DNA of 64,000 nucleotides from a bacterium SCSIO 12741 (GTDB lineage: Bacteria > Bacteroidota > Bacteroidia > Flavobacteriales_G > Salibacteraceae), in assembly GCA_024398055.1 (NCBI GenBank), contig CP073749.1:3658594-3722593 (forward strand). Reading direction: 5' to 3'. A model generated the notes under the pieces. That model did not search any database and was not told the origin of the DNA. It saw only the letters and a program-made list of their open reading frames with translations. This document shows positions 1-64,000 of the stretch, piece after piece (the stretch's first letter is position 1; each line of letters starts with the position of its first letter). The translations under genes and the position numbers were made by a program.

Positions 1-225
1 AAGGTTTTTGAGCTTTTCTTTTTGAATCGCTTCCAAACCAAAGAAGGTGAAAAAGATCTCTGATTCGATGCCTTCCATCCGAGCGCCGTTAGCGAGGATA
101 AAGCAGGCGTATACATTGTCTAAAGTAGCTTTAGACAAGATCAGCATCATTTTCTTTACGGGTTTGTCGGCCGCTTTTTGAGCCGCCTCAGCCGCCATTT
201 CTACGGTATTATCAGTGGTTTCCAT
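1..225 (-). CDS. DsrE/DsrF-like sulfur-carrier family protein (C-terminus cut by the window edge)
   Basis: The visible 75 residues begin with an acidic, Ala-rich leader (METTDNTVEMAAEAAQ) followed by KKMMLILSKATLDNVYAC, the first beta strand and helix of the DsrE-like fold, and a hydrophobic segment around EIFFTFFG. This pattern is typical of the DsrE_2 family, whose members are thought to move sulfane sulfur or associate with membrane sulfur enzymes. The gene lies 29 bases downstream of a DsrC/TusE-like gene and in the same orientation as an SQR-like flavoprotein, so one operon is likely. A cysteine is present in YACFILANGA. The C-terminal part, where catalytic cysteines often sit, lies outside the window, so function within the family cannot be assigned. 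Confidence 0.8.
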   Translation of the reverse strand, partial: METTDNTVEMAAEAAQKAADKPVKKMMLILSKATLDNVYACFILANGARMEGIESEIFFTFFGLEAIQKEKLKNL

Positions 226-254
226 TTTGGATAAAATCTGAATTCAACAATGAA

Positions 255-563
255 TTAAATACAACTTACCGGCTTAGGAATTCCGGCAATTTTGCTGGAT
301 ACCTTGAGCGGTCCGTTAGGGAATAGGGCGTAGAACTCTTTGATGTTTACCACACCACTTTTTCCGATTTTGCGAATAGTAAGTGGTACTTCGTTGCGTT
401 CTTGTTCCTGTAGGTAGTTAATCACTTCCCAGTGTTTGTCTGTCATGGTGATGCCCTCTTTCTGAGCCATGTCTTCACCTACTTCACGTGTCCATTGAGA
501 AAAATCGGTTAGGTATCCTTCGTCATTTACTTGAACGGATACCCCTGCAAATACTTGTTCCAT
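255..563 (-). CDS. DsrC/TusE family sulfur-relay protein lacking the second cysteine
   Basis: The 102-residue product matches the DsrC/TusE family over its full length: a short beta hairpin (VQVNDEGYLTDFSQW), a helical core with HWEVINYLQEQ, and the flexible C-terminal arm ending IAGIPKPVSCI. In this family the penultimate cysteine (CysA, here C101) carries persulfide sulfur. The second cysteine of true DsrC, eleven residues earlier, is replaced by serine (S90), so this is a TusE-like carrier rather than a dissimilatory sulfite reductase partner. It sits 11 bases after the SQR-like gene and 29 bases before the DsrE-like gene. It probably receives or donates sulfane sulfur between those partners or for tRNA thiolation; the exact partner is inference. 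Confidence 0.88.
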   Translation of the reverse strand: MEQVFAGVSVQVNDEGYLTDFSQWTREVGEDMAQKEGITMTDKHWEVINYLQEQERNEVPLTIRKIGKSGVVNIKEFYALFPNGPLKVSSKIAGIPKPVSCI

Positions 564-574
564 TTTATTAGGTA

Positions 575-1831
575 TTAATGTGTTATTTCTTGTTCGGGTT
601 CGAGGTCTTTACCATCAGTATCCATGGTAGCAGATACGAAAGGAATGTGTTTTCCGGTGATCAACATGTTCCAGTAAATCCAGCGGAAAGCCAATTTTCC
701 AAGGTGGTTCATGTGGCTTTCTTTAAGCAGACTTAATGGGCCAAAATTGGGGAAAGGGTAGTGCCCGGTAGTGGGCTCGTGGGTATAGTTAAAGTCAATC
801 AAAATGGCTTTTCCATCTCCCGTTTCCACAAAGCAATTGGCATGTCCATCAAATTCTTGTTTCAACTCCTGGCCATTGATGTAGCGTTGGATGTTTTCCG
901 TAAGAATCTCGGCTTCAAAGTGAGCTACAGACCCTGCCTTAGAGGCCGGGATATTGGTGGCATCGCCAATGGCGAAGATGTTGTCTTTCACCTTGGTTTG
1001 AAGCGTGGCTTTATCGGTAGGTACAAAGTTGAGCTCATCACCAAATCCAGAGCGCTCAATCACATCGTCTCCCATATTAGTGGGTACGGTTACCAGCAAG
1101 TCGTATTCTACCTCCATGCCTCCGTAGTCCACAATCTTGTTGTTGTCTGCATCTACTTTTTCGATGTTGAAGTCAGGAACGATTTTGATGTTCTTTTGCT
1201 CCAACAAGTAGTTTAGCTCTTTAGAAGCCTTGGGCTTGGTAAAGGCTCCAGATACTGGAGTAACAAAGGTGATATCCACCTTATCGCGCATTTTTTTGTT
1301 CTTGAAATAAGAATCGGCCAGGAAGGCAAACTCAAGCGGTGCCACCGGACATTTGATGGGCATTTCACTGATGTGAACCACCAATTTTCCGCCGTCCCAT
1401 TTTCTAAGCTTGTTGCGCAGATTACGAGCTCCATCAAAAGTGTAGAAGTCAAATACAGATTTTTGCCAGTGGTCACCAAGCATTCCTTCAATTTCGCGAG
1501 GGGCGATATCGGTTCCTGTGGCAATGATCAGAATGTCATACTTCAGTTTTTCCCCATTTTTGAGGCTTACCTGATCCTGGTCTTTGTCAATCAATTCCAC
1601 CTTTTCCTGAATCAAATTCACGCCTTTTGGAATGAATTTTTTGATGGATTTTTTCAACTGACTGGTTTTGTAAATGTCAAACGGTAGAAAAAGAAATCCA
1701 GGTTGGTAATAGTGATTCTCCTGGTGATCTACCACCGTTATTTGCCAGTCTTTTTTGGGTAGCGTTTTTCGCAAATGATTACTCATCATTGTGCCGGAGG
1801 TACCCGCTCCTAAAATCAATAGCTGTTTCAT
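575..1831 (-). CDS. Sulfide:quinone oxidoreductase-like FAD-dependent oxidoreductase
   Basis: The 418-residue protein opens with the FAD-binding Rossmann motif LLILGAGTSGTMM, has a central ATG motif (IIATGTDIAP) and a second flavin signature near the C-terminus (NIFAIGDATNIPASKAG), the layout of the SQR/NDH-2 family. Two cysteines, C161 (IKCPVAPLEF) and C333 (HANCFVETGDG), fall where SQRs carry their redox-active pair. No signal peptide is seen; these proteins bind the cytoplasmic face of the membrane and pass electrons from sulfide to quinone, here presumably menaquinone. The ATG at 1831 was chosen because the Rossmann strand starts directly after it; the upstream extension of the frame has no family similarity. 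First gene of an operon with TusE-like and DsrE-like proteins. Confidence 0.85.
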   Translation of the reverse strand: MKQLLILGAGTSGTMMSNHLRKTLPKKDWQITVVDHQENHYYQPGFLFLPFDIYKTSQLKKSIKKFIPKGVNLIQEKVELIDKDQDQVSLKNGEKLKYDILIIATGTDIAPREIEGMLGDHWQKSVFDFYTFDGARNLRNKLRKWDGGKLVVHISEMPIKCPVAPLEFAFLADSYFKNKKMRDKVDITFVTPVSGAFTKPKASKELNYLLEQKNIKIVPDFNIEKVDADNNKIVDYGGMEVEYDLLVTVPTNMGDDVIERSGFGDELNFVPTDKATLQTKVKDNIFAIGDATNIPASKAGSVAHFEAEILTENIQRYINGQELKQEFDGHANCFVETGDGKAILIDFNYTHEPTTGHYPFPNFGPLSLLKESHMNHLGKLAFRWIYWNMLITGKHIPFVSATMDTDGKDLEPEQEITH

Positions 1832-2069
1832 GATGCATACGTCCCTAAAGACGCCCATTTTATTTATTAAGGAAGTCCTCGTCAATTAGGATCATCAGAG
1901 GATTCATTCCCTTGGAGGAATCCCCCAACTCTACCTCTGAACTTCCTCTACTAAATTACCGGAGAAGGGCTTGTTTTTCAAGCAAAAACGGATGATTTAT
2001 ACGCTGTGTAAATATGATTTTTAGCAGTTTTTTGACCCTCTTTTTTGAAGTGGAATAATAGGGGAGGAG

Positions 2070-2720
2070 TCAGGCTGCTGAAGAAGAGCGATTGGTGATA
2101 GATTGATAAAACAGAATGCCCAGAAAAAAGAACCAAAAGGGAACGATAAACCCACTCTTGAGGGCGTGAATTTCATCCGCTCCACCTCGGTGGTTGACCA
2201 GGTCTAAAAGAAGTACGCAAATGGGCACTGAAACGACCAGTCCAGCAAGCGAAAAGAATAGGTTGCGATAAGGAGGGCGCATACCAAAGAGACGAATCAT
2301 AAAGAAAAGCCCGATCGGAATAAGGGGAAGTAAAATGAGAATGCCATATTGGGAGGCAAAAAGCAACCAGCGGGGAGCGGTCATGTGATGAATAAAAGCG
2401 GAAGGGCCAGAGATAAAAGCGCCACGTAACGAAAGCTCCAGCAAGCCAAGTACAACGACGGTGAATACAAGGCCAGAAAGATTGAAAAACAATCGCTTTT
2501 TGGCGGTTAACTGAATTTGAGCATTACTCCAAACAAAAAACAGGAGTATGCCGGCAGGTATGGAGTAGTGGAAATAGCTAATCCACTTAAGTCCAGCCCA
2601 GCCGTGGTATTCCACTTCCAGTCGCCAGATTAAGCCAGCGAGCAGGCCACTTAAGATCAGGGAGAGCAAGGGATTGTTTTTGAGCCAGTTGAACATGTTG
2701 GAATGAGCTGAAATTGCCAT
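2070..2720 (-). CDS. Hypothetical polytopic membrane protein
   Basis: A 216-residue protein with about six hydrophobic segments (for example LLSLILSGLLAGLIW, GILLFFVW, LVFTVVVLGLLELSL, YGILILLPLIPIGLFF, LAGLVVSVPICVLLL and FWFFFLGILFY), so an integral inner-membrane protein. I do not recognise a family. ATG at 2720 is preferred because a TAnnTTTG box lies 25 bases upstream; ATG at 2696 is an alternative that starts nearer the first membrane segment. It is divergent from a Crp/Fnr-type regulator gene, with both putative promoters in the short space between them. No function is proposed. Confidence 0.65.
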   Translation of the reverse strand: MAISAHSNMFNWLKNNPLLSLILSGLLAGLIWRLEVEYHGWAGLKWISYFHYSIPAGILLFFVWSNAQIQLTAKKRLFFNLSGLVFTVVVLGLLELSLRGAFISGPSAFIHHMTAPRWLLFASQYGILILLPLIPIGLFFMIRLFGMRPPYRNLFFSLAGLVVSVPICVLLLDLVNHRGGADEIHALKSGFIVPFWFFFLGILFYQSITNRSSSAA

Positions 2721-2744
2721 TGTTGCCACGGGTTGGACGCTTCT

Positions 2745-2752
2745 CAAATATA
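2745..2752 (-). promoter_or_regulatory. Putative -7 box TATATTTG for the membrane-protein gene
   Basis: The minus strand reads TATATTTG, matching the Bacteroidota sigma-A -7 consensus TAnnTTTG, 25 bases before the ATG at 2720. No good -33 TTTG is seen at the usual spacing. Confidence 0.35.
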
Positions 2753-2796
2753 GTCAAAAGGCCATTCGACTCATTTCTCAATCAAGTGGGTATGGT

Positions 2797-2804
2797 TATT
2801 TTTG
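2797..2804 (+). promoter_or_regulatory. Putative -7 box TATTTTTG for the Crp/Fnr gene
   Basis: TATTTTTG matches TAnnTTTG and ends 25 bases before the ATG at 2830. A convincing -33 element is not visible. Confidence 0.4.
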
Positions 2805-2829
2805 AATTCCATTCATTGGTCTTTTAGGT

Positions 2830-3414
2830 ATGAATTCAACGGCGTTGTATGAAGCTTTAAATCAACTTAGTCCTATCACAGAAGAGGCTTGGAATGATTT
2901 TGAGCCCTTGTTTCAACCTCTTGCTTTAAAAAAGAATGAATACCTGGTGCGTGAAGGATCTCGGGTACACAAGGCCTATTTTCAGTTAGAAGGGGTTATT
3001 CGGGTTTTCTACAACAAGGAAGGAAATGAATACAACAAAACCTTTTTTATTCCTGGAACCTTTCCTACACCACTCACGGCGCTCCTATCTGAATCGGCAA
3101 GTGCGATCTCTTTTCAAGCTTTAACCGATGCCAAGGTTCTGGCCTTTTCTTATCCCGGGTTCAAGGAGTTGTTTGTCAAACACCGCTGTTTGGAAACTCT
3201 GCTGCTTCGAATCTTAGAACAAGTTTGGATCAAAAAAGAGCGTCACGACATTCGCATGGTAACCAACGATGCTACAACCAACTATCTTCATTTCCGAGAA
3301 GATTTTCCCAATCTGGAAAATCAAATCCCTCAATACCACATTGCGTCCTACTTGGGAATAACACCCATTCAGCTCAGCCGAATTAGGGCTCAATTGGTGA
3401 AATCATCGGGGTGA
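2830..3414 (+). CDS. Crp/Fnr family transcriptional regulator
   Basis: The 194-residue protein has an N-terminal cyclic-nucleotide-binding-like jelly roll (KKNEYLVREGSRVHKAYF, then GVIRVFY and KTFFIPGTFPT) and a C-terminal helix-turn-helix (QIPQYHIASYLGITPIQL SRIR region). This is the usual size for Bacteroidota Crp/Fnr paralogs. There is no cysteine cluster for an FNR-type Fe-S centre, and the cAMP-contact residues of true CRP are not obvious, so the effector is unknown. Two copies of a Crp/Fnr-like palindrome (14552 and 22924) exist in this window, but nothing in the sequence ties this regulator to them in particular. Confidence 0.9.
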   Translation: MNSTALYEALNQLSPITEEAWNDFEPLFQPLALKKNEYLVREGSRVHKAYFQLEGVIRVFYNKEGNEYNKTFFIPGTFPTPLTALLSESASAISFQALTDAKVLAFSYPGFKELFVKHRCLETLLLRILEQVWIKKERHDIRMVTNDATTNYLHFREDFPNLENQIPQYHIASYLGITPIQLSRIRAQLVKSSG

Positions 3415-3492
3415 AAACCATTCCTTAACCTATGTTAATGCCTAAGGATCAGGGCCAGGGCAATTTTGTCCTGTACTTAATTCTTATGCACC

Positions 3493-3780
3493 ATGAAATC
3501 TTTTTTTCGCTCCCCTTGGGTCATCTATTCAGCAGCGGGATTTGCTTGCTCCATCGTTATGATTTCGGTGGATTATTTACTGGGAACCCGGGCCGAAATT
3601 CTCAACGCCTGGGTTATTGTTAACCGAATATTGGGTTTTGACACGAATTTGCCCGACAGCCTGGCATTGCAGTATTTCGGACTTCGAGGGGCAACTTTAA
3701 CCATGCTTGCTATCAACGGTCTATTCGGGGTGGCACTGGTTCATCTGTTCAAATGGTTTAATCAATTGCTTCAATTCTAA
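3493..3780 (+). CDS. Small hypothetical membrane protein
   Basis: A 95-residue protein with a basic start (MKSFFRSPW) and two hydrophobic segments, VIYSAAGFACSIVMISVDYLL and one near the C-terminus (MLAINGLFGVALVHLF). No family is recognised. It lies 10 bases upstream of an outer-membrane-type gene on the same strand, so co-transcription is likely. The start was placed at the ATG that directly precedes the first membrane helix; an overlapping frame that starts at 3432 lacks protein-like composition. Confidence 0.6.
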   Translation: MKSFFRSPWVIYSAAGFACSIVMISVDYLLGTRAEILNAWVIVNRILGFDTNLPDSLALQYFGLRGATLTMLAINGLFGVALVHLFKWFNQLLQF

Positions 3781-3790
3781 AAATCACGAC

Positions 3791-4516
3791 ATGAAAACAA
3801 TCACTTGGATTACTTCAATAGTTATGGCCTTTTTGCTTCAATTCAATGCTTGGGGTCAGGAAAATAGCCGGGTTATACCTCGTACCTGGCAGGTAGGTAT
3901 TGGTTTGGGTGAATTGCCTGTAGGAGGCAGTTTTAAACCCAGTATCACCCTAGGATACCACTTTAATGAAAAGATCTATGCCGGATTCATTTATCAATTT
4001 AAGGATGAAATTCAACGCTCAGAAAGCTCCTTCAATGCGCAATCTGCTGAACTGGATGGGTTGATGCGATCCATGGAAACCGTGAACCAGCGATTTATGC
4101 TACAAGTTCGCTACACGCCCGTGCGCTTTGGTCCTTATATCTCTGCTGGATTCGTTTATAATGGTCGAGATACCGAAAACATGTTCTTTGACAATCGTAG
4201 CCGGAACCTGGTGGGCGAGAATTTCGAGGGCAGTATTCATGTTCAACAATCGCGTCCAGCGGGTTGGGGCTTGGCTTTGGGGTTGGGTTATCAATACCAC
4301 TTTAAAAATGGGTTTACAGCAGGGTTTGAATGGACGCCGGCCTGGGGGCAACGTCCGGACCCAGAATATCAGTTTGGAGGAACGGCTAATCTTTCGTCCG
4401 AGGCACAGGCCGAGATTCAGAAAAACATGAATGAAGGTTTTGAAAATAGTGTAACCAATCTCTATAAGGTCTTTCACATTGGATTTGCTTACCGCTTTCC
4501 CCTTAAGAATCCGTAA
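3791..4516 (+). CDS. Putative outer-membrane beta-barrel protein
   Basis: The 241-residue product has a clear signal peptide (MKTITWITSIVMAFLLQ, likely cleavage after FNAWG) followed by alternating amphipathic strands rich in aromatic residues (VGIGLGELPVGGSF, YAGFIYQF, RYTPVRFGPYISAGFVY, WGLALGLGYQYHF, GFTAGFEWTP) and ends on a strand with a near-terminal aromatic (FHIGFAYRFPL). That is the design of a small 8-10-strand outer-membrane barrel. Specific function is not recognised. The ATG at 3791 was chosen because the longer frame adds a stretch with no signal-peptide character. It is followed 12 bases later by an SDR gene. Confidence 0.7.
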   Translation: MKTITWITSIVMAFLLQFNAWGQENSRVIPRTWQVGIGLGELPVGGSFKPSITLGYHFNEKIYAGFIYQFKDEIQRSESSFNAQSAELDGLMRSMETVNQRFMLQVRYTPVRFGPYISAGFVYNGRDTENMFFDNRSRNLVGENFEGSIHVQQSRPAGWGLALGLGYQYHFKNGFTAGFEWTPAWGQRPDPEYQFGGTANLSSEAQAEIQKNMNEGFENSVTNLYKVFHIGFAYRFPLKNP

Positions 4517-4528
4517 TAACAACAAGAA

Positions 4529-5260
4529 ATGGACTTAGCAAACAAAACCATTTTGATTACCGGAGGTAGTTCGGGTATTGGCTTAGAGTTGGCCAAGGTA
4601 CTATTGGAAAAAGGGTGTATCGTATTGATTTTGGGGCGCGATTCCAATCGATTGGATGAGGCTGAAAAATTAGGTCTAAAAGCCCTTAGATGCGATGTGA
4701 GCAAGACAAAGGACGTTGAGGATACCGTTGTATATTTGCAAAATCATTACCCATTGATAGATGGTTTGATCAACAATGCGGGAGTACAATACAACTATTT
4801 GTTTGACGAAGCTACCCATGTTTTAGATCGGATTAAACAGGAAGTAGAAATCAATCTTTTTGGTCCTCTTATTCTGACTCAGCTCATGATTCCTTTATTG
4901 GCCACATCTTCATCACCCTTTATAGTTAATGTGACCTCAGCTCTCGGTGCCAGTTCCAAATTAGATGGATTGGTGTACAGTGCTACAAAAGCTGGTTTGA
5001 GAAATTTTACACGAGGCCTTCGTTATTCCTTAATCAATAGTTCCATTCAGGTATACGAATGTATTCCTCCCGTTACCGAAACTTCCATGACCGCCGGAAG
5101 GGAGGGGGATAAAATGCCCGTGAAGCATTGGGTGAAATGGATGGTCAGTGGATTGGAAAAGGATCAGAAATTGATCACCCTTCCCAAAATTCGATTATTT
5201 CTATGGATTGCATTCCGATTGCCTCGATTGGCGTTTAAGATGGTATCATCTAAGGGATAA
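4529..5260 (+). CDS. Short-chain dehydrogenase/reductase (DltE-like)
   Basis: The 243-residue protein is a classical SDR: NAD(P)-binding TGGSSGIGLELAK near the start, the NNAG motif (LINNAGVQ), the catalytic serine in NVTSALGASS, and the YxxxK pair in VYSATKAGL. The C-terminus ends in a hydrophobic/basic tail (RLFLWIAFRLPRLAFKMV), as in DltE/YqjQ-like membrane-associated SDRs. Substrate is unknown. It is the last gene of a plus-strand run and ends 12 bases from a convergent AraC regulator gene. Confidence 0.87.
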   Translation: MDLANKTILITGGSSGIGLELAKVLLEKGCIVLILGRDSNRLDEAEKLGLKALRCDVSKTKDVEDTVVYLQNHYPLIDGLINNAGVQYNYLFDEATHVLDRIKQEVEINLFGPLILTQLMIPLLATSSSPFIVNVTSALGASSKLDGLVYSATKAGLRNFTRGLRYSLINSSIQVYECIPPVTETSMTAGREGDKMPVKHWVKWMVSGLEKDQKLITLPKIRLFLWIAFRLPRLAFKMVSSKG

Positions 5261-5272
5261 ACTGTGCTCCGA

Positions 5273-6187
5273 TTAATTCAATTGACGAAATTCCATAGGT
5301 GACATTCCTGTCTTCTTTTTAAAAAGATTGCCAAAGTACTGGGGATATTCAAAGCCCAAATCATAGGCAATGGTACTGACGGAGTCCTGAGAAGTAAGGA
5401 GTAGATTTTTAGCTTTTTCGATCAGGTGAAAATGGATGAGCTCCTGGGTACTCTTTCCTATTTCTTTTTTGAGCAAATCGCTCAGGTAATTGGGGGACAA
5501 GTTTACTTTTTCGGCACACTGCTTTACGGTAGGAATTCCATGGGCCCGTGATTTCTGAGAGTCGATGTAGTTGATGATAAATTCATCCACCACGGTAATG
5601 ATGTCTTTCTGGTGCGGACTCCGGGTATAGAATTGCCTGTCGTAAGATCGGGTACAGTGATTGAGCAGGAGTTCCAGATTAGATACCAGGAGTGTTTGGC
5701 TATGACGGTCGAGGTTTTGGCTGTATTCCTTTTCTATGTCTTCAACGATGGAACATATCTTCAATTTCTCTTCTTCGGATAAGTGCAATCCTTCATTGGC
5801 TGCATAGGAAAAGAAGCTGTATTCACCGATTTTCGAACCCAAAGGTGTATGCCGGAAGAGGTCGGCATGAATGAATAGAATCCAGCCCTCATTCGGGCCT
5901 TGATCGCCGCTCATGGTAGGAGTGATTACTTGACCGGGACTCGTGAAGACCAGGGTGCCTTCTTCGTAGTCGTAGTAGTTTCGACCATAGAGCAGGGGAT
6001 TGCTGTGAAACTTAAGGGAGATCATGTAGAAATCCCAGATGTAGCTTTTGTTAAACAGCTCTTCGTTCCAATCAATATCCCGGGTTTGGACCAGAGAAAT
6101 AGAAGGGTGCTTGGGTTTATTCAAACCCAGGATTTTGTGAGCTTCACTCACCGATTTAATGTTTCTAAAGTCTTTGTACTCTTTCAT
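5273..6187 (-). CDS. AraC family transcriptional regulator
   Basis: This 304-residue protein has an N-terminal cupin-like sensor domain and a C-terminal pair of AraC helix-turn-helix motifs (VKQCAEKVNLSPNYLSDLLK and STIAYDLGFEYPQYFGNLFK), ending in the family signature GMSPMEFRQ. It lies downstream of two SDR genes in the same orientation, a common arrangement in which an AraC regulator controls neighbouring SDR/oxidoreductase genes. A pair of TAATTAC direct repeats 21 bp apart upstream of the SDR pair (8029-8056) is a candidate binding site, but that link is inference. The effector is unknown. Confidence 0.92.
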   Translation of the reverse strand: MKEYKDFRNIKSVSEAHKILGLNKPKHPSISLVQTRDIDWNEELFNKSYIWDFYMISLKFHSNPLLYGRNYYDYEEGTLVFTSPGQVITPTMSGDQGPNEGWILFIHADLFRHTPLGSKIGEYSFFSYAANEGLHLSEEEKLKICSIVEDIEKEYSQNLDRHSQTLLVSNLELLLNHCTRSYDRQFYTRSPHQKDIITVVDEFIINYIDSQKSRAHGIPTVKQCAEKVNLSPNYLSDLLKKEIGKSTQELIHFHLIEKAKNLLLTSQDSVSTIAYDLGFEYPQYFGNLFKKKTGMSPMEFRQLN

Positions 6188-6309
6188 GATTTTACCTGAT
6201 GAGGAGTTTAAAAAGGTAAAATCCCCGGCTATATCAAAGATAGGATTTAGCCTGGAGGGATATTACCACAAGGAAGTATTGGATCCATAGTCTTATGGAA
6301 GCTTTTGGA

Positions 6310-7122
6310 TTACTTCATCTGATTCAACATCATTTTATCAAATCCGCGATCAGAAAGGAGTTTCTTCACCGTAAGGAACATACTGGAACCTTTACCAACC
6401 ACATAGCGGGTTTTAGGTTTAGAAGCCTCACAAGCCTTTTCTATGGCCTTGGCGATCACGATTGGATCTGAGCCTTGCCCATCGTACTTCTTGAGCATAT
6501 TCACGTGTTTTCGGGCCAAATTTCCATACGCTGTATCACCGGAGGTTTCCAAAAGCTTGGTTTGAGCAATACCGCTCCATTCGGAATTGATCGCTCCGGG
6601 TTCAATCACCACCACGTCTATTCCAAATTGCTTGAGTTCCATTCTCAAGCTATCGCTCATGCCTTCTACTGCCCATTTGGTCCCATGATACCAGGCTCCA
6701 TGGGGTTCACCAAACTTTCCTCCAATGGAAGAGATATTGATGATTCGCCCAGCTTTGGCTCCACGCATATGAGGGAGCACCAATTGGGTCAATCGAGCAA
6801 GGCCAATAACATTTACCTCAAATTGATACCGCCCTTCATCAATGGGAACGTCCTCTAAGGAGCCGTAAGAACCATAGCCGGCGTTGTTGATCAAAGCATC
6901 AATTTTTCCTTCTTTCTGGAGGATCTCATTGATCCCGGCAACCATGGTGTCATCTTGGGTAACGTCCATGGCCAAAACCTCACAACCTTGTTTCTGGAGG
7001 TCTTGCATTTTGTCTACCCGTCGGGCAGTGGCATAAACCTTCCACCCCAGCTTATTCATATGTTGTGCGGCAACCTTTCCTATTCCGGAAGAGGCGCCTG
7101 TAATTAGCATCACTTTTCGCAT
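6310..7122 (-). CDS. Short-chain dehydrogenase/reductase
   Basis: The 270-residue protein has the SDR fingerprint: TGASSGIGKVAAQ, LINNAGYGSYG, active-site region INISSIGGKFG and YHGTKWAVEG. Similar sequences are annotated as generic oxidoreductases acting on carbonyl substrates; the real substrate is not known. It follows a paralogous SDR gene by 24 bases on the same strand. The shared YHGTKWAVEG segment suggests the two arose by tandem duplication. The AraC gene follows 122 bases further downstream. Confidence 0.9.
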   Translation of the reverse strand: MRKVMLITGASSGIGKVAAQHMNKLGWKVYATARRVDKMQDLQKQGCEVLAMDVTQDDTMVAGINEILQKEGKIDALINNAGYGSYGSLEDVPIDEGRYQFEVNVIGLARLTQLVLPHMRGAKAGRIINISSIGGKFGEPHGAWYHGTKWAVEGMSDSLRMELKQFGIDVVVIEPGAINSEWSGIAQTKLLETSGDTAYGNLARKHVNMLKKYDGQGSDPIVIAKAIEKACEASKPKTRYVVGKGSSMFLTVKKLLSDRGFDKMMLNQMK

Positions 7123-7146
7123 GATTTCCCTTGTTTTGGATTTGAC

Positions 7147-7971
7147 TTACTGGAGAAAAAGAGTTCTGAATCCTTGGATAAAGGACTCGCTATCCATGGA
7201 ATCGCGTTGAGCTACGGCTTGCTTCGCATCTTCACCAGCAATGTAACGAACCTGGTTACTTCCATCAGTAGCGGCCTTAACGATGGTATCCACTACCACA
7301 TCTACCGGTGAGGGTACAGAAGCCATACTTCCCATCACATTTTGAAAGGAGTTTTTGATCGATTCATAAGGAGCCGGACTCTCTTTTTCCAAAGTAGCAA
7401 AGGCAGCCTTAAGTAGGGGAGTATCAATGGCTCCGGGTTCAATTATTTTCACTTTCACACCAATCGATTCCATTTCGTAAATCAAAGATTCAGAGAATCC
7501 TTCTACAGCCCATTTGGTTCCGTGATAGAGGGTTCCTAGTGGATAGGTGACCCTTCCAGCCAGGGAGGATACATTGATAATGGTGCCGGATTGCTTTTCT
7601 CTAAAATGTGGAATCACGGTGTGACATACATGGATCAATCCCATCAAATTGGTTTCAAATAAGCCGGCAATCTCTTGGGTAGAAAAGGATTCAAATACGC
7701 CGTAAGAAGAGGCTGCAGCATTGTTAAGCACTACATCAATTTGACCAAAATCCTCAAGGGTATGTTCTACAGCAAGTTGGATGTCTTCCATCTTGGTAAC
7801 GTCCAGTTTATACACCTTTACGTTGTCCAATTGGTTCAATTCAGTCTCCTTTTCAGGAGATCTCATGGTTGCTGCAACATTCCATCCGTCACGAGCAAAT
7901 TTGAAGGCAGTGGCCCGGCCAATTCCTGAGGAAGCACCGGTAATAAAAATCGTCTTATTCATAGCATTCAT
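7147..7971 (-). CDS. Short-chain dehydrogenase/reductase
   Basis: A 274-residue SDR with TGASSGIGRATAF, VLNNAAASSYG (NNAA in place of NNAG), INVSSLAGRVTYP and YHGTKWAVEGFSES. It is the first gene of the two-SDR unit. ATG at 7971 or 7962 are both possible starts. The upstream intergenic region holds the TAATTAC direct-repeat pair described separately. The substrate is unknown. Confidence 0.9.
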   Translation of the reverse strand: MNAMNKTIFITGASSGIGRATAFKFARDGWNVAATMRSPEKETELNQLDNVKVYKLDVTKMEDIQLAVEHTLEDFGQIDVVLNNAAASSYGVFESFSTQEIAGLFETNLMGLIHVCHTVIPHFREKQSGTIINVSSLAGRVTYPLGTLYHGTKWAVEGFSESLIYEMESIGVKVKIIEPGAIDTPLLKAAFATLEKESPAPYESIKNSFQNVMGSMASVPSPVDVVVDTIVKAATDGSNQVRYIAGEDAKQAVAQRDSMDSESFIQGFRTLFLQ

Positions 7972-8028
7972 TTTTTGAAATGATTTGATAAGACAAAGGT
8001 CCTTCCTAGGGTAAAGAATGTTTAAATG

Positions 8029-8056
8029 TAATTACGGATTGTCTAATGCTAATTAC
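8029..8056. promoter_or_regulatory. Candidate AraC-type operator: two TAATTAC direct repeats
   Basis: TAATTAC occurs at 8029-8035 and again at 8050-8056, exactly 21 bp apart, i.e. two helical turns, as for AraC-family half-sites. It lies 58 bases upstream of the SDR start at 7971. An AraC regulator is encoded in the same gene group. The element is AT-rich, so chance is possible. Confidence 0.35.
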
Positions 8057-8126
8057 TTATATGGGTTCTGATAATCAGTGTGTAGATGAGTTTTTGAACG
8101 CTTATTTGGGAGGGTGTAACGATCCG

Positions 8127-11100
8127 TTAGGCCGCTCTGAATTCACTTGGTGTTACTCCAAATAGCTCTTTAAAAGCCTTGTTAAAACTCTGTCTATTGT
8201 TGAAGCCCGAATATTGAGCAATTTCTGAAATACTTGCCTGGCTCTTTTGCAGTAGAGTTGAGGCGTGTCTGAGTTTAACGGTTTTAATAAATTGACTCGT
8301 GTTTTTTCCGGTTAAGGCCTTTAGTTTGAGGTGTACCCCAGATCGGTTGTAAGCCAGTTCCCGACAAAGAAATTCTACCGAGAATTCGGGATTGTGAAGA
8401 TTGTCCTCAATGATTTTAACCGTTCTATCCAAAAAATCCCGATCTGTGTCGGAGAGAGGCAGGATATCACTTTCCATGAGTAGGGGTGTGCTAAAGAGCT
8501 GGCGAAGTTGCTCCCGCTGATGCAGCAGATTTTGGCAGCGTTGAATGAGCTCTTCGGCATGGAAGGGTTTGGTGAGGTAATCATCAACTCTTGACTTTAG
8601 TCCTTCCATTTTATCCTGAAATCCGGCTTTGGCAGTGAGTTGAATGATGGGAATGTGACTCGTGGCCCATTGATTTTTGAGCTGGCGAGTCAGTTCCACA
8701 CCGTCTAATTCTCCCATCATAATGTCGGTTACAATGAGATCCGGATGTTGATTCTCAGCTTTCAATTTCCCTTCCTCACCACTGCCGGCCAGTAGCACTC
8801 GATATTGTTGCTGAAGTAAATCAGCGATGTAGTTTCTAACTTCTTCATGATCCTCAATAACCAAAATGGTCGACCTCTCATCGCTTTCTTCCTTGGGATT
8901 GGGTAAGTGTGCCAGATCCAGTGGCAGGGTTTGTATGGGGGAGTATTTGGGCTCCGCTATGGGCAAGGTGAGGATGAAGATGCTGCCTTTTCCCAATTCA
9001 CTGGTTACGGTCAATTCCCCCTGGTGTAGCTCGGTCAACTTTTGGCACAGATTCAGACCTAAACCGCTTCCGCGTTCATCCGGACTGACCTGGTAATAGC
9101 GATCAAATAAATGGGGCAAGGCCTTCTTAGGAATTCCCGCACCCGTATCCTGAACTTCAATGCAGAGGGATTCAGGATTTGGTCTCCAGGCACTCACTTT
9201 TATCTGGCCACCCGACTGGGTAAATCGGAAGGCATTGGCTAATAGATTGATCAGGATTTTTTCCACTTTACCCGCATCCAACAAAATGGATTTATCCTCG
9301 ATTTGAAGATCCAATTTCAGGTTCACTTTTTGTTTTTCGGCTAAAGGAGTAAATCCCGTGGTCACTGATTTTATAAGGCCCGAAACATCGGTTGGAGTTT
9401 GATGCAATTGCAAGGCGCCATCCTCACTTTTTACCACATCGAGGGTCTCGTTGATCAGATTGAGCAAGCGTTTGGTTTGTTTGTAAACAAGGTTGAGTTT
9501 GGAGTCATTTACTTGTTCGGGATTTCCTTTCATTTGCTCTACGGGGCCAAGAATCAAGGTTAAGGGAGTTCTGAATTCATGAGAAATTTGAGTGAGGAAT
9601 TCCGAACGCATTTCGGCCATTTCAAGTTGATGATGAGTGCTTGCATTTTGTTGTTCCAATTCCAATTGCCGATTAATTAGCATTAGAGTTTTGGCCCGTT
9701 GCTTCCACCTCAATCGGTTGTAAAGTCCCAAGCCAAGCAGGATAATGACTCCGGTTATGAGCATCAATGTGGTGAGTTGACTCTTTTTTCGATCCAGGTC
9801 ATTTTGCTGAGCTACTACGGTGAGCTCAGCCAACTCATTGTCTTTTTTTAGCAAGGTGATTTCCCGTTCTTTTTTCTGGGTCTCGTAGGTAGTTTGAAGC
9901 AAGGCAATCTGCTGGACTCTTCGTGAGGCGGATAGGCTGTCATCAATTACTTTTTGCTGGGTTTGATATTGGAACGCACGCTGGTAATTTCCAACCTGGC
10001 CATAAGATTTTGCAAGCCCGTCCAGGCAGTCGCGTATTAGGCTAGGGCGATTGGCATCTCCGTTATAATCGAGGGCTGTTTTAAACTCTTTGATTGCCTT
10101 TTGAGGGGTGCCCTGTGCCAGGGAAATTTGTCCAGCGGTTCTATAAATATCAGCTTCCCATGGAGAACTAATTCCTGATTTCTGTTGCAACTCAATGGAT
10201 TTTTGAATGGACTTCTCGGCTTTGATCAATTCGTGCTGAGCGAGGTAGGAGCTTGCCAGCCCTTCCAGGTTGAGAATTTTACCTTTAAAAAAACGGGATC
10301 GTTCCGATCGTTCGTAGCTCTCGGTAAAAGCTTGGATGGCGCTGTCGGTCTTGTTTTGCATCAGGTAAATCATGCCTTGATGGTAGGTGTCGTTGATCAG
10401 TCCATTGTAGTCTTTGCTGGTTTCCGCGTTTATCGCAAGGGCCATGTTGAGGTAGTTTTGAGCCTGATCCCATTGGTGGAGGAGACTGTAGGATACGGCT
10501 ATGCTTTGGTAGCATTTGGCCAGTTTATTAATCTCACCAATTTCCTGACTCATTTCAGCGGCTTCCAAAATAAGTTTTAGAGATCGGGTTTGTTGCTCCA
10601 TATTTCGATAGAGCATACCGAGCTGTAGGTAAATGGAAATTTGCCGGGACACGTTTTCTTGAGTGCGGGTTAAATCCAGTGCAATAAGAAGTTCTTCTTC
10701 AGCCTTTTTGTAGTTTCCAAGACGGGTTTGCACTTTGGCAAACAATTGATGAGACTGGCTAAGGAGAGGGGGGATGCCAAGATCGTTGGCACGTTGGTAA
10801 AATTGTTGAGCCCGATGAATAGCGGAATCCAATTTCCCTTCGAGCAAATAAACATCCACCAGACTCATTGCCGCTTGCTGTTCCAGTCTTTGGTCGTTGT
10901 TTTTCAAGGCAATATTCATGGTTTGCCGGTAGCAGAAATAGGCTGAGTCGATACGGCTTGTGGTCAGGTAGAGATCACCGAGGTTTTGGTAGGCATAACC
11001 CAGGCTGGTTTCATATTGGGTAAGTTGGTAAAGTACAATCGCTTTTTGATAACACGCCAGGCTCGACTGAATATCCGATCGGTACTGGTATATATTTCCC

Positions 11101-11603
11101 TTTTTCAAGGATAAACTGGCCCAAATAACGGTGTCCTTCTTCTCTAAAGCCAGGGCCATCCCTTCGTCCAGAGACTGTAGAGCTTGGTCGTATTTTCCCA
11201 TGTGAATAAGGTTGGAAGTTATTTCAGAATAACTGGCGTGAATGATCATGGGAATGTCATACGCCAAGCCAAACTTTAACGTGTTTTGAATCGAATCCAA
11301 AGCCACACGATGATTTCCCAAAACCCTCTCCGTTACACTAATCCGATAATGGGCCCAGCTTTTAAACCAGTTTTGCTCGTATTTTTCAGCCAGCAAATAG
11401 GCCTCCTTGGCGAGTTTTAAAGCTCGCTGGCTATCATTTTTGTACAAATGATCGGCCAATCGAATCAGTACTTCGGTGCGATCGGAATCTTGAGCATGTT
11501 CCAATTTCTGCTCCCATTCTTGAAGTTTTCCAAAAGGATTTTTTTGGGCGTATAGCCCTAGCGGGACTGCCAATAGTCCAATGAGGATAATGCGTATAGT
11601 CAT
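8127..11603 (-). CDS. TPR hybrid histidine kinase / response regulator / AraC (one-protein two-component system)
   Basis: This 1158-residue protein has a signal sequence, about 560 residues of TPR repeats, a coiled coil, one membrane helix (about residues 615-635), a HisKA domain with the phospho-acceptor in FLTQISHEFRTPLTL (about residue 674), a HATPase domain (NLLANAFRFTQSGG, GSGLGLNLCQKL), a receiver domain with the aspartate in LIVTDIMMGELDG (about residue 961), and a C-terminal AraC HTH ending GVTPSEFRAA. It resembles Bacteroidota hybrid two-component systems but with TPRs in place of the beta-propeller sensor. The TPR part is predicted to be periplasmic. It is divergent from a T9SS-secreted protein gene (11917), a possible target. 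Confidence 0.93.
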   Translation of the reverse strand: MTIRIILIGLLAVPLGLYAQKNPFGKLQEWEQKLEHAQDSDRTEVLIRLADHLYKNDSQRALKLAKEAYLLAEKYEQNWFKSWAHYRISVTERVLGNHRVALDSIQNTLKFGLAYDIPMIIHASYSEITSNLIHMGKYDQALQSLDEGMALALEKKDTVIWASLSLKKGNIYQYRSDIQSSLACYQKAIVLYQLTQYETSLGYAYQNLGDLYLTTSRIDSAYFCYRQTMNIALKNNDQRLEQQAAMSLVDVYLLEGKLDSAIHRAQQFYQRANDLGIPPLLSQSHQLFAKVQTRLGNYKKAEEELLIALDLTRTQENVSRQISIYLQLGMLYRNMEQQTRSLKLILEAAEMSQEIGEINKLAKCYQSIAVSYSLLHQWDQAQNYLNMALAINAETSKDYNGLINDTYHQGMIYLMQNKTDSAIQAFTESYERSERSRFFKGKILNLEGLASSYLAQHELIKAEKSIQKSIELQQKSGISSPWEADIYRTAGQISLAQGTPQKAIKEFKTALDYNGDANRPSLIRDCLDGLAKSYGQVGNYQRAFQYQTQQKVIDDSLSASRRVQQIALLQTTYETQKKEREITLLKKDNELAELTVVAQQNDLDRKKSQLTTLMLITGVIILLGLGLYNRLRWKQRAKTLMLINRQLELEQQNASTHHQLEMAEMRSEFLTQISHEFRTPLTLILGPVEQMKGNPEQVNDSKLNLVYKQTKRLLNLINETLDVVKSEDGALQLHQTPTDVSGLIKSVTTGFTPLAEKQKVNLKLDLQIEDKSILLDAGKVEKILINLLANAFRFTQSGGQIKVSAWRPNPESLCIEVQDTGAGIPKKALPHLFDRYYQVSPDERGSGLGLNLCQKLTELHQGELTVTSELGKGSIFILTLPIAEPKYSPIQTLPLDLAHLPNPKEESDERSTILVIEDHEEVRNYIADLLQQQYRVLLAGSGEEGKLKAENQHPDLIVTDIMMGELDGVELTRQLKNQWATSHIPIIQLTAKAGFQDKMEGLKSRVDDYLTKPFHAEELIQRCQNLLHQREQLRQLFSTPLLMESDILPLSDTDRDFLDRTVKIIEDNLHNPEFSVEFLCRELAYNRSGVHLKLKALTGKNTSQFIKTVKLRHASTLLQKSQASISEIAQYSGFNNRQSFNKAFKELFGVTPSEFRAA

Positions 11604-11916
11604 AGTTTACCAGGTATGTTGAGGTGATCGGGTTGAGTCGATCTCCTTTAAATATAACTACAATTTTCTGGAAGGGTTTATTCAAAATCATCAAATGGTG
11701 CCATAAAATGGAGGAGTGGGAAGGAGGTGATCGGTTTTTGAAAACACCTTTTATTTTGACTAAGAGAGAGTTGAAAGGCGCTTTTTCATCATAGCTTGAC
11801 AGAATAAAAACATAGGTTGACATCCTTTATTCACGGCTCTATGACCTTTGAATCGTGAATTCATTTTACCTGGAACCACGGCCGATTCCTCTACTGAACA
11901 ATTAAATACAAAACCT
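11604..11916. other. Intergenic region between divergent genes
   Basis: About 310 bases between the hybrid sensor gene (minus) and the frameshifted secreted-protein gene (plus). It should hold promoters for both. An AT-rich stretch (AAATATAACTACAATTTT on the plus strand near 11650) lies 50 bases upstream of the sensor gene. No strong TAnnTTTG box, operator or RNA structure was identified. Short open frames here lack protein-like composition. Confidence 0.5.
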
Positions 11917-13802
11917 ATGAAACATCAATTCAAACACCTTCTAAAAACTTTATTCATCGCCTTAGTACTTGTGGGGGATATGGGACACTCTCAGCCCAAA
12001 TATTTCCTTTCCGGTTCGAGGCAGATGGTCATGTATACATCGAGTCCATGGATATTGGAACCGAAACTCCCTACGGCGATATTTACCTAACTGGTAGAAT
12101 GAGTCGTCAATTTGTAGATGCCCATTTTGGCCCCTGTGGAGCTGGAATTACGGAATTGAGCATCCCGCTTGCACCTCCTTCCGATTGGAAGATTTTTGTG
12201 ATGCGAATCATACGCGATGAGGTAGCTGAAACGGCGAGTATAAAGTGGATTACTTTTGGATCCACCACAACGCCAAACCATCCAGAGTTCTCGGGGATGG
12301 ATATCGAAGTCAGTGCCTTAGGCGATGTTTACGTCACCGGGTCAATTACCGGACAAGTAACCTTTGAGCAGACTTATCCAGTGCCTTTGTTTACACCAGT
12401 TGTCACTTGTGAGACTAGCTCCAGTGTTTACCGTCATTTTGTAGCTCGTTTTTCGCACGATGGCCAGCCTATGTGGGTCGCTGAAACCGATGCCGACCTT
12501 AATACTTACGGTCAGGGTATTACCCTGGATGAAACCAGTGGACGTCTTTTTACCGGTGGTTTTGTGGAAAGCAATGGCTTGGAATGGCCCATCCATTTCC
12601 CACATGCCAAGCTTTGGACTGGATCCGGTTGTGATCCGGGTTGCTCTTTTACGGTGGATTTTGATGGTATTAATCCTACCGTCGGATTTCTCTCTCAATA
12701 TACTCTGGGAGGTCAAAATCTATCGGCCAACCAAATGGGGGAAAAGGTAATGGATGTGGTTATGGATCCGGATTTGAACCATGTGTGGATTACCGGTTCG
12801 GTGATTAATGCTGATCGCGACATTATGTTGGCCAAGGTAACCGTTCCAGGTGGAGGGTGCATGCCTATGACACCTACCTATAAATACATATATGGCGATG
12901 GAGAAGATATTGGCCTCGATCTCGCTTACATGGGCGATGATAAGGTTATAGTGGTAGGAAACTTTACCCAGGACCTTGTTTTGGATGGAGTAGGCCCGAT
13001 TGCCAGCTTATCACCCAACTGGAGTGATCATGCCGTGATCTGTTTTGACCGCAACCTGGATGTCTTTGAGAGCGGCCTGCCTACCACGTCCATCTCAGGA
13101 TCAGATCCAAGTTTAATGGATCCCACTTTACCTTACTACACATCCGTTTATGACCGAAGCATTTGTGTAGCCCGGAAAAGTGCATCAAGCGTTGATTTTA
13201 TCATTGCCTATGATTTGAGATTTAATACCGAGATTTCTAGTGTAGAAATGAACACCCTGTCCGTCTCTACGGGTACTCCTATTTCTGCCCATGATGTAGT
13301 AGATGATGTAGGGTCCACCTATACTCATACAAGGGCCATGGAAATTGAATACGGTACCAATACTACAGGTATATACAACCGCTATGTAACCGGAGATTTT
13401 AGAGGAACCTGGTTGGAATTTGGACCTTGTATGATGCCTCCGGCAATGGCAGGAAGGGCCGTTGGATTTGTTTATCGTATGGATAATTCTCATGTAGCGT
13501 ACAAGGAGCAAACACTTGGAGAAGAGGGGATTGTTGCTGAGGATGCGAAGAGTCAAGTCTATCCCAATCCCTTTAGCACAAGCGTGAATCTCGAAATCAG
13601 AGCGAAGGCCAATGATCCTGTGATTCAAGCGGAAATATTCGGAGTAGATGGCAAATTGATCCATTCCTGGGATGCCAGCCATTTTCAAACCGGAAGCAAT
13701 CGTATTGAATGGAATTCGACAGGACATCCGGCCGGACAATACGTGCTTAAAGTAACCCGTAGTTCTGGCCAGGAAACCCTAAAATTGAATCGGGTAGAGT
13801 AG
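11917..13802 (+). pseudogene. T9SS-secreted protein, frameshifted in the signal peptide (possibly an assembly error)
   Basis: ATG at 11917 begins a signal peptide (MKHQFKHLLKTLFIALVLVG), but the frame is lost at the five-G run 11973-11977. Adding one G restores GGYGTLSAQIF, a textbook signal-peptidase site (LSAQ), and joins the signal peptide to the long frame that ends at 13802, giving 628 residues. The body resembles Bacteroidota beta-propeller proteins with SBBP-like repeats (GDIYLTG, GDVYVTGSITG, NHVWITGSV) and ends in a T9SS type A sorting domain (QVYPNPFSTSVNLEI ... AGQYVLKV). The second part alone has an ATG at 12048 but would lack a signal peptide. Function is unknown. A strong terminator follows. 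Confidence 0.85.
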
Positions 13803-13825
13803 AAGTTTAAAAGACTTCTTTACAA

Positions 13826-13855
13826 GCCGTCTGGTCCTCGCCAGGCGGCTTTTTT
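13826..13855 (+). terminator. Rho-independent terminator
   Basis: GCCGTCTGG (13826-13834) pairs with CCAGGCGGC (13841-13849) in a nine-pair stem with one G-T pair and a six-base loop, followed by six T. It ends the secreted-protein gene. Confidence 0.9.
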
Positions 13856-13941
13856 GTTGCTATCAATCGGTCTTATTGGGTGAATGGGAGTGTGTTGTTA
13901 ATAAAATATTTGATTTTCATTTTTTATCCATAAAAATTATA

Positions 13942-13986
13942 ATACATTTGGATTGTATTTTTGATTTAATGATACATTTGATGTAT
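13942..13986. promoter_or_regulatory. Two ATACA...TGTAT palindromes and overlapping promoter boxes
   Basis: ATACA-N7-TGTAT at 13942-13958 and ATACA-N5-TGTAT at 13972-13986 lie upstream of the small HTH gene at 14019. Three TAnnTTTG boxes (13943, 13956, 13973) overlap them. A related ATAC-N4-GTAT lies just after the gene (14361-14372). Position and symmetry suggest operators, perhaps autoregulatory; this is inference. Confidence 0.35.
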
Positions 13987-14018
13987 TGTTATTCCATTAA
14001 CATCACCAATCTTAAACT

Positions 14019-14342
14019 ATGGATTCGAATAACTTAACTCCTTTTGAGAGAAATGTATTGCGTTTGCTTTTGTCCGGCTACAGCCTGGATAGAGCCGCAA
14101 AAATTCTCGATGCCACAACCACATCCGTCGAACTGACCAAAGATTCTATTCGTGAAAAATGGCTCGTTGAAACCGACCTTCAATTGTTCCGGGAAGCCAT
14201 TCATAGGGGCTTTCTAATGATGGATTACGAAAAATCCGTTCAAGTAGAGTTATGGGAAGAAGAGGCTGTTATTCAACTTCCCCGGCAAATCAGATCTGTA
14301 AGACTACTCCTGGATCGCACAGCGACTCGGGATGCCTCGTGA
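14019..14342 (+). CDS. Small LuxR/GerE-like helix-turn-helix protein
   Basis: The 107-residue protein begins LTPFERNVLRLLLSGYSL DRAAKIL, which resembles the LuxR-type HTH opening (LTxxExxVLxLLxxGxSxxxIAxxL), followed by a helix TTSVELTKDSIREKW in the place of the recognition helix. The remaining half is helical and acidic with no known domain. It has no receiver or other sensor domain, so it may be a stand-alone DNA-binding protein. It is flanked by AT-rich DNA with ATACA/TGTAT palindromes. The HTH assignment is by pattern only. Confidence 0.6.
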   Translation: MDSNNLTPFERNVLRLLLSGYSLDRAAKILDATTTSVELTKDSIREKWLVETDLQLFREAIHRGFLMMDYEKSVQVELWEEEAVIQLPRQIRSVRLLLDRTATRDAS

Positions 14343-14379
14343 GCAAAAAGTAAAATATTGATACAATCGTATTGGATTT

Positions 14380-14412
14380 GGTTTAGATTAGTTTAGTTTA
14401 GGTTAGGGTTGA
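14380..14412 (+). repeat. Low-complexity TTTAG/GGTTAG tract
   Basis: The stretch repeats GTTTAGATTAG and GTTTAGTTTAG and then GGTTAGGGTT in the AT-rich space before the persulfide dioxygenase gene. No function is assigned. Confidence 0.5.
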
Positions 14413-14551
14413 TTGGTCGACCGGAGAAGAGGGGGAGAAATGGATGGTTACTCCTTTTTAAATTCCTCTTTCCGGTTGGCCTTTCTATCGTTTTTACCAG
14501 CCTTATAAACAGACGTAGAGGCCAGTAGACAATTCGAAATAATCGTTAACA

Positions 14552-14565
14552 GTGACATTTGTTAC
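14552..14565. promoter_or_regulatory. Crp/Fnr-like palindrome GTGACATTTGTTAC
   Basis: Ten of 14 positions fit the symmetric pattern GTrACA-N2-TGTyAC. The centre is about 41 bp upstream of the start site expected from the TACTTTTG box at 14588, the position of a class II activator site. The identical 14-mer recurs at 22924-22937. Confidence 0.5.
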
Positions 14566-14587
14566 CTTTTGAAAACACGGCTCTGTG

Positions 14588-14595
14588 TACTTTTG
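14588..14595 (+). promoter_or_regulatory. -7 box TACTTTTG of the persulfide dioxygenase promoter
   Basis: TACTTTTG matches TAnnTTTG, with TTTG at 14568-14571 sixteen bases upstream, slightly short of the usual -33 spacing. The ATG at 14625 follows 29 bases later, preceded by an AAGGAAG purine run. Confidence 0.5.
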
Positions 14596-14624
14596 CTTCA
14601 TACTTTTTATCAAAAGGAAGAAAC

Positions 14625-16028
14625 ATGAAAGTTGAACAATTATATACAGGTTGCCTGGCTGAGGCCGCCTACTACATTGAATCCGATGGCGAGGCTGCCA
14701 TCATTGACCCACTTAGAGATACCGCCCCTTATTTGCGCAAAGCCGAAGAGGACAATGCAAAGTTCAAATACATTTTTGAAACTCACTTTCACGCTGATTT
14801 TGTTTCAGGACACTTGGATATGGCCCAGAAAACGGGTGCTCAAATCGTGTATGGACCAAATGCAACAGCTGAGTTTGATTTCCTCTGTGCCGAAGACAAC
14901 CAAGAGTTTAAAATTGGAAAGGTGACTTTGGTACTGCTTCATACTCCAGGACACACCATGGAGTCTTCCACCTTTTTGCTTCGTGATGAAAACGGAAAGG
15001 ATGTAGCGCTATTTACTGGAGATACCTTGTTTATCGGCGATGTAGGTCGCCCTGACCTGGCCGTAAAGAGTGATTTATCTAAAGAAGATTTGGCTGGCTA
15101 CCTATTTGATAGCTTAAGAAACAAAATTATGCCATTGAGCGACGACTTGACCATTTATCCTGGTCATGGTGCGGGTTCGGCTTGTGGTAAAAACCTAAGT
15201 ACTGAAACGGTGGATACTTTGGGTAATCAAAAGGCAACAAATTATGCCTTGCGTCCAGATATGTCCCGCGAAGAGTTTGTTAAAGAAGTGACTGACGGAA
15301 TAGCGCCTCCGCCTCAATACTTCCCTAAGAACGCCGTGATGAACAAGAAGGGCTACGATAGCCTTGACAAAGTAATGGATCGAGGTAACCGGGCACTGAC
15401 AGCAGATGAATTTGAAAAGCTGGCCAACGATGCTGAAGCTTTGATTCTGGACACACGTAACAAAGAAGCTTTTGCCGAAGCTCACGTTCCTGGATCTGTG
15501 TTTATTGGATTGGATGGAAACTTTGCTCCCTGGGTTGGTGCTTTGATTGAAGATTTACAACAGCCGATTCTATTCTTGGCTGACGCTGGAAAAGAAGAGG
15601 AAGTAATTACTCGTCTTTCTCGGGTAGGATATGACCACACGATCGGATACTTGAACGGTGGAGTAGAGGCCTGGAAAAATGCGGGCAAAGAAGCTGATTC
15701 GGTTCCATCTGTCGAAGCTAACGATCTTGGAGCTTTGATTAAGGATGGCGGCACGGTTGTGGACGTTCGTAAGCCTTCTGAATTTGATGCGGAGCATGTG
15801 GAAGATGCAGCTAACATTCCATTAGATTACATCAATGCGAATATGGATAAGATCACCAATGAGCCTAATCAATATGTGCATTGTAAGTCGGGCTACCGTT
15901 CTATGGTATTCATCAGTATTTTGAAAGCCCGTGGATTCCACAATCACGTGAATGTGAATGGTGGGATTGATGCCATTCTAAAAACCGATATTCCGGTAAC
16001 GGCATTTGCCTGCTCGTCTCAGTCTTGA
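14625..16028 (+). CDS. Persulfide dioxygenase-rhodanese fusion (CstB/ETHE1-like)
   Basis: The 467-residue cytoplasmic protein has an N-terminal metallo-beta-lactamase domain with the ETHE1-type iron site: THFHADFVSGH (H54, H56, D58, H63), HTPGHT (H110), TGDTLF (D133) and YPGHG (H181). Two rhodanese modules follow. The first (about 265-355) has FLADAGKE where the active-site loop should be and lacks cysteine; the second (about 365-460) has YVHCKSGYRS with C420. This layout matches CstB-type enzymes, which oxidise persulfide to sulfite and/or thiosulfate. ATG at 14625 gives the family start MKVEQLYTGC and has an upstream AAGGAAG; the earlier in-frame start adds unrelated residues. A rhodanese gene follows, and an SQR-like enzyme is encoded at 575-1831. 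Confidence 0.93.
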   Translation: MKVEQLYTGCLAEAAYYIESDGEAAIIDPLRDTAPYLRKAEEDNAKFKYIFETHFHADFVSGHLDMAQKTGAQIVYGPNATAEFDFLCAEDNQEFKIGKVTLVLLHTPGHTMESSTFLLRDENGKDVALFTGDTLFIGDVGRPDLAVKSDLSKEDLAGYLFDSLRNKIMPLSDDLTIYPGHGAGSACGKNLSTETVDTLGNQKATNYALRPDMSREEFVKEVTDGIAPPPQYFPKNAVMNKKGYDSLDKVMDRGNRALTADEFEKLANDAEALILDTRNKEAFAEAHVPGSVFIGLDGNFAPWVGALIEDLQQPILFLADAGKEEEVITRLSRVGYDHTIGYLNGGVEAWKNAGKEADSVPSVEANDLGALIKDGGTVVDVRKPSEFDAEHVEDAANIPLDYINANMDKITNEPNQYVHCKSGYRSMVFISILKARGFHNHVNVNGGIDAILKTDIPVTAFACSSQS

Positions 16029-16063
16029 TCTCTTACCTTTGAATAATTCAAACGACACGCATC

Positions 16064-16378
16064 ATGTATACGAATATTACACCTCAGGAATTTAGAGATA
16101 AAGTAGCTAACGACGATCAAGCCGTTTTGATTGATGTTCGAACTCCGGAAGAAGTACAAACGGGAACGATTGAAGGAGCCATCAATATTGATTTGATGGG
16201 AACTGATTTCATCGAACAGATCAGCGAAATGGACAAAAGCAAACACTACTTTATGATCTGCCGAAGCGGAGGCCGAAGTAGTTCTGCTTGTGGCGCCATG
16301 GCTCAAATGGGTTTTGCCACCCTCTTCAACCTGGACGGCGGAATGCTGGGCTGGGATGGAGATGTGGTTACTCCCTAA
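16064..16378 (+). CDS. Single-domain rhodanese-like sulfurtransferase
   Basis: A 104-residue rhodanese: DVRTPEEVQTGTIEGAINID (CH2A region) and the active-site loop ICRSGGRSSSA with C66, then NLDGGMLGW. It is cytoplasmic (no signal peptide) and probably carries persulfide sulfur between small thiols and the dioxygenase encoded 35 bases upstream. A TACCTTTG box at 16034-16041 right after the upstream stop could give it its own promoter. A strong terminator follows at 16435. Confidence 0.92.
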   Translation: MYTNITPQEFRDKVANDDQAVLIDVRTPEEVQTGTIEGAINIDLMGTDFIEQISEMDKSKHYFMICRSGGRSSSACGAMAQMGFATLFNLDGGMLGWDGDVVTP

Positions 16379-16434
16379 GACATAAATTGCAAGAAGGAAG
16401 ATTCGTTTCCGTTTTGGAGATGAATCTTTCTCCT

Positions 16435-16471
16435 CGCATCTCAGTGGATAATTATTGAGATGCGGTTTTTA
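16435..16471 (+). terminator. Rho-independent terminator
   Basis: CGCATCTCA (16435-16443) and TGAGATGCG (16456-16464) form a perfect nine-pair stem with a 12-base loop, followed by GTTTTT. It closes the persulfide dioxygenase/rhodanese operon. A weaker AGATTC/GAATCT stem precedes it (16399-16427). Confidence 0.85.
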
Positions 16472-16489
16472 TTGAAAATTCAAATCCCG

Positions 16490-16497
16490 TATCTTTG
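16490..16497 (+). promoter_or_regulatory. -7 box TATCTTTG of the GNAT gene
   Basis: TATCTTTG fits TAnnTTTG and ends only four bases before the ATG at 16502, implying a leaderless or nearly leaderless mRNA. A TTG at 16472-16474 is 15 bases upstream. Confidence 0.5.
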
Positions 16498-16501
16498 ATA
16501 G

Positions 16502-17023
16502 ATGCAGCACCCCCTAACGATTAGGCAAGAGCGTCGAGAAGACTTTGAACGGGTACACGATATCTTAGATCGTGCCTTTAGGGGAACCAACGAAAGCCGA
16601 CTTGTGGCTGAATTAAGACGCGACATCGATTTTGTTCCTGAATTGGCCTTGGTAGGCTGCAACGAAAATGACCTCCCGATAGGAACCATCTTCTTTTCTC
16701 ATCTGGGTATCGATAATCATGCTGGACGAGATCTTTTGGCCTTGGCTCCCATGGCTGTAGATCCTGCTATGCAACTCAAGGGTATTGGTAGCCAACTGGT
16801 TGTAGCTGGTTTAGAAAAAGCCCGAGCTATGGGATTTAGAGGGGTAATCGTTTTAGGTCACAGTGAATACTACCCCAAATTTGGTTTTGAACGGGCGTCA
16901 AAATGGAACATCCATTGCCCATTGGCCGTTAGTGACGAGCGTTTTATGGGAATCGAACTTAGACCTGGTGGTCTGCTGGATTTATCTGGAATTGTTCGGT
17001 ATGCTACCTCATTCGGCATCTGA
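16502..17023 (+). CDS. GNAT family N-acetyltransferase (YhbS-like)
   Basis: The 173-residue protein opens IRQERREDFERVHDILDRAF and has the GNAT acetyl-CoA loop in LAVDPAMQLKGIGSQLV-type context (VDPAMQLKGIGSQLV) and GVIVLGHSEYYPKFGF, characteristic of the YhbS-like group. The acceptor substrate is unknown. The last 15 bases overlap the convergent outer-membrane efflux gene. Confidence 0.88.
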   Translation: MQHPLTIRQERREDFERVHDILDRAFRGTNESRLVAELRRDIDFVPELALVGCNENDLPIGTIFFSHLGIDNHAGRDLLALAPMAVDPAMQLKGIGSQLVVAGLEKARAMGFRGVIVLGHSEYYPKFGFERASKWNIHCPLAVSDERFMGIELRPGGLLDLSGIVRYATSFGI

Positions 17024-18508
17024 TTGAGCCGTTTCATTTGGCGAAGCATCCCAGCCGCCTCCAAGAGCTTTGTACAAATTGATGATAGCGATAAGCTGAT
17101 TTTTGCGAATATCGCTCAACTCCAATTCGGCAGTTAAGGTGTATCGTTGAGCCTCAATAACTTCCAGGTAACTTGCACTTCCTCGGCTAAATAGAGCCTC
17201 GGAGTACTCCACCGCTTTCTGACGAGCTTGTACTTCTTTGAGTTTCGCCTGATACTGCTGTTCCGTTTTTTCAATGGAAATGACTGCATCGGCAACCTCT
17301 TTTACCGCTCCCATAACGCTGTAGCGGTAGTCAATGTAAGCCTGTTGCATTCTGGCCTCTGCCTGACGCAAACGAGCCTTATTTCGTCCTCCCTGAAAAA
17401 TCGGAGCTGTTAAACCAGCAGCAATGTTCCAAAAGATGGATTCCGGTGTTTGAAACAAATTGGAAACTCCAACACTTTCATATCCCAATCCTGCGCTAAT
17501 GGTAAGAGAAGGGTAGAAGTAAGCTTTAGCAACGCCAATATCGGCATTGGTGCTGGCTAAATTCATCTCTGCGGCCACCACATCTGGACGATAAACCAAA
17601 AGTTGGGTAGGAATACCGGTAGGAAGGTTTTCACGTACGGTTTGCTCTCCTAAAGGCTTTCCACGCTCCAGAGTAGTAGGATAACGCCCTACAAGTAGGT
17701 TCAAAGCATTTTCCCGGATTTGAATTTGTTGCTCAATTTGAGGTACCATGGCCTTGGCGTTGTACAACACACTTTCTACCTGTTTGAGCGCAAGTCCGGA
17801 TTCAACACCTTTATCATTTTTCAATTTGATAAGGTCATAGGTTTTTTGACGCAACGCGATATTGGCCTGGGTAATCTGTAGTTGTTGATCCAAGCGGATC
17901 AAATCGTAGTAGTTTGAAGCAATTTCTGCAATGACCGTATTCTGAATCGTTTGCCGTGCGGCTTCGGTTTCCAGCATTTTAGCCAAGGCTGATTCCTTGG
18001 ATCTTCTCAGTTTTCCCCACAGGTCAATTTCGTAACTCATGAGTCCAACGCCTACCTTGTAGTTGTTTAGGTTGGAGGCCGTAACGCCCCCGGTTTCATC
18101 GCCTAAAAACAAGGCAATGGCCGAGTTATCCGAGTTGGCCGCACGAGAAGCCTGTCCATCTACACCAATGTGAGGAAGTAAGCTCGAATTGGCCTCTTTT
18201 ACATACGCTCGGGATTCATTGATTCGGGCCACAGCTCTAAGAAGATCCATGTTGTTGTTTAATCCTGAATCAATCAAGGCTACCAAAACGGGATCATCAA
18301 AAATGTCTCTCCAAGGCAATTGGGCCAGGGTAGTGGAGTCGGTTTCTTCGATGTTTCGGTATTTATCTTCCAGGGCCAGTTCTTTTTCCGGCCGCTCATA
18401 GTTATCGCCCACCTTACAGGTTTGCATGAAGGTACCCAACAACACCAGACTGATCAGAAGAGCGAAACGGCGGCCGCTCGGATTGGAATTAAGAAAGCTT
18501 ATTTTCAT
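17009..18508 (-). CDS. RND efflux outer-membrane factor lipoprotein (OprM/NodT family)
   Basis: The 499-residue protein has a lipoprotein signal (FALLISLVLLGTFMQTCK, lipobox cysteine after MQT) and the two-fold OEP repeat of TolC-like channels: PWRDIFDDPVLVALIDSGLNNN near the N-terminus, LRRSKESALAKMLETE, RPDVVAAEMNLASTNADIG and the second-half APIFQGGRNKARLRQAEA. It would form the trimeric outer-membrane duct of the pump encoded upstream. Its start overlaps the stop of the RND gene by four bases (ATGA), so translation is coupled. This is the only one of the three pump genes that reads intact. Confidence 0.95.
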   Translation of the reverse strand: MKISFLNSNPSGRRFALLISLVLLGTFMQTCKVGDNYERPEKELALEDKYRNIEETDSTTLAQLPWRDIFDDPVLVALIDSGLNNNMDLLRAVARINESRAYVKEANSSLLPHIGVDGQASRAANSDNSAIALFLGDETGGVTASNLNNYKVGVGLMSYEIDLWGKLRRSKESALAKMLETEAARQTIQNTVIAEIASNYYDLIRLDQQLQITQANIALRQKTYDLIKLKNDKGVESGLALKQVESVLYNAKAMVPQIEQQIQIRENALNLLVGRYPTTLERGKPLGEQTVRENLPTGIPTQLLVYRPDVVAAEMNLASTNADIGVAKAYFYPSLTISAGLGYESVGVSNLFQTPESIFWNIAAGLTAPIFQGGRNKARLRQAEARMQQAYIDYRYSVMGAVKEVADAVISIEKTEQQYQAKLKEVQARQKAVEYSEALFSRGSASYLEVIEAQRYTLTAELELSDIRKNQLIAIINLYKALGGGWDASPNETAQSDAE

Positions 18509-21500
18509 GATTCACTGGGGCTTTCTGTTGACGAATTGCTTTTGAATTTCTCGGTTAACCGCTGGAAAACCACGAATAAAACCGGCGTAAAGAATACACC
18601 GAGAATAGTTCCGGTTAGCATTCCACCGAACACGGCAGATCCTACCGAATTCTGGCTTACCGCACCAGCACCTGTGCTTATAAGAAGTGGGAAAGTACCC
18701 AGGATGAACGAAAAGGCGGTCATCAAGATCGGCCTGAATCGTTGCTTGGCCCCTTCGAGAACGGCTTCCAAAATAGGGAGACCTTCTTCTTCACGTTTCA
18801 TTTTGGCAAATTCCACAATCAGAATCGCATTTTTAGCCAAAAGTCCGATCAGCATTACAAGGGCCACCTGAGTGTAAATGTTGTTATCTAATCCCATGAT
18901 CAACTGAAGTGCGGCACAACCTAAAATTCCAAGAGGAACAGCCAGCATAACAGAGAGGGGAGTATGTAACTTTCATACAAAGCAGCCAGAATTAGGAACA
19001 CAAAAATGACCACCATGATAAGGATGTAGACAATTTGTCCACCCGATATTTTTTCCTGCAAATACATGCCCGACCAAGCGTAGGTGTATCCTTGCGGAAG
19101 TACCGCATCTGCCGTTTCTTCCATGGCTTTAATCGCATCACCAGAACTGTATCCCGGAGCAGGCTCTCCCTGAATTACGGCACAGGTAGCCATGTTGAAT
19201 CGTTTGATGAAGTCAGGTCCGTAAGCCTTTTTAATGGTTACCATCGAAGAAATGGGCACCATTTCATTTTTGCCATTCTTCACGTAGATGTTGAGGAGAT
19301 CATCGGGAGAACGTCGATAGTTTGTGTCTGCCTGGGTGATCACCCGGTAGAATTTCCCAAATCGGTTAAAGTCAGATACATAATCTGAACCGTAGTAACC
19401 CTGAATGGTGGCGAGAAGATCATTGATCATTACACCCTGTTTCTTGGCTTTTTCCTCATCGATTTTTACTTCGTATTGAGGAGAGTTTACATCCAGAGAA
19501 GACATCGCATAGGCCAATTCAGGTCGTTTTTGAGCTTCAGCTACAAAGTCCTCACTCACCTCGGCCAATCGGAAAACTCCAGAACCTGTGAGGTCCATTA
19601 GGTTAAACTCAAAAGAGGACCCGTTACCCAAACCTGGCACGGCGGGCAGACCAAAACTAATGGCTTGGGCCTCCCGGTACTTCCGAAGTCTACCGTTGAT
19701 TTCTTTAATGATCTGATCTGTATTTCGGGTACGATCATCCCAGTTTTTCAATTCGATAATGGCACTCCCTTTATTGGAAACGAAAGTGGAGTTCATCATA
19801 CTAAAGCCGGGCATGTTGATGATGTTTTTGATTTCAGGGATGTCCTTAATCAATTCACTCAAAACATTCAGAGCATCATCCGTACGCTGAAGCGAAGCAC
19901 CTGGAGTCAGACTAATGTCTACGAAAGCATATCCCTCATCTTCTTGAGGAACGAACCCAGTCGGCATGGAGTTGAACAGCATAAATCCTCCACCGGAAAG
20001 TGCCACGAGTAAAATCATCGCCATGGCCGTACGACGGGTCATAAAGCTCACCGCTGAACCGTAACGTTCTGTAACCACCTCAAAGACGCGGTTAAATCCA
20101 TTGAAGAATTTACCTAAGATTCCTTTTTTGTCTTTTTCAGGAGCTCTAAGTAGAAGTGCAGCCATGGCCGGACTCAGCGTAAGGGCGTTAATCGTAGAAA
20201 TCAATACAGAGAAAGACAAGGTCATCGCAAACTGCTTGAACAGAATACCTGAAGTGCCAGGTACAAAGGCGATGGGAACAAACACCGAGATCAATACCAA
20301 CGAAGTAGTAATAATGGGTGCCGTAATTTCCTTCATCGATTCGATAGTCGCTTTTTTTGCTGTCCAATCGGGGTGGGCTTCCAACTTTTGTTGCACGGCC
20401 TCAATGACCACAATGGCATCATCCACCACCGTTCCAATGGCAAGGATAAGCCCGAAAAGGGTGAGAAGATTGATCGAGAATCCCATCAGTCCCATAAAGA
20501 TGAAAGTTCCTACAATCGACACGGGAACAGCCAGAGCTGGAATCAGGGTAGCACGCCAGTCTTGAATAAAGATGTAAACCACAAGGAATACCAGCAAGAA
20601 GGCTTCCAACAAGGTTTCAATAACCTTACTAATGGAGGCATCTACGAAAGTGGTCGTGTCATAAGGAATTTCGTAGCGAATTCCGGCAGGAAAACGCTTG
20701 GACAACTCTTCCATCTTGATTCGGATGTTGTCCATTACCGCCTTAGCGTTAGCAGAAGGCAGCTGATAGATGGCCAAAGCAGGTGCTTCAGAGCCATTAA
20801 AGCGTGTAATCCCTTTGTAGTCTTTCGAACCAAATTCTACCCGGGCAACATCGCCAATTCGAATCAAGGATCCGTCTTCTTTAGCTCGGATAATGATATT
20901 GGAAAACTCTTGTTCGGTAGAAAGCTTGCCCTTGGCACGAATTACAAATTCCATTACCTGGCCATCCACAATTGGGAACTGACCAATTTTTCCCGGAGCC
21001 GATTCCAGGTTTTGTTCTTTAACCGCACCTACCACTTCTTGAGGAGTGATGCCGTAAGCGGCCATTTTATCAGGAAAAAGCCACAGACGCATGGCATATT
21101 CCCGTTCGGCAAAAAAGCTTGTATTACCAACACCAGCAATCCGTCTAATTTCCGGCTCAATGTTGATTTTCATGTAGTTGCTCAAGAATACTTCGTCGTA
21201 GTTACCTCCTTCAGCGGCCAATACAATGACCGATAGCATACTGGTTTGCTGCTTTTTGGTGGTAATACCTGCACCAATTGCTTCTGGAGGGAGCTTACTG
21301 TTAGCACTCGAAACCCGGTTTTGTACCAATACATTCGACATATCCGGATCGGCACCTACTTCGAAATACACGTTTAGCTGCTGTACTCCATCATTGGAGC
21401 AGGAGTTGCTCATGTAGAGCATGTTTTCAACCCCATTTACCTCTTCTTCGATCGGTACGGCAACGGTTTTTTCAACCGTCATGGAGTTGGCACCTGGGTA

Positions 21501-21644
21501 AACCGCTTGGATTTGAACCACAGGTGGAGCCAGTTCAGGAAGCTTGGCAATGGGAAGAGTCATCATCGAAATAACCCCCATCAACGTAATCAAAATCGAG
21601 ATTACGGTAGAAACAACCGGCCTATGAATAAAGAAATTTACCAT
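18505..21644 (-). pseudogene. RND inner-membrane efflux pump (HAE1/AcrB-like), frameshifted near the C-terminus
   Basis: The first 900 residues match AcrB/MexB pumps: MVNFFIHRPVVSTVISILI start, FFAEREYAMRLW, the proton-relay aspartates in GTVVDDAIVV, and the conserved LAALYESYILP segment. The frame is then lost at a run of four C on the coding strand (18957-18960 on plus). Adding one C gives YILPLSVMLAVPLGILG, the normal AcrB sequence, and joins the remaining membrane domain, for 1046 residues, the typical family length. Read literally the gene makes a 907-residue product plus a detached 147-residue C-terminal frame. It is the middle gene of an adaptor-pump-outer membrane factor operon exporting unknown amphiphiles. 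Confidence 0.92.
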
Positions 21645-21654
21645 GAGTCAGTGT

Positions 21655-22781
21655 TTAGCGGGAAATCGTGATTACGGTATCCTTAGGGATAATGGTCATA
21701 CCAGCCTTGATTTTGGCCAATCCGGTGGTGATGATTCGATCACCGAAGGAAAGCCCTTCGTTAACCACAAATAGGTTGTCGATAGAATTACCAGTCACAA
21801 TCCTTTGGCTCACCACCTTGTTGCTGTCGTTCAAGGTAAAGATGAATTGCCGGCCTTGAATTTCGTAAACCGCCTTTTGGGGACGATTACGGCACTATCG
21901 ATATAATGGGTCATGTTTAACCGTACAAAGTTTCCAGGGCGGAGCAGACCATCAGGATTCTCAATAATAGCTCTAAACCGAATAGAACCTGTAGTCACAT
22001 TAACAGCCCGGTCTACCGATTGTAACTCCGCTTTGTGTTCAAATACAGAGTTGTCTGCCAAAATCACCTCCATGGGTGGTACTTTTTCAATTTTGTCATC
22101 CAGGGACTTTCCTGGGACATATTTCAGGAAAGTTAGGTAGGAGGCTTCATCTACGTTGAAGTAAACATACACCTCGTCCACTTCAGAAACCGTAGATAGC
22201 AGGGTGCTTTCCCCACGTCCAACCAAACTTCCGACCTTTATAGGAAGTTGCCCTAAAACACCATTAATCGGAGAGTGAATTTCGGTATAGCCGAGGTTAA
22301 TTTGAGCCTGAGCCAGTGATGCTTCTGATGCTTTTACGTTAGCCTGATCCTCCTTGTGCTCTGCAATAGCATAGTCCAATTCTTGCTTACTCACGGCATT
22401 TTGTTCAGCCAGGGGAGTGAGGCGCTCTACATCTGCACGAGATTTTTCCAGTTTGGCTTTGGATCGGGCCAATGCTGCTTCAGCTGTTAAAACCTCATTT
22501 TGATAGATATCATCTTCAATTTTAAAGATGGGATCACCTTTCTGCAAAAAGCGTCCTTCATCCGTGAAAATTTCTTCAATGTATCCCTCAACTTTGGCGC
22601 GGAGTTCAACGTTGGTTAAACCATCTATCGTACCGATACTGAGATTTGAAATGGGAACTCTTTGGGGCTTGAGCTTAGCTACTGGGAAAGGTGCGGGAGG
22701 TGCTTGTTTTACCTTTTCTTCCTCTGAGCATGCCGTAAATGTCAATGCGGCAAGCAAATAAAGGAGGTGTTTTTTCTTCAT
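21655..22781 (-). pseudogene. RND efflux periplasmic adaptor (AcrA-like), frameshifted near the C-terminus
   Basis: A lipoprotein signal (LLYLLAALTFTACSEEE) precedes the adaptor domains: lipoyl half motifs (VELRAKVEGYIEEIFTDEG and INGVLGQLPIKVGSLVGRG), the alpha-hairpin and beta-barrel. The frame breaks after AVIVP at a four-C run (21879-21882 on plus). Adding one C gives VPQKAVYEIQGRQFIF and continues through the membrane-proximal domain to a stop at 21655, for 375 residues, the normal length. Read literally the product ends early at 316 residues. The gene lies 10 bases upstream of the pump gene. The break is the same kind as in the pump gene and the secreted-protein gene at 11973. Confidence 0.92.
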
Positions 22782-22923
22782 AATAGAGAATCAGAATTCT
22801 TCAATTAGTTCTGGAAACACCCATTTCCTGCGGGTGCCGGAACGAATACGAATATAGACAATCCAATTGGCCGATGGTTAGGATTTGGTTGCTTTTTAAA
22901 TCCAATAAATGATGGTGCTAAAA

Positions 22924-22937
22924 GTGACATTTGTTAC
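22924..22937. promoter_or_regulatory. Crp/Fnr-like palindrome GTGACATTTGTTAC (second copy)
   Basis: Identical over 14 bases to the site at 14552. It lies between the divergent efflux adaptor (start 22781) and the fatty acid hydroxylase (start 23009), seven bases before a TACTTTTG box (22945-22952) reading toward the hydroxylase. At this spacing it would overlap the core promoter, so repression is as likely as activation. Confidence 0.5.
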
Positions 22938-22944
22938 TTCCCAC

Positions 22945-22952
22945 TACTTTTG
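22945..22952 (+). promoter_or_regulatory. -7 box TACTTTTG of the fatty acid hydroxylase gene
   Basis: TACTTTTG fits TAnnTTTG and is 57 bases before the ATG at 23009. The Crp/Fnr-like palindrome is immediately upstream. Confidence 0.45.
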
Positions 22953-23008
22953 TATAACCGACATTTGCATGGTTTCCAAGATTTTTGGAGAGCAAACATC
23001 AGTTACCT

Positions 23009-24007
23009 ATGGAGAAGTACTGGAACATATTTGTAGGAGGGTATAAAGGATACGCAAGTTACCTCTGGAATGAAATCACCCATCCGGGGTGGCACAACTA
23101 TTTTTATTGGTTGATTGGCGTTTCCCTCTTTTTTATGCTGCTGGAATGGCTGCGTCCCTGGAGAAAAGGGCAAGCTCGATTCCGCAAAGATTTTTGGTTG
23201 GATGCCTTCTACATGTTTTTCAACTTCTTTTTCTTTTCACTCATTATCTACAACGGCTTTTCGGATGTGGTGGTCAACCTTTTCAACGACGCCATTCTCG
23301 CGGTGACGAGTTTCAATCTCCAGGAATCCAACCCGATGAATCAATGGCCTATTTGGGCGGTATTGCTTACCGGGTTTGTAGTTAGGGACTTTGTGCAGTG
23401 GTGGGTTCACCGATTGCTTCACCGGGTTCCGGCTCTTTGGGAGTTTCACAAGGTTCATCATTCGGTAGAGCAAATGGGTTTTGCGGCTCACCTTCGTTAT
23501 CATTGGATGGAAACTTTGGTTTACCGCAGCTTCGAGTACTTGCCTTTGGCGCTGCTGGGAATTGGGTTATATGACTTCTTTATCATTCATATCGCAGCCC
23601 TGGCTATTGGACACTACAACCATGCTAATTTCCGTATCAAAGGCACCTATTCTGCCGGCTTTTTAGGGGTGTTCGTTGGATTCTACATCGTACACTACAC
23701 GGGTATGGATTGGTTGAATGGCGGTGCCTGGATCATTGGAATTCCGCTGGTATTTGCTTTTGGTTTAGGTCCTTTTATGGAGTATTTGTTCAACAGTCCT
23801 CAAATGCATATTTGGCATCATTCCTATGATTTACCAGAGGGAAAACCCCATGGAATCAACTTTGGAATTAGTCTGGCTATCTGGGATTATATCTTTGGTA
23901 CGGCCTCCATGCCGAGTGACGGAAGAGATATTCGTTTGGGTTTCCCGGGAATCGAAAAGTTTCCTCAAACGTTTATAGGCCAATTCATCTACGGCTTCCG
24001 AAAATAG
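23009..24007 (+). CDS. Sterol desaturase/fatty acid hydroxylase superfamily membrane protein
   Basis: The 332-residue integral membrane protein has the histidine boxes of the di-iron hydroxylase superfamily: HRLLHRVPALWEFHKVHHS and a C-terminal HIWHHSYDLPEGKPHG, plus several membrane segments (FYWLIGVSLFFMLLEWL, AVLLTGFVVRDFVQWW). These enzymes hydroxylate or desaturate lipid chains using O2. ATG at 23009 was chosen over an in-frame TTG at 22985. The 3' end carries an AAAATAG/CTATTTT hairpin over the stop codon that may act as a weak terminator. Confidence 0.9.
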   Translation: MEKYWNIFVGGYKGYASYLWNEITHPGWHNYFYWLIGVSLFFMLLEWLRPWRKGQARFRKDFWLDAFYMFFNFFFFSLIIYNGFSDVVVNLFNDAILAVTSFNLQESNPMNQWPIWAVLLTGFVVRDFVQWWVHRLLHRVPALWEFHKVHHSVEQMGFAAHLRYHWMETLVYRSFEYLPLALLGIGLYDFFIIHIAALAIGHYNHANFRIKGTYSAGFLGVFVGFYIVHYTGMDWLNGGAWIIGIPLVFAFGLGPFMEYLFNSPQMHIWHHSYDLPEGKPHGINFGISLAIWDYIFGTASMPSDGRDIRLGFPGIEKFPQTFIGQFIYGFRK

Positions 24008-24060
24008 CGGTCTATTTTTCTTAAAAAAGCGGTTTTGGCAAAATAGTTGCAAAGCCTTTC

Positions 24061-24068
24061 TATTTTTG
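24061..24068 (+). promoter_or_regulatory. -7 box TATTTTTG with -33 TTTG, promoter of the CsgG-like lipoprotein gene
   Basis: TATTTTTG is preceded by TTTG (24034-24037) at a 23-base spacing, within the range reported for Bacteroidota promoters. The ATG at 24078 is nine bases downstream. Confidence 0.5.
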
Positions 24069-24077
24069 AACCGCTGC

Positions 24078-25475
24078 ATGAATACCCGAATATTAATATG
24101 GTTCGCCTGCTTGCTATTGGTCAATAGCTCTTGCAACACCTCACGCTCTTACTACAAGCGCGGTGAGCGATTGCAGGAAGCTGGCTTGAGCGAAGAGGCG
24201 GCTGAGTTTTACTACCTCGCCGTAAAACGTAACCGAAAAAACGTTGATGCAACCATTGCCTTGAAGCGAGAAGGGCAGAAGATTTTGGAGAATCACCTGC
24301 AAAAATTCTACATTGCTCATGGGGCCAACGATTACAAAACGGCGGTTTATTCCTACCTGGAAGCCAAGGCTTACCATGAAAAGGTGTCGCCCTATGTGAA
24401 GCTGGAATTTCCCAATTACTACGAAAAGAATTACCTCGAATCCCGAGAAGCGTATTTAGAAATCCGTTACGATGACGCGATGGAGTTTCTTCGTGCTGAG
24501 CGATTTGATCAATCCACGGCTGTTCTTGATGAAATTATTCAACTCGATCCCTATTACAAGGATGCCAGGGAGTTAAAGGATTTTTCTGATGCAGAACCCA
24601 TTTATAGAGTGGCTAACCGAGAATTTGATGCCAAACATTTTCGCAAGGCCTATGCACTCTATACAGAAGTTCTGGCCATTAGTTCCGATTACAAGGAAGC
24701 CGAATATTTCAAAAATGAATGCGTTACCCGGGGCAGGTTGACCATTGCCATTCTTCCGGTTCAGTCCAATTCAACTCAACGAAATCAGGCCCAGTTGGTT
24801 TACCGAGCCTTGCAACGGGGGTTAATTACACCCGACAATCCTTTTCGGGTCATTATTGACCGGGAAAATACGGATGAACTTATTGAAGAACAGAAGTTGG
24901 GATTAACTGGGATATTGGATGCCAATACAGCAGCGCAAACCGGTGAAATGCTGGGAGCAAAAATGCTGATATCGAGTAAACTCGTAAGCTACAAAACCTT
25001 TCATCAGGCTCCAAAAGCTTATACCCAAAATGGTTATGAGCGATACATCGTTAAGCACTACGACAAAACTACGGGGAAGACCACTCAAGAAGTGAAATAC
25101 CGAAAAATTACCTACAAAGTCACAATGGGTAAGAGAAGGGTTGAATGTGAAGTAGAGGTATCGTTGATTTCTGCAGAAACAGGGGAAGTAGTGCTTTCGG
25201 AAGTTTACCAACTCAAACGCTTCGATCAATTGGAATATGCCCGTACAGAGTTGAATTACAAAAATGTGTATCCCGGCACCTGGAAGAGTAAAAGCATTGC
25301 TCGGACCGATGACAAGGTATACACCGACAGAGCCTCGAAATCGGCTTTGGATAAAAAATTCAAAACACCGGTTAGGGCACTTAGAACAGAGGCCTCTCTT
25401 TATGACGAAATGACCCGCGAAGTGGCCGCTGGATTTTCCCGAAAAATTACCCAATACGAATCCAAGTTGGAATGA
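24078..25475 (+). CDS. CsgG-like TPR lipoprotein
   Basis: The 465-residue protein has a lipobox signal (FACLLLVNSSCNTS), TPR-like helical pairs in the first half (GLSEEAAEFYYLAVKRNRKN, ADKHFRKAYALYTEVLA-type repeats) and then a domain beginning TIAILPVQSNSTQRNQ followed by FRVIIDRENTDELIEEQKL and AAQTGEMLGAKMLISSKL. That order matches the CsgG/FlgO/LpoB-type fold in which a short-named factor is followed by a DR(x)(x) strand and the GAxxLI(x)G region. The role is probably outer-membrane assembly or stability. An in-frame TTG at 24066 was rejected for the ATG at 24078. The stop overlaps the next gene (ATGA). Confidence 0.75.
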   Translation: MNTRILIWFACLLLVNSSCNTSRSYYKRGERLQEAGLSEEAAEFYYLAVKRNRKNVDATIALKREGQKILENHLQKFYIAHGANDYKTAVYSYLEAKAYHEKVSPYVKLEFPNYYEKNYLESREAYLEIRYDDAMEFLRAERFDQSTAVLDEIIQLDPYYKDARELKDFSDAEPIYRVANREFDAKHFRKAYALYTEVLAISSDYKEAEYFKNECVTRGRLTIAILPVQSNSTQRNQAQLVYRALQRGLITPDNPFRVIIDRENTDELIEEQKLGLTGILDANTAAQTGEMLGAKMLISSKLVSYKTFHQAPKAYTQNGYERYIVKHYDKTTGKTTQEVKYRKITYKVTMGKRRVECEVEVSLISAETGEVVLSEVYQLKRFDQLEYARTELNYKNVYPGTWKSKSIARTDDKVYTDRASKSALDKKFKTPVRALRTEASLYDEMTREVAAGFSRKITQYESKLE

Positions 25476-26860
25476 AACTATTTTACCTGCTTATTCCCAT
25501 ATTCCTGTTAACCGCATGTACGTCCACTCAAAAAGTGACTCAACAGCCCGAGGAAATCGTTGATCCTGGACCGGAATGGGTACAGCGCAGGCCAATTGAT
25601 ACGGATTACTACATTGGAATTGGCCGTTCCAACAAAAAAATAAACCCTTCGGACTACGCCCAAATCGCGAAACGCAATGCCTTGCAAGATCTGGTATCGG
25701 AAATAGAAGTGAAGGTGGAATCCAACTCTTTGCTCAAACAACTGGAGACCCAGACTTCTTTTGAGGAGCGATTTCTTCAATCCGTTCGGGTTCAGTCGGC
25801 CGCAACGATCTCAGACTACGAACAAGTGGACCAATGGGAAGATGAGGGCCAGTACTATATTTATTACCGACTCAGCAAAAAGCGCTACCTGGAGCTTAAA
25901 CAACAACGCATCGATCGGGCGGTGAAGCAGGCGCAAAGCCATCGTCAGGATGCCGCAACGGCTAGAAGAAATCAAGAATTGGTTCAATCTTTTCGCAGCC
26001 AGGTATTGGCGTTTAAAGCATTGGAGCCTTTTTTAAACGAGCCCATCATGGTGGATGATCCTCAGACCGGGGAGAAGCAGTATCTCGGAAACGTAGTGAT
26101 GCAAGACATGAAGCAGCTGTTGCGATCCATTAAAATAACCGGCAATCAGAAGGCCATGGAATTGACTTATGGAATCGTTCCAGATCGAGAGCTGACTCAG
26201 GTAAAGGTGACGGGAGAAGGGGAGAAACCCCAAAATCAGGTGCCTTTAATTTATGATTGCAACTTGCTGTATCCAGATCGGGTAAAGGTGGAAACGCGCT
26301 TTGACGGAGTGGCTATGCCAGGTTTTAAAAGGGCCTCCCGAAGAGGAACTGCCCAGCTTGAAGTTCGAATGGATATGCAAGCCTTCTTTGCCAAAGGGGA
26401 TCCCATGTATAAATTAATGATCCGGTCTTTTGACGTTCCTGAATGTCGATTTGATTTAGTGGTTCGTTCCCCTCGGGTTCAATTGAATTTGCAGGAGAAG
26501 AAATTTGGCCAAATGCCGGTTCAAAATACCTCAGGACTACGCTCGGCTTGTCAGAAGTCACTCATCGGAAACGGTATGCAATACGAAGCCGATATCAACA
26601 AGAGCGATATTGTAATCGAAGTACAAGCCGATACACGGGAAGCCGGTGAATTTCAGGGGCTTTATACGGCCATTTTGGAAGGAGAAGCCACCGTTAAATT
26701 AACCAGCACCGGTGAGGTTTTGGTCAAAGAATCCCTCAATGGAATTAAAGGAGTGGACCTCGATTATACCCGGGCTGGGGACAAGGCCTATGATGCCCTC
26801 ATCAAAAAGATTGCCTACGAAGTGATTCCAAGATTGAAGCGGAAGCTTAATGGGAACTAG
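25472..26860 (+). CDS. LPP20-like lipoprotein
   Basis: A 462-residue lipoprotein (LLIPIFLLTACTST) with an LPP20-like N-terminal domain: PEWVQRRPIDTDYYIGIGRS, then KRNALQDLVSEIEVKVES and YYIYYRLSKKRYLELKQQ. This module is found beside CsgG-like proteins in many Bacteroidota and in flagellar/curli-associated loci elsewhere. The second half has two beta domains of unknown type. It starts within the stop of the CsgG-like gene, so the two are translationally coupled and probably act together at the outer membrane. The specific function is unknown. Confidence 0.75.
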   Translation: MKLFYLLIPIFLLTACTSTQKVTQQPEEIVDPGPEWVQRRPIDTDYYIGIGRSNKKINPSDYAQIAKRNALQDLVSEIEVKVESNSLLKQLETQTSFEERFLQSVRVQSAATISDYEQVDQWEDEGQYYIYYRLSKKRYLELKQQRIDRAVKQAQSHRQDAATARRNQELVQSFRSQVLAFKALEPFLNEPIMVDDPQTGEKQYLGNVVMQDMKQLLRSIKITGNQKAMELTYGIVPDRELTQVKVTGEGEKPQNQVPLIYDCNLLYPDRVKVETRFDGVAMPGFKRASRRGTAQLEVRMDMQAFFAKGDPMYKLMIRSFDVPECRFDLVVRSPRVQLNLQEKKFGQMPVQNTSGLRSACQKSLIGNGMQYEADINKSDIVIEVQADTREAGEFQGLYTAILEGEATVKLTSTGEVLVKESLNGIKGVDLDYTRAGDKAYDALIKKIAYEVIPRLKRKLNGN

Positions 26861-26861
26861 T

Positions 26862-26921
26862 GAATCTCCAATCTTCAATCTCCAATCTCGATTCTCAGAT
26901 CTCTCCCGATGGCCATCGGGA
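26862..26921. repeat. Seven-base tandem repeats followed by an 18-bp perfect palindrome
   Basis: Six consecutive 7-mers (GAATCTC, CAATCTT, CAATCTC, CAATCTC, GATTCTC, AGATCTC) fill 26862-26903 directly after the stop of the LPP20-like gene. They are followed by the perfect palindrome TCCCGATGGCCATCGGGA (26904-26921). The region lies between convergent genes and may serve as a bidirectional 3' end. The 7-mers match those flanking the 89-bp element at 36721 and 58632. Confidence 0.7.
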
Positions 26922-26935
26922 TCGCTTCTCTTATT

Positions 26936-28156
26936 CTAAAACTCCATTCCGAGAATTAGAACATCGTCTATTTGTTCGTGAATTCCTCTCCAGGAGTTGA
27001 ATTGCCGCATGAGTCTTTCAGAGCCCTCTGTGATGGGGTACTGGCTCATTTCGAGTAGAATTTGACGGAAGGGAGCACTTTTGAGTCGTTTGCCCAGCTT
27101 ACCACCCATTTGGTCTTGATAACCGTCAGATGCGAGGTATATGCGGTCTCCGGGTTGAATAGGAATAGTAATTTCCTGAAAGGACTTTCCGGGAACGTCA
27201 AAAAGGCCTACCGATGCCCGATTGCCTGAATAGGTGTGAACCTCGCCGTCTCTCACCAGGTACAATGGACGTTTGGCTCCGCAAAACCGGAGTGTGCGTT
27301 TCTTTTCATTGTAAAGGCACATAGCCGAATCGAAACCAGCGTTTAGGTTTTTGATTTCTTTTTCCTCGGCTTTGCCCAAGTGTTCGCCTTCGTAAGTATC
27401 ACTTAGAACTTTGTCTACAAATTGAAAGATTTGACCTAAACCATCTCCCTTTTTCGCATCAGACAAACCTTTGGTGAGTTGGTAATTTACAAGAATCGAC
27501 ATGAGTGCTCCTGGAACTCCGTGGCCTGTACAATCCACCACAGCAAAAAGAAGTTCATCCGTATCCAGGTACTTGTACCAGAAGAAATCGCCTCCGAGGC
27601 TTTCCTTGGGTAGATTAAGAATGAAGGATTCTGGGAAATGTTCGCGGAATTCAGGTTCACCCGGTAAAATGGCTTGTTGAATTTTTTGAGCACTTTTAAA
27701 ACTATCGAGAATTTCTTGAGTTTGTTGCGTAATCGTATGATAGGCTTGTTTTAACTCCTCATTCTTGCGCGTTTCTACTTCCTTGATCGACAGGGCTACC
27801 TCAATGGTAGATTTCAAGACATTGCGGCTGTAGGGTTTTAAAATATAACCCAGGGGATAAGTAGACTTGGCATTCTGCAAGGTTTCTTCATCCGCATCGG
27901 ATGTAGAATAGATGACAGGTATATTATGTCGCGACAAAATTTGTTCAGCCGCTTGGATACCGTTCATTTCACCTTCCAGATAAATATCCATGAGAATGAT
28001 ATCAGGAATTTCCTGATTCGCTACTTCAATAGACTCTTCACCCGAACGTACAATTTGTATAACCTCAAAACCCAATTGTTCCAGCAATCGCTCTAGTAAC
28101 ATAGCCATGGCTGGTTCATCTTCAACAACTAAAACCCGAACCTTTTTTGTGGTCAA
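26936..28156 (-). CDS. Response regulator with PP2C-type (RsbU/SpoIIE) phosphatase output
   Basis: The 406-residue cytoplasmic protein starts with a receiver domain (VLVVEDEPAM, phospho-acceptor D57 in ILMDIYLEGEMNG, lysine in GYILKPYS), a coiled-coil linker, and a SpoIIE-type serine phosphatase domain with the metal-binding aspartates in LGGDFFWYK, AVVDCTGHGVPGALMS and IYLASDGYQDQ, ending QIDDVLILGMEF. It should dephosphorylate an anti-sigma-factor antagonist or similar partner when phosphorylated. No anti-sigma partner gene is adjacent. It is convergent with the LPP20-like gene. Confidence 0.93.
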   Translation of the reverse strand: MTTKKVRVLVVEDEPAMAMLLERLLEQLGFEVIQIVRSGEESIEVANQEIPDIILMDIYLEGEMNGIQAAEQILSRHNIPVIYSTSDADEETLQNAKSTYPLGYILKPYSRNVLKSTIEVALSIKEVETRKNEELKQAYHTITQQTQEILDSFKSAQKIQQAILPGEPEFREHFPESFILNLPKESLGGDFFWYKYLDTDELLFAVVDCTGHGVPGALMSILVNYQLTKGLSDAKKGDGLGQIFQFVDKVLSDTYEGEHLGKAEEKEIKNLNAGFDSAMCLYNEKKRTLRFCGAKRPLYLVRDGEVHTYSGNRASVGLFDVPGKSFQEITIPIQPGDRIYLASDGYQDQMGGKLGKRLKSAPFRQILLEMSQYPITEGSERLMRQFNSWRGIHEQIDDVLILGMEF

Positions 28157-28228
28157 CTCTTTAATTTTTGTTTGTTTTATACTCTAATTCTCTAAGAAGG
28201 TTTTAATCCACCAAAATAAATAGCACTC

Positions 28229-28684
28229 ATGTTTACAAGATACTCTTTTTCAGTAATTTGCCTTCTCGTGTTCGGCTTAGTTTTTTTGGGCTGCGAGGAA
28301 AGAAGGCCGCAAGATATTCAAAATGATCTGAAGATCATTAAGACTCGAATGGATAATCAAGAGGCAGCTTGGAATGAGGGTGATTTAGAGGGATTTATGG
28401 ATGCCTATTGGAAAAGTGATTCCTTGTGTTTTTTATCCAAAAACGGAAAGAGTTGCGGCTGGGAAACCGTTTATAATAATTACGTAAAGGCCTATCCCGA
28501 TAAGGAGGCGATGGGGAAATTGGAGTTTGAAATTGATGAGATGAGAACCATAGGAAGGCTCCGGTATTTTGTCATTGGAAAATGGACCTTGCTACGCAGT
28601 AAAGATACCCTCGGTGGCTACTTTTCACTGGTATGGATGAAGCAAGATGGAGAGTGGGTTATCGTATTTGATCACACGAGTTAA
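28229..28684 (+). CDS. NTF2-like (SnoaL/DUF4440-type) lipoprotein
   Basis: A 151-residue lipoprotein: signal VICLLVFGLVFLGCEE, then the NTF2-like fold with IIKTRMDNQEAAWNEGDLEGFMDAYW, a WETVYNNYVKAYPD helix and the terminal strands GYFSLVWMKQDGEWVIVFDHTS. Such domains bind small ligands or act as scaffolds; no active site is evident. The gene is divergent from the receiver-PP2C gene and its stop overlaps the convergent MscS gene by four bases. Confidence 0.85.
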   Translation: MFTRYSFSVICLLVFGLVFLGCEERRPQDIQNDLKIIKTRMDNQEAAWNEGDLEGFMDAYWKSDSLCFLSKNGKSCGWETVYNNYVKAYPDKEAMGKLEFEIDEMRTIGRLRYFVIGKWTLLRSKDTLGGYFSLVWMKQDGEWVIVFDHTS

Positions 28685-29955
28685 TCCTTTCCTTGCAACT
28701 GGTGAAAATCCGTTCCACTTGGGTTTTGGAATACCTCCAAATGGAAGTAAGGAGCAACAGCCAGGAGGTGGTCAAAAATATCGGCCATGATACCTTCGTA
28801 GACTACCCAGTCTTTGTTTCGGCTAAAGCAATAAACCTCAAGGGGTAGGCCTTCGGCAGTTGGGCTTAACTGACGCACCATTAAGGTGAGGTCTTGATTA
28901 ATATTTGGGTTTTGAGCCAGGTATAGTTCGGTGTATTTTCGAAAGAGTCCTATGTTGGTCAGGTTCCGTCCATTTACCAAAACTTCTTTGCTCACCCCAC
29001 CTTGCGTATTGAATTGTTCAATTTCAGCACTCTTCTCTTCGATATAAGGTTGAATTAACTTAATCCGTTTAAAGTCTTCGAGCATCTGCGGAGTGCACAT
29101 TTGGATAGAACCAGTATGGATGTTTAATGCCCTTTTGATTCTTCGGCCGCCCGAAGTTTGCATGCCTCTCCAGTTTACGAAGGAATTGGAGATGAGCGAA
29201 TAAGTAGGAACTGTGGAAATCGTGTTGTCGAAATTGATCACTTTGACCGTGCTCAGGTTAATTTCGGTAACCGTTCCATCAGCGCCATAGGCTTTAACCG
29301 TAATCCAATCGCCTACGCGAATCATGTCGTTGGAAGCCAGCTGAATACTTGCTGTAAATCCAAGTAAGGAATCCCGGAACAAAAGCAACAATACGGCCGT
29401 TGCAGCACCCAAAGCACTCAACAAATACATCGGTGAACGATCGATAATGATGGAAATGACCAAGATTATAGCCACCCCATAGTTGAGAATGGAAACCAAC
29501 TGGCGGTAGGAGGTAAGAGGCTTATTTTCAAAAGCCTTACGGGTTTCCATTACATGCTGAACCGATTTCAGCAAAGCGTCGATGACCCAGGCAATGATGA
29601 CTACGGAATAAACATTGGCTATTCCACGAAACAGACGAATGAGACCCGGGTATTGAGCAAATATGAAATCGTCGAAGAGATAAATGCACAGGGCTGGAAT
29701 CAACAAGGAAGCCCGACGAAAAACCTTGTTTTGAGCCAGAATATCATCGTATGATGTAGGTGACTTGGCCGTGGCTTTGTTGATCAACTTGAGTAAATAG
29801 CTTCTGATAACCGTGCTAAAAAGAACGACGATGAGAAACAGGCAGCACACCAAAATAGCTGCTCGGGTAGTCGAGGCCCAAAACGGACTAAATCCCAGTG
29901 AGATAAAGTAATCGTAAATGACAAGACCAGTTTCGGAAGATCCAGCAGCGGGCAT
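28681..29955 (-). CDS. MscS family mechanosensitive channel (YbdG/MscM-like)
   Basis: The 424-residue membrane protein has several N-terminal membrane helices, a pore helix region (SALGAATAVLLLLFRDSLLGFTASI), the beta domain signature NDMIRVGDWITVKAYGADGTVTEIN and NFDNTISTVPTYSLIS, and a long cytoplasmic C-terminal domain as in E. coli YbdG. It protects cells from osmotic down-shock. It is 48 bases downstream of tamL on the same strand. Confidence 0.93.
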   Translation of the reverse strand: MPAAGSSETGLVIYDYFISLGFSPFWASTTRAAILVCCLFLIVVLFSTVIRSYLLKLINKATAKSPTSYDDILAQNKVFRRASLLIPALCIYLFDDFIFAQYPGLIRLFRGIANVYSVVIIAWVIDALLKSVQHVMETRKAFENKPLTSYRQLVSILNYGVAIILVISIIIDRSPMYLLSALGAATAVLLLLFRDSLLGFTASIQLASNDMIRVGDWITVKAYGADGTVTEINLSTVKVINFDNTISTVPTYSLISNSFVNWRGMQTSGGRRIKRALNIHTGSIQMCTPQMLEDFKRIKLIQPYIEEKSAEIEQFNTQGGVSKEVLVNGRNLTNIGLFRKYTELYLAQNPNINQDLTLMVRQLSPTAEGLPLEVYCFSRNKDWVVYEGIMADIFDHLLAVAPYFHLEVFQNPSGTDFHQLQGKD

Positions 29956-30003
29956 AGCGTAACATTTTGCTGCAAAATTAGACCATCGCGGCGAATCGCA
30001 GGG

Positions 30004-32463
30004 TCAAAAAGGGTAGGATATAGCCAGGTTCAGGTTGAGCCGGGTTCGGTAGGAGGGAGGACTACCACCGAGGTTATTGTTTTCGTAATAGGTCCGTTGC
30101 ATCTCGTTGTATTGGTCTTTCGATTGCCAGATCCACCGCTCTCCACGAGGGGCTACGGGATCATGAACCTTTATACCTCCATCTAATCGAAGAATGAAGA
30201 AGCTCAAATTGACCCTTAATCCTAATCCCGAACCAATGGCAAATTCATTGTAGAATCGGTCGAAAGCGAACTCTGCTCCTGGTCGCAAGCTATCCTTTTT
30301 GAGTAGCCAAACGTTACTGGCATCGATGAAGTAGGCTCCTTCCAAGGAACCAATCAGTTGGAAACGATATTCCCAGTTGAGCTCCAGTTTCATGTCTCCA
30401 ATTCGATCCACATTGACTAAGGTATCCGACATACTACCAGGTCCCATGGATCGGGCCAGCCAAGCTCGGTTGTTGTTTGCACCACCCCCGTAAAAACTCT
30501 TCTCAAAGGGGAGCACGTTTAGGTTTTGTAGCGTTACACCGACACCTCCGTAGAAACGATAAACACTTCGAGTATGGTCCGTAATCACATTGTATAATCG
30601 AATGTCGGCGTCCATTTTGAGGTATTGGGCATACCGCACTCCCAATGCGGTGTAGTAATCCGTTCCTTCCTCAAAGGATCGTCCTGTCAAATCGTGGGTA
30701 AGCCGGAGAAGGTTACCCGCTGATTCAAACATGGTTCGGAAGAAGAAGTAGTTTTCATCGTAGCTCTTTTGGTTGGTAAATTGGTAGCTCAAATTGGTCG
30801 CCGAAATCAAGTGATTTTGGTAACTGTTGATCAAGAGGGAGTTTTTGGATTCTATCAACCTTTCCTGAAACCAATCGGCTTTGTCGATACTAATGTAGGA
30901 CAGATCAACAACGGCTAGCCTGAATCCGTGCCTTCGTTTGAGGAACCAGTTGTAAGCCATTACGGCAGCAAAAACATCCCGTTTATAAGCACTTCGCAGT
31001 TGGTAGTTGTATCCCAGTGAAAATGCGGTATTCGGCTTTTCATAGCCCGGGGTTTTGTTCTTCTTTTTAGGAATGAGCAGATCGGGAACCCTGAGTGTCA
31101 TTTCCGCTCCGTATTCCAGGGTGTTAAAGGGTAGGTTGCTAAATTGAGATTCTTCGGAATTATCACGGAACGTATCGTTTTGAGCTTCCAATCCTCCTAG
31201 GATTTTTACTTCAAAAAGTTCTGCTCCTTTGAGTACGTTACGGTTGGTTAGTTTCACGCTTCCATTGATTCCCAGGTTACCGCCACGGTTGGTTCCTTCA
31301 GTTTCCACCGTAAAACTCTGCTTGGCGCCCGGAGACAAGTCGATAACAGCTCGCAGGTCGGTTCCATTCGGATCATCCGGATGGGGAAATACATTGATGT
31401 TGATCAATCGAAACACCTTCAGGTTAGCCAAACGATTGTAGGAATATTCAATGTCTTCCAGGCGATACAAATCACCAGGGCGGAAATACAGCGTTCTTAA
31501 AATCACATTCGGACGCATCGCATTTCCAGGGTAGTTCACAAAATTCACGCTATCCAGCAGCACGGTGTCGGCTTGGACCAATCCTTCGTTCTTGCCCGTA
31601 CGGATAACCACAAACATATCTTTGATATAATACTTCTGATGGTCTCTTTGAACCACAGTGTCCTTACCTTGCTCTTCAATTTGTACAGGCTCTGGTGGAT
31701 CAATCACAGTGGTAACCTTCACCCGCTCTTTCTTTACCGTTGAGTCTACTTCAAATCGGATGTATTGCTTGCCAAAATTGTAGAAGCCCTTGTTTTTCAT
31801 GGCCCTTTCGATCCGATCTCGTTCATTTCGGAGCGAGGATTCATCGTAATTTTTTCCTTGAACAATGAGGCCGTTTTCAGTTACCGTTGAATCGAAGGCT
31901 ACCTGAATCGAGTTACTGTGCATGGTACGAGCCAGCCTCATCACCTTGTAAGGCGGACCCGGATGAACTTCATAGGTTACGATAACCTTCTTTTTATCAA
32001 TGCGTATACTGTCCTTTTTTATTTTGTATTGGTAGGCTACTGAATCAGTTACTCGAGAAAGGAAGTATCCTTTTTTCTGGAGGTACAAGTTGAGTTGTTC
32101 TTCAGATTTTCGGGTGAGAACGGAATCGTAAATAACGGGAGGTTCTCCAATTTTCTTGAGCCAGCGTCTAAACCAATTGTTCTTTTTAGCTCCGTAGGTA
32201 TAGATCTGAAGGTGAAACTTGAAGGTGTTTAATAGTTTGCGATTGGGCTTTTGTTTGATAATGCTGTTTAATGCGTCCACATCTACATTATCACGAAACT
32301 CTTTTTGAACTTCCTTGTCACCCTTAACCACAAGGTTGGTTTTGTCCAGCAGGTACTCTCCTTCTTTGAGCAATTTGGTAGGTTTGCACGACTGAAGAAC
32401 AGAGGCTGCCAGAATCAAAAAAAGGGCAATATGTTGAACTCGCTTCAAAGCGGCCGGAGCCAT
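30004..32463 (-). CDS. tamL: TamL-like lipidated Omp85 family outer-membrane protein
   Basis: This 819-residue protein has a lipoprotein signal (IALFLILAASVLQSCKP), N-terminal POTRA-like domains (TNLVVKGDKEVQKEF, YFLSRVTDSVAYQY, LRNERDRIERAMKNKGFYNF) and a C-terminal Omp85 barrel with the conserved FYGGGANNNRAW motif and GSGLGLRVNLSFFILRLDGGI close to the end. A lipid-anchored Omp85 protein of this kind is TamL, the Bacteroidota counterpart of TamA, which works with TamB in envelope assembly. TamB is not in the window. It is divergent from the rRNA/tRNA methyltransferase gene with 46 bases between starts. Confidence 0.88.
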   Translation of the reverse strand: MAPAALKRVQHIALFLILAASVLQSCKPTKLLKEGEYLLDKTNLVVKGDKEVQKEFRDNVDVDALNSIIKQKPNRKLLNTFKFHLQIYTYGAKKNNWFRRWLKKIGEPPVIYDSVLTRKSEEQLNLYLQKKGYFLSRVTDSVAYQYKIKKDSIRIDKKKVIVTYEVHPGPPYKVMRLARTMHSNSIQVAFDSTVTENGLIVQGKNYDESSLRNERDRIERAMKNKGFYNFGKQYIRFEVDSTVKKERVKVTTVIDPPEPVQIEEQGKDTVVQRDHQKYYIKDMFVVIRTGKNEGLVQADTVLLDSVNFVNYPGNAMRPNVILRTLYFRPGDLYRLEDIEYSYNRLANLKVFRLININVFPHPDDPNGTDLRAVIDLSPGAKQSFTVETEGTNRGGNLGINGSVKLTNRNVLKGAELFEVKILGGLEAQNDTFRDNSEESQFSNLPFNTLEYGAEMTLRVPDLLIPKKKNKTPGYEKPNTAFSLGYNYQLRSAYKRDVFAAVMAYNWFLKRRHGFRLAVVDLSYISIDKADWFQERLIESKNSLLINSYQNHLISATNLSYQFTNQKSYDENYFFFRTMFESAGNLLRLTHDLTGRSFEEGTDYYTALGVRYAQYLKMDADIRLYNVITDHTRSVYRFYGGVGVTLQNLNVLPFEKSFYGGGANNNRAWLARSMGPGSMSDTLVNVDRIGDMKLELNWEYRFQLIGSLEGAYFIDASNVWLLKKDSLRPGAEFAFDRFYNEFAIGSGLGLRVNLSFFILRLDGGIKVHDPVAPRGERWIWQSKDQYNEMQRTYYENNNLGGSPPSYRTRLNLNLAISYPF

Positions 32464-32469
32464 ATTTGT

Positions 32470-32477
32470 TACTTTTG
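32470..32477 (+). promoter_or_regulatory. -7 box TACTTTTG before the SpoU methyltransferase gene
   Basis: TACTTTTG fits TAnnTTTG and is 32 bases upstream of the ATG at 32510, which begins a five-gene plus-strand run. It lies only seven bases from the start of divergent tamL. Confidence 0.45.
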
Positions 32478-32509
32478 CAATAATACTGAATTAGGACCGA
32501 GCACAGGGG

Positions 32510-33292
32510 ATGTTATCTAAAAACAAAGTCAAACTTATCCGCTCCTTACAGCAAAAAAAACACCGTCACGAACAGGGGTTATTTTTGGTGGAAGGCGAAA
32601 AAATGGTGGCCGAATTGTTGGCCGAGAATTCACCAACGGGTAAAGGAATTTACCAAATTCAGGAACTTTTGGCTGTCTCTGACTGGCTAATGGAGCATGA
32701 ATCGCTAATCGAGGAGGCCTCTTTTCCCGTGGAGGAAATCAAAGCCGTTGATCTCGAAAAAATCAGTGCATTAAAAACACCTAACAAGGTTTTGGCTGTA
32801 GTTAAAATGCCACAACGAAACCTGCGTTACATGGAGGACGAAATGGTGCTTATGCTCGATGGAGTAAGGGACCCCGGCAATTTGGGGACCATTATCCGTA
32901 CGGCCGATTGGTTTGGGGTTTCCGAGGTAATCTGTTCCTTAGACACGGTCGACATGTACAATCCCAAGGTGGTTCAATCTACCATGGGTTCTTTATTTAG
33001 GATTCCCGTAAGCTATCGGGAACTGACTGAGGCCATTTTCGATTTAAGAATAAACAACCCATTAAAACCCGTTTATGGAGCTACCACTCATGGTGAAAGC
33101 ATTTACCAGTTGGATTTGAGTTCCAATGCTATCATTGTGCTGGGAAGCGAATCCCATGGAATCTCCGAAAACGTAGGTCATTTAATCACAAAAAAAATAT
33201 CCATTCCTCGTTTTGGAGCTGGAGAGTCATTAAATGTGGCTTCCGCCGCAGCTGTTCTTTGCTCCGAATTTAAACGCCTTCAATACGTATGA
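32510..33292 (+). CDS. TrmH/SpoU family RNA 2'-O-methyltransferase
   Basis: The 260-residue protein has an N-terminal RNA-binding substrate domain (RSLQQKKHRHEQGLFLVEGEK) and the knotted SPOUT domain with the three motifs LDGVRDPGNLGTIIRTADWF, IVLGSESHGIS and IPRFGAGESLNVASAAAVL. It methylates a ribose in rRNA or tRNA; the exact nucleotide cannot be read from sequence. Its stop overlaps surE by four bases. Confidence 0.94.
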   Translation: MLSKNKVKLIRSLQQKKHRHEQGLFLVEGEKMVAELLAENSPTGKGIYQIQELLAVSDWLMEHESLIEEASFPVEEIKAVDLEKISALKTPNKVLAVVKMPQRNLRYMEDEMVLMLDGVRDPGNLGTIIRTADWFGVSEVICSLDTVDMYNPKVVQSTMGSLFRIPVSYRELTEAIFDLRINNPLKPVYGATTHGESIYQLDLSSNAIIVLGSESHGISENVGHLITKKISIPRFGAGESLNVASAAAVLCSEFKRLQYV

Positions 33293-34062
33293 GCAAACCC
33301 TTAATTCTTGTTTGCAACGATGACGGAGTAACCGCTCCGGGTATTCAATCACTCATTGAGTCTATCCGAGACTTGGGAGACTTAATTGTAGTAGCCCCTG
33401 ATAAACCTCAGTCGGGTACCGGTCATGGGATTACCTTGAATGCTACCCTACGCACCCAACTTATTTCGCAGGAAGAAGGACTCACGGTTTACTCCTGTTC
33501 CGGAACTCCTGTGGATTGCATCAAACTGGCGATGTACAAATTGGTACCGCGCAAGCCAGATATCATTGTTTCTGGAATCAATCATGGAAGTAATGCCTCC
33601 ATCAACGTGTTGTACTCAGGTACCATGTCTGCGGCAGTAGAGGGGGCTTTGGAAGGTGTGCCCAGTGTAGGGTTTTCGCTTCTGGATCACAGTATTGATG
33701 CAGATTTTTCAGCTTCTCGTGAAATTTCTCGAAAGATCACCAAGACTGTATTGGCGGAAGGGTTACCTAAAAATGTATGCCTCAATGTGAACATTCCCAG
33801 ACTTCAACGAGACGAAATCATGGGAATCAAAATCTGCCGACAGGCCAATGGAAATTGGGAAGAAGAGTTTGAACAACGCCTCGATCCGTTCGGGAAAGAG
33901 TACTTTTGGCTGACGGGAGTGTTCAAAAACTACGATCCGGGAGAAGATACAGATATTCACGCCCTGGAAAACAACTATGTGTCCGTAGTACCGATTCAAA
34001 CAGATTTGACGGCTCATAGCGCACTTTCGTCTTTAAAAAGTTGGAAGCTGAATGAAAATTAA
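33289..34062 (+). CDS. surE: 5'/3'-nucleotidase SurE
   Basis: A 257-residue SurE: metal site LVCNDDGVTAPGI (D11, D12), APDKPQSGTGHGIT, and the signature VSGINHGSNASINVLYSGTMSAAVEG. The enzyme dephosphorylates nucleoside monophosphates. It overlaps the methyltransferase gene upstream (ATGA) and the small membrane-protein gene downstream by 11 bases, so the operon is tightly packed. The surE-lpxB neighbourhood is common in Flavobacteriia. Confidence 0.97.
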   Translation: MSKPLILVCNDDGVTAPGIQSLIESIRDLGDLIVVAPDKPQSGTGHGITLNATLRTQLISQEEGLTVYSCSGTPVDCIKLAMYKLVPRKPDIIVSGINHGSNASINVLYSGTMSAAVEGALEGVPSVGFSLLDHSIDADFSASREISRKITKTVLAEGLPKNVCLNVNIPRLQRDEIMGIKICRQANGNWEEEFEQRLDPFGKEYFWLTGVFKNYDPGEDTDIHALENNYVSVVPIQTDLTAHSALSSLKSWKLNEN

Positions 34063-34324
34063 GGATCACATTTTACTCGGAATCATTTTAGGGTTAATCA
34101 TTCCACCCGCTGTGGTATATGCTTTGATTGCCTTTGCCGATCCTGATTTGGTGGAGTATTCTCCAACCTACCTGGAAAATGTTTGTTTGCTGGCCATTGG
34201 ACTTAATGCTGGGGTAATGCTCCTGGTATTAAATCGATTGAAAATGGATCTCACGGGTAGAGGTATTCTGCTGGCCAACTTTGCCTACGTTATTGCATTT
34301 GTCGCCTATTTCTACGCCTCGTGA
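34052..34324 (+). CDS. Small hypothetical membrane protein between surE and lpxB
   Basis: A 90-residue protein with three hydrophobic segments (ILLGIILGLIIPPAVVYALI, CLLAIGLNAGVMLLVL, ILLANFAYVIAFVAYFY). It overlaps surE by 11 bases and lpxB by four, so it is clearly part of the operon. I do not recognise a named family; its position suggests a role near the inner membrane, perhaps in lipid A metabolism, which is speculation. Confidence 0.8.
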   Translation: MKIKDHILLGIILGLIIPPAVVYALIAFADPDLVEYSPTYLENVCLLAIGLNAGVMLLVLNRLKMDLTGRGILLANFAYVIAFVAYFYAS

Positions 34325-35442
34325 AGTACTACATCATAGCAGGTGAGGCCTCCGGAGATTTGCACGCCTCCAATTTGATTCGTGAACTGCGTCAAAAAGA
34401 CCCCGAAGCCGAGTTTCGTGCCTGGGGAGGAGATTTGATGCAAGAACAGGGGGCAACCTTGGTAAAACACATCAAGGAATTGGCCTTCATGGGATTTGTG
34501 GAAGTTCTTCTCAACTTAAGAACTATTCTACGCAACATAAGGCTGTGCAAAGACGATATTGCCGAATGGAATCCCGATGTGCTGATTCTAGTGGATTACC
34601 CTGGGTTTAACCTAAGAATTGCGCGCTGGGCCCGCAAAAACGGACGAAAAGTATTTTACTACATCTCACCTCAGATCTGGGCCTGGAAGCAAAATCGAGC
34701 CTACAAAATCAAGGAAGATGTAGAGAAGATGTACGTGATTCTGCCCTTTGAAAAAGATTTTTACCGCCGATTTGATATGGAGGTAGATTTCGTCGGGCAC
34801 CCACTTTTGGATGCCGTCAAACAATTTAGGGATCAACGAATGCCCACCGAGGCCTTTCGACAAACGTACGGGCTTTCGGATAAGCCCATCGTGGCTCTTC
34901 TTCCTGGAAGTAGAAAGCAGGAAATCAGTAAGATGCTTCCACTTTTTGCTCAAATGCAAGATCGCTTTTCGGACTATCAATTTGTTTTGGCTGGAGCGCC
35001 TTCGCAGACCAAAGAGTACTACGAATCCGTATTGGGCGGAAAGAAGATTCCGATCATTTCCGGAGAAACCTACCGCCTACTGATGCACGCCGAGGCTGCC
35101 TTGGTAAGTAGTGGTACTGCCACCTTAGAAACGGCCTTGTTTAATGTGCCTGAGGTGGTTTGCTACAAAGGAGGCTGGTTGAGCTATTACATTGCCCGAA
35201 TGTTGGTTAAGGTGTCGTACATCTCCCTGGTAAACCTGATTGTAGATCGGGAAATTGTGAAGGAACTCATTCAGGGAGAATTGAATTCGAAGAACCTGGA
35301 AACCGAACTCACCGCCGTGTTACCCGGTGGAAACAAACGCGATCAACTGCTCAAGGATTACGAAGAACTGCGTGAAAAACTGGGCGGTAGCGGTGCATCC
35401 GAAATTACTGCAAGTCGGATGTTGAAAACTCTGAAAGGCTAA
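34321..35442 (+). CDS. lpxB: Lipid-A-disaccharide synthase LpxB
   Basis: The 373-residue protein carries LpxB hallmarks: YYIIAGEASGDLHASNLIREL, WGGDLMQEQGA, VDYPGFNLRIARWA, YYISPQIWAWKQNRAYKI, VGHPLLDAV and LLPGSRKQEI, with VSSGTATLETALFNVPEVV near the nucleotide site. It condenses UDP-2,3-diacylglucosamine with lipid X. It starts with GTG at 34321, overlapping the previous stop (GTGA). A hairpin over its stop codon is likely a terminator. Confidence 0.97.
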   Translation: MKYYIIAGEASGDLHASNLIRELRQKDPEAEFRAWGGDLMQEQGATLVKHIKELAFMGFVEVLLNLRTILRNIRLCKDDIAEWNPDVLILVDYPGFNLRIARWARKNGRKVFYYISPQIWAWKQNRAYKIKEDVEKMYVILPFEKDFYRRFDMEVDFVGHPLLDAVKQFRDQRMPTEAFRQTYGLSDKPIVALLPGSRKQEISKMLPLFAQMQDRFSDYQFVLAGAPSQTKEYYESVLGGKKIPIISGETYRLLMHAEAALVSSGTATLETALFNVPEVVCYKGGWLSYYIARMLVKVSYISLVNLIVDREIVKELIQGELNSKNLETELTAVLPGGNKRDQLLKDYEELREKLGGSGASEITASRMLKTLKG

Positions 35443-35473
35443 TTCAGAATTCCCTGAACAGGCCTTTATTTTT
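35434..35473 (+). terminator. Terminator hairpin after lpxB, overlapping the next promoter
   Basis: AAAGGC (35434-35439) pairs with GCCTTT (35462-35467), with an inner TTCAG/CTGAA stem and AATTCC loop, followed by ATTTTT. The T-rich tail is also the TATTTTTG -7 box at 35467-35474. Confidence 0.65.
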
Positions 35474-35474
35474 G
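35467..35474 (+). promoter_or_regulatory. -7 box TATTTTTG of the SpoIID-like gene
   Basis: TATTTTTG fits TAnnTTTG and ends seven bases before the ATG at 35482. It shares its bases with the tail of the preceding terminator. Confidence 0.45.
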
Positions 35475-35481
35475 TTTTCCA

Positions 35482-36648
35482 ATGGAGAGATTGACTATCA
35501 TAGCTTTACTGGTTTTGATGTCTCACCCACTCTTGGCTGTCCGGGAAGTGGTAAACGTAGGCATCTTTTGGGGAAACAGACCTTCCGCATCTCTAATAAC
35601 CATCGATCGGGGAAATTATGATCTGATAGGGGATGGCCAGGTAGTGAAGACCTTAGGAGGAAATCAAACCTTTGTAGCCCGTGTAGAGGGTGAGAAGGTG
35701 CAGTTAACCTCGGGAGGAAAGTCTCTCGGTGCATTTAGAAAAGTGCAACTCAAAAGAAAGGAATGGGGCGCCTGCTTCCGATTCAAGGGGGTGACTCCGA
35801 AAACAGAAAGTCGCACCTACAACGATAACCTTCGCATTACCGCCTACAAAAACCGCTTAAAACTCGTCAACGATGTTTACATCGAGCATTACATTGCCGG
35901 GGTAGTGGAAGCTGAATCGGGAACAAAGGAAACCTTTGAATACTATAAGGTGCAGGCAATTATTGCCAGAACTTATGTACTGAGTAACTTGAACAAGTTT
36001 TCCAATTTCGGATTCAACGTATGCGATCGCGTGAATAGCCAGGTGTACAAAGGAAAAAGTAAAGGAAATCCGGAGATCGTAAGAGCCGTTAATGCCACAC
36101 GAGGATTGGTTTTGGTGGACAGCGATATCAACCTTATTCAGGCCGTATTTCATTCCAATTCCGGTGGTCAAACGGTTAACTCGGAAGATGCCTGGTCGCA
36201 ACCGGTAGGTTACCTAAGATCGGTTTCAGATACCTTTAGCTTGGACATGCCTCACTACCTTTGGCAAACGTCTTTGGAGAAAGAGAAGTGGTTGAACTAC
36301 ATGGCTAAAAAATGGAATGTTTCGCTGAGCGATACTTCAGCCACCGAGCAGCTTTTGAATTACAGTCCAAACATCCGTCAGGCCAATTTGGAGGTTGCTG
36401 GAAAATCCATTCCGCTAAAGACTATTCGCAAAGATTGGAGCTTGAAATCTACCTACTTTACCGTGACTGAATCAGATGGTTATGTGAATATTAGTGGGAA
36501 GGGATACGGCCATGGTGTAGGACTAAGCCAGGAAGGAGCAATGCGTATGGCAGAGCTGGGCTATCCTTACAACAAGATTCTTCATTACTACTACAAAGAC
36601 ACCCACTTGATCCACCTTTCAGCCTTGGATTTCTTTCGGGAAGACTAG
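35482..36648 (+). CDS. SpoIID/LytB domain protein (putative peptidoglycan amidase/transglycosylase)
   Basis: The 388-residue protein has a short signal sequence (LTIIALLVLMSHPLLA) and a SpoIID domain: YIEHYIAGVVEAESGTKETFEYYKVQ region, AIIARTYVLSN, CDRVNSQVYKG, ATRGLVLV, VFHSNSGGQTVNSEDAW, and the C-terminal GKGYGHGVGLSQEGAMRMAE. SpoIID proteins cleave denuded glycan strands; in Bacteroidota they occur widely outside sporulation. The catalytic glutamate is likely in VVEAESG. It follows lpxB by 39 bases but has its own promoter box. Confidence 0.92.
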   Translation: MERLTIIALLVLMSHPLLAVREVVNVGIFWGNRPSASLITIDRGNYDLIGDGQVVKTLGGNQTFVARVEGEKVQLTSGGKSLGAFRKVQLKRKEWGACFRFKGVTPKTESRTYNDNLRITAYKNRLKLVNDVYIEHYIAGVVEAESGTKETFEYYKVQAIIARTYVLSNLNKFSNFGFNVCDRVNSQVYKGKSKGNPEIVRAVNATRGLVLVDSDINLIQAVFHSNSGGQTVNSEDAWSQPVGYLRSVSDTFSLDMPHYLWQTSLEKEKWLNYMAKKWNVSLSDTSATEQLLNYSPNIRQANLEVAGKSIPLKTIRKDWSLKSTYFTVTESDGYVNISGKGYGHGVGLSQEGAMRMAELGYPYNKILHYYYKDTHLIHLSALDFFRED

Positions 36649-36653
36649 GTTTT

Positions 36654-36716
36654 GAATCTTGAATCCTGAATCCTGAATCCTGAATCCTGAATCCTGAACC
36701 TCGAATCTCGAATCTC
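36654..36716 (+). repeat. Nine tandem 7-mers flanking the 89-bp element (copy 1)
   Basis: GAATCTT, five GAATCCT, GAACCTC and two GAATCTC follow one another without gaps just after the SpoIID-like stop. The same 7-mer family flanks copy 2 and occurs at 26862. Confidence 0.85.
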
Positions 36717-36720
36717 CAGA

Positions 36721-36809
36721 TTGATTTAGAGTGGAGGTTCTAATAACAATGCCTCTACCAAGCTAAGAGTACATTTAGAAGGGGGCGTTCAATTCCAAAG
36801 TTCAAGATT
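36721..36809 (+). repeat. 89-bp dispersed element, copy 1
   Basis: This sequence matches 58632-58720 at 85 of 89 positions with no gaps. Both have a conserved 7-pair stem GTGGAGG/CCTCTAC with one G-T pair (element positions 11-17 and 32-38). Two of the four differences fall in the loop. The copy sits between the SpoIID-like gene and comEC. It has no open reading frame. It could be a MITE-like or REP-like element. Confidence 0.85.
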
Positions 36810-36874
36810 ACCTTCGGTGATCGCTTCGATAGTTATCTGAGCTCTGAGTTGGAGATTGAAATTTCAAAATTGTT

Positions 36875-36882
36875 TAGATTTG
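36875..36882 (+). promoter_or_regulatory. -7 box TAGATTTG of comEC
   Basis: TAGATTTG fits TAnnTTTG and ends three bases before the ATG at 36886. TTG occurs 16 and 23 bases upstream (36856 and 36849). A leaderless or near-leaderless transcript is implied. Confidence 0.45.
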
Positions 36883-36885
36883 GGT

Positions 36886-38925
36886 ATGTCGACCATCAAC
36901 CGACACCTTAGAACCAAACCCTTTGTTCGTATTCTGGCTTTTATGATTCCCGGGGTAGTGCTGGGATATGTCTTTGAACACGGGGTGGATTCTACTTGGC
37001 TTGATCCAGGTTATCTTCTTTATGCTTCCTATTTAATTCTCGGTTTAATCGCCATTCCTTTGATCCTAGAGCGCTTTGTAGCCTGGACATTTCGCTTTCG
37101 CTGGTGGTTTGGAACCTTGGTCGCTTCTTGGTTTTTTGTGCTGGGGTTTGCTTTGTTCCTGCAAAATCGTATTCCGCATTGGGAAAATAAGGCCATCGCC
37201 TTCGATGATTTTAAGGGACGTTCGGCTGTATTTGTCATTGATCAGTTTCGCGAAATTGATGTCCATCGCTACAAATACCAGGTGCACTGTCTTTCAGCTG
37301 CTCGTGTTCCCGATGGAGTGGAGGGACTATCTGGTTTTCTGTTTCTCGATCGGTCTTTTTGCCCTGGCGATACGGTCATGACTAAGGGGAGTTTTCAAAA
37401 TCTGAGAAGTATGACCCACCCTTCGCTTCTGGATTTTCGAGAGGTGTTTTACGAAAAAGGATTTTACTTCGATTTCTACGGACATCAGAGCATCCCACTT
37501 GGTTATGGGGCTTTTACATTTGACAATCCCGCCTTTTGGCGTCACAGCTTAGCCCAACGTCTGGAGGGGTTACTCAACGAGGAATCGTCTGCCTTAATTA
37601 AGGCTATGCTTCTTGGTGATAAATCCGGGTTGGATAAAGAACTTCGTGCTTCTTACGCCGCTTCCGGAGCCATGCATGTTTTGGCCGTTTCGGGTCTTCA
37701 TGTGGGGTTGATATTCTTGGTTTTGTTTCAAGTGACAAGCTGGTTTTTTCAAGGAAAAAGTCGGGCCTTATCTTCGCTATTGCCTGTTGCAGGAATTCAA
37801 ATTTACGCCATGCTTACAGGATTTGTGCCCTCGGTTTTTCGGGCATCTTCCATGATCTCGTTGTATGTAATCGGTAAATACCTGCAGCGTCGTGCCGATG
37901 TAATCAATATCATTTGTGGAGCAGCATTTATCATGCTTTTGGTCAATCCAACTCAGCTTTTTCAAGTGTCCTTTCAATTGTCATTTGCCGCACTAACGGG
38001 TATCGTTTGGGTGTTTCCAAAAATTAGGAAGTTGTGGTCGCCAAAGAATCAGGTAACTGCCTACATCTGGGACTTGTTGGCTTTGTCTCTGGCAGCCCAA
38101 TTGGCCACCTTTCCGCTTGGGCTTTATTATTTCCATCAATTTCCCTTTTGGTTCTTGTTATCCAATCTTGTGGTTGTGCCAGGTGCTTTTTTGATCATTA
38201 CTGGGAGCTTGTTGCTACTCGCTGTATCTCCTTTTGAATCCCTTGCTGTTTATGTGGCTTGGTGTATGGAGGTTTTGATTCATACCGTAAATGCACTGGT
38301 CTCCTGGATTGATAGTCTACCACCCGGGGCGATCCAAGGAGTACACATTCAGGCTTGGGACGTGGCCCTGTTGTACTTTCTCATTTGGGCGTTGTTAGAA
38401 ATAGGATTTCAACAAAAGTTCAAACGCGTTTATCCCGCTTTGGCAACAGTTCTCTTGCTTTTTGTGTCTTCGACGTATAGCGAATGGAGCAGGCAGAACA
38501 GGCGAGGAATTTTGGTTTATAATCATACTCGGCCCATGGTTGAAGTTTTTCAAGGCAAGCATTCGGTTGTAATTACCTCAGAAAAGTATACTTCCAGAAT
38601 TGCTTTTGCCCGCCAGGGGTGGGTTGAAATGCAGGGCATTGAAAATACCGTAATTCTACCTCATGATACCAGTTGGAGCAATGGATGGGTTACCCTGAAT
38701 GATGGGTCGGCACAACTGCTGGACGAATTGTGGAACTTGCATCTAACTTCTACCGACGATACTCATGGAATGGATCGAGTGGTTACTTCAGCCAGAAATT
38801 ATTCTATAGCTCAGGGCAGACCAGGGGATTGGCTGTTTTTCGGAAACCCAAAACGGGGGAAACCAATTGATGAAAACCTTGGACATTGGCTTTCAAGAGA
38901 AGGTTATCTTTTGATTGAGAAGTAG
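36886..38925 (+). CDS. comEC: ComEC/Rec2 family DNA-uptake channel protein
   Basis: The 679-residue membrane protein has an N-terminal region with three membrane helices and a soluble OB-like part (DUF4131), then the Competence domain with the signature ALIKAMLLGDKSGLDKELR, SGAMHVLAVSGLHVGLIF and PSVFRASSMISLYV, followed by many membrane helices. It lacks the C-terminal metallo-beta-lactamase domain of Bacillus ComEC; the C-terminus instead has a short beta-rich piece (GILVYNHTRPMVEVF). The ATG at 36886 was preferred to an in-frame TTG at 36856. It ends one base from the convergent tRNA nucleotidyltransferase gene. Confidence 0.93.
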   Translation: MSTINRHLRTKPFVRILAFMIPGVVLGYVFEHGVDSTWLDPGYLLYASYLILGLIAIPLILERFVAWTFRFRWWFGTLVASWFFVLGFALFLQNRIPHWENKAIAFDDFKGRSAVFVIDQFREIDVHRYKYQVHCLSAARVPDGVEGLSGFLFLDRSFCPGDTVMTKGSFQNLRSMTHPSLLDFREVFYEKGFYFDFYGHQSIPLGYGAFTFDNPAFWRHSLAQRLEGLLNEESSALIKAMLLGDKSGLDKELRASYAASGAMHVLAVSGLHVGLIFLVLFQVTSWFFQGKSRALSSLLPVAGIQIYAMLTGFVPSVFRASSMISLYVIGKYLQRRADVINIICGAAFIMLLVNPTQLFQVSFQLSFAALTGIVWVFPKIRKLWSPKNQVTAYIWDLLALSLAAQLATFPLGLYYFHQFPFWFLLSNLVVVPGAFLIITGSLLLLAVSPFESLAVYVAWCMEVLIHTVNALVSWIDSLPPGAIQGVHIQAWDVALLYFLIWALLEIGFQQKFKRVYPALATVLLLFVSSTYSEWSRQNRRGILVYNHTRPMVEVFQGKHSVVITSEKYTSRIAFARQGWVEMQGIENTVILPHDTSWSNGWVTLNDGSAQLLDELWNLHLTSTDDTHGMDRVVTSARNYSIAQGRPGDWLFFGNPKRGKPIDENLGHWLSREGYLLIEK

Positions 38926-38926
38926 A

Positions 38927-40342
38927 TCAGGAAGTTTGATTTAGGCCCAATTCGGCACCTTTTCGAAGCATGAATTCACGTGCAGCCTGGTATTCGTTCG
39001 GAATTTCTCCGTCCAAAATGGCATCTTTAATCGCGTTTTTGATCAATCCGATTTCCTTGCAAGGACGTAAGTTGAAGGTACTGATGATTTCATCTCCACT
39101 AATAGGTGGCTGAAAATTCCGAATCTTATCTTTCTCTTCAATGGCCTTAAGCTTGCCACGAACTTCCTTAAAGTTGTTGCGGTAGCGTTTTACCCGATTT
39201 GCATTTTTGGAAGTAATATCAGCCTCTACCAAGGTCATAAGGCTATCAATATCGTCTCCAGCATCAAAGAGTAGCCTTCTTACGGCGCTATCAGTAGTAT
39301 CGTCCGAGGTAAGTGCTGCCGGGCGAGAACTCAGCATGACCATTTTCTGAACGAATCTCATTTTGTCATTCAGCGGCATGCGCAATCGTTTGAATACCCG
39401 CGGTACCATTTTCGATCCGATAAATTCATGGCCGTGAAAGGTCCAGCCTACCTGATCGTCAAATCTTTTGGTTACAGGTTTGCCAATGTCATGGAGTAGG
39501 GCAGCCCAACGCAACCACAGGTCTTGGGTATTCTCACTGATGTTATCCACCACCTCAATCGTATGGTAGAAATTGTCTTTGTGAGACTGACCATCAATCT
39601 CTTCAACGCCTTGCAAAGCTTGAATTTCAGGTAAAATGATGGCCAATAGCCCCGTTTTGTACAAGTAATCGAAGCCTATAGAAGGGTTTGGAGCAGCCAG
39701 AATCTTATTGAGTTCGTCCGCAATTCTTTCTTGACTTATGATTTGAATGCGCTCCTTGTTTCTGGAAATTGCTTCCAGGGATTCTTTTTCAATGCCAAAG
39801 TGCAATTGAGTGGCAAAACGGATGGCCCGCATCATTCGCAAAGGATCGTCGGAGTACGTCTGGTCTGGAGCCAAGGGGGTTTTAATTCGCTTTTCGTCCA
39901 AGTCCTTCAGGCCATCAAAAGGATCAATTACCTCTCCATAATTCTCTTCCTGAAGAGAAATGGACATCGCGTTGATCGTAAAATCACGCCGTTTTTGATC
40001 GTCTTCAATGGTTCCATCTTCAACAATGGGTTTTCGACTTCCACGGCGATATGACTCTTTGCGGGCACCTACAAATTCAATTTCGTATTTCTTCCACTTG
40101 ATCATGGCAGTACCGAAATTCTTAAAAACGGTGAGTGAGTTTTCCAGATTCAACTCTTTGGCCACATCGCTTGCCAAGTCGATACCGCTGCCCAAAGTAA
40201 CAAAGTCGATATCCTTAATGGGGCGTTGCAACAACGTGTCACGAACGAAACCTCCAACTGCATAAACTGGTGTTTGGCGTTTGGCCGCAACCTTTGCAAT
40301 GGTTTCAAAAATGGGTAAATCCAGTTTTTCCTTCAGGTTCAT
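38927..40342 (-). CDS. tRNA nucleotidyltransferase / poly(A) polymerase with HD domain
   Basis: The 471-residue protein begins with the class II nucleotidyltransferase motif YAVGGFVRDTLLQRPIKDID (catalytic DxD in IKDIDFV), includes RRDFTINAMSI, DPLRMMRAIRFATQL, and an HD phosphohydrolase domain (RWAALLHDIGKPVTK and FHGHEFIGSKM). It adds or repairs the CCA end of tRNAs; the HD domain is typical of the bacterial CCA enzyme in this phylum. It is followed three bases after its start by the Sua5 gene upstream, in a minus-strand operon. Confidence 0.94.
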   Translation of the reverse strand: MNLKEKLDLPIFETIAKVAAKRQTPVYAVGGFVRDTLLQRPIKDIDFVTLGSGIDLASDVAKELNLENSLTVFKNFGTAMIKWKKYEIEFVGARKESYRRGSRKPIVEDGTIEDDQKRRDFTINAMSISLQEENYGEVIDPFDGLKDLDEKRIKTPLAPDQTYSDDPLRMMRAIRFATQLHFGIEKESLEAISRNKERIQIISQERIADELNKILAAPNPSIGFDYLYKTGLLAIILPEIQALQGVEEIDGQSHKDNFYHTIEVVDNISENTQDLWLRWAALLHDIGKPVTKRFDDQVGWTFHGHEFIGSKMVPRVFKRLRMPLNDKMRFVQKMVMLSSRPAALTSDDTTDSAVRRLLFDAGDDIDSLMTLVEADITSKNANRVKRYRNNFKEVRGKLKAIEEKDKIRNFQPPISGDEIISTFNLRPCKEIGLIKNAIKDAILDGEIPNEYQAAREFMLRKGAELGLNQTS

Positions 40343-40345
40343 TCT

Positions 40346-40915
40346 TTACTTCCTTAGAATCTTAATCTCTCCGTTTAACTCCAGTTTAATCACCGATGAG
40401 GCTTTTCCCGTTCCCCCGCCAAGGCCGGGCAAATTTACCACATAATCTACCCCAGTCAATAGGGAAGAGGAAATCTCCTCTTTTAGCCTCGGAGAGGGCT
40501 CTCCACTTATATTGGCAGAGGTTGATATGAGCGGCCGATTTAGCCGATGTACCAGTTTATGCGCAAAACCTTCTTTAACCAGGCGAATTCCAGCAGATCC
40601 ATCTTCAGCGATCGCTTCAGAGGCAATCCAACGAGCCTGTGGATAAACGACAGTCATGGGATCAACAGATTCATCCAACAAATCCCAGGCAATAGAAGGC
40701 ACTTCTGTTACACAGCGATTGAGCAAGGCATCCGAACTTACCAAGGAAATTAAGCTTTTCGAATCTGCGCGCTGCTTCAGTTCAAAAACCTTTTTTACCG
40801 CTTCTGAATTGGTGGCATCACAACCCAGTCCCCAAATGGTATCGGTAGGATATATGATTAACCCGCCGTCCTGTAAAACCTGGACAGCCTCATAAATGAT
40901 TTCTTTTTCTGTCAT
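40346..40915 (-). CDS. Sua5/YciO/YrdC family L-threonylcarbamoyladenylate synthase
   Basis: The 189-residue protein has the YrdC fold signature: LIIYPTDTIWGLGCDATN, KRADSKSLISLVS-type loop (KQRADSKSLISLV), RPLISTSANISGEPS. It makes threonylcarbamoyl-AMP for the t6A37 modification of ANN-decoding tRNAs. It lacks the C-terminal Sua5 domain. It overlaps the heptosyltransferase gene upstream by four bases. Confidence 0.93.
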   Translation of the reverse strand: MTEKEIIYEAVQVLQDGGLIIYPTDTIWGLGCDATNSEAVKKVFELKQRADSKSLISLVSSDALLNRCVTEVPSIAWDLLDESVDPMTVVYPQARWIASEAIAEDGSAGIRLVKEGFAHKLVHRLNRPLISTSANISGEPSPRLKEEISSSLLTGVDYVVNLPGLGGGTGKASSVIKLELNGEIKILRK

Positions 40916-41892
40916 ACGGCAAATTTCTTAACCGGTAGGGTAGTAGCGCATTTGAAATGTTGCTGGGGACACTCCTTTTTTCCGTGTAATCCGCACGGGC
41001 GGCAATCGAGTTTTTCTTCCGTTTCCGCCACCTTGCCTTGGGTGCCCGACGGCCCGAATCCAAACCGGGGAACGGTGGAACAGAAAAAGGCTGTTACTGG
41101 AGCATCTACCGAAGAAGCCAAATGCAGGGGAGCACTGTCGTTCACGTAATTCATGGTGGCTTTTTGCATCAAAGCCGTTGATTCCATCAGACTCAACTCT
41201 CCCGCCAAATTAATGGCCCGATCCTCAATTCCAGCTCGGTCTATAATAACCTGAGCGGTATCCCGGTCTTGCGGGGCACCGATAAAATGAACCTTCAAAT
41301 CTGGATTCAGCGAAGCGATTAACTCCGCCCACTTTTCAGTAGGAAGTTGTTTGGTAAACCATACCGAGGCCGGCGCAATCACCACATAAGGATCGTTTTG
41401 ATAGGCTTGCACTTTTTGTACATGCTTCTCAGTGGGGTATAAGCGGGGAGGAAGCGGTTTCTCGTCCGTCCAGGGCTGTATCAATTCTTGATTTCGTTCT
41501 ATTTCGTGTTTACCATTTCCAATTTCATGCTTCACCTTGCGGGTGTAGGAAAAAGAAAAGGGGTTTTTGGCAAAGCCACTGCGCTCTTTGGCTTGAGAAG
41601 TCCAGGTCAAATAACCCGATGCTGCAAAACGGTGTACGTTCACCACCAAGTCGTACGATTGAGCTTTAATTTCCCGGGAAAGTTTGAGTAGGTTACTGTA
41701 TTTTCCAGATTGCTTGTCCCAAACCCACACCCGATTCAAAAAGGGATGCCCATCGAGAAGAGCCTCGTTGCCTTTCCGAACTAAAAAATCGATGGAGGCA
41801 CTTGGGTAAAATTGGTGGAGCTTTTCAACTACCGAAGTAGCCAGGATAACATCTCCTATAAATGAGGTTTGTATGACCAGTATCCGGTTCAT
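40912..41892 (-). CDS. Glycosyltransferase family 9 (heptosyltransferase-like)
   Basis: The 326-residue protein starts RILVIQTSFIGDVILATSVVEKL and contains VVIAPASVWFTKQLPTEKWAELI and YVNDSAPLHLASSVDAPVTAFF, the GT9 nucleotide-sugar binding elements. GT9 enzymes add heptose to lipopolysaccharide core; the acceptor here is unknown. It is cytoplasmic. It lies between the dapD gene (four bases upstream) and the Sua5 gene (overlapping). Confidence 0.92.
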   Translation of the reverse strand: MNRILVIQTSFIGDVILATSVVEKLHQFYPSASIDFLVRKGNEALLDGHPFLNRVWVWDKQSGKYSNLLKLSREIKAQSYDLVVNVHRFAASGYLTWTSQAKERSGFAKNPFSFSYTRKVKHEIGNGKHEIERNQELIQPWTDEKPLPPRLYPTEKHVQKVQAYQNDPYVVIAPASVWFTKQLPTEKWAELIASLNPDLKVHFIGAPQDRDTAQVIIDRAGIEDRAINLAGELSLMESTALMQKATMNYVNDSAPLHLASSVDAPVTAFFCSTVPRFGFGPSGTQGKVAETEEKLDCRPCGLHGKKECPQQHFKCATTLPVKKFAV

Positions 41893-41896
41893 AAAC

Positions 41897-42709
41897 CTAC
41901 ACCGCCACGTCGTATTCGCGCAGAGCGTTGTTCAATGAAGTTTTCTTATCTGTACTTTCTTTACGGGTTCCAATGATCAATGCACAAGGCACCTGGTATT
42001 CTCCGGCTGGAAAACGCTTAGGCATTGTGCCAGGAATAACCACAGAACGGGCAGGAACATAGCCACGGTATTCTTTAGGCTCATCACCGCTTACATCAAT
42101 GATCTTTGTACTGGCGGTTAGCACAACGTTGGCGCCCAACACAGCTTCTCTTTCTACACGTACGCCTTCTACTACAATACAACGGGATCCAATAAATGCA
42201 TTGTCTTCAATAATTACCGGAGCGGCTTGAAGAGGTTCCAATACTCCGCCAATTCCAACCCCACCGCTGAGGTGAACGTTTTTTCCAATTTGTGCACAAG
42301 ATCCTACTGTAGCCCAGGTATCCACCATAGACCCTGAATCTACATAAGCACCAATGTTGACGTAAGAAGGCATCATGATAACATCAGGTGCCACGTATGA
42401 ACCATAGCGAGCAATGGCATGAGGGACAACCCGAACACCTTTTTCCTTGTAGTTCGTTTTGAGAGCGATTTTGTCGTGAAATTCAAAGGGACCTACTTCA
42501 ATGGTCTCCATTTTTTGAATTGGAAAATACATGACCACGGCTTTTTTAACCCATTCGTTCACTTCCCAACCAGATTCGGTAGGGGAGGCGCAACGCAGTT
42601 TTCCGTTGTCAATTTGATCCACTACGGCACGAATAGCCTCTTGTACTTCCACTTCTTTTAGCAGCTCCCGGTTCTCCCAGGCCTTTTCAATAATTTCTCT
42701 CATGCTCAT
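41897..42709 (-). CDS. dapD: 2,3,4,5-tetrahydropyridine-2,6-dicarboxylate N-succinyltransferase DapD
   Basis: The 270-residue enzyme has the DapD order: IIEKAWENRELL, DNGKLRCASPTESGWEVNEW region, YFPIQKMETIEVGPFEFHDK, VVPHAIARYGSYVAPDVIMM, then the left-handed beta-helix hexapeptides (VNIGAYVDSGSMVDTWATVG, IGKNVHLSGGVGIGGV) and the C-terminal arm. It succinylates the diaminopimelate/lysine precursor. The start at 42709 (MSMREII) gives the family length; ATG at 42703 or 42724 are close alternatives, and the longest frame is too long. Confidence 0.96.
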   Translation of the reverse strand: MSMREIIEKAWENRELLKEVEVQEAIRAVVDQIDNGKLRCASPTESGWEVNEWVKKAVVMYFPIQKMETIEVGPFEFHDKIALKTNYKEKGVRVVPHAIARYGSYVAPDVIMMPSYVNIGAYVDSGSMVDTWATVGSCAQIGKNVHLSGGVGIGGVLEPLQAAPVIIEDNAFIGSRCIVVEGVRVEREAVLGANVVLTASTKIIDVSGDEPKEYRGYVPARSVVIPGTMPKRFPAGEYQVPCALIIGTRKESTDKKTSLNNALREYDVAV

Positions 42710-42758
42710 TCTTCGGTTCTGCATTCCAAGCGTCGGAATACGGTTCCATTTTCCTGCG

Positions 42759-42766
42759 CAAAAGTA
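42759..42766 (-). promoter_or_regulatory. -7 box TACTTTTG of the dapD operon
   Basis: The minus strand reads TACTTTTG, fitting TAnnTTTG, 50 bases before the ATG at 42709. It supports the shorter dapD start. Confidence 0.45.
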
Positions 42767-42804
42767 GGATATTGTCACCTTCTGATCGAATGCCGTTTTC
42801 TTCC

Positions 42805-42812
42805 TAATTTTG
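42805..42812 (+). promoter_or_regulatory. -7 box TAATTTTG of the ruvX operon
   Basis: TAATTTTG fits TAnnTTTG and ends 11 bases before the ATG at 42824. Confidence 0.45.
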
Positions 42813-42823
42813 CAACCGGAAAT

Positions 42824-43243
42824 ATGGGACGAATTGTAGCGATAGATTATGGAACCAAACGCGTCGGAATTGCGGCTACTGATCCTTTAAAGATCATTGC
42901 CAGCGGATTGACCACGGTTCCTGCCGAACAGGCTGTAAAATTTTTGACGGACTACGCTCGGCAGGAAGAAGTAGAGGCCTTGGTTATCGGATTACCGCTT
43001 CGATTGAATGATGAACTCTCGGAAGTTGAAAAAGACATTCAAAAATTCATCCAGAGGCTTAAGAAAGAATTACCTGAGCTGCCCATACATCGACAAGATG
43101 AAAGATATACCTCCAAAATGGCCATGGAAACCATGGTAGCTGGGGGTGTGAAGAAAAAGAATCGACGAAAAAAAGAATTACTGGATCAGGTAAGTGCTAC
43201 GCTTATTTTACAAGCTTACCTGGAAGCAAATAACGGCTTATGA
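42824..43243 (+). CDS. ruvX: Putative Holliday junction resolvase/pre-16S rRNA nuclease RuvX (YqgF)
   Basis: The 139-residue RNase H-like protein has IVAIDYGTKRVGIAATDPL at the start (catalytic D), VIGLPLRLNDELSE in the middle and RQDERYTSKMA with KKELLDQVSATLIL near the end. YqgF processes 16S rRNA and/or junctions. Its stop overlaps the def gene by four bases; the three genes ruvX-def-lipoprotein form one operon. Confidence 0.96.
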   Translation: MGRIVAIDYGTKRVGIAATDPLKIIASGLTTVPAEQAVKFLTDYARQEEVEALVIGLPLRLNDELSEVEKDIQKFIQRLKKELPELPIHRQDERYTSKMAMETMVAGGVKKKNRRKKELLDQVSATLILQAYLEANNGL

Positions 43244-43830
43244 TATTACCCATTTACGCGTATGGTCATCCTGTTTTGAGGCAGGAGTGCGAGGAAATCA
43301 AGGAAAACTCGAGTGAGTTAAAACCTTTGCTCGACAATATGTTTGAAACCATGTATGCGGCCCATGGTGTGGGATTGGCAGCACCACAGGTAGGGAAAGC
43401 GCTTCGCTTGTTCATTGTGGATGGTACGCCATATGCTGATGATTACAAGGATGGAAAGTCGGAAGAAGATCAGCGGGAGTACAAAACCTTGAAGACCTTT
43501 AAAAAGGCATTTATTAACCCCATTATCGTAGAAGAAGATGGTGATGAGTGGCCCTTTGAGGAAGGTTGTTTGAGCATTCCAGATATTCGGGCCGATGTAG
43601 ATCGTCCGGAAAGAGTGGTGATTGAGTATTACAACGAGAAATGGGAATTGGTAGAAGAGGAGTACTACGGTATGGCTGCTCGTATTATTCAACATGAGTA
43701 CGACCACATCGAAGGAGTGCTATTTACCGACCATATCAATCCGCTTAGAAAACGTCTACTTCAGCGAAAGCTCAACAACATTAAAAAAGGTAATATTGAC
43801 CCCAAGTACAAAATGAGGTTCCCCAAATGA
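43240..43830 (+). CDS. def: Peptide deformylase
   Basis: A 196-residue peptide deformylase with all three motifs: GVGLAAPQVG (from G43), EEGCLSIPDI (C110) and QHEYDHIEG (H152, E153, H156), the metal site. It removes the formyl group from nascent proteins. A long insertion between motifs 1 and 2 is typical of Bacteroidota deformylases. The start overlaps ruvX and the stop overlaps the next gene (ATGA). Confidence 0.97.
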   Translation: MILPIYAYGHPVLRQECEEIKENSSELKPLLDNMFETMYAAHGVGLAAPQVGKALRLFIVDGTPYADDYKDGKSEEDQREYKTLKTFKKAFINPIIVEEDGDEWPFEEGCLSIPDIRADVDRPERVVIEYYNEKWELVEEEYYGMAARIIQHEYDHIEGVLFTDHINPLRKRLLQRKLNNIKKGNIDPKYKMRFPK

Positions 43831-44399
43831 TGATGATTAGAATTATTGGAATCGCCCTGTTTGCGGCATTGTTTGCTGCATGCGGCACTTCAACTACCCC
43901 TGAGTCAACCGAGAAAGACAGCGAGATTTTAAAGAAGGAGGCCATCGCTTCCATCAAAGATCAGGAGTCGAAATTATTGAATTCAGTTTCGGGCCAAATT
44001 GATGTCAATCAAGCCAATAAGGTGGTGAGTTTATACATCCAGTTTGCCAATAACAATGCCGATGATGAAAACGCTCCTGAGTTTTTGTTCAAGGCGGCTG
44101 AAGTGTGCATGGGAATCAGCGCCTTCGACCGTTCGATCAACATTCTTAAGAACTTCGATCGCGATTACGGAAACCACGAAAAGGCGGTAGATGCGCTCTA
44201 TTTGACCGCTTTTATCTACGACAATTACTTGAATCAGAAGGGAATGGCGGAAACGAAGTACCGTGAATTAATTCAACGCTTTCCACGCCACGAATACGCC
44301 ATTCAGGCTCAGGCATCTATCAAAAACCTTCACATGACCGATGAAGAGTTAATTGAGAGGTTTGAGCAGATGAATAAGGAAGATTCTTTGCCAGGGTAA
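43827..44399 (+). CDS. TPR-containing lipoprotein
   Basis: The 190-residue lipoprotein (IGIALFAALFAACGTST) has helix pairs spaced like TPRs (NVNQANKVVSLYIQFANN-type, APEFLFKAAEVCMGI, AVDALYLTAFIYDNYL, ETKYRELIQRFPRHEYA). This is the usual third gene after def in Flavobacteriia, where it is often called a tetratricopeptide or outer membrane lipoprotein. The last helices resemble the BamD/YbgF region. No function is known. A weak hairpin with a T run follows the stop. Confidence 0.88.
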   Translation: MMMIRIIGIALFAALFAACGTSTTPESTEKDSEILKKEAIASIKDQESKLLNSVSGQIDVNQANKVVSLYIQFANNNADDENAPEFLFKAAEVCMGISAFDRSINILKNFDRDYGNHEKAVDALYLTAFIYDNYLNQKGMAETKYRELIQRFPRHEYAIQAQASIKNLHMTDEELIERFEQMNKEDSLPG

Positions 44400-44851
44400 T
44401 AAGGCTTTCCTTTAGGAAGTTTAGCTTTTTCTTCAATTTTTAGAACCCCATCCATTTGCAGTTCATGGTAGAAAATTATACCGTGATATAGGAATTATTG
44501 GTCTTTATGAAGTTGATCAGGGGGTAATGATTAATGTTCCTATTTTTATTCATTGCTTAATTGTAAATACGACGCTCTCAGATGATTGTGTTGTATTTAT
44601 AAAAGATCGAATATTAACCAAAACTGACAGAATGGAAAGAACCAGTATTATCTAAAAAGGTAATCGACCAGTAGTTTATCCTCATCTTTTTATCCGAACA
44701 ATTTTAATGAATTTGAATCAAACGGAATTTCAAATTTATTGGCCACCACGGTTTTCTGCAATCAACAATTTGATTTAAAACCAGTAATTCTCCTTTTCCT
44801 GCATAACCGGCAGCGCTCTAATTGAATTTTCTTAATTATAGCTATTGATCT
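44400..44851. other. AT-rich intergenic region
   Basis: About 450 bases before the giant T9SS gene, visibly richer in A+T than the surrounding genes. An in-frame stretch without a start codon (44425-44654, ending at TAA) is open for 76 codons but matches nothing I recognise. No promoter, RNA gene or repeat was identified, apart from a weak hairpin (TTTCCT/AGGAAG) near 44406 that may end the upstream operon. Confidence 0.45.
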
Positions 44852-47800
44852 ATGAAACCAATAACCACAGGCACGCTTGGTGTCTTTATATTTCTAATTT
44901 TTAGTTACCAAAACCTAATTGGACAATGTCCGGAATTTTATCTGGAATCTAATTTGATCAATGATTACAAAACGTCAGGTCAAAATTTTTCAATCAGTGT
45001 TATTACCGATGGCTCAGCCCCAGTAACCAATTATGTGTTGACTCCTCCCGCTGGTCAGGGGCCTCCAATAAGTCAAAGCGGATCTTCTTTCACTAACCTC
45101 ACAGCTACTGGTACCTACAGCGTACATGTGATAGGCTCAAACTGTACGACCGCCGTTCACACTATTGATATTTTAGATGGTACCGCTCCGACAGGAGCTT
45201 TTTATACGCCTGATTATTATTGGACGTTCGAAGCCCCCAACACACCTTTAGGTATGATTGGAGGTACAAATTACACCTCTACGGATATGTATACGAGTAT
45301 CAACCAACCTGCTGAGATTACTCGTTTTCCTATTGGTGACAAGAACTATTCTTCTTTTTCTGGGGGGCAAGTAGGCGATTTTATTTCTATCGATTTGTTG
45401 GATGGAGCGAAGCCAAATGGTGTAATTGTAAAACCCAACCATCAGGATGTTTCCGCATTAACTTTTCAATTTTTGGTTAGATTGGATGAGGATGCCGAAA
45501 CCATTCACTTTCAGCGTAGTGGCCATGGTGGCGCTCCTGCGGTGAGGTTATTAATAACATCTACAGCGATTTCTATTGATTTGTTTTATGGGCCCAATTA
45601 CTCCAAATTTCGGCATTTGGCTTTTGATTTAAACGGGGTGGATAGGAAAAACTGGAATTACTATTCAGATGGAGAGTGGCACCATATAGCAGTTACTTCA
45701 GATTTACAGCGCGGATTACATAAATTGTTCGTGGATGGGATTTCTCCGGATGAATTCCAATTTTTTGTCATGCCAGAATTTGGTGATGTTTTTGAAGGTA
45801 GAACCGGCACTACCGATTGGGTAATTCGGCCAGAAAATAGTCATGGTAAATATGAGTTAGGAGATTTCGATGAATACGCCATTACCTTGGGGCAGGCCCT
45901 GCCAGCTGCTGTGATATACCAAAATTACCTCGATGCCATAAATATTGGGAAACACTATTCATTTGAAGATAATATTGCTCATACCGCGATACCCAATGGT
46001 CCCGATTTAACCGGGTTTTTGGATGAAAATGAATTTCCAATTGGTTATGTGACAAGTGCGAAAGCTTCGGCCATTGGTTTACCTCATCCTATTGATCAAA
46101 TTAATGATGCACCAAAACCTAGATATTTACCTGGGAATACCTTATTGAGAAATTATCCATTTGTAAGCTATGTGAAATTTGGTGGTCAGCTAACCTATGC
46201 TAGTACCACTCAATCTCAGGTAAACGGTATTGAGCTCAATGAAGAACTTTCCAAGAATTGGAATTATTATTCTCAGATATCGGCGCAGTACTTTGGCTCG
46301 AATTTTCCAATGTTGGGGTTGGATGATTTTGCTAATTCCAATGTTGACATTCCTGTTGGTTTAACGGTTTATGCCAATCAAACCTCACTTGACAAAGTTA
46401 ATGGTAGTCCCACCAAATGGGGAAGAATAAGCCAATCAACTTTGGCTGATCATTTTTATATGAGAAATTCCCCTACTACCTTATCTTCAGTATTTCACCC
46501 TCTTGAGTTTCAAAGAATGGCTCGGAACTTTGGGATGTCGGCAGCCAGATCATTGGAAGATGGTAGATTGAGTCCTTTAAAACGACCAATAGATCAGATT
46601 ACGGATAATGGAGAGGTCAGGCCAAATGCGACCGAATGGTCAAATTTGATGGGATTTAATTCGGATGTTTCAGCACATTGTGCGTCAGCAACGGGTGGAA
46701 ACAATAACGCTTGTTACTCTCAAATGAAAACCGATTTAAGAAGGGCATATAGAGATGAGTTTATGAATAATTCATATTTTCAAAGTGCGGGAACCAGATA
46801 TTCCTACTATTCTATAGACGGTCAGGGAGGACATAGTGCTTGGAATGTCGATGACTGGGAGGAATTGAAACAGATAAACTTTAGCGAAAATGGAAACGTA
46901 CATTCAACGCCAGATTTCTATCCTCTAAGACCAGGTTTTTGGCACAGAAATCAGCCAGGTAATAATTCGTTCAGCTGGATTGAGAACGCAAGGCAAACTG
47001 AGCTTTCATTTGGTGATAACCTTTTTAGCCCATTTGTATGTGCCGGTTGGAGAATGGATCCTACTCCAAATATCCGTCCTGGACAATTTTTAGGATTGTT
47101 GAAATTGTTGAACAATTATGGGGCGGAATTCTTCTATTCCAGTTATTTCGTGGATCAAGATATGGGAGGTAGTCCTCAGCCAAATCAAGACCCAAGGCAT
47201 TGGACCTGGCAGTTTTTAATGCCCTCTTATGCTCAGGCAATTGCCTCTCGATACGAATACATCCTAAGGGATGGAGTGTTGCTGACCGATCAGCATTTAA
47301 CCTACCCAGACGGAAATCCTCATCACCGGATAAAAGGCGGGAGTAACGTTTATAACTTGGTTAGGAAATGGGAAAATCCGGGTAATTCTGCGGATGTTCA
47401 TTATGTTATAAGCACTGCACATATGCCCATTTCTAACTATCAAGAACCTGGTGGAAGCTCCTATGACAAGATTGTTACCATGGAAGATATGGATGGGCTA
47501 AACGTTTCATTGGAAACCAGAAAGCAGGGGAGTGTCTATTTGTTCAGATATGATCCCCAATCCTTTACCGAGCCAGTTTTCATCCAATTGGATTCCTGGC
47601 ATGAAGACATTCATCCAACTCGGTGGAGTGATGACTTGGTTTTTGAAGCCGAACTGGCGGATGAACTGATGGGTAACTCTACAAATACTTTGGACCCAAC
47701 ATTTCTGGACATTCGAACTCGAATCCCCGATAATAGTGATCCAGGAAATGTATTCGGTTTACCAGTGAATCCCAATGGGAATATGACATTTACTGATTAT

Positions 47801-49396
47801 ACAACCTTTACCACTTTTTCAAATCATCAATTTAATATGTCCTTAAGCAATTGGAATTATACTCAACAAGGACCTTCTCTAGCGTATAACTTTCATGTAA
47901 CTCCAGACAACGGAGCAGGGGCAGATGATTTTCTTTTTGCGGTGAGGGCAAGGGTCAAGGAAGGGCACGAATTTGACCAATCATCTATATTCATTAAAGT
48001 CATTTCGACAGATAAAAATGAAGTCATTTACTCCGATGAAATTGTCTGTATTTCAGGATATGCCTGGATGTGGTATACCCAGGGAGTTTGTGATTTGGCT
48101 GAAATGAGTCTTCCGGAAGGAAATTACCGAATAGAACTACAGCCGGGGTCCGAAATGGTCGATATTGATCAATTTATGTTGGATAGAAATGGAGATTTTG
48201 TTTTTCCGGCAGCGGAGATTCCGGCTCCTTGCACTAAGGACATGACCCTAGCTGATTTTGTTCCCGATTTTGAAATAGTTAGTACTTGTACAGGCGATGT
48301 TGAGTTTGTGAATACATCTGGTGGGCTTGTTGGTTATCCTTGTTTAATTGATGTAAAATACAACTGGGAGTTTGCCGGAGAAACTACCGGGCCTGGTTAT
48401 GCCAATTCAATGATAAATAATAATCAATTTTATGAGGGAACATTTAGTAATCCAAAATATAAGGTTCAGGTTGCTGCGGGTTCCTATTCGGTTACCTTAT
48501 GGGCCATCGTGACTATAGATTTGTCCGGTATTCAAACAACGCATACTTACTCTCAGATTAAAAACATTACCGTTTTAGATAGGCCTGTAATCCAGTCTAT
48601 TACGCCAACGACCAATGTTTGTATAGGAGATGAGACGACGCTAACTGTTAGCGCCACAGGAAACGGAAACTTGAATTATTCTTGGTGGCCTTCATTGACT
48701 ACTCACCAGAGTAATTCTGCCACTACTACTGTGGAGCCAATGACTGCTGGTCAGGAGACATATTCGGTTACCGTTACCGATGCTAACGGTTGTGAGGCTC
48801 AAGATGAGGTTTTGGTAATTACTGGGGCCAATGTCTCCAACTGGAGTATATATATTAATGGTGTTCAGGCGAATAGTGCAGTTAGCTGCAATGGAAATGC
48901 TCAAGCTAAAACCATTGAAGTAGTCGGAGCTCCGGGAACGGCCACTTTTGAATGGTACCCTGAAGATCAGTTAACTTGTAGCCCTTGTACAACGAGCCAG
49001 GTGACCACATTGACAGAATCCAGTATTTATCGTGTGAGGGTTACTGAACAAAATGGATGTTCTGCGGTTGATTACGTTGCCTATGAAGTGTTTCCTGGTT
49101 CACCTTGTAAAACTTCTCCATCGGGAGAGGAAGAAGTACTTAATGACAGTGAGAATATTCAATTGTATCCTAATCCCAATAATGGGCAATTTCAACTTCG
49201 CCTGTTTGGAGAATATGCTGGACAATCGTTTGGCGTTGAGGTAATGGATTACTCCGGGAAAACGCTTCAAATCTTCGAAGAACGAATATTTGATGAAATG
49301 CAGATTAATCTATTGGAAGAGCCAAGCGGAATTTATTTTGTAAGGGTATTTAATCAGGAAGTCAATGAAGTGATTTCAGTGATTAAGCAATACTAA
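44852..49396 (+). CDS. Large T9SS-secreted multidomain protein with LamG-like domain
   Basis: The 1514-residue protein has a signal peptide (TLGVFIFLIFSYQNLIG), a LamG/concanavalin-like domain (about 180-350; ALTFQFLVRLDEDAETIHFQ, DGEWHHIAVTSDLQRGLHKLFVDG), a long central region (about 370-900) of unknown fold with conserved-looking tryptophans and prolines (GWRMDPTPNIRPGQFLGLLK), a carbohydrate-binding-like beta domain (about 900-1110), two or three PKD/Ig-like modules (about 1200-1430) and a T9SS type A sorting domain (LYPNPNNGQFQLRL, GIYFVRVF). It may be a polysaccharide-acting enzyme, but no catalytic residues can be named. Base composition is AT-richer than its neighbours. A strong terminator follows. 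Confidence 0.85.
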   Translation: MKPITTGTLGVFIFLIFSYQNLIGQCPEFYLESNLINDYKTSGQNFSISVITDGSAPVTNYVLTPPAGQGPPISQSGSSFTNLTATGTYSVHVIGSNCTTAVHTIDILDGTAPTGAFYTPDYYWTFEAPNTPLGMIGGTNYTSTDMYTSINQPAEITRFPIGDKNYSSFSGGQVGDFISIDLLDGAKPNGVIVKPNHQDVSALTFQFLVRLDEDAETIHFQRSGHGGAPAVRLLITSTAISIDLFYGPNYSKFRHLAFDLNGVDRKNWNYYSDGEWHHIAVTSDLQRGLHKLFVDGISPDEFQFFVMPEFGDVFEGRTGTTDWVIRPENSHGKYELGDFDEYAITLGQALPAAVIYQNYLDAINIGKHYSFEDNIAHTAIPNGPDLTGFLDENEFPIGYVTSAKASAIGLPHPIDQINDAPKPRYLPGNTLLRNYPFVSYVKFGGQLTYASTTQSQVNGIELNEELSKNWNYYSQISAQYFGSNFPMLGLDDFANSNVDIPVGLTVYANQTSLDKVNGSPTKWGRISQSTLADHFYMRNSPTTLSSVFHPLEFQRMARNFGMSAARSLEDGRLSPLKRPIDQITDNGEVRPNATEWSNLMGFNSDVSAHCASATGGNNNACYSQMKTDLRRAYRDEFMNNSYFQSAGTRYSYYSIDGQGGHSAWNVDDWEELKQINFSENGNVHSTPDFYPLRPGFWHRNQPGNNSFSWIENARQTELSFGDNLFSPFVCAGWRMDPTPNIRPGQFLGLLKLLNNYGAEFFYSSYFVDQDMGGSPQPNQDPRHWTWQFLMPSYAQAIASRYEYILRDGVLLTDQHLTYPDGNPHHRIKGGSNVYNLVRKWENPGNSADVHYVISTAHMPISNYQEPGGSSYDKIVTMEDMDGLNVSLETRKQGSVYLFRYDPQSFTEPVFIQLDSWHEDIHPTRWSDDLVFEAELADELMGNSTNTLDPTFLDIRTRIPDNSDPGNVFGLPVNPNGNMTFTDYTTFTTFSNHQFNMSLSNWNYTQQGPSLAYNFHVTPDNGAGADDFLFAVRARVKEGHEFDQSSIFIKVISTDKNEVIYSDEIVCISGYAWMWYTQGVCDLAEMSLPEGNYRIELQPGSEMVDIDQFMLDRNGDFVFPAAEIPAPCTKDMTLADFVPDFEIVSTCTGDVEFVNTSGGLVGYPCLIDVKYNWEFAGETTGPGYANSMINNNQFYEGTFSNPKYKVQVAAGSYSVTLWAIVTIDLSGIQTTHTYSQIKNITVLDRPVIQSITPTTNVCIGDETTLTVSATGNGNLNYSWWPSLTTHQSNSATTTVEPMTAGQETYSVTVTDANGCEAQDEVLVITGANVSNWSIYINGVQANSAVSCNGNAQAKTIEVVGAPGTATFEWYPEDQLTCSPCTTSQVTTLTESSIYRVRVTEQNGCSAVDYVAYEVFPGSPCKTSPSGEEEVLNDSENIQLYPNPNNGQFQLRLFGEYAGQSFGVEVMDYSGKTLQIFEERIFDEMQINLLEEPSGIYFVRVFNQEVNEVISVIKQY

Positions 49397-49425
49397 ATTA
49401 ATTGGGCTGAAAGCCAAAAATGAAA

Positions 49426-49456
49426 GGGGGTGCCTCGAGTAGGTAGCCCCTTTTTT
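49426..49456 (+). terminator. Rho-independent terminator
   Basis: GGGGGTGCCT (49426-49435) pairs with AGGTAGCCCC (49441-49450) over nine pairs with one mismatch and a short loop, followed by six T. It ends the T9SS gene and its tail abuts the convergent acylphosphatase gene. Confidence 0.85.
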
Positions 49457-49730
49457 AATACCGCACAATCTCAAACCCAGAACCTCCTTTAGGTTCCACC
49501 TGATCGAGCTGAATACGATCTACTCGTGCATGTTCTGGTCCATGGTGAGCCCAAGTGATGAGGGCTAAGCAAGACTCGAAAGGTCCTTCAAAGGCCATAA
49601 TCACAGATCCGTCGGGTTCATTTTTTACCCAGCCGGTTAGGCCCAGTTTTAGGGCTTCCACTTGGGTAGACTTTCGGTACCAAACGCCCTGAACTTTTCC
49701 ATAAACCTGTACTTGAAATCGGTAGTTCAT
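49455..49730 (-). CDS. Acylphosphatase
   Basis: The 91-residue protein has the acylphosphatase motif 1 VYGKVQGVWYRKSTQ (catalytic arginine in YRK) and motif 2 GWVKNEPDGSV (catalytic asparagine), in the right order and size. It hydrolyses acyl phosphates. Start and the upstream stop overlap by one base with the YjbQ-family gene, so they are coupled. Confidence 0.94.
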   Translation of the reverse strand: MNYRFQVQVYGKVQGVWYRKSTQVEALKLGLTGWVKNEPDGSVIMAFEGPFESCLALITWAHHGPEHARVDRIQLDQVEPKGGSGFEIVRY

Positions 49731-50176
49731 TAGTCTCCTATAATAGTAGCAACCAGTTTACGGGCGCCTCCCTGATTTCTGAATTCACATAAGTAAATGC
49801 CCTGCCAGGTTCCCAGGTTGAGTTGTTTTTTCGCAATCGGAAGGCTTACGGATACTCCAACCAGACTCGATTTAATGTGAGCCGGCATGTCATCCGGACC
49901 TTCGTATACGTGCCTATAGAAAGGCTCGTCTTCCCGGATTAGTTGATCCAGCGAAGTTTCCATATCGGTCCTTACGGTGGGGTCCGCATTTTCATTAATC
50001 GTGATTCCACATGAAGTATGTTTTACAAACAAATGCAGAAGGCCTGTTTCAGGTAGAGGAGGAAGCTGTTCGGTAATAAATCCGGTTACCAGATGGATTC
50101 CTCTGGGCAAGGGGGAAGTTGAAATTCTACTTGCGTAGTCATGGGTGGATGTGTTTGAACTGCTAATGTAACCCAT
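49730..50176 (-). CDS. YjbQ/UPF0047 family protein
   Basis: The 148-residue protein has the UPF0047 signature: LLHLFVKHTSCGITINENADP, DDMPAHIKSSLVGVSVSLPI and GTWQGIYLCEFRNQG. Members show thiamin phosphate synthase side activity in E. coli complementation; the physiological role is unclear. It is co-transcribed with the acylphosphatase gene. Confidence 0.93.
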   Translation of the reverse strand: MGYISSSNTSTHDYASRISTSPLPRGIHLVTGFITEQLPPLPETGLLHLFVKHTSCGITINENADPTVRTDMETSLDQLIREDEPFYRHVYEGPDDMPAHIKSSLVGVSVSLPIAKKQLNLGTWQGIYLCEFRNQGGARKLVATIIGD

Positions 50177-50269
50177 TTATGCTGGTATCTTCCTAGGAAG
50201 ATCACTCCATTTTACGAGGGATTCAGCTCATTTGAGGAGCCGTCTGATAACTTCCGGTTGAAGCCTATT

Positions 50270-50698
50270 CTATCTTTCCACTTGATTCTTAAGGGCTTGG
50301 TTCATGGCCTGAAATCCTTGCTCGGTATTTTTTCCTATCCATCGCAGCATCAGCGAGGCCAAAATTCCGGTAAAATATTCACCTTGTTCAAGTAGAGTAG
50401 AGCCGTCTTGCTGGGCGGTAAGCTTGAAGTAATGACGACCGTCAAATAACCCAGGAACAAATAGATTTCCCAACCACTCGAAGTATTTTCCTTCTTCTAC
50501 TTGAGTCACCTTCGGTTTAAAAGTCATCTGCTGTTCGCCATTTTTCATGGTATTGATCAATACGTTTCCTTTTGTGACCTGACCTTTGGATTCTATAATA
50601 AAGGGATTCCAATCTTTGTACTTCTCTAATTGGCTTAGCGTTTCCCACACTTTTTCTGTACTCGCTTCAATCTGGATAAAAGTTTCAATCTTTTTCAT
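50270..50698 (-). CDS. SRPBCC domain-containing protein
   Basis: The 142-residue protein fits the START/Bet v1-like SRPBCC fold: KKIETFIQIEASTEKVWETLS, YKDWNPFIIESKG, HYFKLTAQQDGSTLLEQGEYF and the long C-terminal helix. These bind hydrophobic ligands. ATG at 50698 places the fold directly at the start; the longer frame has a low-complexity Gly/Ser leader without homology. It is divergent from an AraC regulator gene at 50811. Confidence 0.85.
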   Translation of the reverse strand: MKKIETFIQIEASTEKVWETLSQLEKYKDWNPFIIESKGQVTKGNVLINTMKNGEQQMTFKPKVTQVEEGKYFEWLGNLFVPGLFDGRHYFKLTAQQDGSTLLEQGEYFTGILASLMLRWIGKNTEQGFQAMNQALKNQVER

Positions 50699-50718
50699 CT
50701 TGTTTGTTTTTGTTGATC

Positions 50719-50726
50719 CAAAAGTA
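50719..50726 (-). promoter_or_regulatory. -7 box TACTTTTG of the SRPBCC gene
   Basis: The minus strand reads TACTTTTG, fitting TAnnTTTG, 21 bases before the ATG at 50698. This supports the shorter start. Confidence 0.45.
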
Positions 50727-50775
50727 CCGGAGCCCCCTGTGGATGAACCGGTCACAAACGCCAAGGTGTTGACAT

Positions 50776-50806
50776 TTTGCGACAAGGGGTTAAAGGCCTA
50801 TTTTTG
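50776..50806 (+). promoter_or_regulatory. Consensus Bacteroidota promoter of the AraC gene
   Basis: TTTG (50776-50779), 19-base spacer, TATTTTTG (50799-50806): a full match to the TTTG-N19-TAnnTTTG pattern. The ATG at 50811 follows four bases later, so the transcript would be leaderless or nearly so. Confidence 0.7.
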
Positions 50807-50810
50807 AACT

Positions 50811-51800
50811 ATGGCTTTTAATGCTCGATTTATTCGAAACATCATTCTCGTGGCTGCCGATCAGGGAGCAAGTGTGCCATTGTTGGTGGAACCTATTGGA
50901 ATGACCTTGAGCGAAATGAACCAACCTGATCAACCCGTGGAATTTGAAGCCTACAACCAAATGATGGAACGGGCTCTGGAACAAACCAACAACCCTCAGT
51001 TTGGAATTTCGGTAAGTCGGGGACTTCATTTATCCACGGCAGGATTGGTGTTGCAACTCATGCAATCAAGTTCTAGCATTCGTGAGGCCCTGGAACAAGT
51101 TTGTGCTTTCTATCAATTGGGATGCAGCTCACTTCCCATGAAACTGGAGGGTAATGTGCTAAAAATAAGCTGTGATAAACTTTGGCGCAATCATTCCGAA
51201 CGAGCTTATCAGCAAACGCTGGAAGGAGCCATCCTATTTCTACTCAAGGCCTTTGATACCTTGACCCATCAGCAACAAAGACCCAAGCGCATTACATTGG
51301 ATTATCCCTTAGCCAATCGTGAAGCCTTGGAGCGCAGTTTTCAATGCAGCGTTGCCACTGGGGGAGAGGTGAACTTAGATTTTCAACCTGGAAGTTTGGA
51401 TCAGGTTATCGAAACGGCGGATCAAGAAATGCTTCAAAATCTGGTGGCATTTGCAGAGCGGAAATTGGCAAAAATGAATCCAACGAAAAGTTGGACCGAC
51501 CGGGTAAATCGATTGCTGCTGCAACATTTACCTGAAAGTTTGAATCAGGATCAGGTGGCTTCTATGCTGGCTCTTTCCCCACGAGGCCTTCAGCGCCATT
51601 TAAAAGAGGAAGGGGCCCAGTTTCGTAGACTCTCAGAAAACAACAAAATGGAATTTGCCCGAATTCATTTAAAAACAAAAGCAGGGTCGGTCAAAGAATT
51701 ATCCTACGTATTAGGCTATTCCGAAACCAGCGCATTTTCAAGAGCTTTTAAACGGCACTTTCAGGAAAGTCCAGCTCAATTTATTCAAGCTAACGATTGA
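50811..51800 (+). CDS. AraC family regulator with N-terminal arabinose_bd-type domain
   Basis: The 329-residue protein has an N-terminal PF12625-like domain (FGISVSRGLHLSTAGLVLQL, SIREALEQVCAFYQ) and a C-terminal AraC HTH (QDQVASMLALSPRGLQRHLK; VKELSYVLGYSETSAFSRAFK; HFQESPAQF). This architecture is shared by OruR/ArgR-type AraC regulators. The adjacent divergent SRPBCC gene is a plausible target. Effector unknown. Confidence 0.9.
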   Translation: MAFNARFIRNIILVAADQGASVPLLVEPIGMTLSEMNQPDQPVEFEAYNQMMERALEQTNNPQFGISVSRGLHLSTAGLVLQLMQSSSSIREALEQVCAFYQLGCSSLPMKLEGNVLKISCDKLWRNHSERAYQQTLEGAILFLLKAFDTLTHQQQRPKRITLDYPLANREALERSFQCSVATGGEVNLDFQPGSLDQVIETADQEMLQNLVAFAERKLAKMNPTKSWTDRVNRLLLQHLPESLNQDQVASMLALSPRGLQRHLKEEGAQFRRLSENNKMEFARIHLKTKAGSVKELSYVLGYSETSAFSRAFKRHFQESPAQFIQAND

Positions 51801-52956
51801 TTACCACCGGATAACTCAAAGTAGTATGCCCTGTGGATATTTGAATGAGGTAGTAGCCCTTGTTCAAAGAATACGTGTCCATGAAATAGTCTTGATCCGA
51901 AGTGGAGGTCAGTTCCAGATCGTTTAGGATGGAGGAGCCGAGTACAGAATGAAACTGGACGTGAGGTTTATGATCCGGAATTGTGGGGAAGTGAAGCCAG
52001 ATTCCGCCTCGTTCTTGTTGGATAAGTACCTCTTCCAAGTTTTCTTTTCCCTGGGCAAGTTTTTGCACTACTGAAAAGTATTGGACAGACCCATCAAAAT
52101 CATACTGAGAGAGGCGGTAGTAATAGGAATGATCGGTAACAAGGGGAGTGGAAAGGGAATAGTTTTGAATTTCATTGCTCGTCCCTGAGCCATCTACTTG
52201 ACCTAACACAGTCCAGTGTATTCCGTCAGCGCTTTGCTCTACTTCAAAATAGTCGTTATTCCATTCAGAGGCCGTGGTCCAGCGAAAAAGGAGATGGTCG
52301 CCACGATCCCAAACGTTAAAGCTCAACAGGCTGATGGGAAGAGCGTTGATAGAGGTTGTTCCCAGGCAACATGCGGCACAAGAGCAACAGCCTCCGCCAC
52401 TGGTTGTGCATCCGAAAAGTGTTCCTCCGTCATTATTTAGTTTGTTGGATCCGCTGACATCAATTCTTCCGTCACCGCTCCAGGTTACTTTGTTGGACCA
52501 GTTATTCCCAATGTACATGACACCGTCCATATCAATGGTTACCGGATTATCGTCAGACGTGAATTTACCGGGCCAGTTGATACTTCCTGTACTGCCTACG
52601 GTAAAGGTGCCTTTTTCCAATTTGAATTCTTTACCGCTGCTGGTTCCCTCAATGTGGCCATTAACGATGAGCGTTCCGCCATCTTTGAGTGTAATATTTC
52701 GAGAAGTGGTTAAGGTGTCACCGGTGTTTATGGTCAGTGTATTTCCGCTGGTAATTTGAATTTCTGTGGTAATGCTACTGTTGTGGTTTAATATGGCGGA
52801 TTGGGTCATGGTGTAGCTAGGAGCTGTTCCGGTCCAATCTCCGTTACTGGTCCAATTGGGATTGACTTTGTTGGATGTGGTTTGCCCAGTGGACATAAAA
52901 GCCCATAGCAAACCCAGGCATAAGATGCCCCATTTTAGTCCGGTCAGTGTTCCCAT
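51790..52956 (-). CDS. Secreted protein with beta-helix-like repeats, a dense cysteine cluster and a C-terminal adhesion-type domain
   Basis: The 388-residue protein has a signal peptide (GILCLGLLWAFMSTG) and then short strands separated by Ser/Thr/Asn-rich turns (NTLTINTGDTLTTSRNITLK, GGTLIVNGHIEG), resembling a beta-solenoid/G8-like surface domain. Residues 183-197 hold six cysteines (GCTTSGGGCCSCAACC). The C-terminal half begins LPISLLSFNVWDRGDHLLFR and EWNNDYFEVEQSADG, a common Bacteroidota surface-protein module, and ends in a T9SS-like domain without the usual YPNP motif. It overlaps the convergent AraC gene by 11 bases. Confidence 0.75.
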   Translation of the reverse strand: MGTLTGLKWGILCLGLLWAFMSTGQTTSNKVNPNWTSNGDWTGTAPSYTMTQSAILNHNSSITTEIQITSGNTLTINTGDTLTTSRNITLKDGGTLIVNGHIEGTSSGKEFKLEKGTFTVGSTGSINWPGKFTSDDNPVTIDMDGVMYIGNNWSNKVTWSGDGRIDVSGSNKLNNDGGTLFGCTTSGGGCCSCAACCLGTTSINALPISLLSFNVWDRGDHLLFRWTTASEWNNDYFEVEQSADGIHWTVLGQVDGSGTSNEIQNYSLSTPLVTDHSYYYRLSQYDFDGSVQYFSVVQKLAQGKENLEEVLIQQERGGIWLHFPTIPDHKPHVQFHSVLGSSILNDLELTSTSDQDYFMDTYSLNKGYYLIQISTGHTTLSYPVVINR

Positions 52957-53109
52957 TTTACGCAGTACTGACTATTCAGTCAATTCTGACGCAAAATTCG
53001 GAAATTCAGTTTGTTCTAACAAATTGGACTGCTCGAAAGGACCTAAAAAAGGGTCCAGTTTCGAGGAAAATGAACCCATGCTTTGGTTGATGGTCGAAAA
53101 GTCTGACTC

Positions 53110-53706
53110 TTAAAAAGTGACCAAAATTTTGGCCGTGGTAGTAATGGATTGAGTGCTATCCGTTTCTAAGGTGAGTTTTAACCCCCTCCAGGAAATTTCT
53201 TTTTTGCCTCCCGAAGAGGTCACCGTAATGGTTTTACCAGATTCTACCAGGTAATTCTTGTTGGCTTTAAAATCACTGTAGTACAAGTTGATGTCACTGT
53301 CAACGCCGGATTGAGCGAAAAAGAACCGGTCTTTGTTCGTGGTATAGGATTGTTCCTTCAGCGATTCCGTGAGGGTGTAGGAAATGCCCACATGGTGGTT
53401 GTCATCCTTAAAATTCGTTTGTAAAATGGTACGTGCGGTATCCTGATAATTGACCGTGGCCGTGATAAGTGGTACGGTATCTCCGCCGTCTACGATAAGG
53501 TAGGAATCCGTTGCAGGAGTTCCCTGATTATCGCCTCCGTTATTATTGTTGTTGTTATTGGTGTTGTTGGTACTCGGATACGTGCAGCTACCGTCATCTT
53601 TTCCAGCGTCTGTATTATAATTTGTGGCAGTTGGGTCCGTACATCCTTCCTTTTTACAAGCCTGTAGGGTAAGCAAAGCCAGGCCAATGATTAATAAGCG
53701 TTTCAT
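53110..53706 (-). CDS. Hypothetical lipoprotein with Asn-rich linker
   Basis: The 198-residue lipoprotein (IIGLALLTLQACKKEG) carries the Bacteroidota motif GCTDPTATNYNTDAGKDDGS (Cys-flanked), then an Asn-rich low-complexity linker with a run of seven asparagines, and a beta domain (DGGDTVPLITATVNYQD, ITVTSSGGKKEISWRGLKLT). No function is known. The AAC/AAT-rich tract (53535-53565 region) is microsatellite-like and may vary in length. Confidence 0.75.
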   Translation of the reverse strand: MKRLLIIGLALLTLQACKKEGCTDPTATNYNTDAGKDDGSCTYPSTNNTNNNNNNNGGDNQGTPATDSYLIVDGGDTVPLITATVNYQDTARTILQTNFKDDNHHVGISYTLTESLKEQSYTTNKDRFFFAQSGVDSDINLYYSDFKANKNYLVESGKTITVTSSGGKKEISWRGLKLTLETDSTQSITTTAKILVTF

Positions 53707-53728
53707 AATGTGTCCTTTTTGATACTTT

Positions 53729-53736
53729 CAAAAGTA
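53729..53736 (-). promoter_or_regulatory. -7 box TACTTTTG of the Asn-rich lipoprotein gene
   Basis: The minus strand reads TACTTTTG, fitting TAnnTTTG, 23 bases before the ATG at 53706. No clear -33 element. Confidence 0.4.
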
Positions 53737-53780
53737 CCGGGGAACAGGCAGTTCTTTATACGGCATTTGCCGTATTTTTT

Positions 53781-54305
53781 CTACGCAAAGGGTATCGAAG
53801 AGGCAGAGAAGGCGGGGTGTTCCTCAATTTGGAAGTAGCTACGCAAATCGTTTATGGGTTGATTCAAGCCGAGTAGAAAATCGGATTTAAACACAACGCC
53901 AGAATGTTGTCCCCGTTTGTAGGCTTCATAAAACGCTCCCCATCTTTCGGGAAAGAAACAGGAGGCAATAAATCCGGTGCCCAGGGCAAATAGAGAACGC
54001 TTCCCATTTCCCAATAAAAAGAATTGCATTCTGGCCTCATCTACCACAGACGTGCTGTATTGTAATAAAACATGGTATACATCATGATCCTCGAACTTAT
54101 CCATCAGCTTAAGACGATTCGCTACCAAAAACAAGCCCAACTCCCGACCCAATGACTGTTGCGGATACTGAAGTAATGCTAACACACTTAACTCCCAAGG
54201 TTCGGCTTTGCTTTTGAAAAACAGGCCGTAAAGAGGTTTCGAATACCTAACCAGATTGATCATCAGCGTTTCTCGGAGCGAATTTTGGTGGTTTGTTCGG
54301 TTCAT
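53781..54305 (-). CDS. Coq4-like protein
   Basis: The 174-residue protein shows the Coq4 fingerprint: SLGRELGLFLVANRLKLMD, then HDVYH followed eleven residues later by glutamate (the HDxxH-x11-E metal motif), and FFLLGNGKRSLFALGTGFIAS. Coq4 removes the C1 carboxylate in ubiquinone biosynthesis, whereas Bacteroidota normally use menaquinone, so the role here is open. ATG at 54305 removes a weakly supported N-terminal extension. It is divergent from acs at 54430. Confidence 0.75.
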   Translation of the reverse strand: MNRTNHQNSLRETLMINLVRYSKPLYGLFFKSKAEPWELSVLALLQYPQQSLGRELGLFLVANRLKLMDKFEDHDVYHVLLQYSTSVVDEARMQFFLLGNGKRSLFALGTGFIASCFFPERWGAFYEAYKRGQHSGVVFKSDFLLGLNQPINDLRSYFQIEEHPAFSASSIPFA

Positions 54306-54396
54306 ATTTCGGCTTTTGATCAATAGGTACAAGAAAGTCCTTGAAAAGATCAATGCTAAGTTAACCGGGGCAAGACGACGGAATCCGGACAAATTC

Positions 54397-54404
54397 TATA
54401 TTTG
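54397..54404 (+). promoter_or_regulatory. -7 box TATATTTG of acs
   Basis: TATATTTG fits TAnnTTTG and ends 25 bases before the ATG at 54430. Confidence 0.45.
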
Positions 54405-54429
54405 AGTGCAACACGATTAAAAAAACAGA

Positions 54430-56352
54430 ATGACCATGTCAGAACAGCAACCCTGGTACCGAGTTACCTCCTTTGAGCACTACAAAGAATTGTATCATCA
54501 GAGTGTGGACAATCCCGAGCAATTCTGGGAGAAAGTTGCCAATGAATTTCGTTGGAGAAAAAAATGGGATGATGTTCTGAGTTGGGATTTTGCCAAACCT
54601 GATGTACAATGGTTTCAAGGGGCAAAACTCAACATTACGGAAAACTGCCTCGATCGACATTTGGATGAAAGGGGAGATCAAACGGCATTGATTTGGGAAC
54701 CGAATGATCCCAAGGAAAAGTTTGTGCGCCTGACCTATCATGAACTTCATGACAAGGTTTGTCGCTTCGCCAATGTGCTCAAAGAAAATGGATGCCAAAA
54801 AGGAGATCGCGTAGCCATTTACATGCCTATGATTCCCGAATTGACCATTGCCGTGTTGGCCTGTGCCCGAATCGGTGCAGTTCATTCGGTCGTTTTTGCT
54901 GGATTTTCAGCCCACGCTTTGGCCGATCGCATTGAAGATGCTCAGGCCAAAATGGTCCTAACCTCGGACGGACTGTATCGGGGTACCAAAGAAATTCCGG
55001 TTAAACGGGTGGTGGATGAGGCTATCGAATCCTCTTCTTGTGTGGAGAAAGTAGTTGTGGTGCAAAGAACCAATTGGGCTGTTAATATGGTGCCTGGACG
55101 TGATGTTTGGTTGCACGATGAAATGGATAAAGTAGATAGCGATTGTCCGGCTGAACCGATGAATAGTGAAGATATGCTCTTCATCTTATACACCTCGGGG
55201 TCCACTGGAAAACCCAAAGGAGTGGTGCATACTTGCGGTGGCTATATGGTTTATGCTGATTTCAGCTTTAGAAATGTGTTTCAATACGATCCCGGAGATA
55301 TCTACTGGTGTACCGCTGATATTGGTTGGATAACCGGACATACCTACATCGTTTATGGACCGTTGTTGGCCGGAGCCACGACTATTATGTTTGAAGGAGT
55401 TCCTACTTGGCCAGATGCGGGACGCTTCTGGCAAATTTGTGACAAGTATGGCGTCAATCAATTCTATACGGCTCCTACCGCCATTCGAGCATTAATGGCA
55501 CAAGGCGACGATCACGTTCTTTCCTACAGCCTTGATTCGCTCAAAGTGATTGGTACTGTGGGTGAACCGATTAATGAGGAAGCCTGGTATTGGTACCATG
55601 TTCACGTAGGAAAAGAGCGTTGCCCGGTGGTAGATACCTGGTGGCAAACCGAAACCGGAGGAATCATGATTTCAGCCCTCGGCGATCACGGACCGCACAA
55701 GCCGTCCTACGCAGGGTACCCTTTACCTGGAATTCAACCTGTTTTGCTTAATAGTGAAGGAGAAGAAATTACGGACAATGGGGAAGAGGGCTATCTGTGT
55801 ATAAAGCATCCTTGGCCATCGATGATCCGAACAACTTATGGTGATCATGAAAGATGCCGGGTGACCTATTTTTCTCATTACGATAATCATTACTTCACCG
55901 GTGATGGAGCTCGTCGCGATGAAAATGGAATGTACCGAATTATTGGCCGCGTAGATGATGTGATCAACGTTTCTGGGCACCGTTTTGGAACTGCTGAAAT
56001 CGAAAATGCTATCAATCGCAATCCTCAGGTAGCGGAATCTGCCGTTGTGGGTTATCCTCATGATATAAAAGGGCAGGGTATCTATGCTTATGTAATCCTT
56101 CGTGATCGGGTGAATGACGATGAAGTACTCCGAGCCGAAATCGTGGAAACAGTGGTTGAAGAAATTGGAAAAATTGCCCGCCCAGACAAAATTCAGTTTG
56201 TGAGTGGTTTACCTAAAACCCGATCAGGTAAAATTATGCGTCGTATTCTTCGGAAAGTAGCCGAAGGAGATACTTCGAATCTCGGTGATACTTCAACCTT
56301 ATTGGATCCTAAGGTGGTAGAAGAGATCAAAGACGGAGCACTTAAAGGCTAA
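54430..56352 (+). CDS. acs: Acetyl-CoA synthetase
   Basis: The 640-residue enzyme has the AMP-forming synthetase motifs: FILYTSGSTGKPKGVVHT (P-loop), WCTADIGWITGHTYIVYGPL, DTWWQTETGGIM, GRVDDVINVSGHRFGTAEIE, and the C-terminal acetylation-site segment LPKTRSGKIMRRILRK. This is the length and layout of Acs. It converts acetate, ATP and CoA into acetyl-CoA. It may begin at 54430 or 54436. Four bases overlap the convergent lipoprotein gene. Confidence 0.97.
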   Translation: MTMSEQQPWYRVTSFEHYKELYHQSVDNPEQFWEKVANEFRWRKKWDDVLSWDFAKPDVQWFQGAKLNITENCLDRHLDERGDQTALIWEPNDPKEKFVRLTYHELHDKVCRFANVLKENGCQKGDRVAIYMPMIPELTIAVLACARIGAVHSVVFAGFSAHALADRIEDAQAKMVLTSDGLYRGTKEIPVKRVVDEAIESSSCVEKVVVVQRTNWAVNMVPGRDVWLHDEMDKVDSDCPAEPMNSEDMLFILYTSGSTGKPKGVVHTCGGYMVYADFSFRNVFQYDPGDIYWCTADIGWITGHTYIVYGPLLAGATTIMFEGVPTWPDAGRFWQICDKYGVNQFYTAPTAIRALMAQGDDHVLSYSLDSLKVIGTVGEPINEEAWYWYHVHVGKERCPVVDTWWQTETGGIMISALGDHGPHKPSYAGYPLPGIQPVLLNSEGEEITDNGEEGYLCIKHPWPSMIRTTYGDHERCRVTYFSHYDNHYFTGDGARRDENGMYRIIGRVDDVINVSGHRFGTAEIENAINRNPQVAESAVVGYPHDIKGQGIYAYVILRDRVNDDEVLRAEIVETVVEEIGKIARPDKIQFVSGLPKTRSGKIMRRILRKVAEGDTSNLGDTSTLLDPKVVEEIKDGALKG

Positions 56353-56837
56353 TAATAGCTAACGTTTCTGGTATACGAACGGCCGCCAATAAGGGCTTTT
56401 TTGTCGGGGTGGACATAATCAAGGGCTTCGTAGCTTTCTCCCACTTTGAGGAAGTATCGATTTTCTTTTTTCCACCAAATTCCTTCCTCGCTCCAGCTAG
56501 AATCTACTTCAATCGGTTCACAGGCAGTGACCTCTGATGAAACGGAATCGGCATATAAATCAGGGCCCATTAATACGGTACCTTTTCGATTGATTTTCCA
56601 AAGATTGCCATTGTCCGTTAATAGATAATCGGCCCAGGTACACTTTACAAAGGCGTAGGCTTTGTCATTTATCCAGCAACTGTCTTTGGAACTTAGGGGA
56701 CCAGAAAATTTTTTGGGAGGCATCCAACGCCATTCTCCGGCTACCGGGGATTCTTGATTGGTGTTAAAAGTTTCGTCCTTCCCACAGCTATAAAGGCATA
56801 GAAGTAGAGGCAGGGTGATAAAAAGATTGGTATTCAT
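56349..56837 (-). CDS. Hypothetical lipoprotein, GEWRW family member 1
   Basis: The 162-residue lipoprotein (LFITLPLLLCLYSCGKD) contains GEWRWMPPKKF early, several tryptophan-containing strands (KCTWADYLL, EEGIWWKKENRYF) and ends YTRNVSYY. It shares GEWRW and the YTRN-SYY ending with the next gene, so the two are tandem paralogs, probably lipocalin-like in fold. The ATG at 56837 was chosen because the signal peptide starts there; the longer frame overlaps the neighbouring gene. Function unknown. Confidence 0.7.
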   Translation of the reverse strand: MNTNLFITLPLLLCLYSCGKDETFNTNQESPVAGEWRWMPPKKFSGPLSSKDSCWINDKAYAFVKCTWADYLLTDNGNLWKINRKGTVLMGPDLYADSVSSEVTACEPIEVDSSWSEEGIWWKKENRYFLKVGESYEALDYVHPDKKALIGGRSYTRNVSYY

Positions 56838-56878
56838 GCCGATTAGTTTGCACGGCAGCCACCAAAATTGTGCCGAGA

Positions 56879-57472
56879 TCAGAACAGAGAAAGAACCACC
56901 GATAATTGCGGCGGTAAAGTTGGGCAATGCTTGAGTGCCAAGTAGTAACTCGAGTTTCGGGTATACTCGTCACGGTTGTGTCTTAAAAATTGCCGGTTAT
57001 TGGATATCTGTACTTCGTGCGTTTTTCCTCCCAACGATAGGGTGATGAAACCAGAGCGGAAGGCCCACCATTGTTCTTCTGTTCTTTGAGTTGAAATCAA
57101 CTTTATTCGGGTACAGGGATCCATCAAATCAACTGTGCCTTTGTAAAAAGGAACGTCTTTGGGTACATAGGCCCTTCGTTCAGCTACCTTAAGTTTTTGA
57201 TCGGGTAATAGTTCAAAATCATACCAATGCGCAATCCAGTATTCGCCCTCCAAAGAGTCTCCTTTTATACAGGGGAGAACCGTGTCAGGGAATTGATTTT
57301 GAGCATTGTGCGGAACCCATCTCCATTCCCCATAGAGGTCTTCATATTCATCCTCATCGGGTTTGGCGGCGGAGTCACTTTTGTCGCAAGCTACGGACAG
57401 AAGTATCAAGCCAATGAGCAGGTACGGGTATAACCCCCAATAATGGGAGCTGGGTGTTGGAAGGCATCTCAT
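56879..57472 (-). CDS. Hypothetical lipoprotein, GEWRW family member 2
   Basis: The 197-residue lipoprotein (YLLIGLILLSVACDKS) has GEWRWVPHNAQNQF, strands with WIAHWYDFELLPDQKLK and EEQWWAFRSGFITLSLGG, and YTRNSSYY followed by a 20-residue tail absent from its paralog. It is 41 bases upstream of the paralog gene. The tail suggests that the original stop codon has been lost. Function unknown. Confidence 0.7.
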   Translation of the reverse strand: MRCLPTPSSHYWGLYPYLLIGLILLSVACDKSDSAAKPDEDEYEDLYGEWRWVPHNAQNQFPDTVLPCIKGDSLEGEYWIAHWYDFELLPDQKLKVAERRAYVPKDVPFYKGTVDLMDPCTRIKLISTQRTEEQWWAFRSGFITLSLGGKTHEVQISNNRQFLRHNRDEYTRNSSYYLALKHCPTLPPQLSVVLSLF

Positions 57473-57603
57473 GTTTAGCTGTTTTAGGACTGTAACATTA
57501 GGATTGACCAGGCTTATTTGACGAGGTTGGTCAGTATTTGTAAACGGCAGATTTTTTTTTGTAAGCCGGGGCTCGTGTGAGCTTCATGTCTTAATTTTCG
57601 GCC

Positions 57604-58602
57604 ATGGAAAAAACGTTTCGCGCCTACCGGATATTTGAGAGCCCTGAAGGGAACTTTGAGAGAAAAATTGTTGAACGTTCAGTAAATGATCTGCCACCAG
57701 GAGAAGTATTGATCCAGGTGCATTACGCTGGGTTGAATTACAAGGACGGTTTATCTTCTTCCGGGCACAAGGGCATTACACGTGAATTTCCACATACACC
57801 TGGAGTTGATGCCAGTGGATTTGTAGCCGCTTCTACCAGTCCCAAGTTCAAAGAAGGCGATCGTGTTTTGGTTACCGGATACGATTTGGGAATGAATACT
57901 GATGGTGGATTCGGAGAGTATATCCGGGTTCCGGAAGGCTGGGTGGTTCCTTTGCCCGATGCCTTTGATTTAAGACAGGCAATGATTCTTGGTACAGCTG
58001 GATTTACTTCATCCTTGGCCTTACACAAAATGGAGATGGCTGGTCAGCGCCCAGATTGGGGTGAGATTGTGATCACAGGAGCCAGTGGGGGAGTGGGAAG
58101 TATGGCTGTATCTATTTTCTCCAAAGCAGGATATGAAGTGGTTGCTTCAAGCGGAAAGGTGCAGGAATACGATTATCTCAAGCAGTTAGGTGCCATTCGT
58201 TGCGAAGGCCGCGACTATGTAGACGATCCCAAAAAACGTCCCATTACCCGAACCAAGTGGGCAGGAGCACTGGATACGGTTGGAGGAAATACTTTGAGAA
58301 CCTTAATGGCTGGCTGCGGTAAAAATGGAAGCATTGCTGTTTGTGGTCTGGTAGCGTCTCCTACCTTGGAGGCTACGGTATATCCCTTTTTGCTCAACGG
58401 GGTAAACCTAATTGGTGTAGAATCCGCCGAAACGGAGATGGCCACCCGTCTTTTGCTATGGGAAAAGCTTTCAGGTCCCTGGAAGCCGGATAATTTGGAA
58501 ACCATTGCCCACGATGTAACCTTAGATCAACTGGATGACCAGATTCAGCTTATTCTCAAGGGCCAAACACGAGGTCGCGTGGTGGTGAAACATGAGGTTT
58601 GA
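57604..58602 (+). CDS. YhdH/YhfP family quinone oxidoreductase (acrylyl-CoA reductase-like)
   Basis: The 332-residue MDR-superfamily protein has VHYAGLNYKDGLSSSG, FPHTPGVDASG, VTGYDLGMNTDGGFGEYIRV, the nucleotide-binding ITGASGGVGSMAVSIFSKAG, and GGNTLRTLMAGCGKNGSIAV. YhdH/AcuI members reduce acrylyl-CoA or related toxic enoyl compounds with NADPH. There are no catalytic zinc ligands. In a marine bacterium this could relate to DMSP-derived acrylate, but no dmd/ddd genes are present. Confidence 0.93.
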   Translation: MEKTFRAYRIFESPEGNFERKIVERSVNDLPPGEVLIQVHYAGLNYKDGLSSSGHKGITREFPHTPGVDASGFVAASTSPKFKEGDRVLVTGYDLGMNTDGGFGEYIRVPEGWVVPLPDAFDLRQAMILGTAGFTSSLALHKMEMAGQRPDWGEIVITGASGGVGSMAVSIFSKAGYEVVASSGKVQEYDYLKQLGAIRCEGRDYVDDPKKRPITRTKWAGALDTVGGNTLRTLMAGCGKNGSIAVCGLVASPTLEATVYPFLLNGVNLIGVESAETEMATRLLLWEKLSGPWKPDNLETIAHDVTLDQLDDQIQLILKGQTRGRVVVKHEV

Positions 58603-58606
58603 TTTT

Positions 58607-58627
58607 GAATCTTGAATCTCGAATCTT
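58607..58627 (+). repeat. Three tandem 7-mers left of the 89-bp element (copy 2)
   Basis: GAATCTT, GAATCTC, GAATCTT follow the YhdH stop. They belong to the same 7-mer family as at 36654. Confidence 0.8.
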
Positions 58628-58631
58628 CAGG

Positions 58632-58720
58632 TTGATTTAGAGTGGAGGTTCTAATAACTATTCCTCTACCAAGCAAAGAGTACATTTAGTAGGGGGCGTT
58701 CAATTCCAAAGTTCAAGATT
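58632..58720 (+). repeat. 89-bp dispersed element, copy 2
   Basis: Matches 36721-36809 at 85 of 89 bases without gaps. It lies between convergent genes. The right flank (58721-58762) continues as 7-mers in the opposite sense (GGAGATT, GGAGATT, CAAGATT, CAATCTT, CAGTCTT, CAAGATT), so the unit has loosely inverted simple-repeat ends. Confidence 0.85.
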
Positions 58721-58762
58721 GGAGATTGGAGATTCAAGATTCAATCTTCAGTCTTCAAGATT
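58721..58762 (+). repeat. Six tandem 7-mers right of the 89-bp element (copy 2)
   Basis: GGAGATT, GGAGATT, CAAGATT, CAATCTT, CAGTCTT, CAAGATT. The first three are reverse complements of the left-flank 7-mer family. The tract runs into the 3' end of the exonuclease-GIY-YIG gene. Confidence 0.75.
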
Positions 58763-60121
58763 CGAAAGAAAAATCTTCCTAACTGGTCTCTTGAGTAGGT
58801 ATTGAAAAATTAATCCTCTTACCTCTGGATTATCTGGATAGGATTTGACACCGTCACGAATTTGTTCTGGAGTTAGGTCATTTTCCTGATCAAACAGACC
58901 GTATCCTCCATATCCACCATCTTCAATGAGAATGGCGTGCAGTTGATCCTTTTCCGGACCCTTTTCGATTATAAGAAAATCCTTGTCAAAATACTGTAGA
59001 TTGGCGATGGCGAATATGGCCCTCTCGTTGTATTCTTCAGCGGATTCTTCGCAGAGGGCAGCCCCGTGGCAATCTCCCACACCATGAGTTACGCAGCCTC
59101 GATGACACTTTTGGAGTCCTGCCATTCCCAGGCATAATTCAAAATCTTTAACCAGGTGTTCCAAATGCCGCTGAGCATCCTTGAGAGTGGCGTATCGGGC
59201 AATGGGTTTTTGATCGGAGTTAACCCGAACCGCTCTTAGGTTTATATAACCAAACAAATCCCGGTATTCCACAATTCCAAAGGCGTAGGTAGGTCTTCGT
59301 TGGGCAACATTAAACTTGGGTTGAAGTGCTTTGATTTCCCGGGATTCAAGCAGCAATGCAATTAACTCAGATCCGGTAATTTCATAGGATAGATCGGCCA
59401 CTTCCTGGTGCATTTTGATGGCTTTTTCGGTCTTAGGCTGCCGAAGATGGTTGAAAAGGCGGGTACGCAAATTGGTACTTTTTCCTACATAAATTACCTC
59501 CTTGTCTGCGTTGTAGAGGTAATACACACCCGTAGCTTTGGGAATGTCGAGCACCTTGTTTACATCCAGATCGGGGTGAAGGTATTTGGATAGCTGTTCT
59601 TCGTCCGAAACCTTGGTCCCTAATTGCGGATCGATCGCGTGCAGTTTTTCAAACAGTTTTACCGTGGCTCGGGCATCCCCGGCGGCTCGATGTCGACCAT
59701 CGATGATGATACCCAGGTCTCGACAGAGGTTGCCCAATCCATAGGATCTATGGCCAGGCATAAGTACCTGACTTTGTCTTTTGGTACACAGTTTTTTTCG
59801 CTTAAAAGAGAAACCCAAATCCTTGAATTCCCGTTGGATGAAACTGTAATCAAAATTGACATTGTGAGCGACAAAGGTGCAGTCCTCAGTAATGCGGATA
59901 ATGTCCTTGGCAATCTCATAAAATTTGGGTGCCGATCGGACCATGCCATTGGTGATTCCTGTGAGTCTCGTAATCTCGTATGGGATAACGACTTCCGGGT
60001 TGACCAGACTGACAAATTCGTCCACAATTTTTTGTCCGTCATGCTTAAAAACAGCCACTTCGGTAATCTTGGCTCCAGATCGGCTAAGTCCAGTAGTTTC
60101 TATGTCAATAATGGCGTACAT
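58748..60121 (-). CDS. Exonuclease (DnaQ-like) fused to GIY-YIG nuclease domain (Cho/UvrC-like)
   Basis: The 457-residue protein starts with a DEDDh exonuclease: YAIIDIETTGLSRSGAKITE, FVAHNVNFDYSFIQREF, GRHRAAGDARATVKLF. A GIY-YIG domain follows (GVYYLYNADKEVIYVGKSTN and LRTRLFNHLRQ), then a UvrC-like cysteine region (ELCLGMAGLQKC, HRGC, GDCHGAALC). This fusion is a known Bacteroidota/Actinobacteria family related to UvrC/Cho and probably acts in DNA repair. ATG at 60121 fits the exonuclease start; an in-frame TTG at 60133 is rejected. Confidence 0.92.
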   Translation of the reverse strand: MYAIIDIETTGLSRSGAKITEVAVFKHDGQKIVDEFVSLVNPEVVIPYEITRLTGITNGMVRSAPKFYEIAKDIIRITEDCTFVAHNVNFDYSFIQREFKDLGFSFKRKKLCTKRQSQVLMPGHRSYGLGNLCRDLGIIIDGRHRAAGDARATVKLFEKLHAIDPQLGTKVSDEEQLSKYLHPDLDVNKVLDIPKATGVYYLYNADKEVIYVGKSTNLRTRLFNHLRQPKTEKAIKMHQEVADLSYEITGSELIALLLESREIKALQPKFNVAQRRPTYAFGIVEYRDLFGYINLRAVRVNSDQKPIARYATLKDAQRHLEHLVKDFELCLGMAGLQKCHRGCVTHGVGDCHGAALCEESAEEYNERAIFAIANLQYFDKDFLIIEKGPEKDQLHAILIEDGGYGGYGLFDQENDLTPEQIRDGVKSYPDNPEVRGLIFQYLLKRPVRKIFLSNLED

Positions 60122-60211
60122 CGCGAAAATCAAAAATACGCCGAAATGCCCTTTGGGCAGGTAGGAGGATTAACAATCATTAACTATCTTCGATTTTTGA
60201 TACAAAGCGCA

Positions 60212-60742
60212 TTGAAACGGGTTCATTTCATAGTTATTCTTACACTTTTTGCAGGCTTTTTCGGAAGTAGTTTGTCTACTCTTAAGGCCCAGCATCTTTC
60301 CGATACCATTGGTCTTCGTCTGATTACCCCAGCCGGAGGGTTTGAAGAAAATTCAGGCGTTTACATGGCCTGGAGCATTGGTGAGGTGATGATTGCCACC
60401 GAAGGAGATCATCGGTATTTTATGACCCAAGGCTTTCACCAAACGGCTTGGACCGTGGTGAAGGTTTGGAATTATCAACCCGAGATTGATGTTGATATGA
60501 AGGTTTATCCCAACCCGGTAGTTCGGGAGTTGACCTTGGAAATGGATTTTACCCCAGAATGGGATTCACCCTGGATGTGTGTGATGCAGGATTACGCATA
60601 TCGCCCAGTATTAGAACAAGAAATTACCTCCTCAAAAACGTCGCTCTATGTGGCTCACCTGTCCAATGGTCCATACATGCTTAGCGTGTACAACGATCAG
60701 CGGCAATTGGTGAAGACCATTCGGTTGATCAAAAACGAGTAA
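60212..60742 (+). CDS. Small T9SS-sorted secreted protein
   Basis: The protein has a signal peptide (RVHFIVILTLFAGFFGSS, cleavage near LKAQ), then TIGLRLITPAGGFEENSGVY and MAWSIGEVMIATEGD, a module common in Bacteroidota surface proteins just before sorting domains, and a T9SS type A domain (MKVYPNPVVRELTLEM ... YMLSVYN). TTG at 60212 gives a normal-length signal peptide and leaves 90 bases for divergent promoters; ATG at 60146 is the only upstream ATG and would give an unusually long leader. It precedes the giant repeat gene by 181 bases on the same strand. Confidence 0.75.
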   Translation: MKRVHFIVILTLFAGFFGSSLSTLKAQHLSDTIGLRLITPAGGFEENSGVYMAWSIGEVMIATEGDHRYFMTQGFHQTAWTVVKVWNYQPEIDVDMKVYPNPVVRELTLEMDFTPEWDSPWMCVMQDYAYRPVLEQEITSSKTSLYVAHLSNGPYMLSVYNDQRQLVKTIRLIKNE

Positions 60743-60923
60743 CCGGCGAATAGGTTGGGGGACAAGTAGAAATAGAAAAATTGAAGAAACACAAAGCTAA
60801 TTGACTTTATACCGACTGATTTCCCTCGGGGAGTAGCAACTAACCGGAATAGATCTTCAAGGACTTTTCCGGATTTGTGTTTTTAAGAATAGATAAAAAA
60901 TACTCAGACAATAAACAATCGTT

Positions 60924-63900
60924 ATGTTACATCAAGCCTATCACAACGGACGAAATTTGCTGCTGGTGTTAGCCTTTATTTTAACAGGCTTTGCACTTCA
61001 GGCGCAATTGACATCTTACGAAGGAATTAACTACCAGGCCATTATTCGAAATGCCGATGGTCAGGTGCTTAGTGGTCAAGGCGTGACTCTTCGGATCACC
61101 ATTTACCAGAAGGGTAAATTAGGCGACGGATACATTGAGCGTCATCAAACAAGCACCAATTTGATGGGATTGGTCGTGCTGAAGGTAGGGGATGGTATTC
61201 CCGAACAAAATCACCTGGACTCCGTTCGATGGGAAGAGGCCAATACGGCTCCTTTTTTCATGAAGGTGGAGCTGGATGAGTCAGGTGGGCAAAACTACCG
61301 GTCGATGGGAGAGTCTGAGCTCTTGTCTGTACCGTATTCCTTTTTTGCCCGGGAAGCTGGTCGTGCCTTAAACGATGAAGATACCAGTACTACCAACGAG
61401 ATTCAAACCCTGGTTTACGATCCATTGGCTAAAACGCTAACCTTAACCGGACCAACTTCCAATGTTATTGATCTGAGCCACTTTCTGGATACCCTGCACA
61501 TTCAACAAATGCGGTTGGATACGATCAAAGATTCGCTGTATCTATTCGATGACCACAACCCTCCGAATGAGTATGGAATTGACATGAGCTACTTTGCCTC
61601 CATGAGTAAAGTGAAAGCAGACAGCATTTTCCTATCGAATAAAATGCGAAGTGATAGTATAGCCATAATAGGGCTTCTTTCAGATTCAACTTCTTTGATG
61701 CGATTGGCTTTAGCGGATACCGCAAACACACTAAGAGTGCTCATCGGGACCCCGGTTCAAACTACAGATACCGCCGGCATGCTCTTCAATTACATTGCTC
61801 GTGGTGATACGTCAGCAATGCTTCAGCGCTACATAGCAAGAGGAGATACCAATGCCATGCTTCAGCGGTATATAGCTCGTGGGGATACAGCCAATATGCT
61901 GCAACGATTAATTGCCCGGGGTGATACGGCTGCGATGCTCCTTAACTACATCGCCAGGGGAGATACAGCAGGTATGTTGCAACGTTATATTGCACGCGGT
62001 GATACCTCTTCAATGCTTCAACCTTACGTAGCTCGAGGCGATACGGCAGACATGCTTCTTAACTACATCGCTCGAGGCGATACAGCTTCCATGCTATTGA
62101 ATTACATCACTCGAGGCGATACAAGCGCAATGCTTCAGAACTATATCTCTCGGGGAGATACAGCTACCATGCTTCAGAATTATATTGGAAGAGGGGATAC
62201 CGCCTCTATGTTGCAGCGCTATATTGCACGTGGCGATACGGCTGCTATGCTTGATCCTTACTTAAGAGCCTTGGATACCAATAATTTGAGTAACCGGATC
62301 AATGTTAATGCTTCCGATATCGCAACTCTTCAAACAACCAAATTGAATGCAGCCGATACTGCGAGCTTGAGTGATCGTATCGATGACAAATTGAACCTGA
62401 GTGATACCGCATCTATGCTTAGCAATTATCTGTTAGAGACAGATACCGCCAGCTTGAGTGACCGCATCGATGATAAATTGAACTTGAGTGATACCGCATC
62501 TATGCTTAGCAATTATCTGTTAGAGTCAGATACGGCCAGCTTGAGTGACCGAATCGATGACAAATTGAACTTGAGCGATACCGCTTCGATGTTGAGTAAG
62601 TACTTGTTAGAGTCAGATACGGCCAGCTTGAGTGACCGAATCGATGACAAATTGAACTTGAGCGATACCGCTTCGATGTTGGGCAAGTACTTATTAGAAA
62701 CGGACACCGCCAGCTTGAGTGATCGCATCGATGACAAATTGAATTTGAGTGATACCGCTTCGATGTTGGGTAAGTACTTGTTAGAGACCGATACTGCGAG
62801 CTTGAGTGATCGTATCGATGACAAATTGAATTTGAGTGATACCGCTTCGATGCTTAGCAAGTACTTGTTGGAGGCAGACACGGCGAGCCTAAGCGACCGA
62901 ATCAACACCTTGGATGCTAAGGTAGATGCCGGAGCCTTTAAGGACAGTAGTGCTACTAACGAAAAGATTGATTCCTTGTACTTGTCTGGCAATGACCTGA
63001 TCACGGTAGAAGGGGGAGTAAATGTGGATACGGTAGACCTTTCGCTATTTAACGGAAACTCCAATCTGGCTGATACGGCAAGTGCTCTTCGTGCTTTGAT
63101 TTCAACTAATGCCTCTGATATTACTAGCCTTCAAAATACCAAATTGAACGCCAGTGATACAGCGAGCTTGAATAACCGGATCAATACCAATGCTTCCGGA
63201 ATTACCACAAACGCTTCAGACATCACCAATCTGCAGAATACAAAGCTAAATGCCACAGATACGGCCAGTTTGAGCGATCGTATAACCACCAACGTAACGA
63301 ACATCACGACGAATGCTTCTGATATTACCAACCTTCAAAACACGAAGTTGAGTGGTACCGATACCGTGAGCTTGAGTAATAGAATCAATACCAATGCTTC
63401 AGGTATCGTGACCAATGCCGGTGACATTACCAATTTGCAAAACACGAAGTTGAGTGGGTCAGATACGGTAAGCTTAAGCAATAGAATTAATACCAATGTT
63501 TCAGAAATTGCGACCAATTCTGGTGATATTACCAATCTGCAAAATACCAAGTTGAGTGGATCGGATACGGTAAGTTTGAGCAATAGAATTAATACCAATG
63601 TATCGGGTATTACGACCAATGCGGGTGATATCACCAATTTACAAAACACCAAGCTGAATGCGACAGATACGGCCAGCCTAAGTAGCCGAATCAACACCAA
63701 TGTAACGGGTGTTGCTGCCAACGCCTCGGATATTACCAACTTGCAAAATTCCAAGCTTAATGCAGCTGATACTGCAAGTTTGAGTAGTCGAATCAATGAT
63801 AAGCTGAACATCAGTGACACGGCGAGCATGCTTGCTCCCTATTTGCGGTCCTCCACCCAAATCGATACTTCTGGTTTAGGAGCAAGAGTGGATGCAAATA

Positions 63901-64000
63901 CTACTGGATTGGCCTCGTTAACCACCAAGCAGATTGCGGATAGCGCGGACTTGGCCAACAAAATTCGTTCGGATTCAACCATTTTGGCCGGTCGATTAGA
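60924..64000 (+). CDS. Giant tandem-repeat surface (fibre-like) protein, C-terminus beyond the window
   Basis: At least 1025 residues. A signal peptide (NLLLVLAFILTGFALQAQ) is followed by an N-terminal domain (YEGINYQAIIRNADGQ ... GESELLSVPYSFFAREAG) often seen at the start of Bacteroidota tail-fibre-like/adhesin proteins. Then come three repeat arrays: twelve 13-residue units (YIARGDTxxMLQR), six 29-residue units (DTASLSDRIDDKLNLSDT ... ), and six 34-residue units (DTASLSNRINTN ... ITNLQNTKLN). The last has hydrophobic residues every seven positions, as in trimeric coiled-coil stalks. The frame is open to the window edge, so the C-terminus (S74 chaperone or T9SS domain would be expected) is unseen. 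Confidence 0.9.
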   Translation, partial: MLHQAYHNGRNLLLVLAFILTGFALQAQLTSYEGINYQAIIRNADGQVLSGQGVTLRITIYQKGKLGDGYIERHQTSTNLMGLVVLKVGDGIPEQNHLDSVRWEEANTAPFFMKVELDESGGQNYRSMGESELLSVPYSFFAREAGRALNDEDTSTTNEIQTLVYDPLAKTLTLTGPTSNVIDLSHFLDTLHIQQMRLDTIKDSLYLFDDHNPPNEYGIDMSYFASMSKVKADSIFLSNKMRSDSIAIIGLLSDSTSLMRLALADTANTLRVLIGTPVQTTDTAGMLFNYIARGDTSAMLQRYIARGDTNAMLQRYIARGDTANMLQRLIARGDTAAMLLNYIARGDTAGMLQRYIARGDTSSMLQPYVARGDTADMLLNYIARGDTASMLLNYITRGDTSAMLQNYISRGDTATMLQNYIGRGDTASMLQRYIARGDTAAMLDPYLRALDTNNLSNRINVNASDIATLQTTKLNAADTASLSDRIDDKLNLSDTASMLSNYLLETDTASLSDRIDDKLNLSDTASMLSNYLLESDTASLSDRIDDKLNLSDTASMLSKYLLESDTASLSDRIDDKLNLSDTASMLGKYLLETDTASLSDRIDDKLNLSDTASMLGKYLLETDTASLSDRIDDKLNLSDTASMLSKYLLEADTASLSDRINTLDAKVDAGAFKDSSATNEKIDSLYLSGNDLITVEGGVNVDTVDLSLFNGNSNLADTASALRALISTNASDITSLQNTKLNASDTASLNNRINTNASGITTNASDITNLQNTKLNATDTASLSDRITTNVTNITTNASDITNLQNTKLSGTDTVSLSNRINTNASGIVTNAGDITNLQNTKLSGSDTVSLSNRINTNVSEIATNSGDITNLQNTKLSGSDTVSLSNRINTNVSGITTNAGDITNLQNTKLNATDTASLSSRINTNVTGVAANASDITNLQNSKLNAADTASLSSRINDKLNISDTASMLAPYLRSSTQIDTSGLGARVDANTTGLASLTTKQIADSADLANKIRSDSTILAGRL
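61791..62258 (+). repeat. 39-bp tandem repeat array (12 copies)
   Basis: Twelve consecutive 39-bp units encode YIARGDTxxMLQR-type 13-mers. Protein sequence is strongly conserved (RGDT in all twelve) while codons differ between copies, which points to old duplication with selection. Confidence 0.9.
62355..62876 (+). repeat. 87-bp tandem repeat array (6 copies)
   Basis: Six units of 87 bp encode the 29-mer starting DTASLSDRIDDKLNLSDT. Copies 3 and 4 are almost identical at DNA level, indicating recent duplication or gene conversion. Confidence 0.9.
63156..63767 (+). repeat. 102-bp tandem repeat array (6 copies)
   Basis: Six units of 102 bp encode a 34-mer beginning DTxSLSxRINTN and containing DITNLQNTKL. 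Hydrophobic residues recur every seven positions, as in a stalk. Confidence 0.88.

Follow-up and report, generated by a model that had tools for sequence, protein, structure and literature searches.

A two-copy intergenic module with its ends in TYSAATC heptamer arrays in the genome of bacterium SCSIO 12741

In the genome of bacterium SCSIO 12741, an intergenic sequence present in two copies (the core) was found to have both ends within units of a degenerate heptamer, TYSAATC; arrays of this heptamer are the more widespread, genome-wide feature. The core is fairly likely to be a passenger module lodged in this genome-wide family of arrays and to have been copied once by recombination from one array to another. 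The window, the whole 64,000-nt stretch of DNA that was analysed, comprises bases 3658594-3722593 of a genome assembled as one contig of 5,103,034 bp, and its features are listed in Table 1.

Table 1. Heptamer arrays, core copies and adjoining modules in the window (positions are those of the window)
Feature	Position	Strand	Description	Basis
Left heptamer array, copy 1	36652..36714	+	Nine units (TTGAATC, CTGAATC and TCGAATC types), 3 nt past the stop codon of the SpoIID-domain gene	Sequence, TRF
Copy 1, shared stretch	36695..36809	+	Left end and right end (TTCAAGATT) are heptamer units	Alignment
Module B variant, ACCTNCGGTGATCGCTNCG...	36810..36860	+	Ends in GATTGAA; occupies the place of the heptamer array of copy 2	
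Left heptamer array, copy 2	58605..58625	+	Three exact TYSAATC units, 2 nt past the stop codon of the acrylyl-CoA reductase family gene	
Copy 2, shared stretch	58606..58720	+		Alignment
Right inverted heptamer array, copy 2	58717..58744	-	Four exact units, to within 3 nt of the stop codon of the convergent exonuclease gene	
Third heptamer array of the window, with module P	26860..26920	+	Array at 26860-26894, P CCCGATGGCCATCGGG at 26905-26920; between convergent genes, without core (locus L131)	

Alignment of the two copies showed that 107 of 115 bases were identical without gaps. The ungapped match of 85 of 89 bases, about 22 kb apart, from which the sequence-only reading had started was reproduced (36721-36809 versus 58632-58720). 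The copies, 93-96% alike, have the same orientation and each is located just 3' of a stop codon, beside unrelated genes: copy 1 between a SpoIID/LytB domain gene and ComEC, and copy 2 between an acrylyl-CoA reductase family gene and an exonuclease gene with a GIY-YIG domain. Stop codons, read on the sequence, close all three forward frames within the first third of the core. The left boundary of the shared stretch falls within a TYSAATC array and the right one at TTCAAGATT; beyond it, a module B variant follows in copy 1 and an inverted heptamer array in copy 2. Since both ends are inside heptamer units, a stretch of about 115 bp that merges into heptamers describes the feature better than an isolated element of 89 bp does. 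Converging arrays flank copy 2 on both sides; copy 1 is bordered by an array on the left only and by module B on the right. The nine tandem 7-mers previously said to flank the element were indeed counted, all of them on the left of copy 1. In the domain search of the flanking genes, a weak T9SS tail match, below the cut-off, was also seen, which would be in line with Bacteroidota. Elsewhere in the window (61767-63818), long tandem repeats of 39, 87, and 102 bases were observed inside one large open frame (60924-63998), which is probably that of a repetitive surface protein.

The whole genome and its relatives were searched for the core, as the sequence-only reading had suggested. With a 141-base query at E up to 10, two copies were found in the 5.1-Mb genome, and the remaining matches were short: they coincided with heptamers or module B or covered pieces no longer than about 35 bases. 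Of 149 genomes including its own, 4 matched at E 0.01, namely its own and three in which 24 to 29 bp matched; on inspection by eye, neither heptamers nor more of the core adjoined these three matches, which were discarded as copies. Among 395 genomes drawn from the class, a match at E 1e-4 was obtained in its own genome alone (0/394 others). No match was detected in the plasmid and phage collections at E 1, and a 19-base signature of the core had none in viral contigs and one in genome_contigs, on a 3-kb contig of another organism, which is about the chance expectation for a collection of that size (by arithmetic); records of its own genome may be left out of the genome_contigs, viral, plasmid, and phage collections. 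The description of a dispersed, lineage-specific intergenic repeat was right in itself.

Both copies can form a stem of 7 pairs, GTGGAGG/CCTCTAC (36731-36758), whose 14-base loop contains two of the four differences in the core (36748 and 36751). These observations, made before, were confirmed; the selection on structure read from them was not, as a stem of 7 or more pairs was present in 70.4% of 1000 dinucleotide shuffles of the core. Four changes spread over 89 bases would miss all 14 stem positions about half the time (by arithmetic), so the pattern of changes is uninformative on selection. The 89-base cores of both copies folded slightly worse than their shuffles on both strands (z +0.37 to +1.13), and the core hairpin is no better than chance. 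A search of Rfam with the region of copy 1 (36500-37000) gave no match up to E 5, and the search of both copies for promoter-like sites and terminator-like sites (a GC-rich stem with a T-run after it) was negative. A structured RNA, one of the earlier suggestions, was rejected on folding, shuffle control, and Rfam (copy 1). Selection on the core as a structured RNA or a regulatory element in its own right is very improbable: the likeness of the two copies, their common orientation, and their position just past the stop codons of unrelated genes would agree with it, but folding no better than shuffles on either strand, the lack of an Rfam match at copy 1 and of a promoter-like site at either copy, and absence from 394 other genomes of the class speak against it, and a recent duplication would leave two similar copies without any selection. 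Absence of the core elsewhere and of conserved folding, which the sequence-only reading itself had set against its proposal, were thus both found for the core.

TYSAATC occurred as 107 doublets in the genome (control, 0) and as 55 triplets, with none in the other 34 genomes of the family; in the class, one, one, and two triplets were found in three further genomes, so that 4 of 149 genomes were positive in all. A looser array scan detected 12 arrays in 464 kb, 4 of them inside the window, versus 1 in the reversed control. TRF analysis of 400 kb gave 20 arrays of period 7, as against 1, 10, and 1 of periods 5, 6, and 8, respectively. In five relatives, it gave 1 period-7 array in 140 kb, 2 in 80, 4 in 80, 1 in 60, and 0 in 40; since four of the five have such arrays, it is the word that distinguishes this genome, not period 7 by itself. 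Autocorrelation across spacers was weak at 7 nt (z 2.4, versus 2.8 and 2.7 at lags 6 and 9).

From 100 of the 107 doublets, 40 clusters were built among the matches listed, and all 40 loci were fetched; genes were called with a home-made gene caller. Among these matches, 36 clusters were placed in a spacer between called genes, 3 overlapped a called gene, and 1 was unplaced. All nine two-strand clusters with exact doublets among the matches listed converged, TYSAATC coming first and the inverted array second. When array starts within 40 nt were counted in 39 of the 40 clusters (L121, inside a gene, was left out), 22 gene ends and 2 gene starts were obtained among the matches listed, and 20 of the 22 had TYSAATC in the sense orientation; relaxing the limits to 60 nt and a lower threshold for genes gave 26 ends, of which 20 were sense and 6 antisense, and 4 starts among the matches listed. 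Because one inverted structure underlies both, the bias toward sense and the convergent layout are not independent. At loci L108, L112, and L123, the stop codon itself was within the array.

These position and orientation rules could mean a putative function in mRNA 3' ends. It was considered whether the converging arrays act in RNA as a hairpin past the stop codon, with the core as its loop, which ends transcription or protects the 3' ends of mRNA. Besides the preference for gene ends, the share of clusters between convergent genes is in line with such a role: the 36 spacer clusters among the matches listed comprised 9 convergent, 9 divergent, and 18 tandem spacers, and the 211 spacers of at least 50 nt sampled in 464 kb comprised 25, 54, and 132, respectively. 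Copy 2 with its heptamer arms also folded strongly (z -5.4), as is to be expected of any inverted repeat; for copy 1 and its flanks, folding was weak (z -1.3). At 11 two-arm loci, however, 435 of 500 sets of swapped arms equalled or exceeded the native set in stability, and stability was unchanged when the arm order was reversed, so there is no sign of arms evolving to match each other. Moreover, a terminator-like site was lacking at either copy, as noted above, and at many loci inspection by eye showed the left arm bordered externally by TTTT and the right arm by AAAA, an arrangement opposite to that of an intrinsic terminator. We regard a role in transcript ends as improbable.

The sequence lodged at the heptamer loci varied from locus to locus and could be the core, module B, module P, or a tandemly repeated module at L124. 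Module B (ACCTNCGGTGATCGCTNCG) had 8 exact matches in the genome and none in 148 others, with more divergent copies in addition. Module P, the palindrome CCCGATNNNNATCGGG, was found at 8 places in the genome, and 31 of 59 other genomes were also positive. Module P was discarded as a link to relatives, for its presence in 32 of 60 genomes shows that it is not particular to heptamer arrays; one genome of the class (G047) had 134 places of CCCGATNNNNATCGGG, versus 0 to 17 in the other 59 genomes searched. At L124 (3057343-3057554 of the genome), converging heptamer arrays enclosed tandem copies of one module (83-nt match, 77%), which may capture module multiplication between heptamers in progress. 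Two near-identical spacers, L115 and L054:5250-5650, contained heptamers and module B and adjoin what we take to be the end of a 5S rRNA gene. Overall, the heptamer loci look like mosaics with heptamers as their joints.

The spacer of copy 1 was compared with that of relatives. Twenty-nine loci with a ComEC relative were fetched, and the 10 in which a SpoIID gene was adjacent were used. By eye, no TYSAATC array was present in the SpoIID-ComEC spacer of any of these ten relatives that keep the gene order, two of which had the same spacer sequence. Measured up to the first in-frame ATG, the ten spacers were 24 to 191 bases long, versus 237 bases here, nearly all of it repeat. Since the ten spacers are without arrays, the repeat material of copy 1 was most likely gained in the lineage of this bacterium.

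Such a gain, together with the convergence of the arms and the presence of two Y1_Tnp-domain genes in the genome, one with module P about 0.5 kb away, would suit a non-autonomous MITE- or REP-like element with heptamer arms, moved in trans by a Y1/RAYT-type transposase of the genome. This we think unlikely, because the core has two copies only, the insert differs from locus to locus, and a target duplication was not seen. Inspection of both copies by eye revealed no target-site duplication, although a short one would be hidden by the edge heptamers. The Y1 genes, furthermore, adjoin other palindromes, and heptamer arrays were absent by eye from 3.2 kb around each. The earlier suggestion of a MITE finds no support for the core; the comparison with REP-like mosaics is fair for the surrounding heptamer arrays. 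By inspection, the core has no GTAG-type tetranucleotide with an imperfect palindrome, and it folds no better than shuffles. Each of the two Y1_Tnp genes, at L103 (3965548-3965757) and L104 (949375-949557), has palindromic repeats of its own, and at L104 the module P beside the gene appears inside the loop of such a palindrome.

Recombination at heptamer joints requires the fewest assumptions, for it covers the boundaries of the core, the variable inserts, and the lineage-specific word. Under the passenger explanation, arrays would gain and lose 7 nt at a time through replication slippage, and dispersed arrays would recombine or template-switch among themselves. One such array-to-array event would have copied the core between the loci 22 kb apart, and arrays would persist past stop codons, where their growth would harm least. 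A function of the core is not needed, and the core is probably a passenger of little consequence. In favour of this explanation we count the two boundaries in heptamers, the inserts that vary by locus, the folding of the core no better than shuffles, the excess of TYSAATC in doublets, triplets, and TRF arrays, the convergence, the gene-end bias, the empty SpoIID-ComEC spacers, and the unmatched arms; against it count the use of a single strain, with which a transposition without traces would also agree, the position and orientation rules if they reflect a function in mRNA 3' ends, the array of copy 1 on the left only, the weak 7-nt autocorrelation, the two Y1 transposase genes, and the z of -5.4 at copy 2.

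As in heptameric long simple sequence repeats, TYSAATC units occur far above chance and mostly outside genes. No paper on TYSAATC-type arrays or the core was found in text searches of the open-access literature. The closest published case is that of the GGGAATC arrays of Xanthomonas, described in a passage of PMC4692102 as degenerate 7-nt units in roughly 180 arrays per genome, mostly intergenic, forming convergent pairs in 70 and 75 cases and lying nearer the end of the upstream gene than the next gene. The TYSAATC arrays are alike in unit length and degeneracy, in number (107 doublets), and in layout, being intergenic, convergent in pairs, and at the end of the upstream gene. They differ in that the unit and its complement have no run of three G; the same passage presents the GGGAATC unit as G-rich and quadruplex-forming. 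Because TYSAATC shares the layout without the G-run, quadruplex formation is not a general reason for a convergent arrangement at gene ends. The passage on GGGAATC also gives no description of modules in or between arrays such as those found here. Slippage at 7 nt is the cause proposed by earlier authors for the heptamer excess of bacteria, as stated in passages of PMC4692102 and PMC4679880.

A second published case is that of TAACTGA heptamer arrays, which a passage of PMC4679880 places in Beggiatoaceae, Cyanobacteria, and five Bacteroidetes as intergenic and patchy, with slippage discussed. TYSAATC arrays are similarly heptameric, intergenic, and patchy, but they favour gene ends and converge, unlike those of the Beggiatoaceae genome, which according to the same passage are mostly just 5' of start codons with one inverted set only. 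REP and BIME sequences with RAYT transposases, outlined in a passage of PMC2817692, are species-specific intergenic mosaics, in which units of opposite orientation are separated by varied sequence. The TYSAATC loci answer to that outline as well; their units, however, are plain heptamers rather than palindromes of the GTAG kind, and arrays were not seen at the two Y1 genes. The TYSAATC arrays thus resemble a published kind of heptamer repeat, and the word itself is particular to the lineage of this bacterium.

Other heptamer words were found in the same family. One genome of another genus (G003; loci L196-L215) had 27 YTTGATC triplets, with none in the other 34 family genomes searched, and two genomes of one genus (G016 and G026; loci L216-L235) had 14 CCTAGCN triplets each, with none in the other 33. 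Three words in three genera of one family open the questions of why the unit is 7 nt, why it lies 3' of stop codons, and why it is convergent. The gene-end preference may extend to G003, in which 6 gene ends and 2 starts were near arrays at 13 loci (60 nt). The orientation rule was not seen in that genome, where 3 ends were sense and 3 antisense and array pairs both converged (L211 and L215) and diverged (L196 and L214). It is conceivable, though we give it little weight, that some lineages of the family write their own 7-nt words (TYSAATC, YTTGATC, and CCTAGCN) into gene ends by an enzyme-driven process rather than by slippage, with the arrays serving as landing or exchange sites that would shuffle modules like the core. 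Further 7-nt words were noticed by eye in spacers of G016. In four other genomes (G045, G049, G074, and G113), the reversed control of the heptamer triplet matched 6 to 11 times each, which hints at still other heptamer words.
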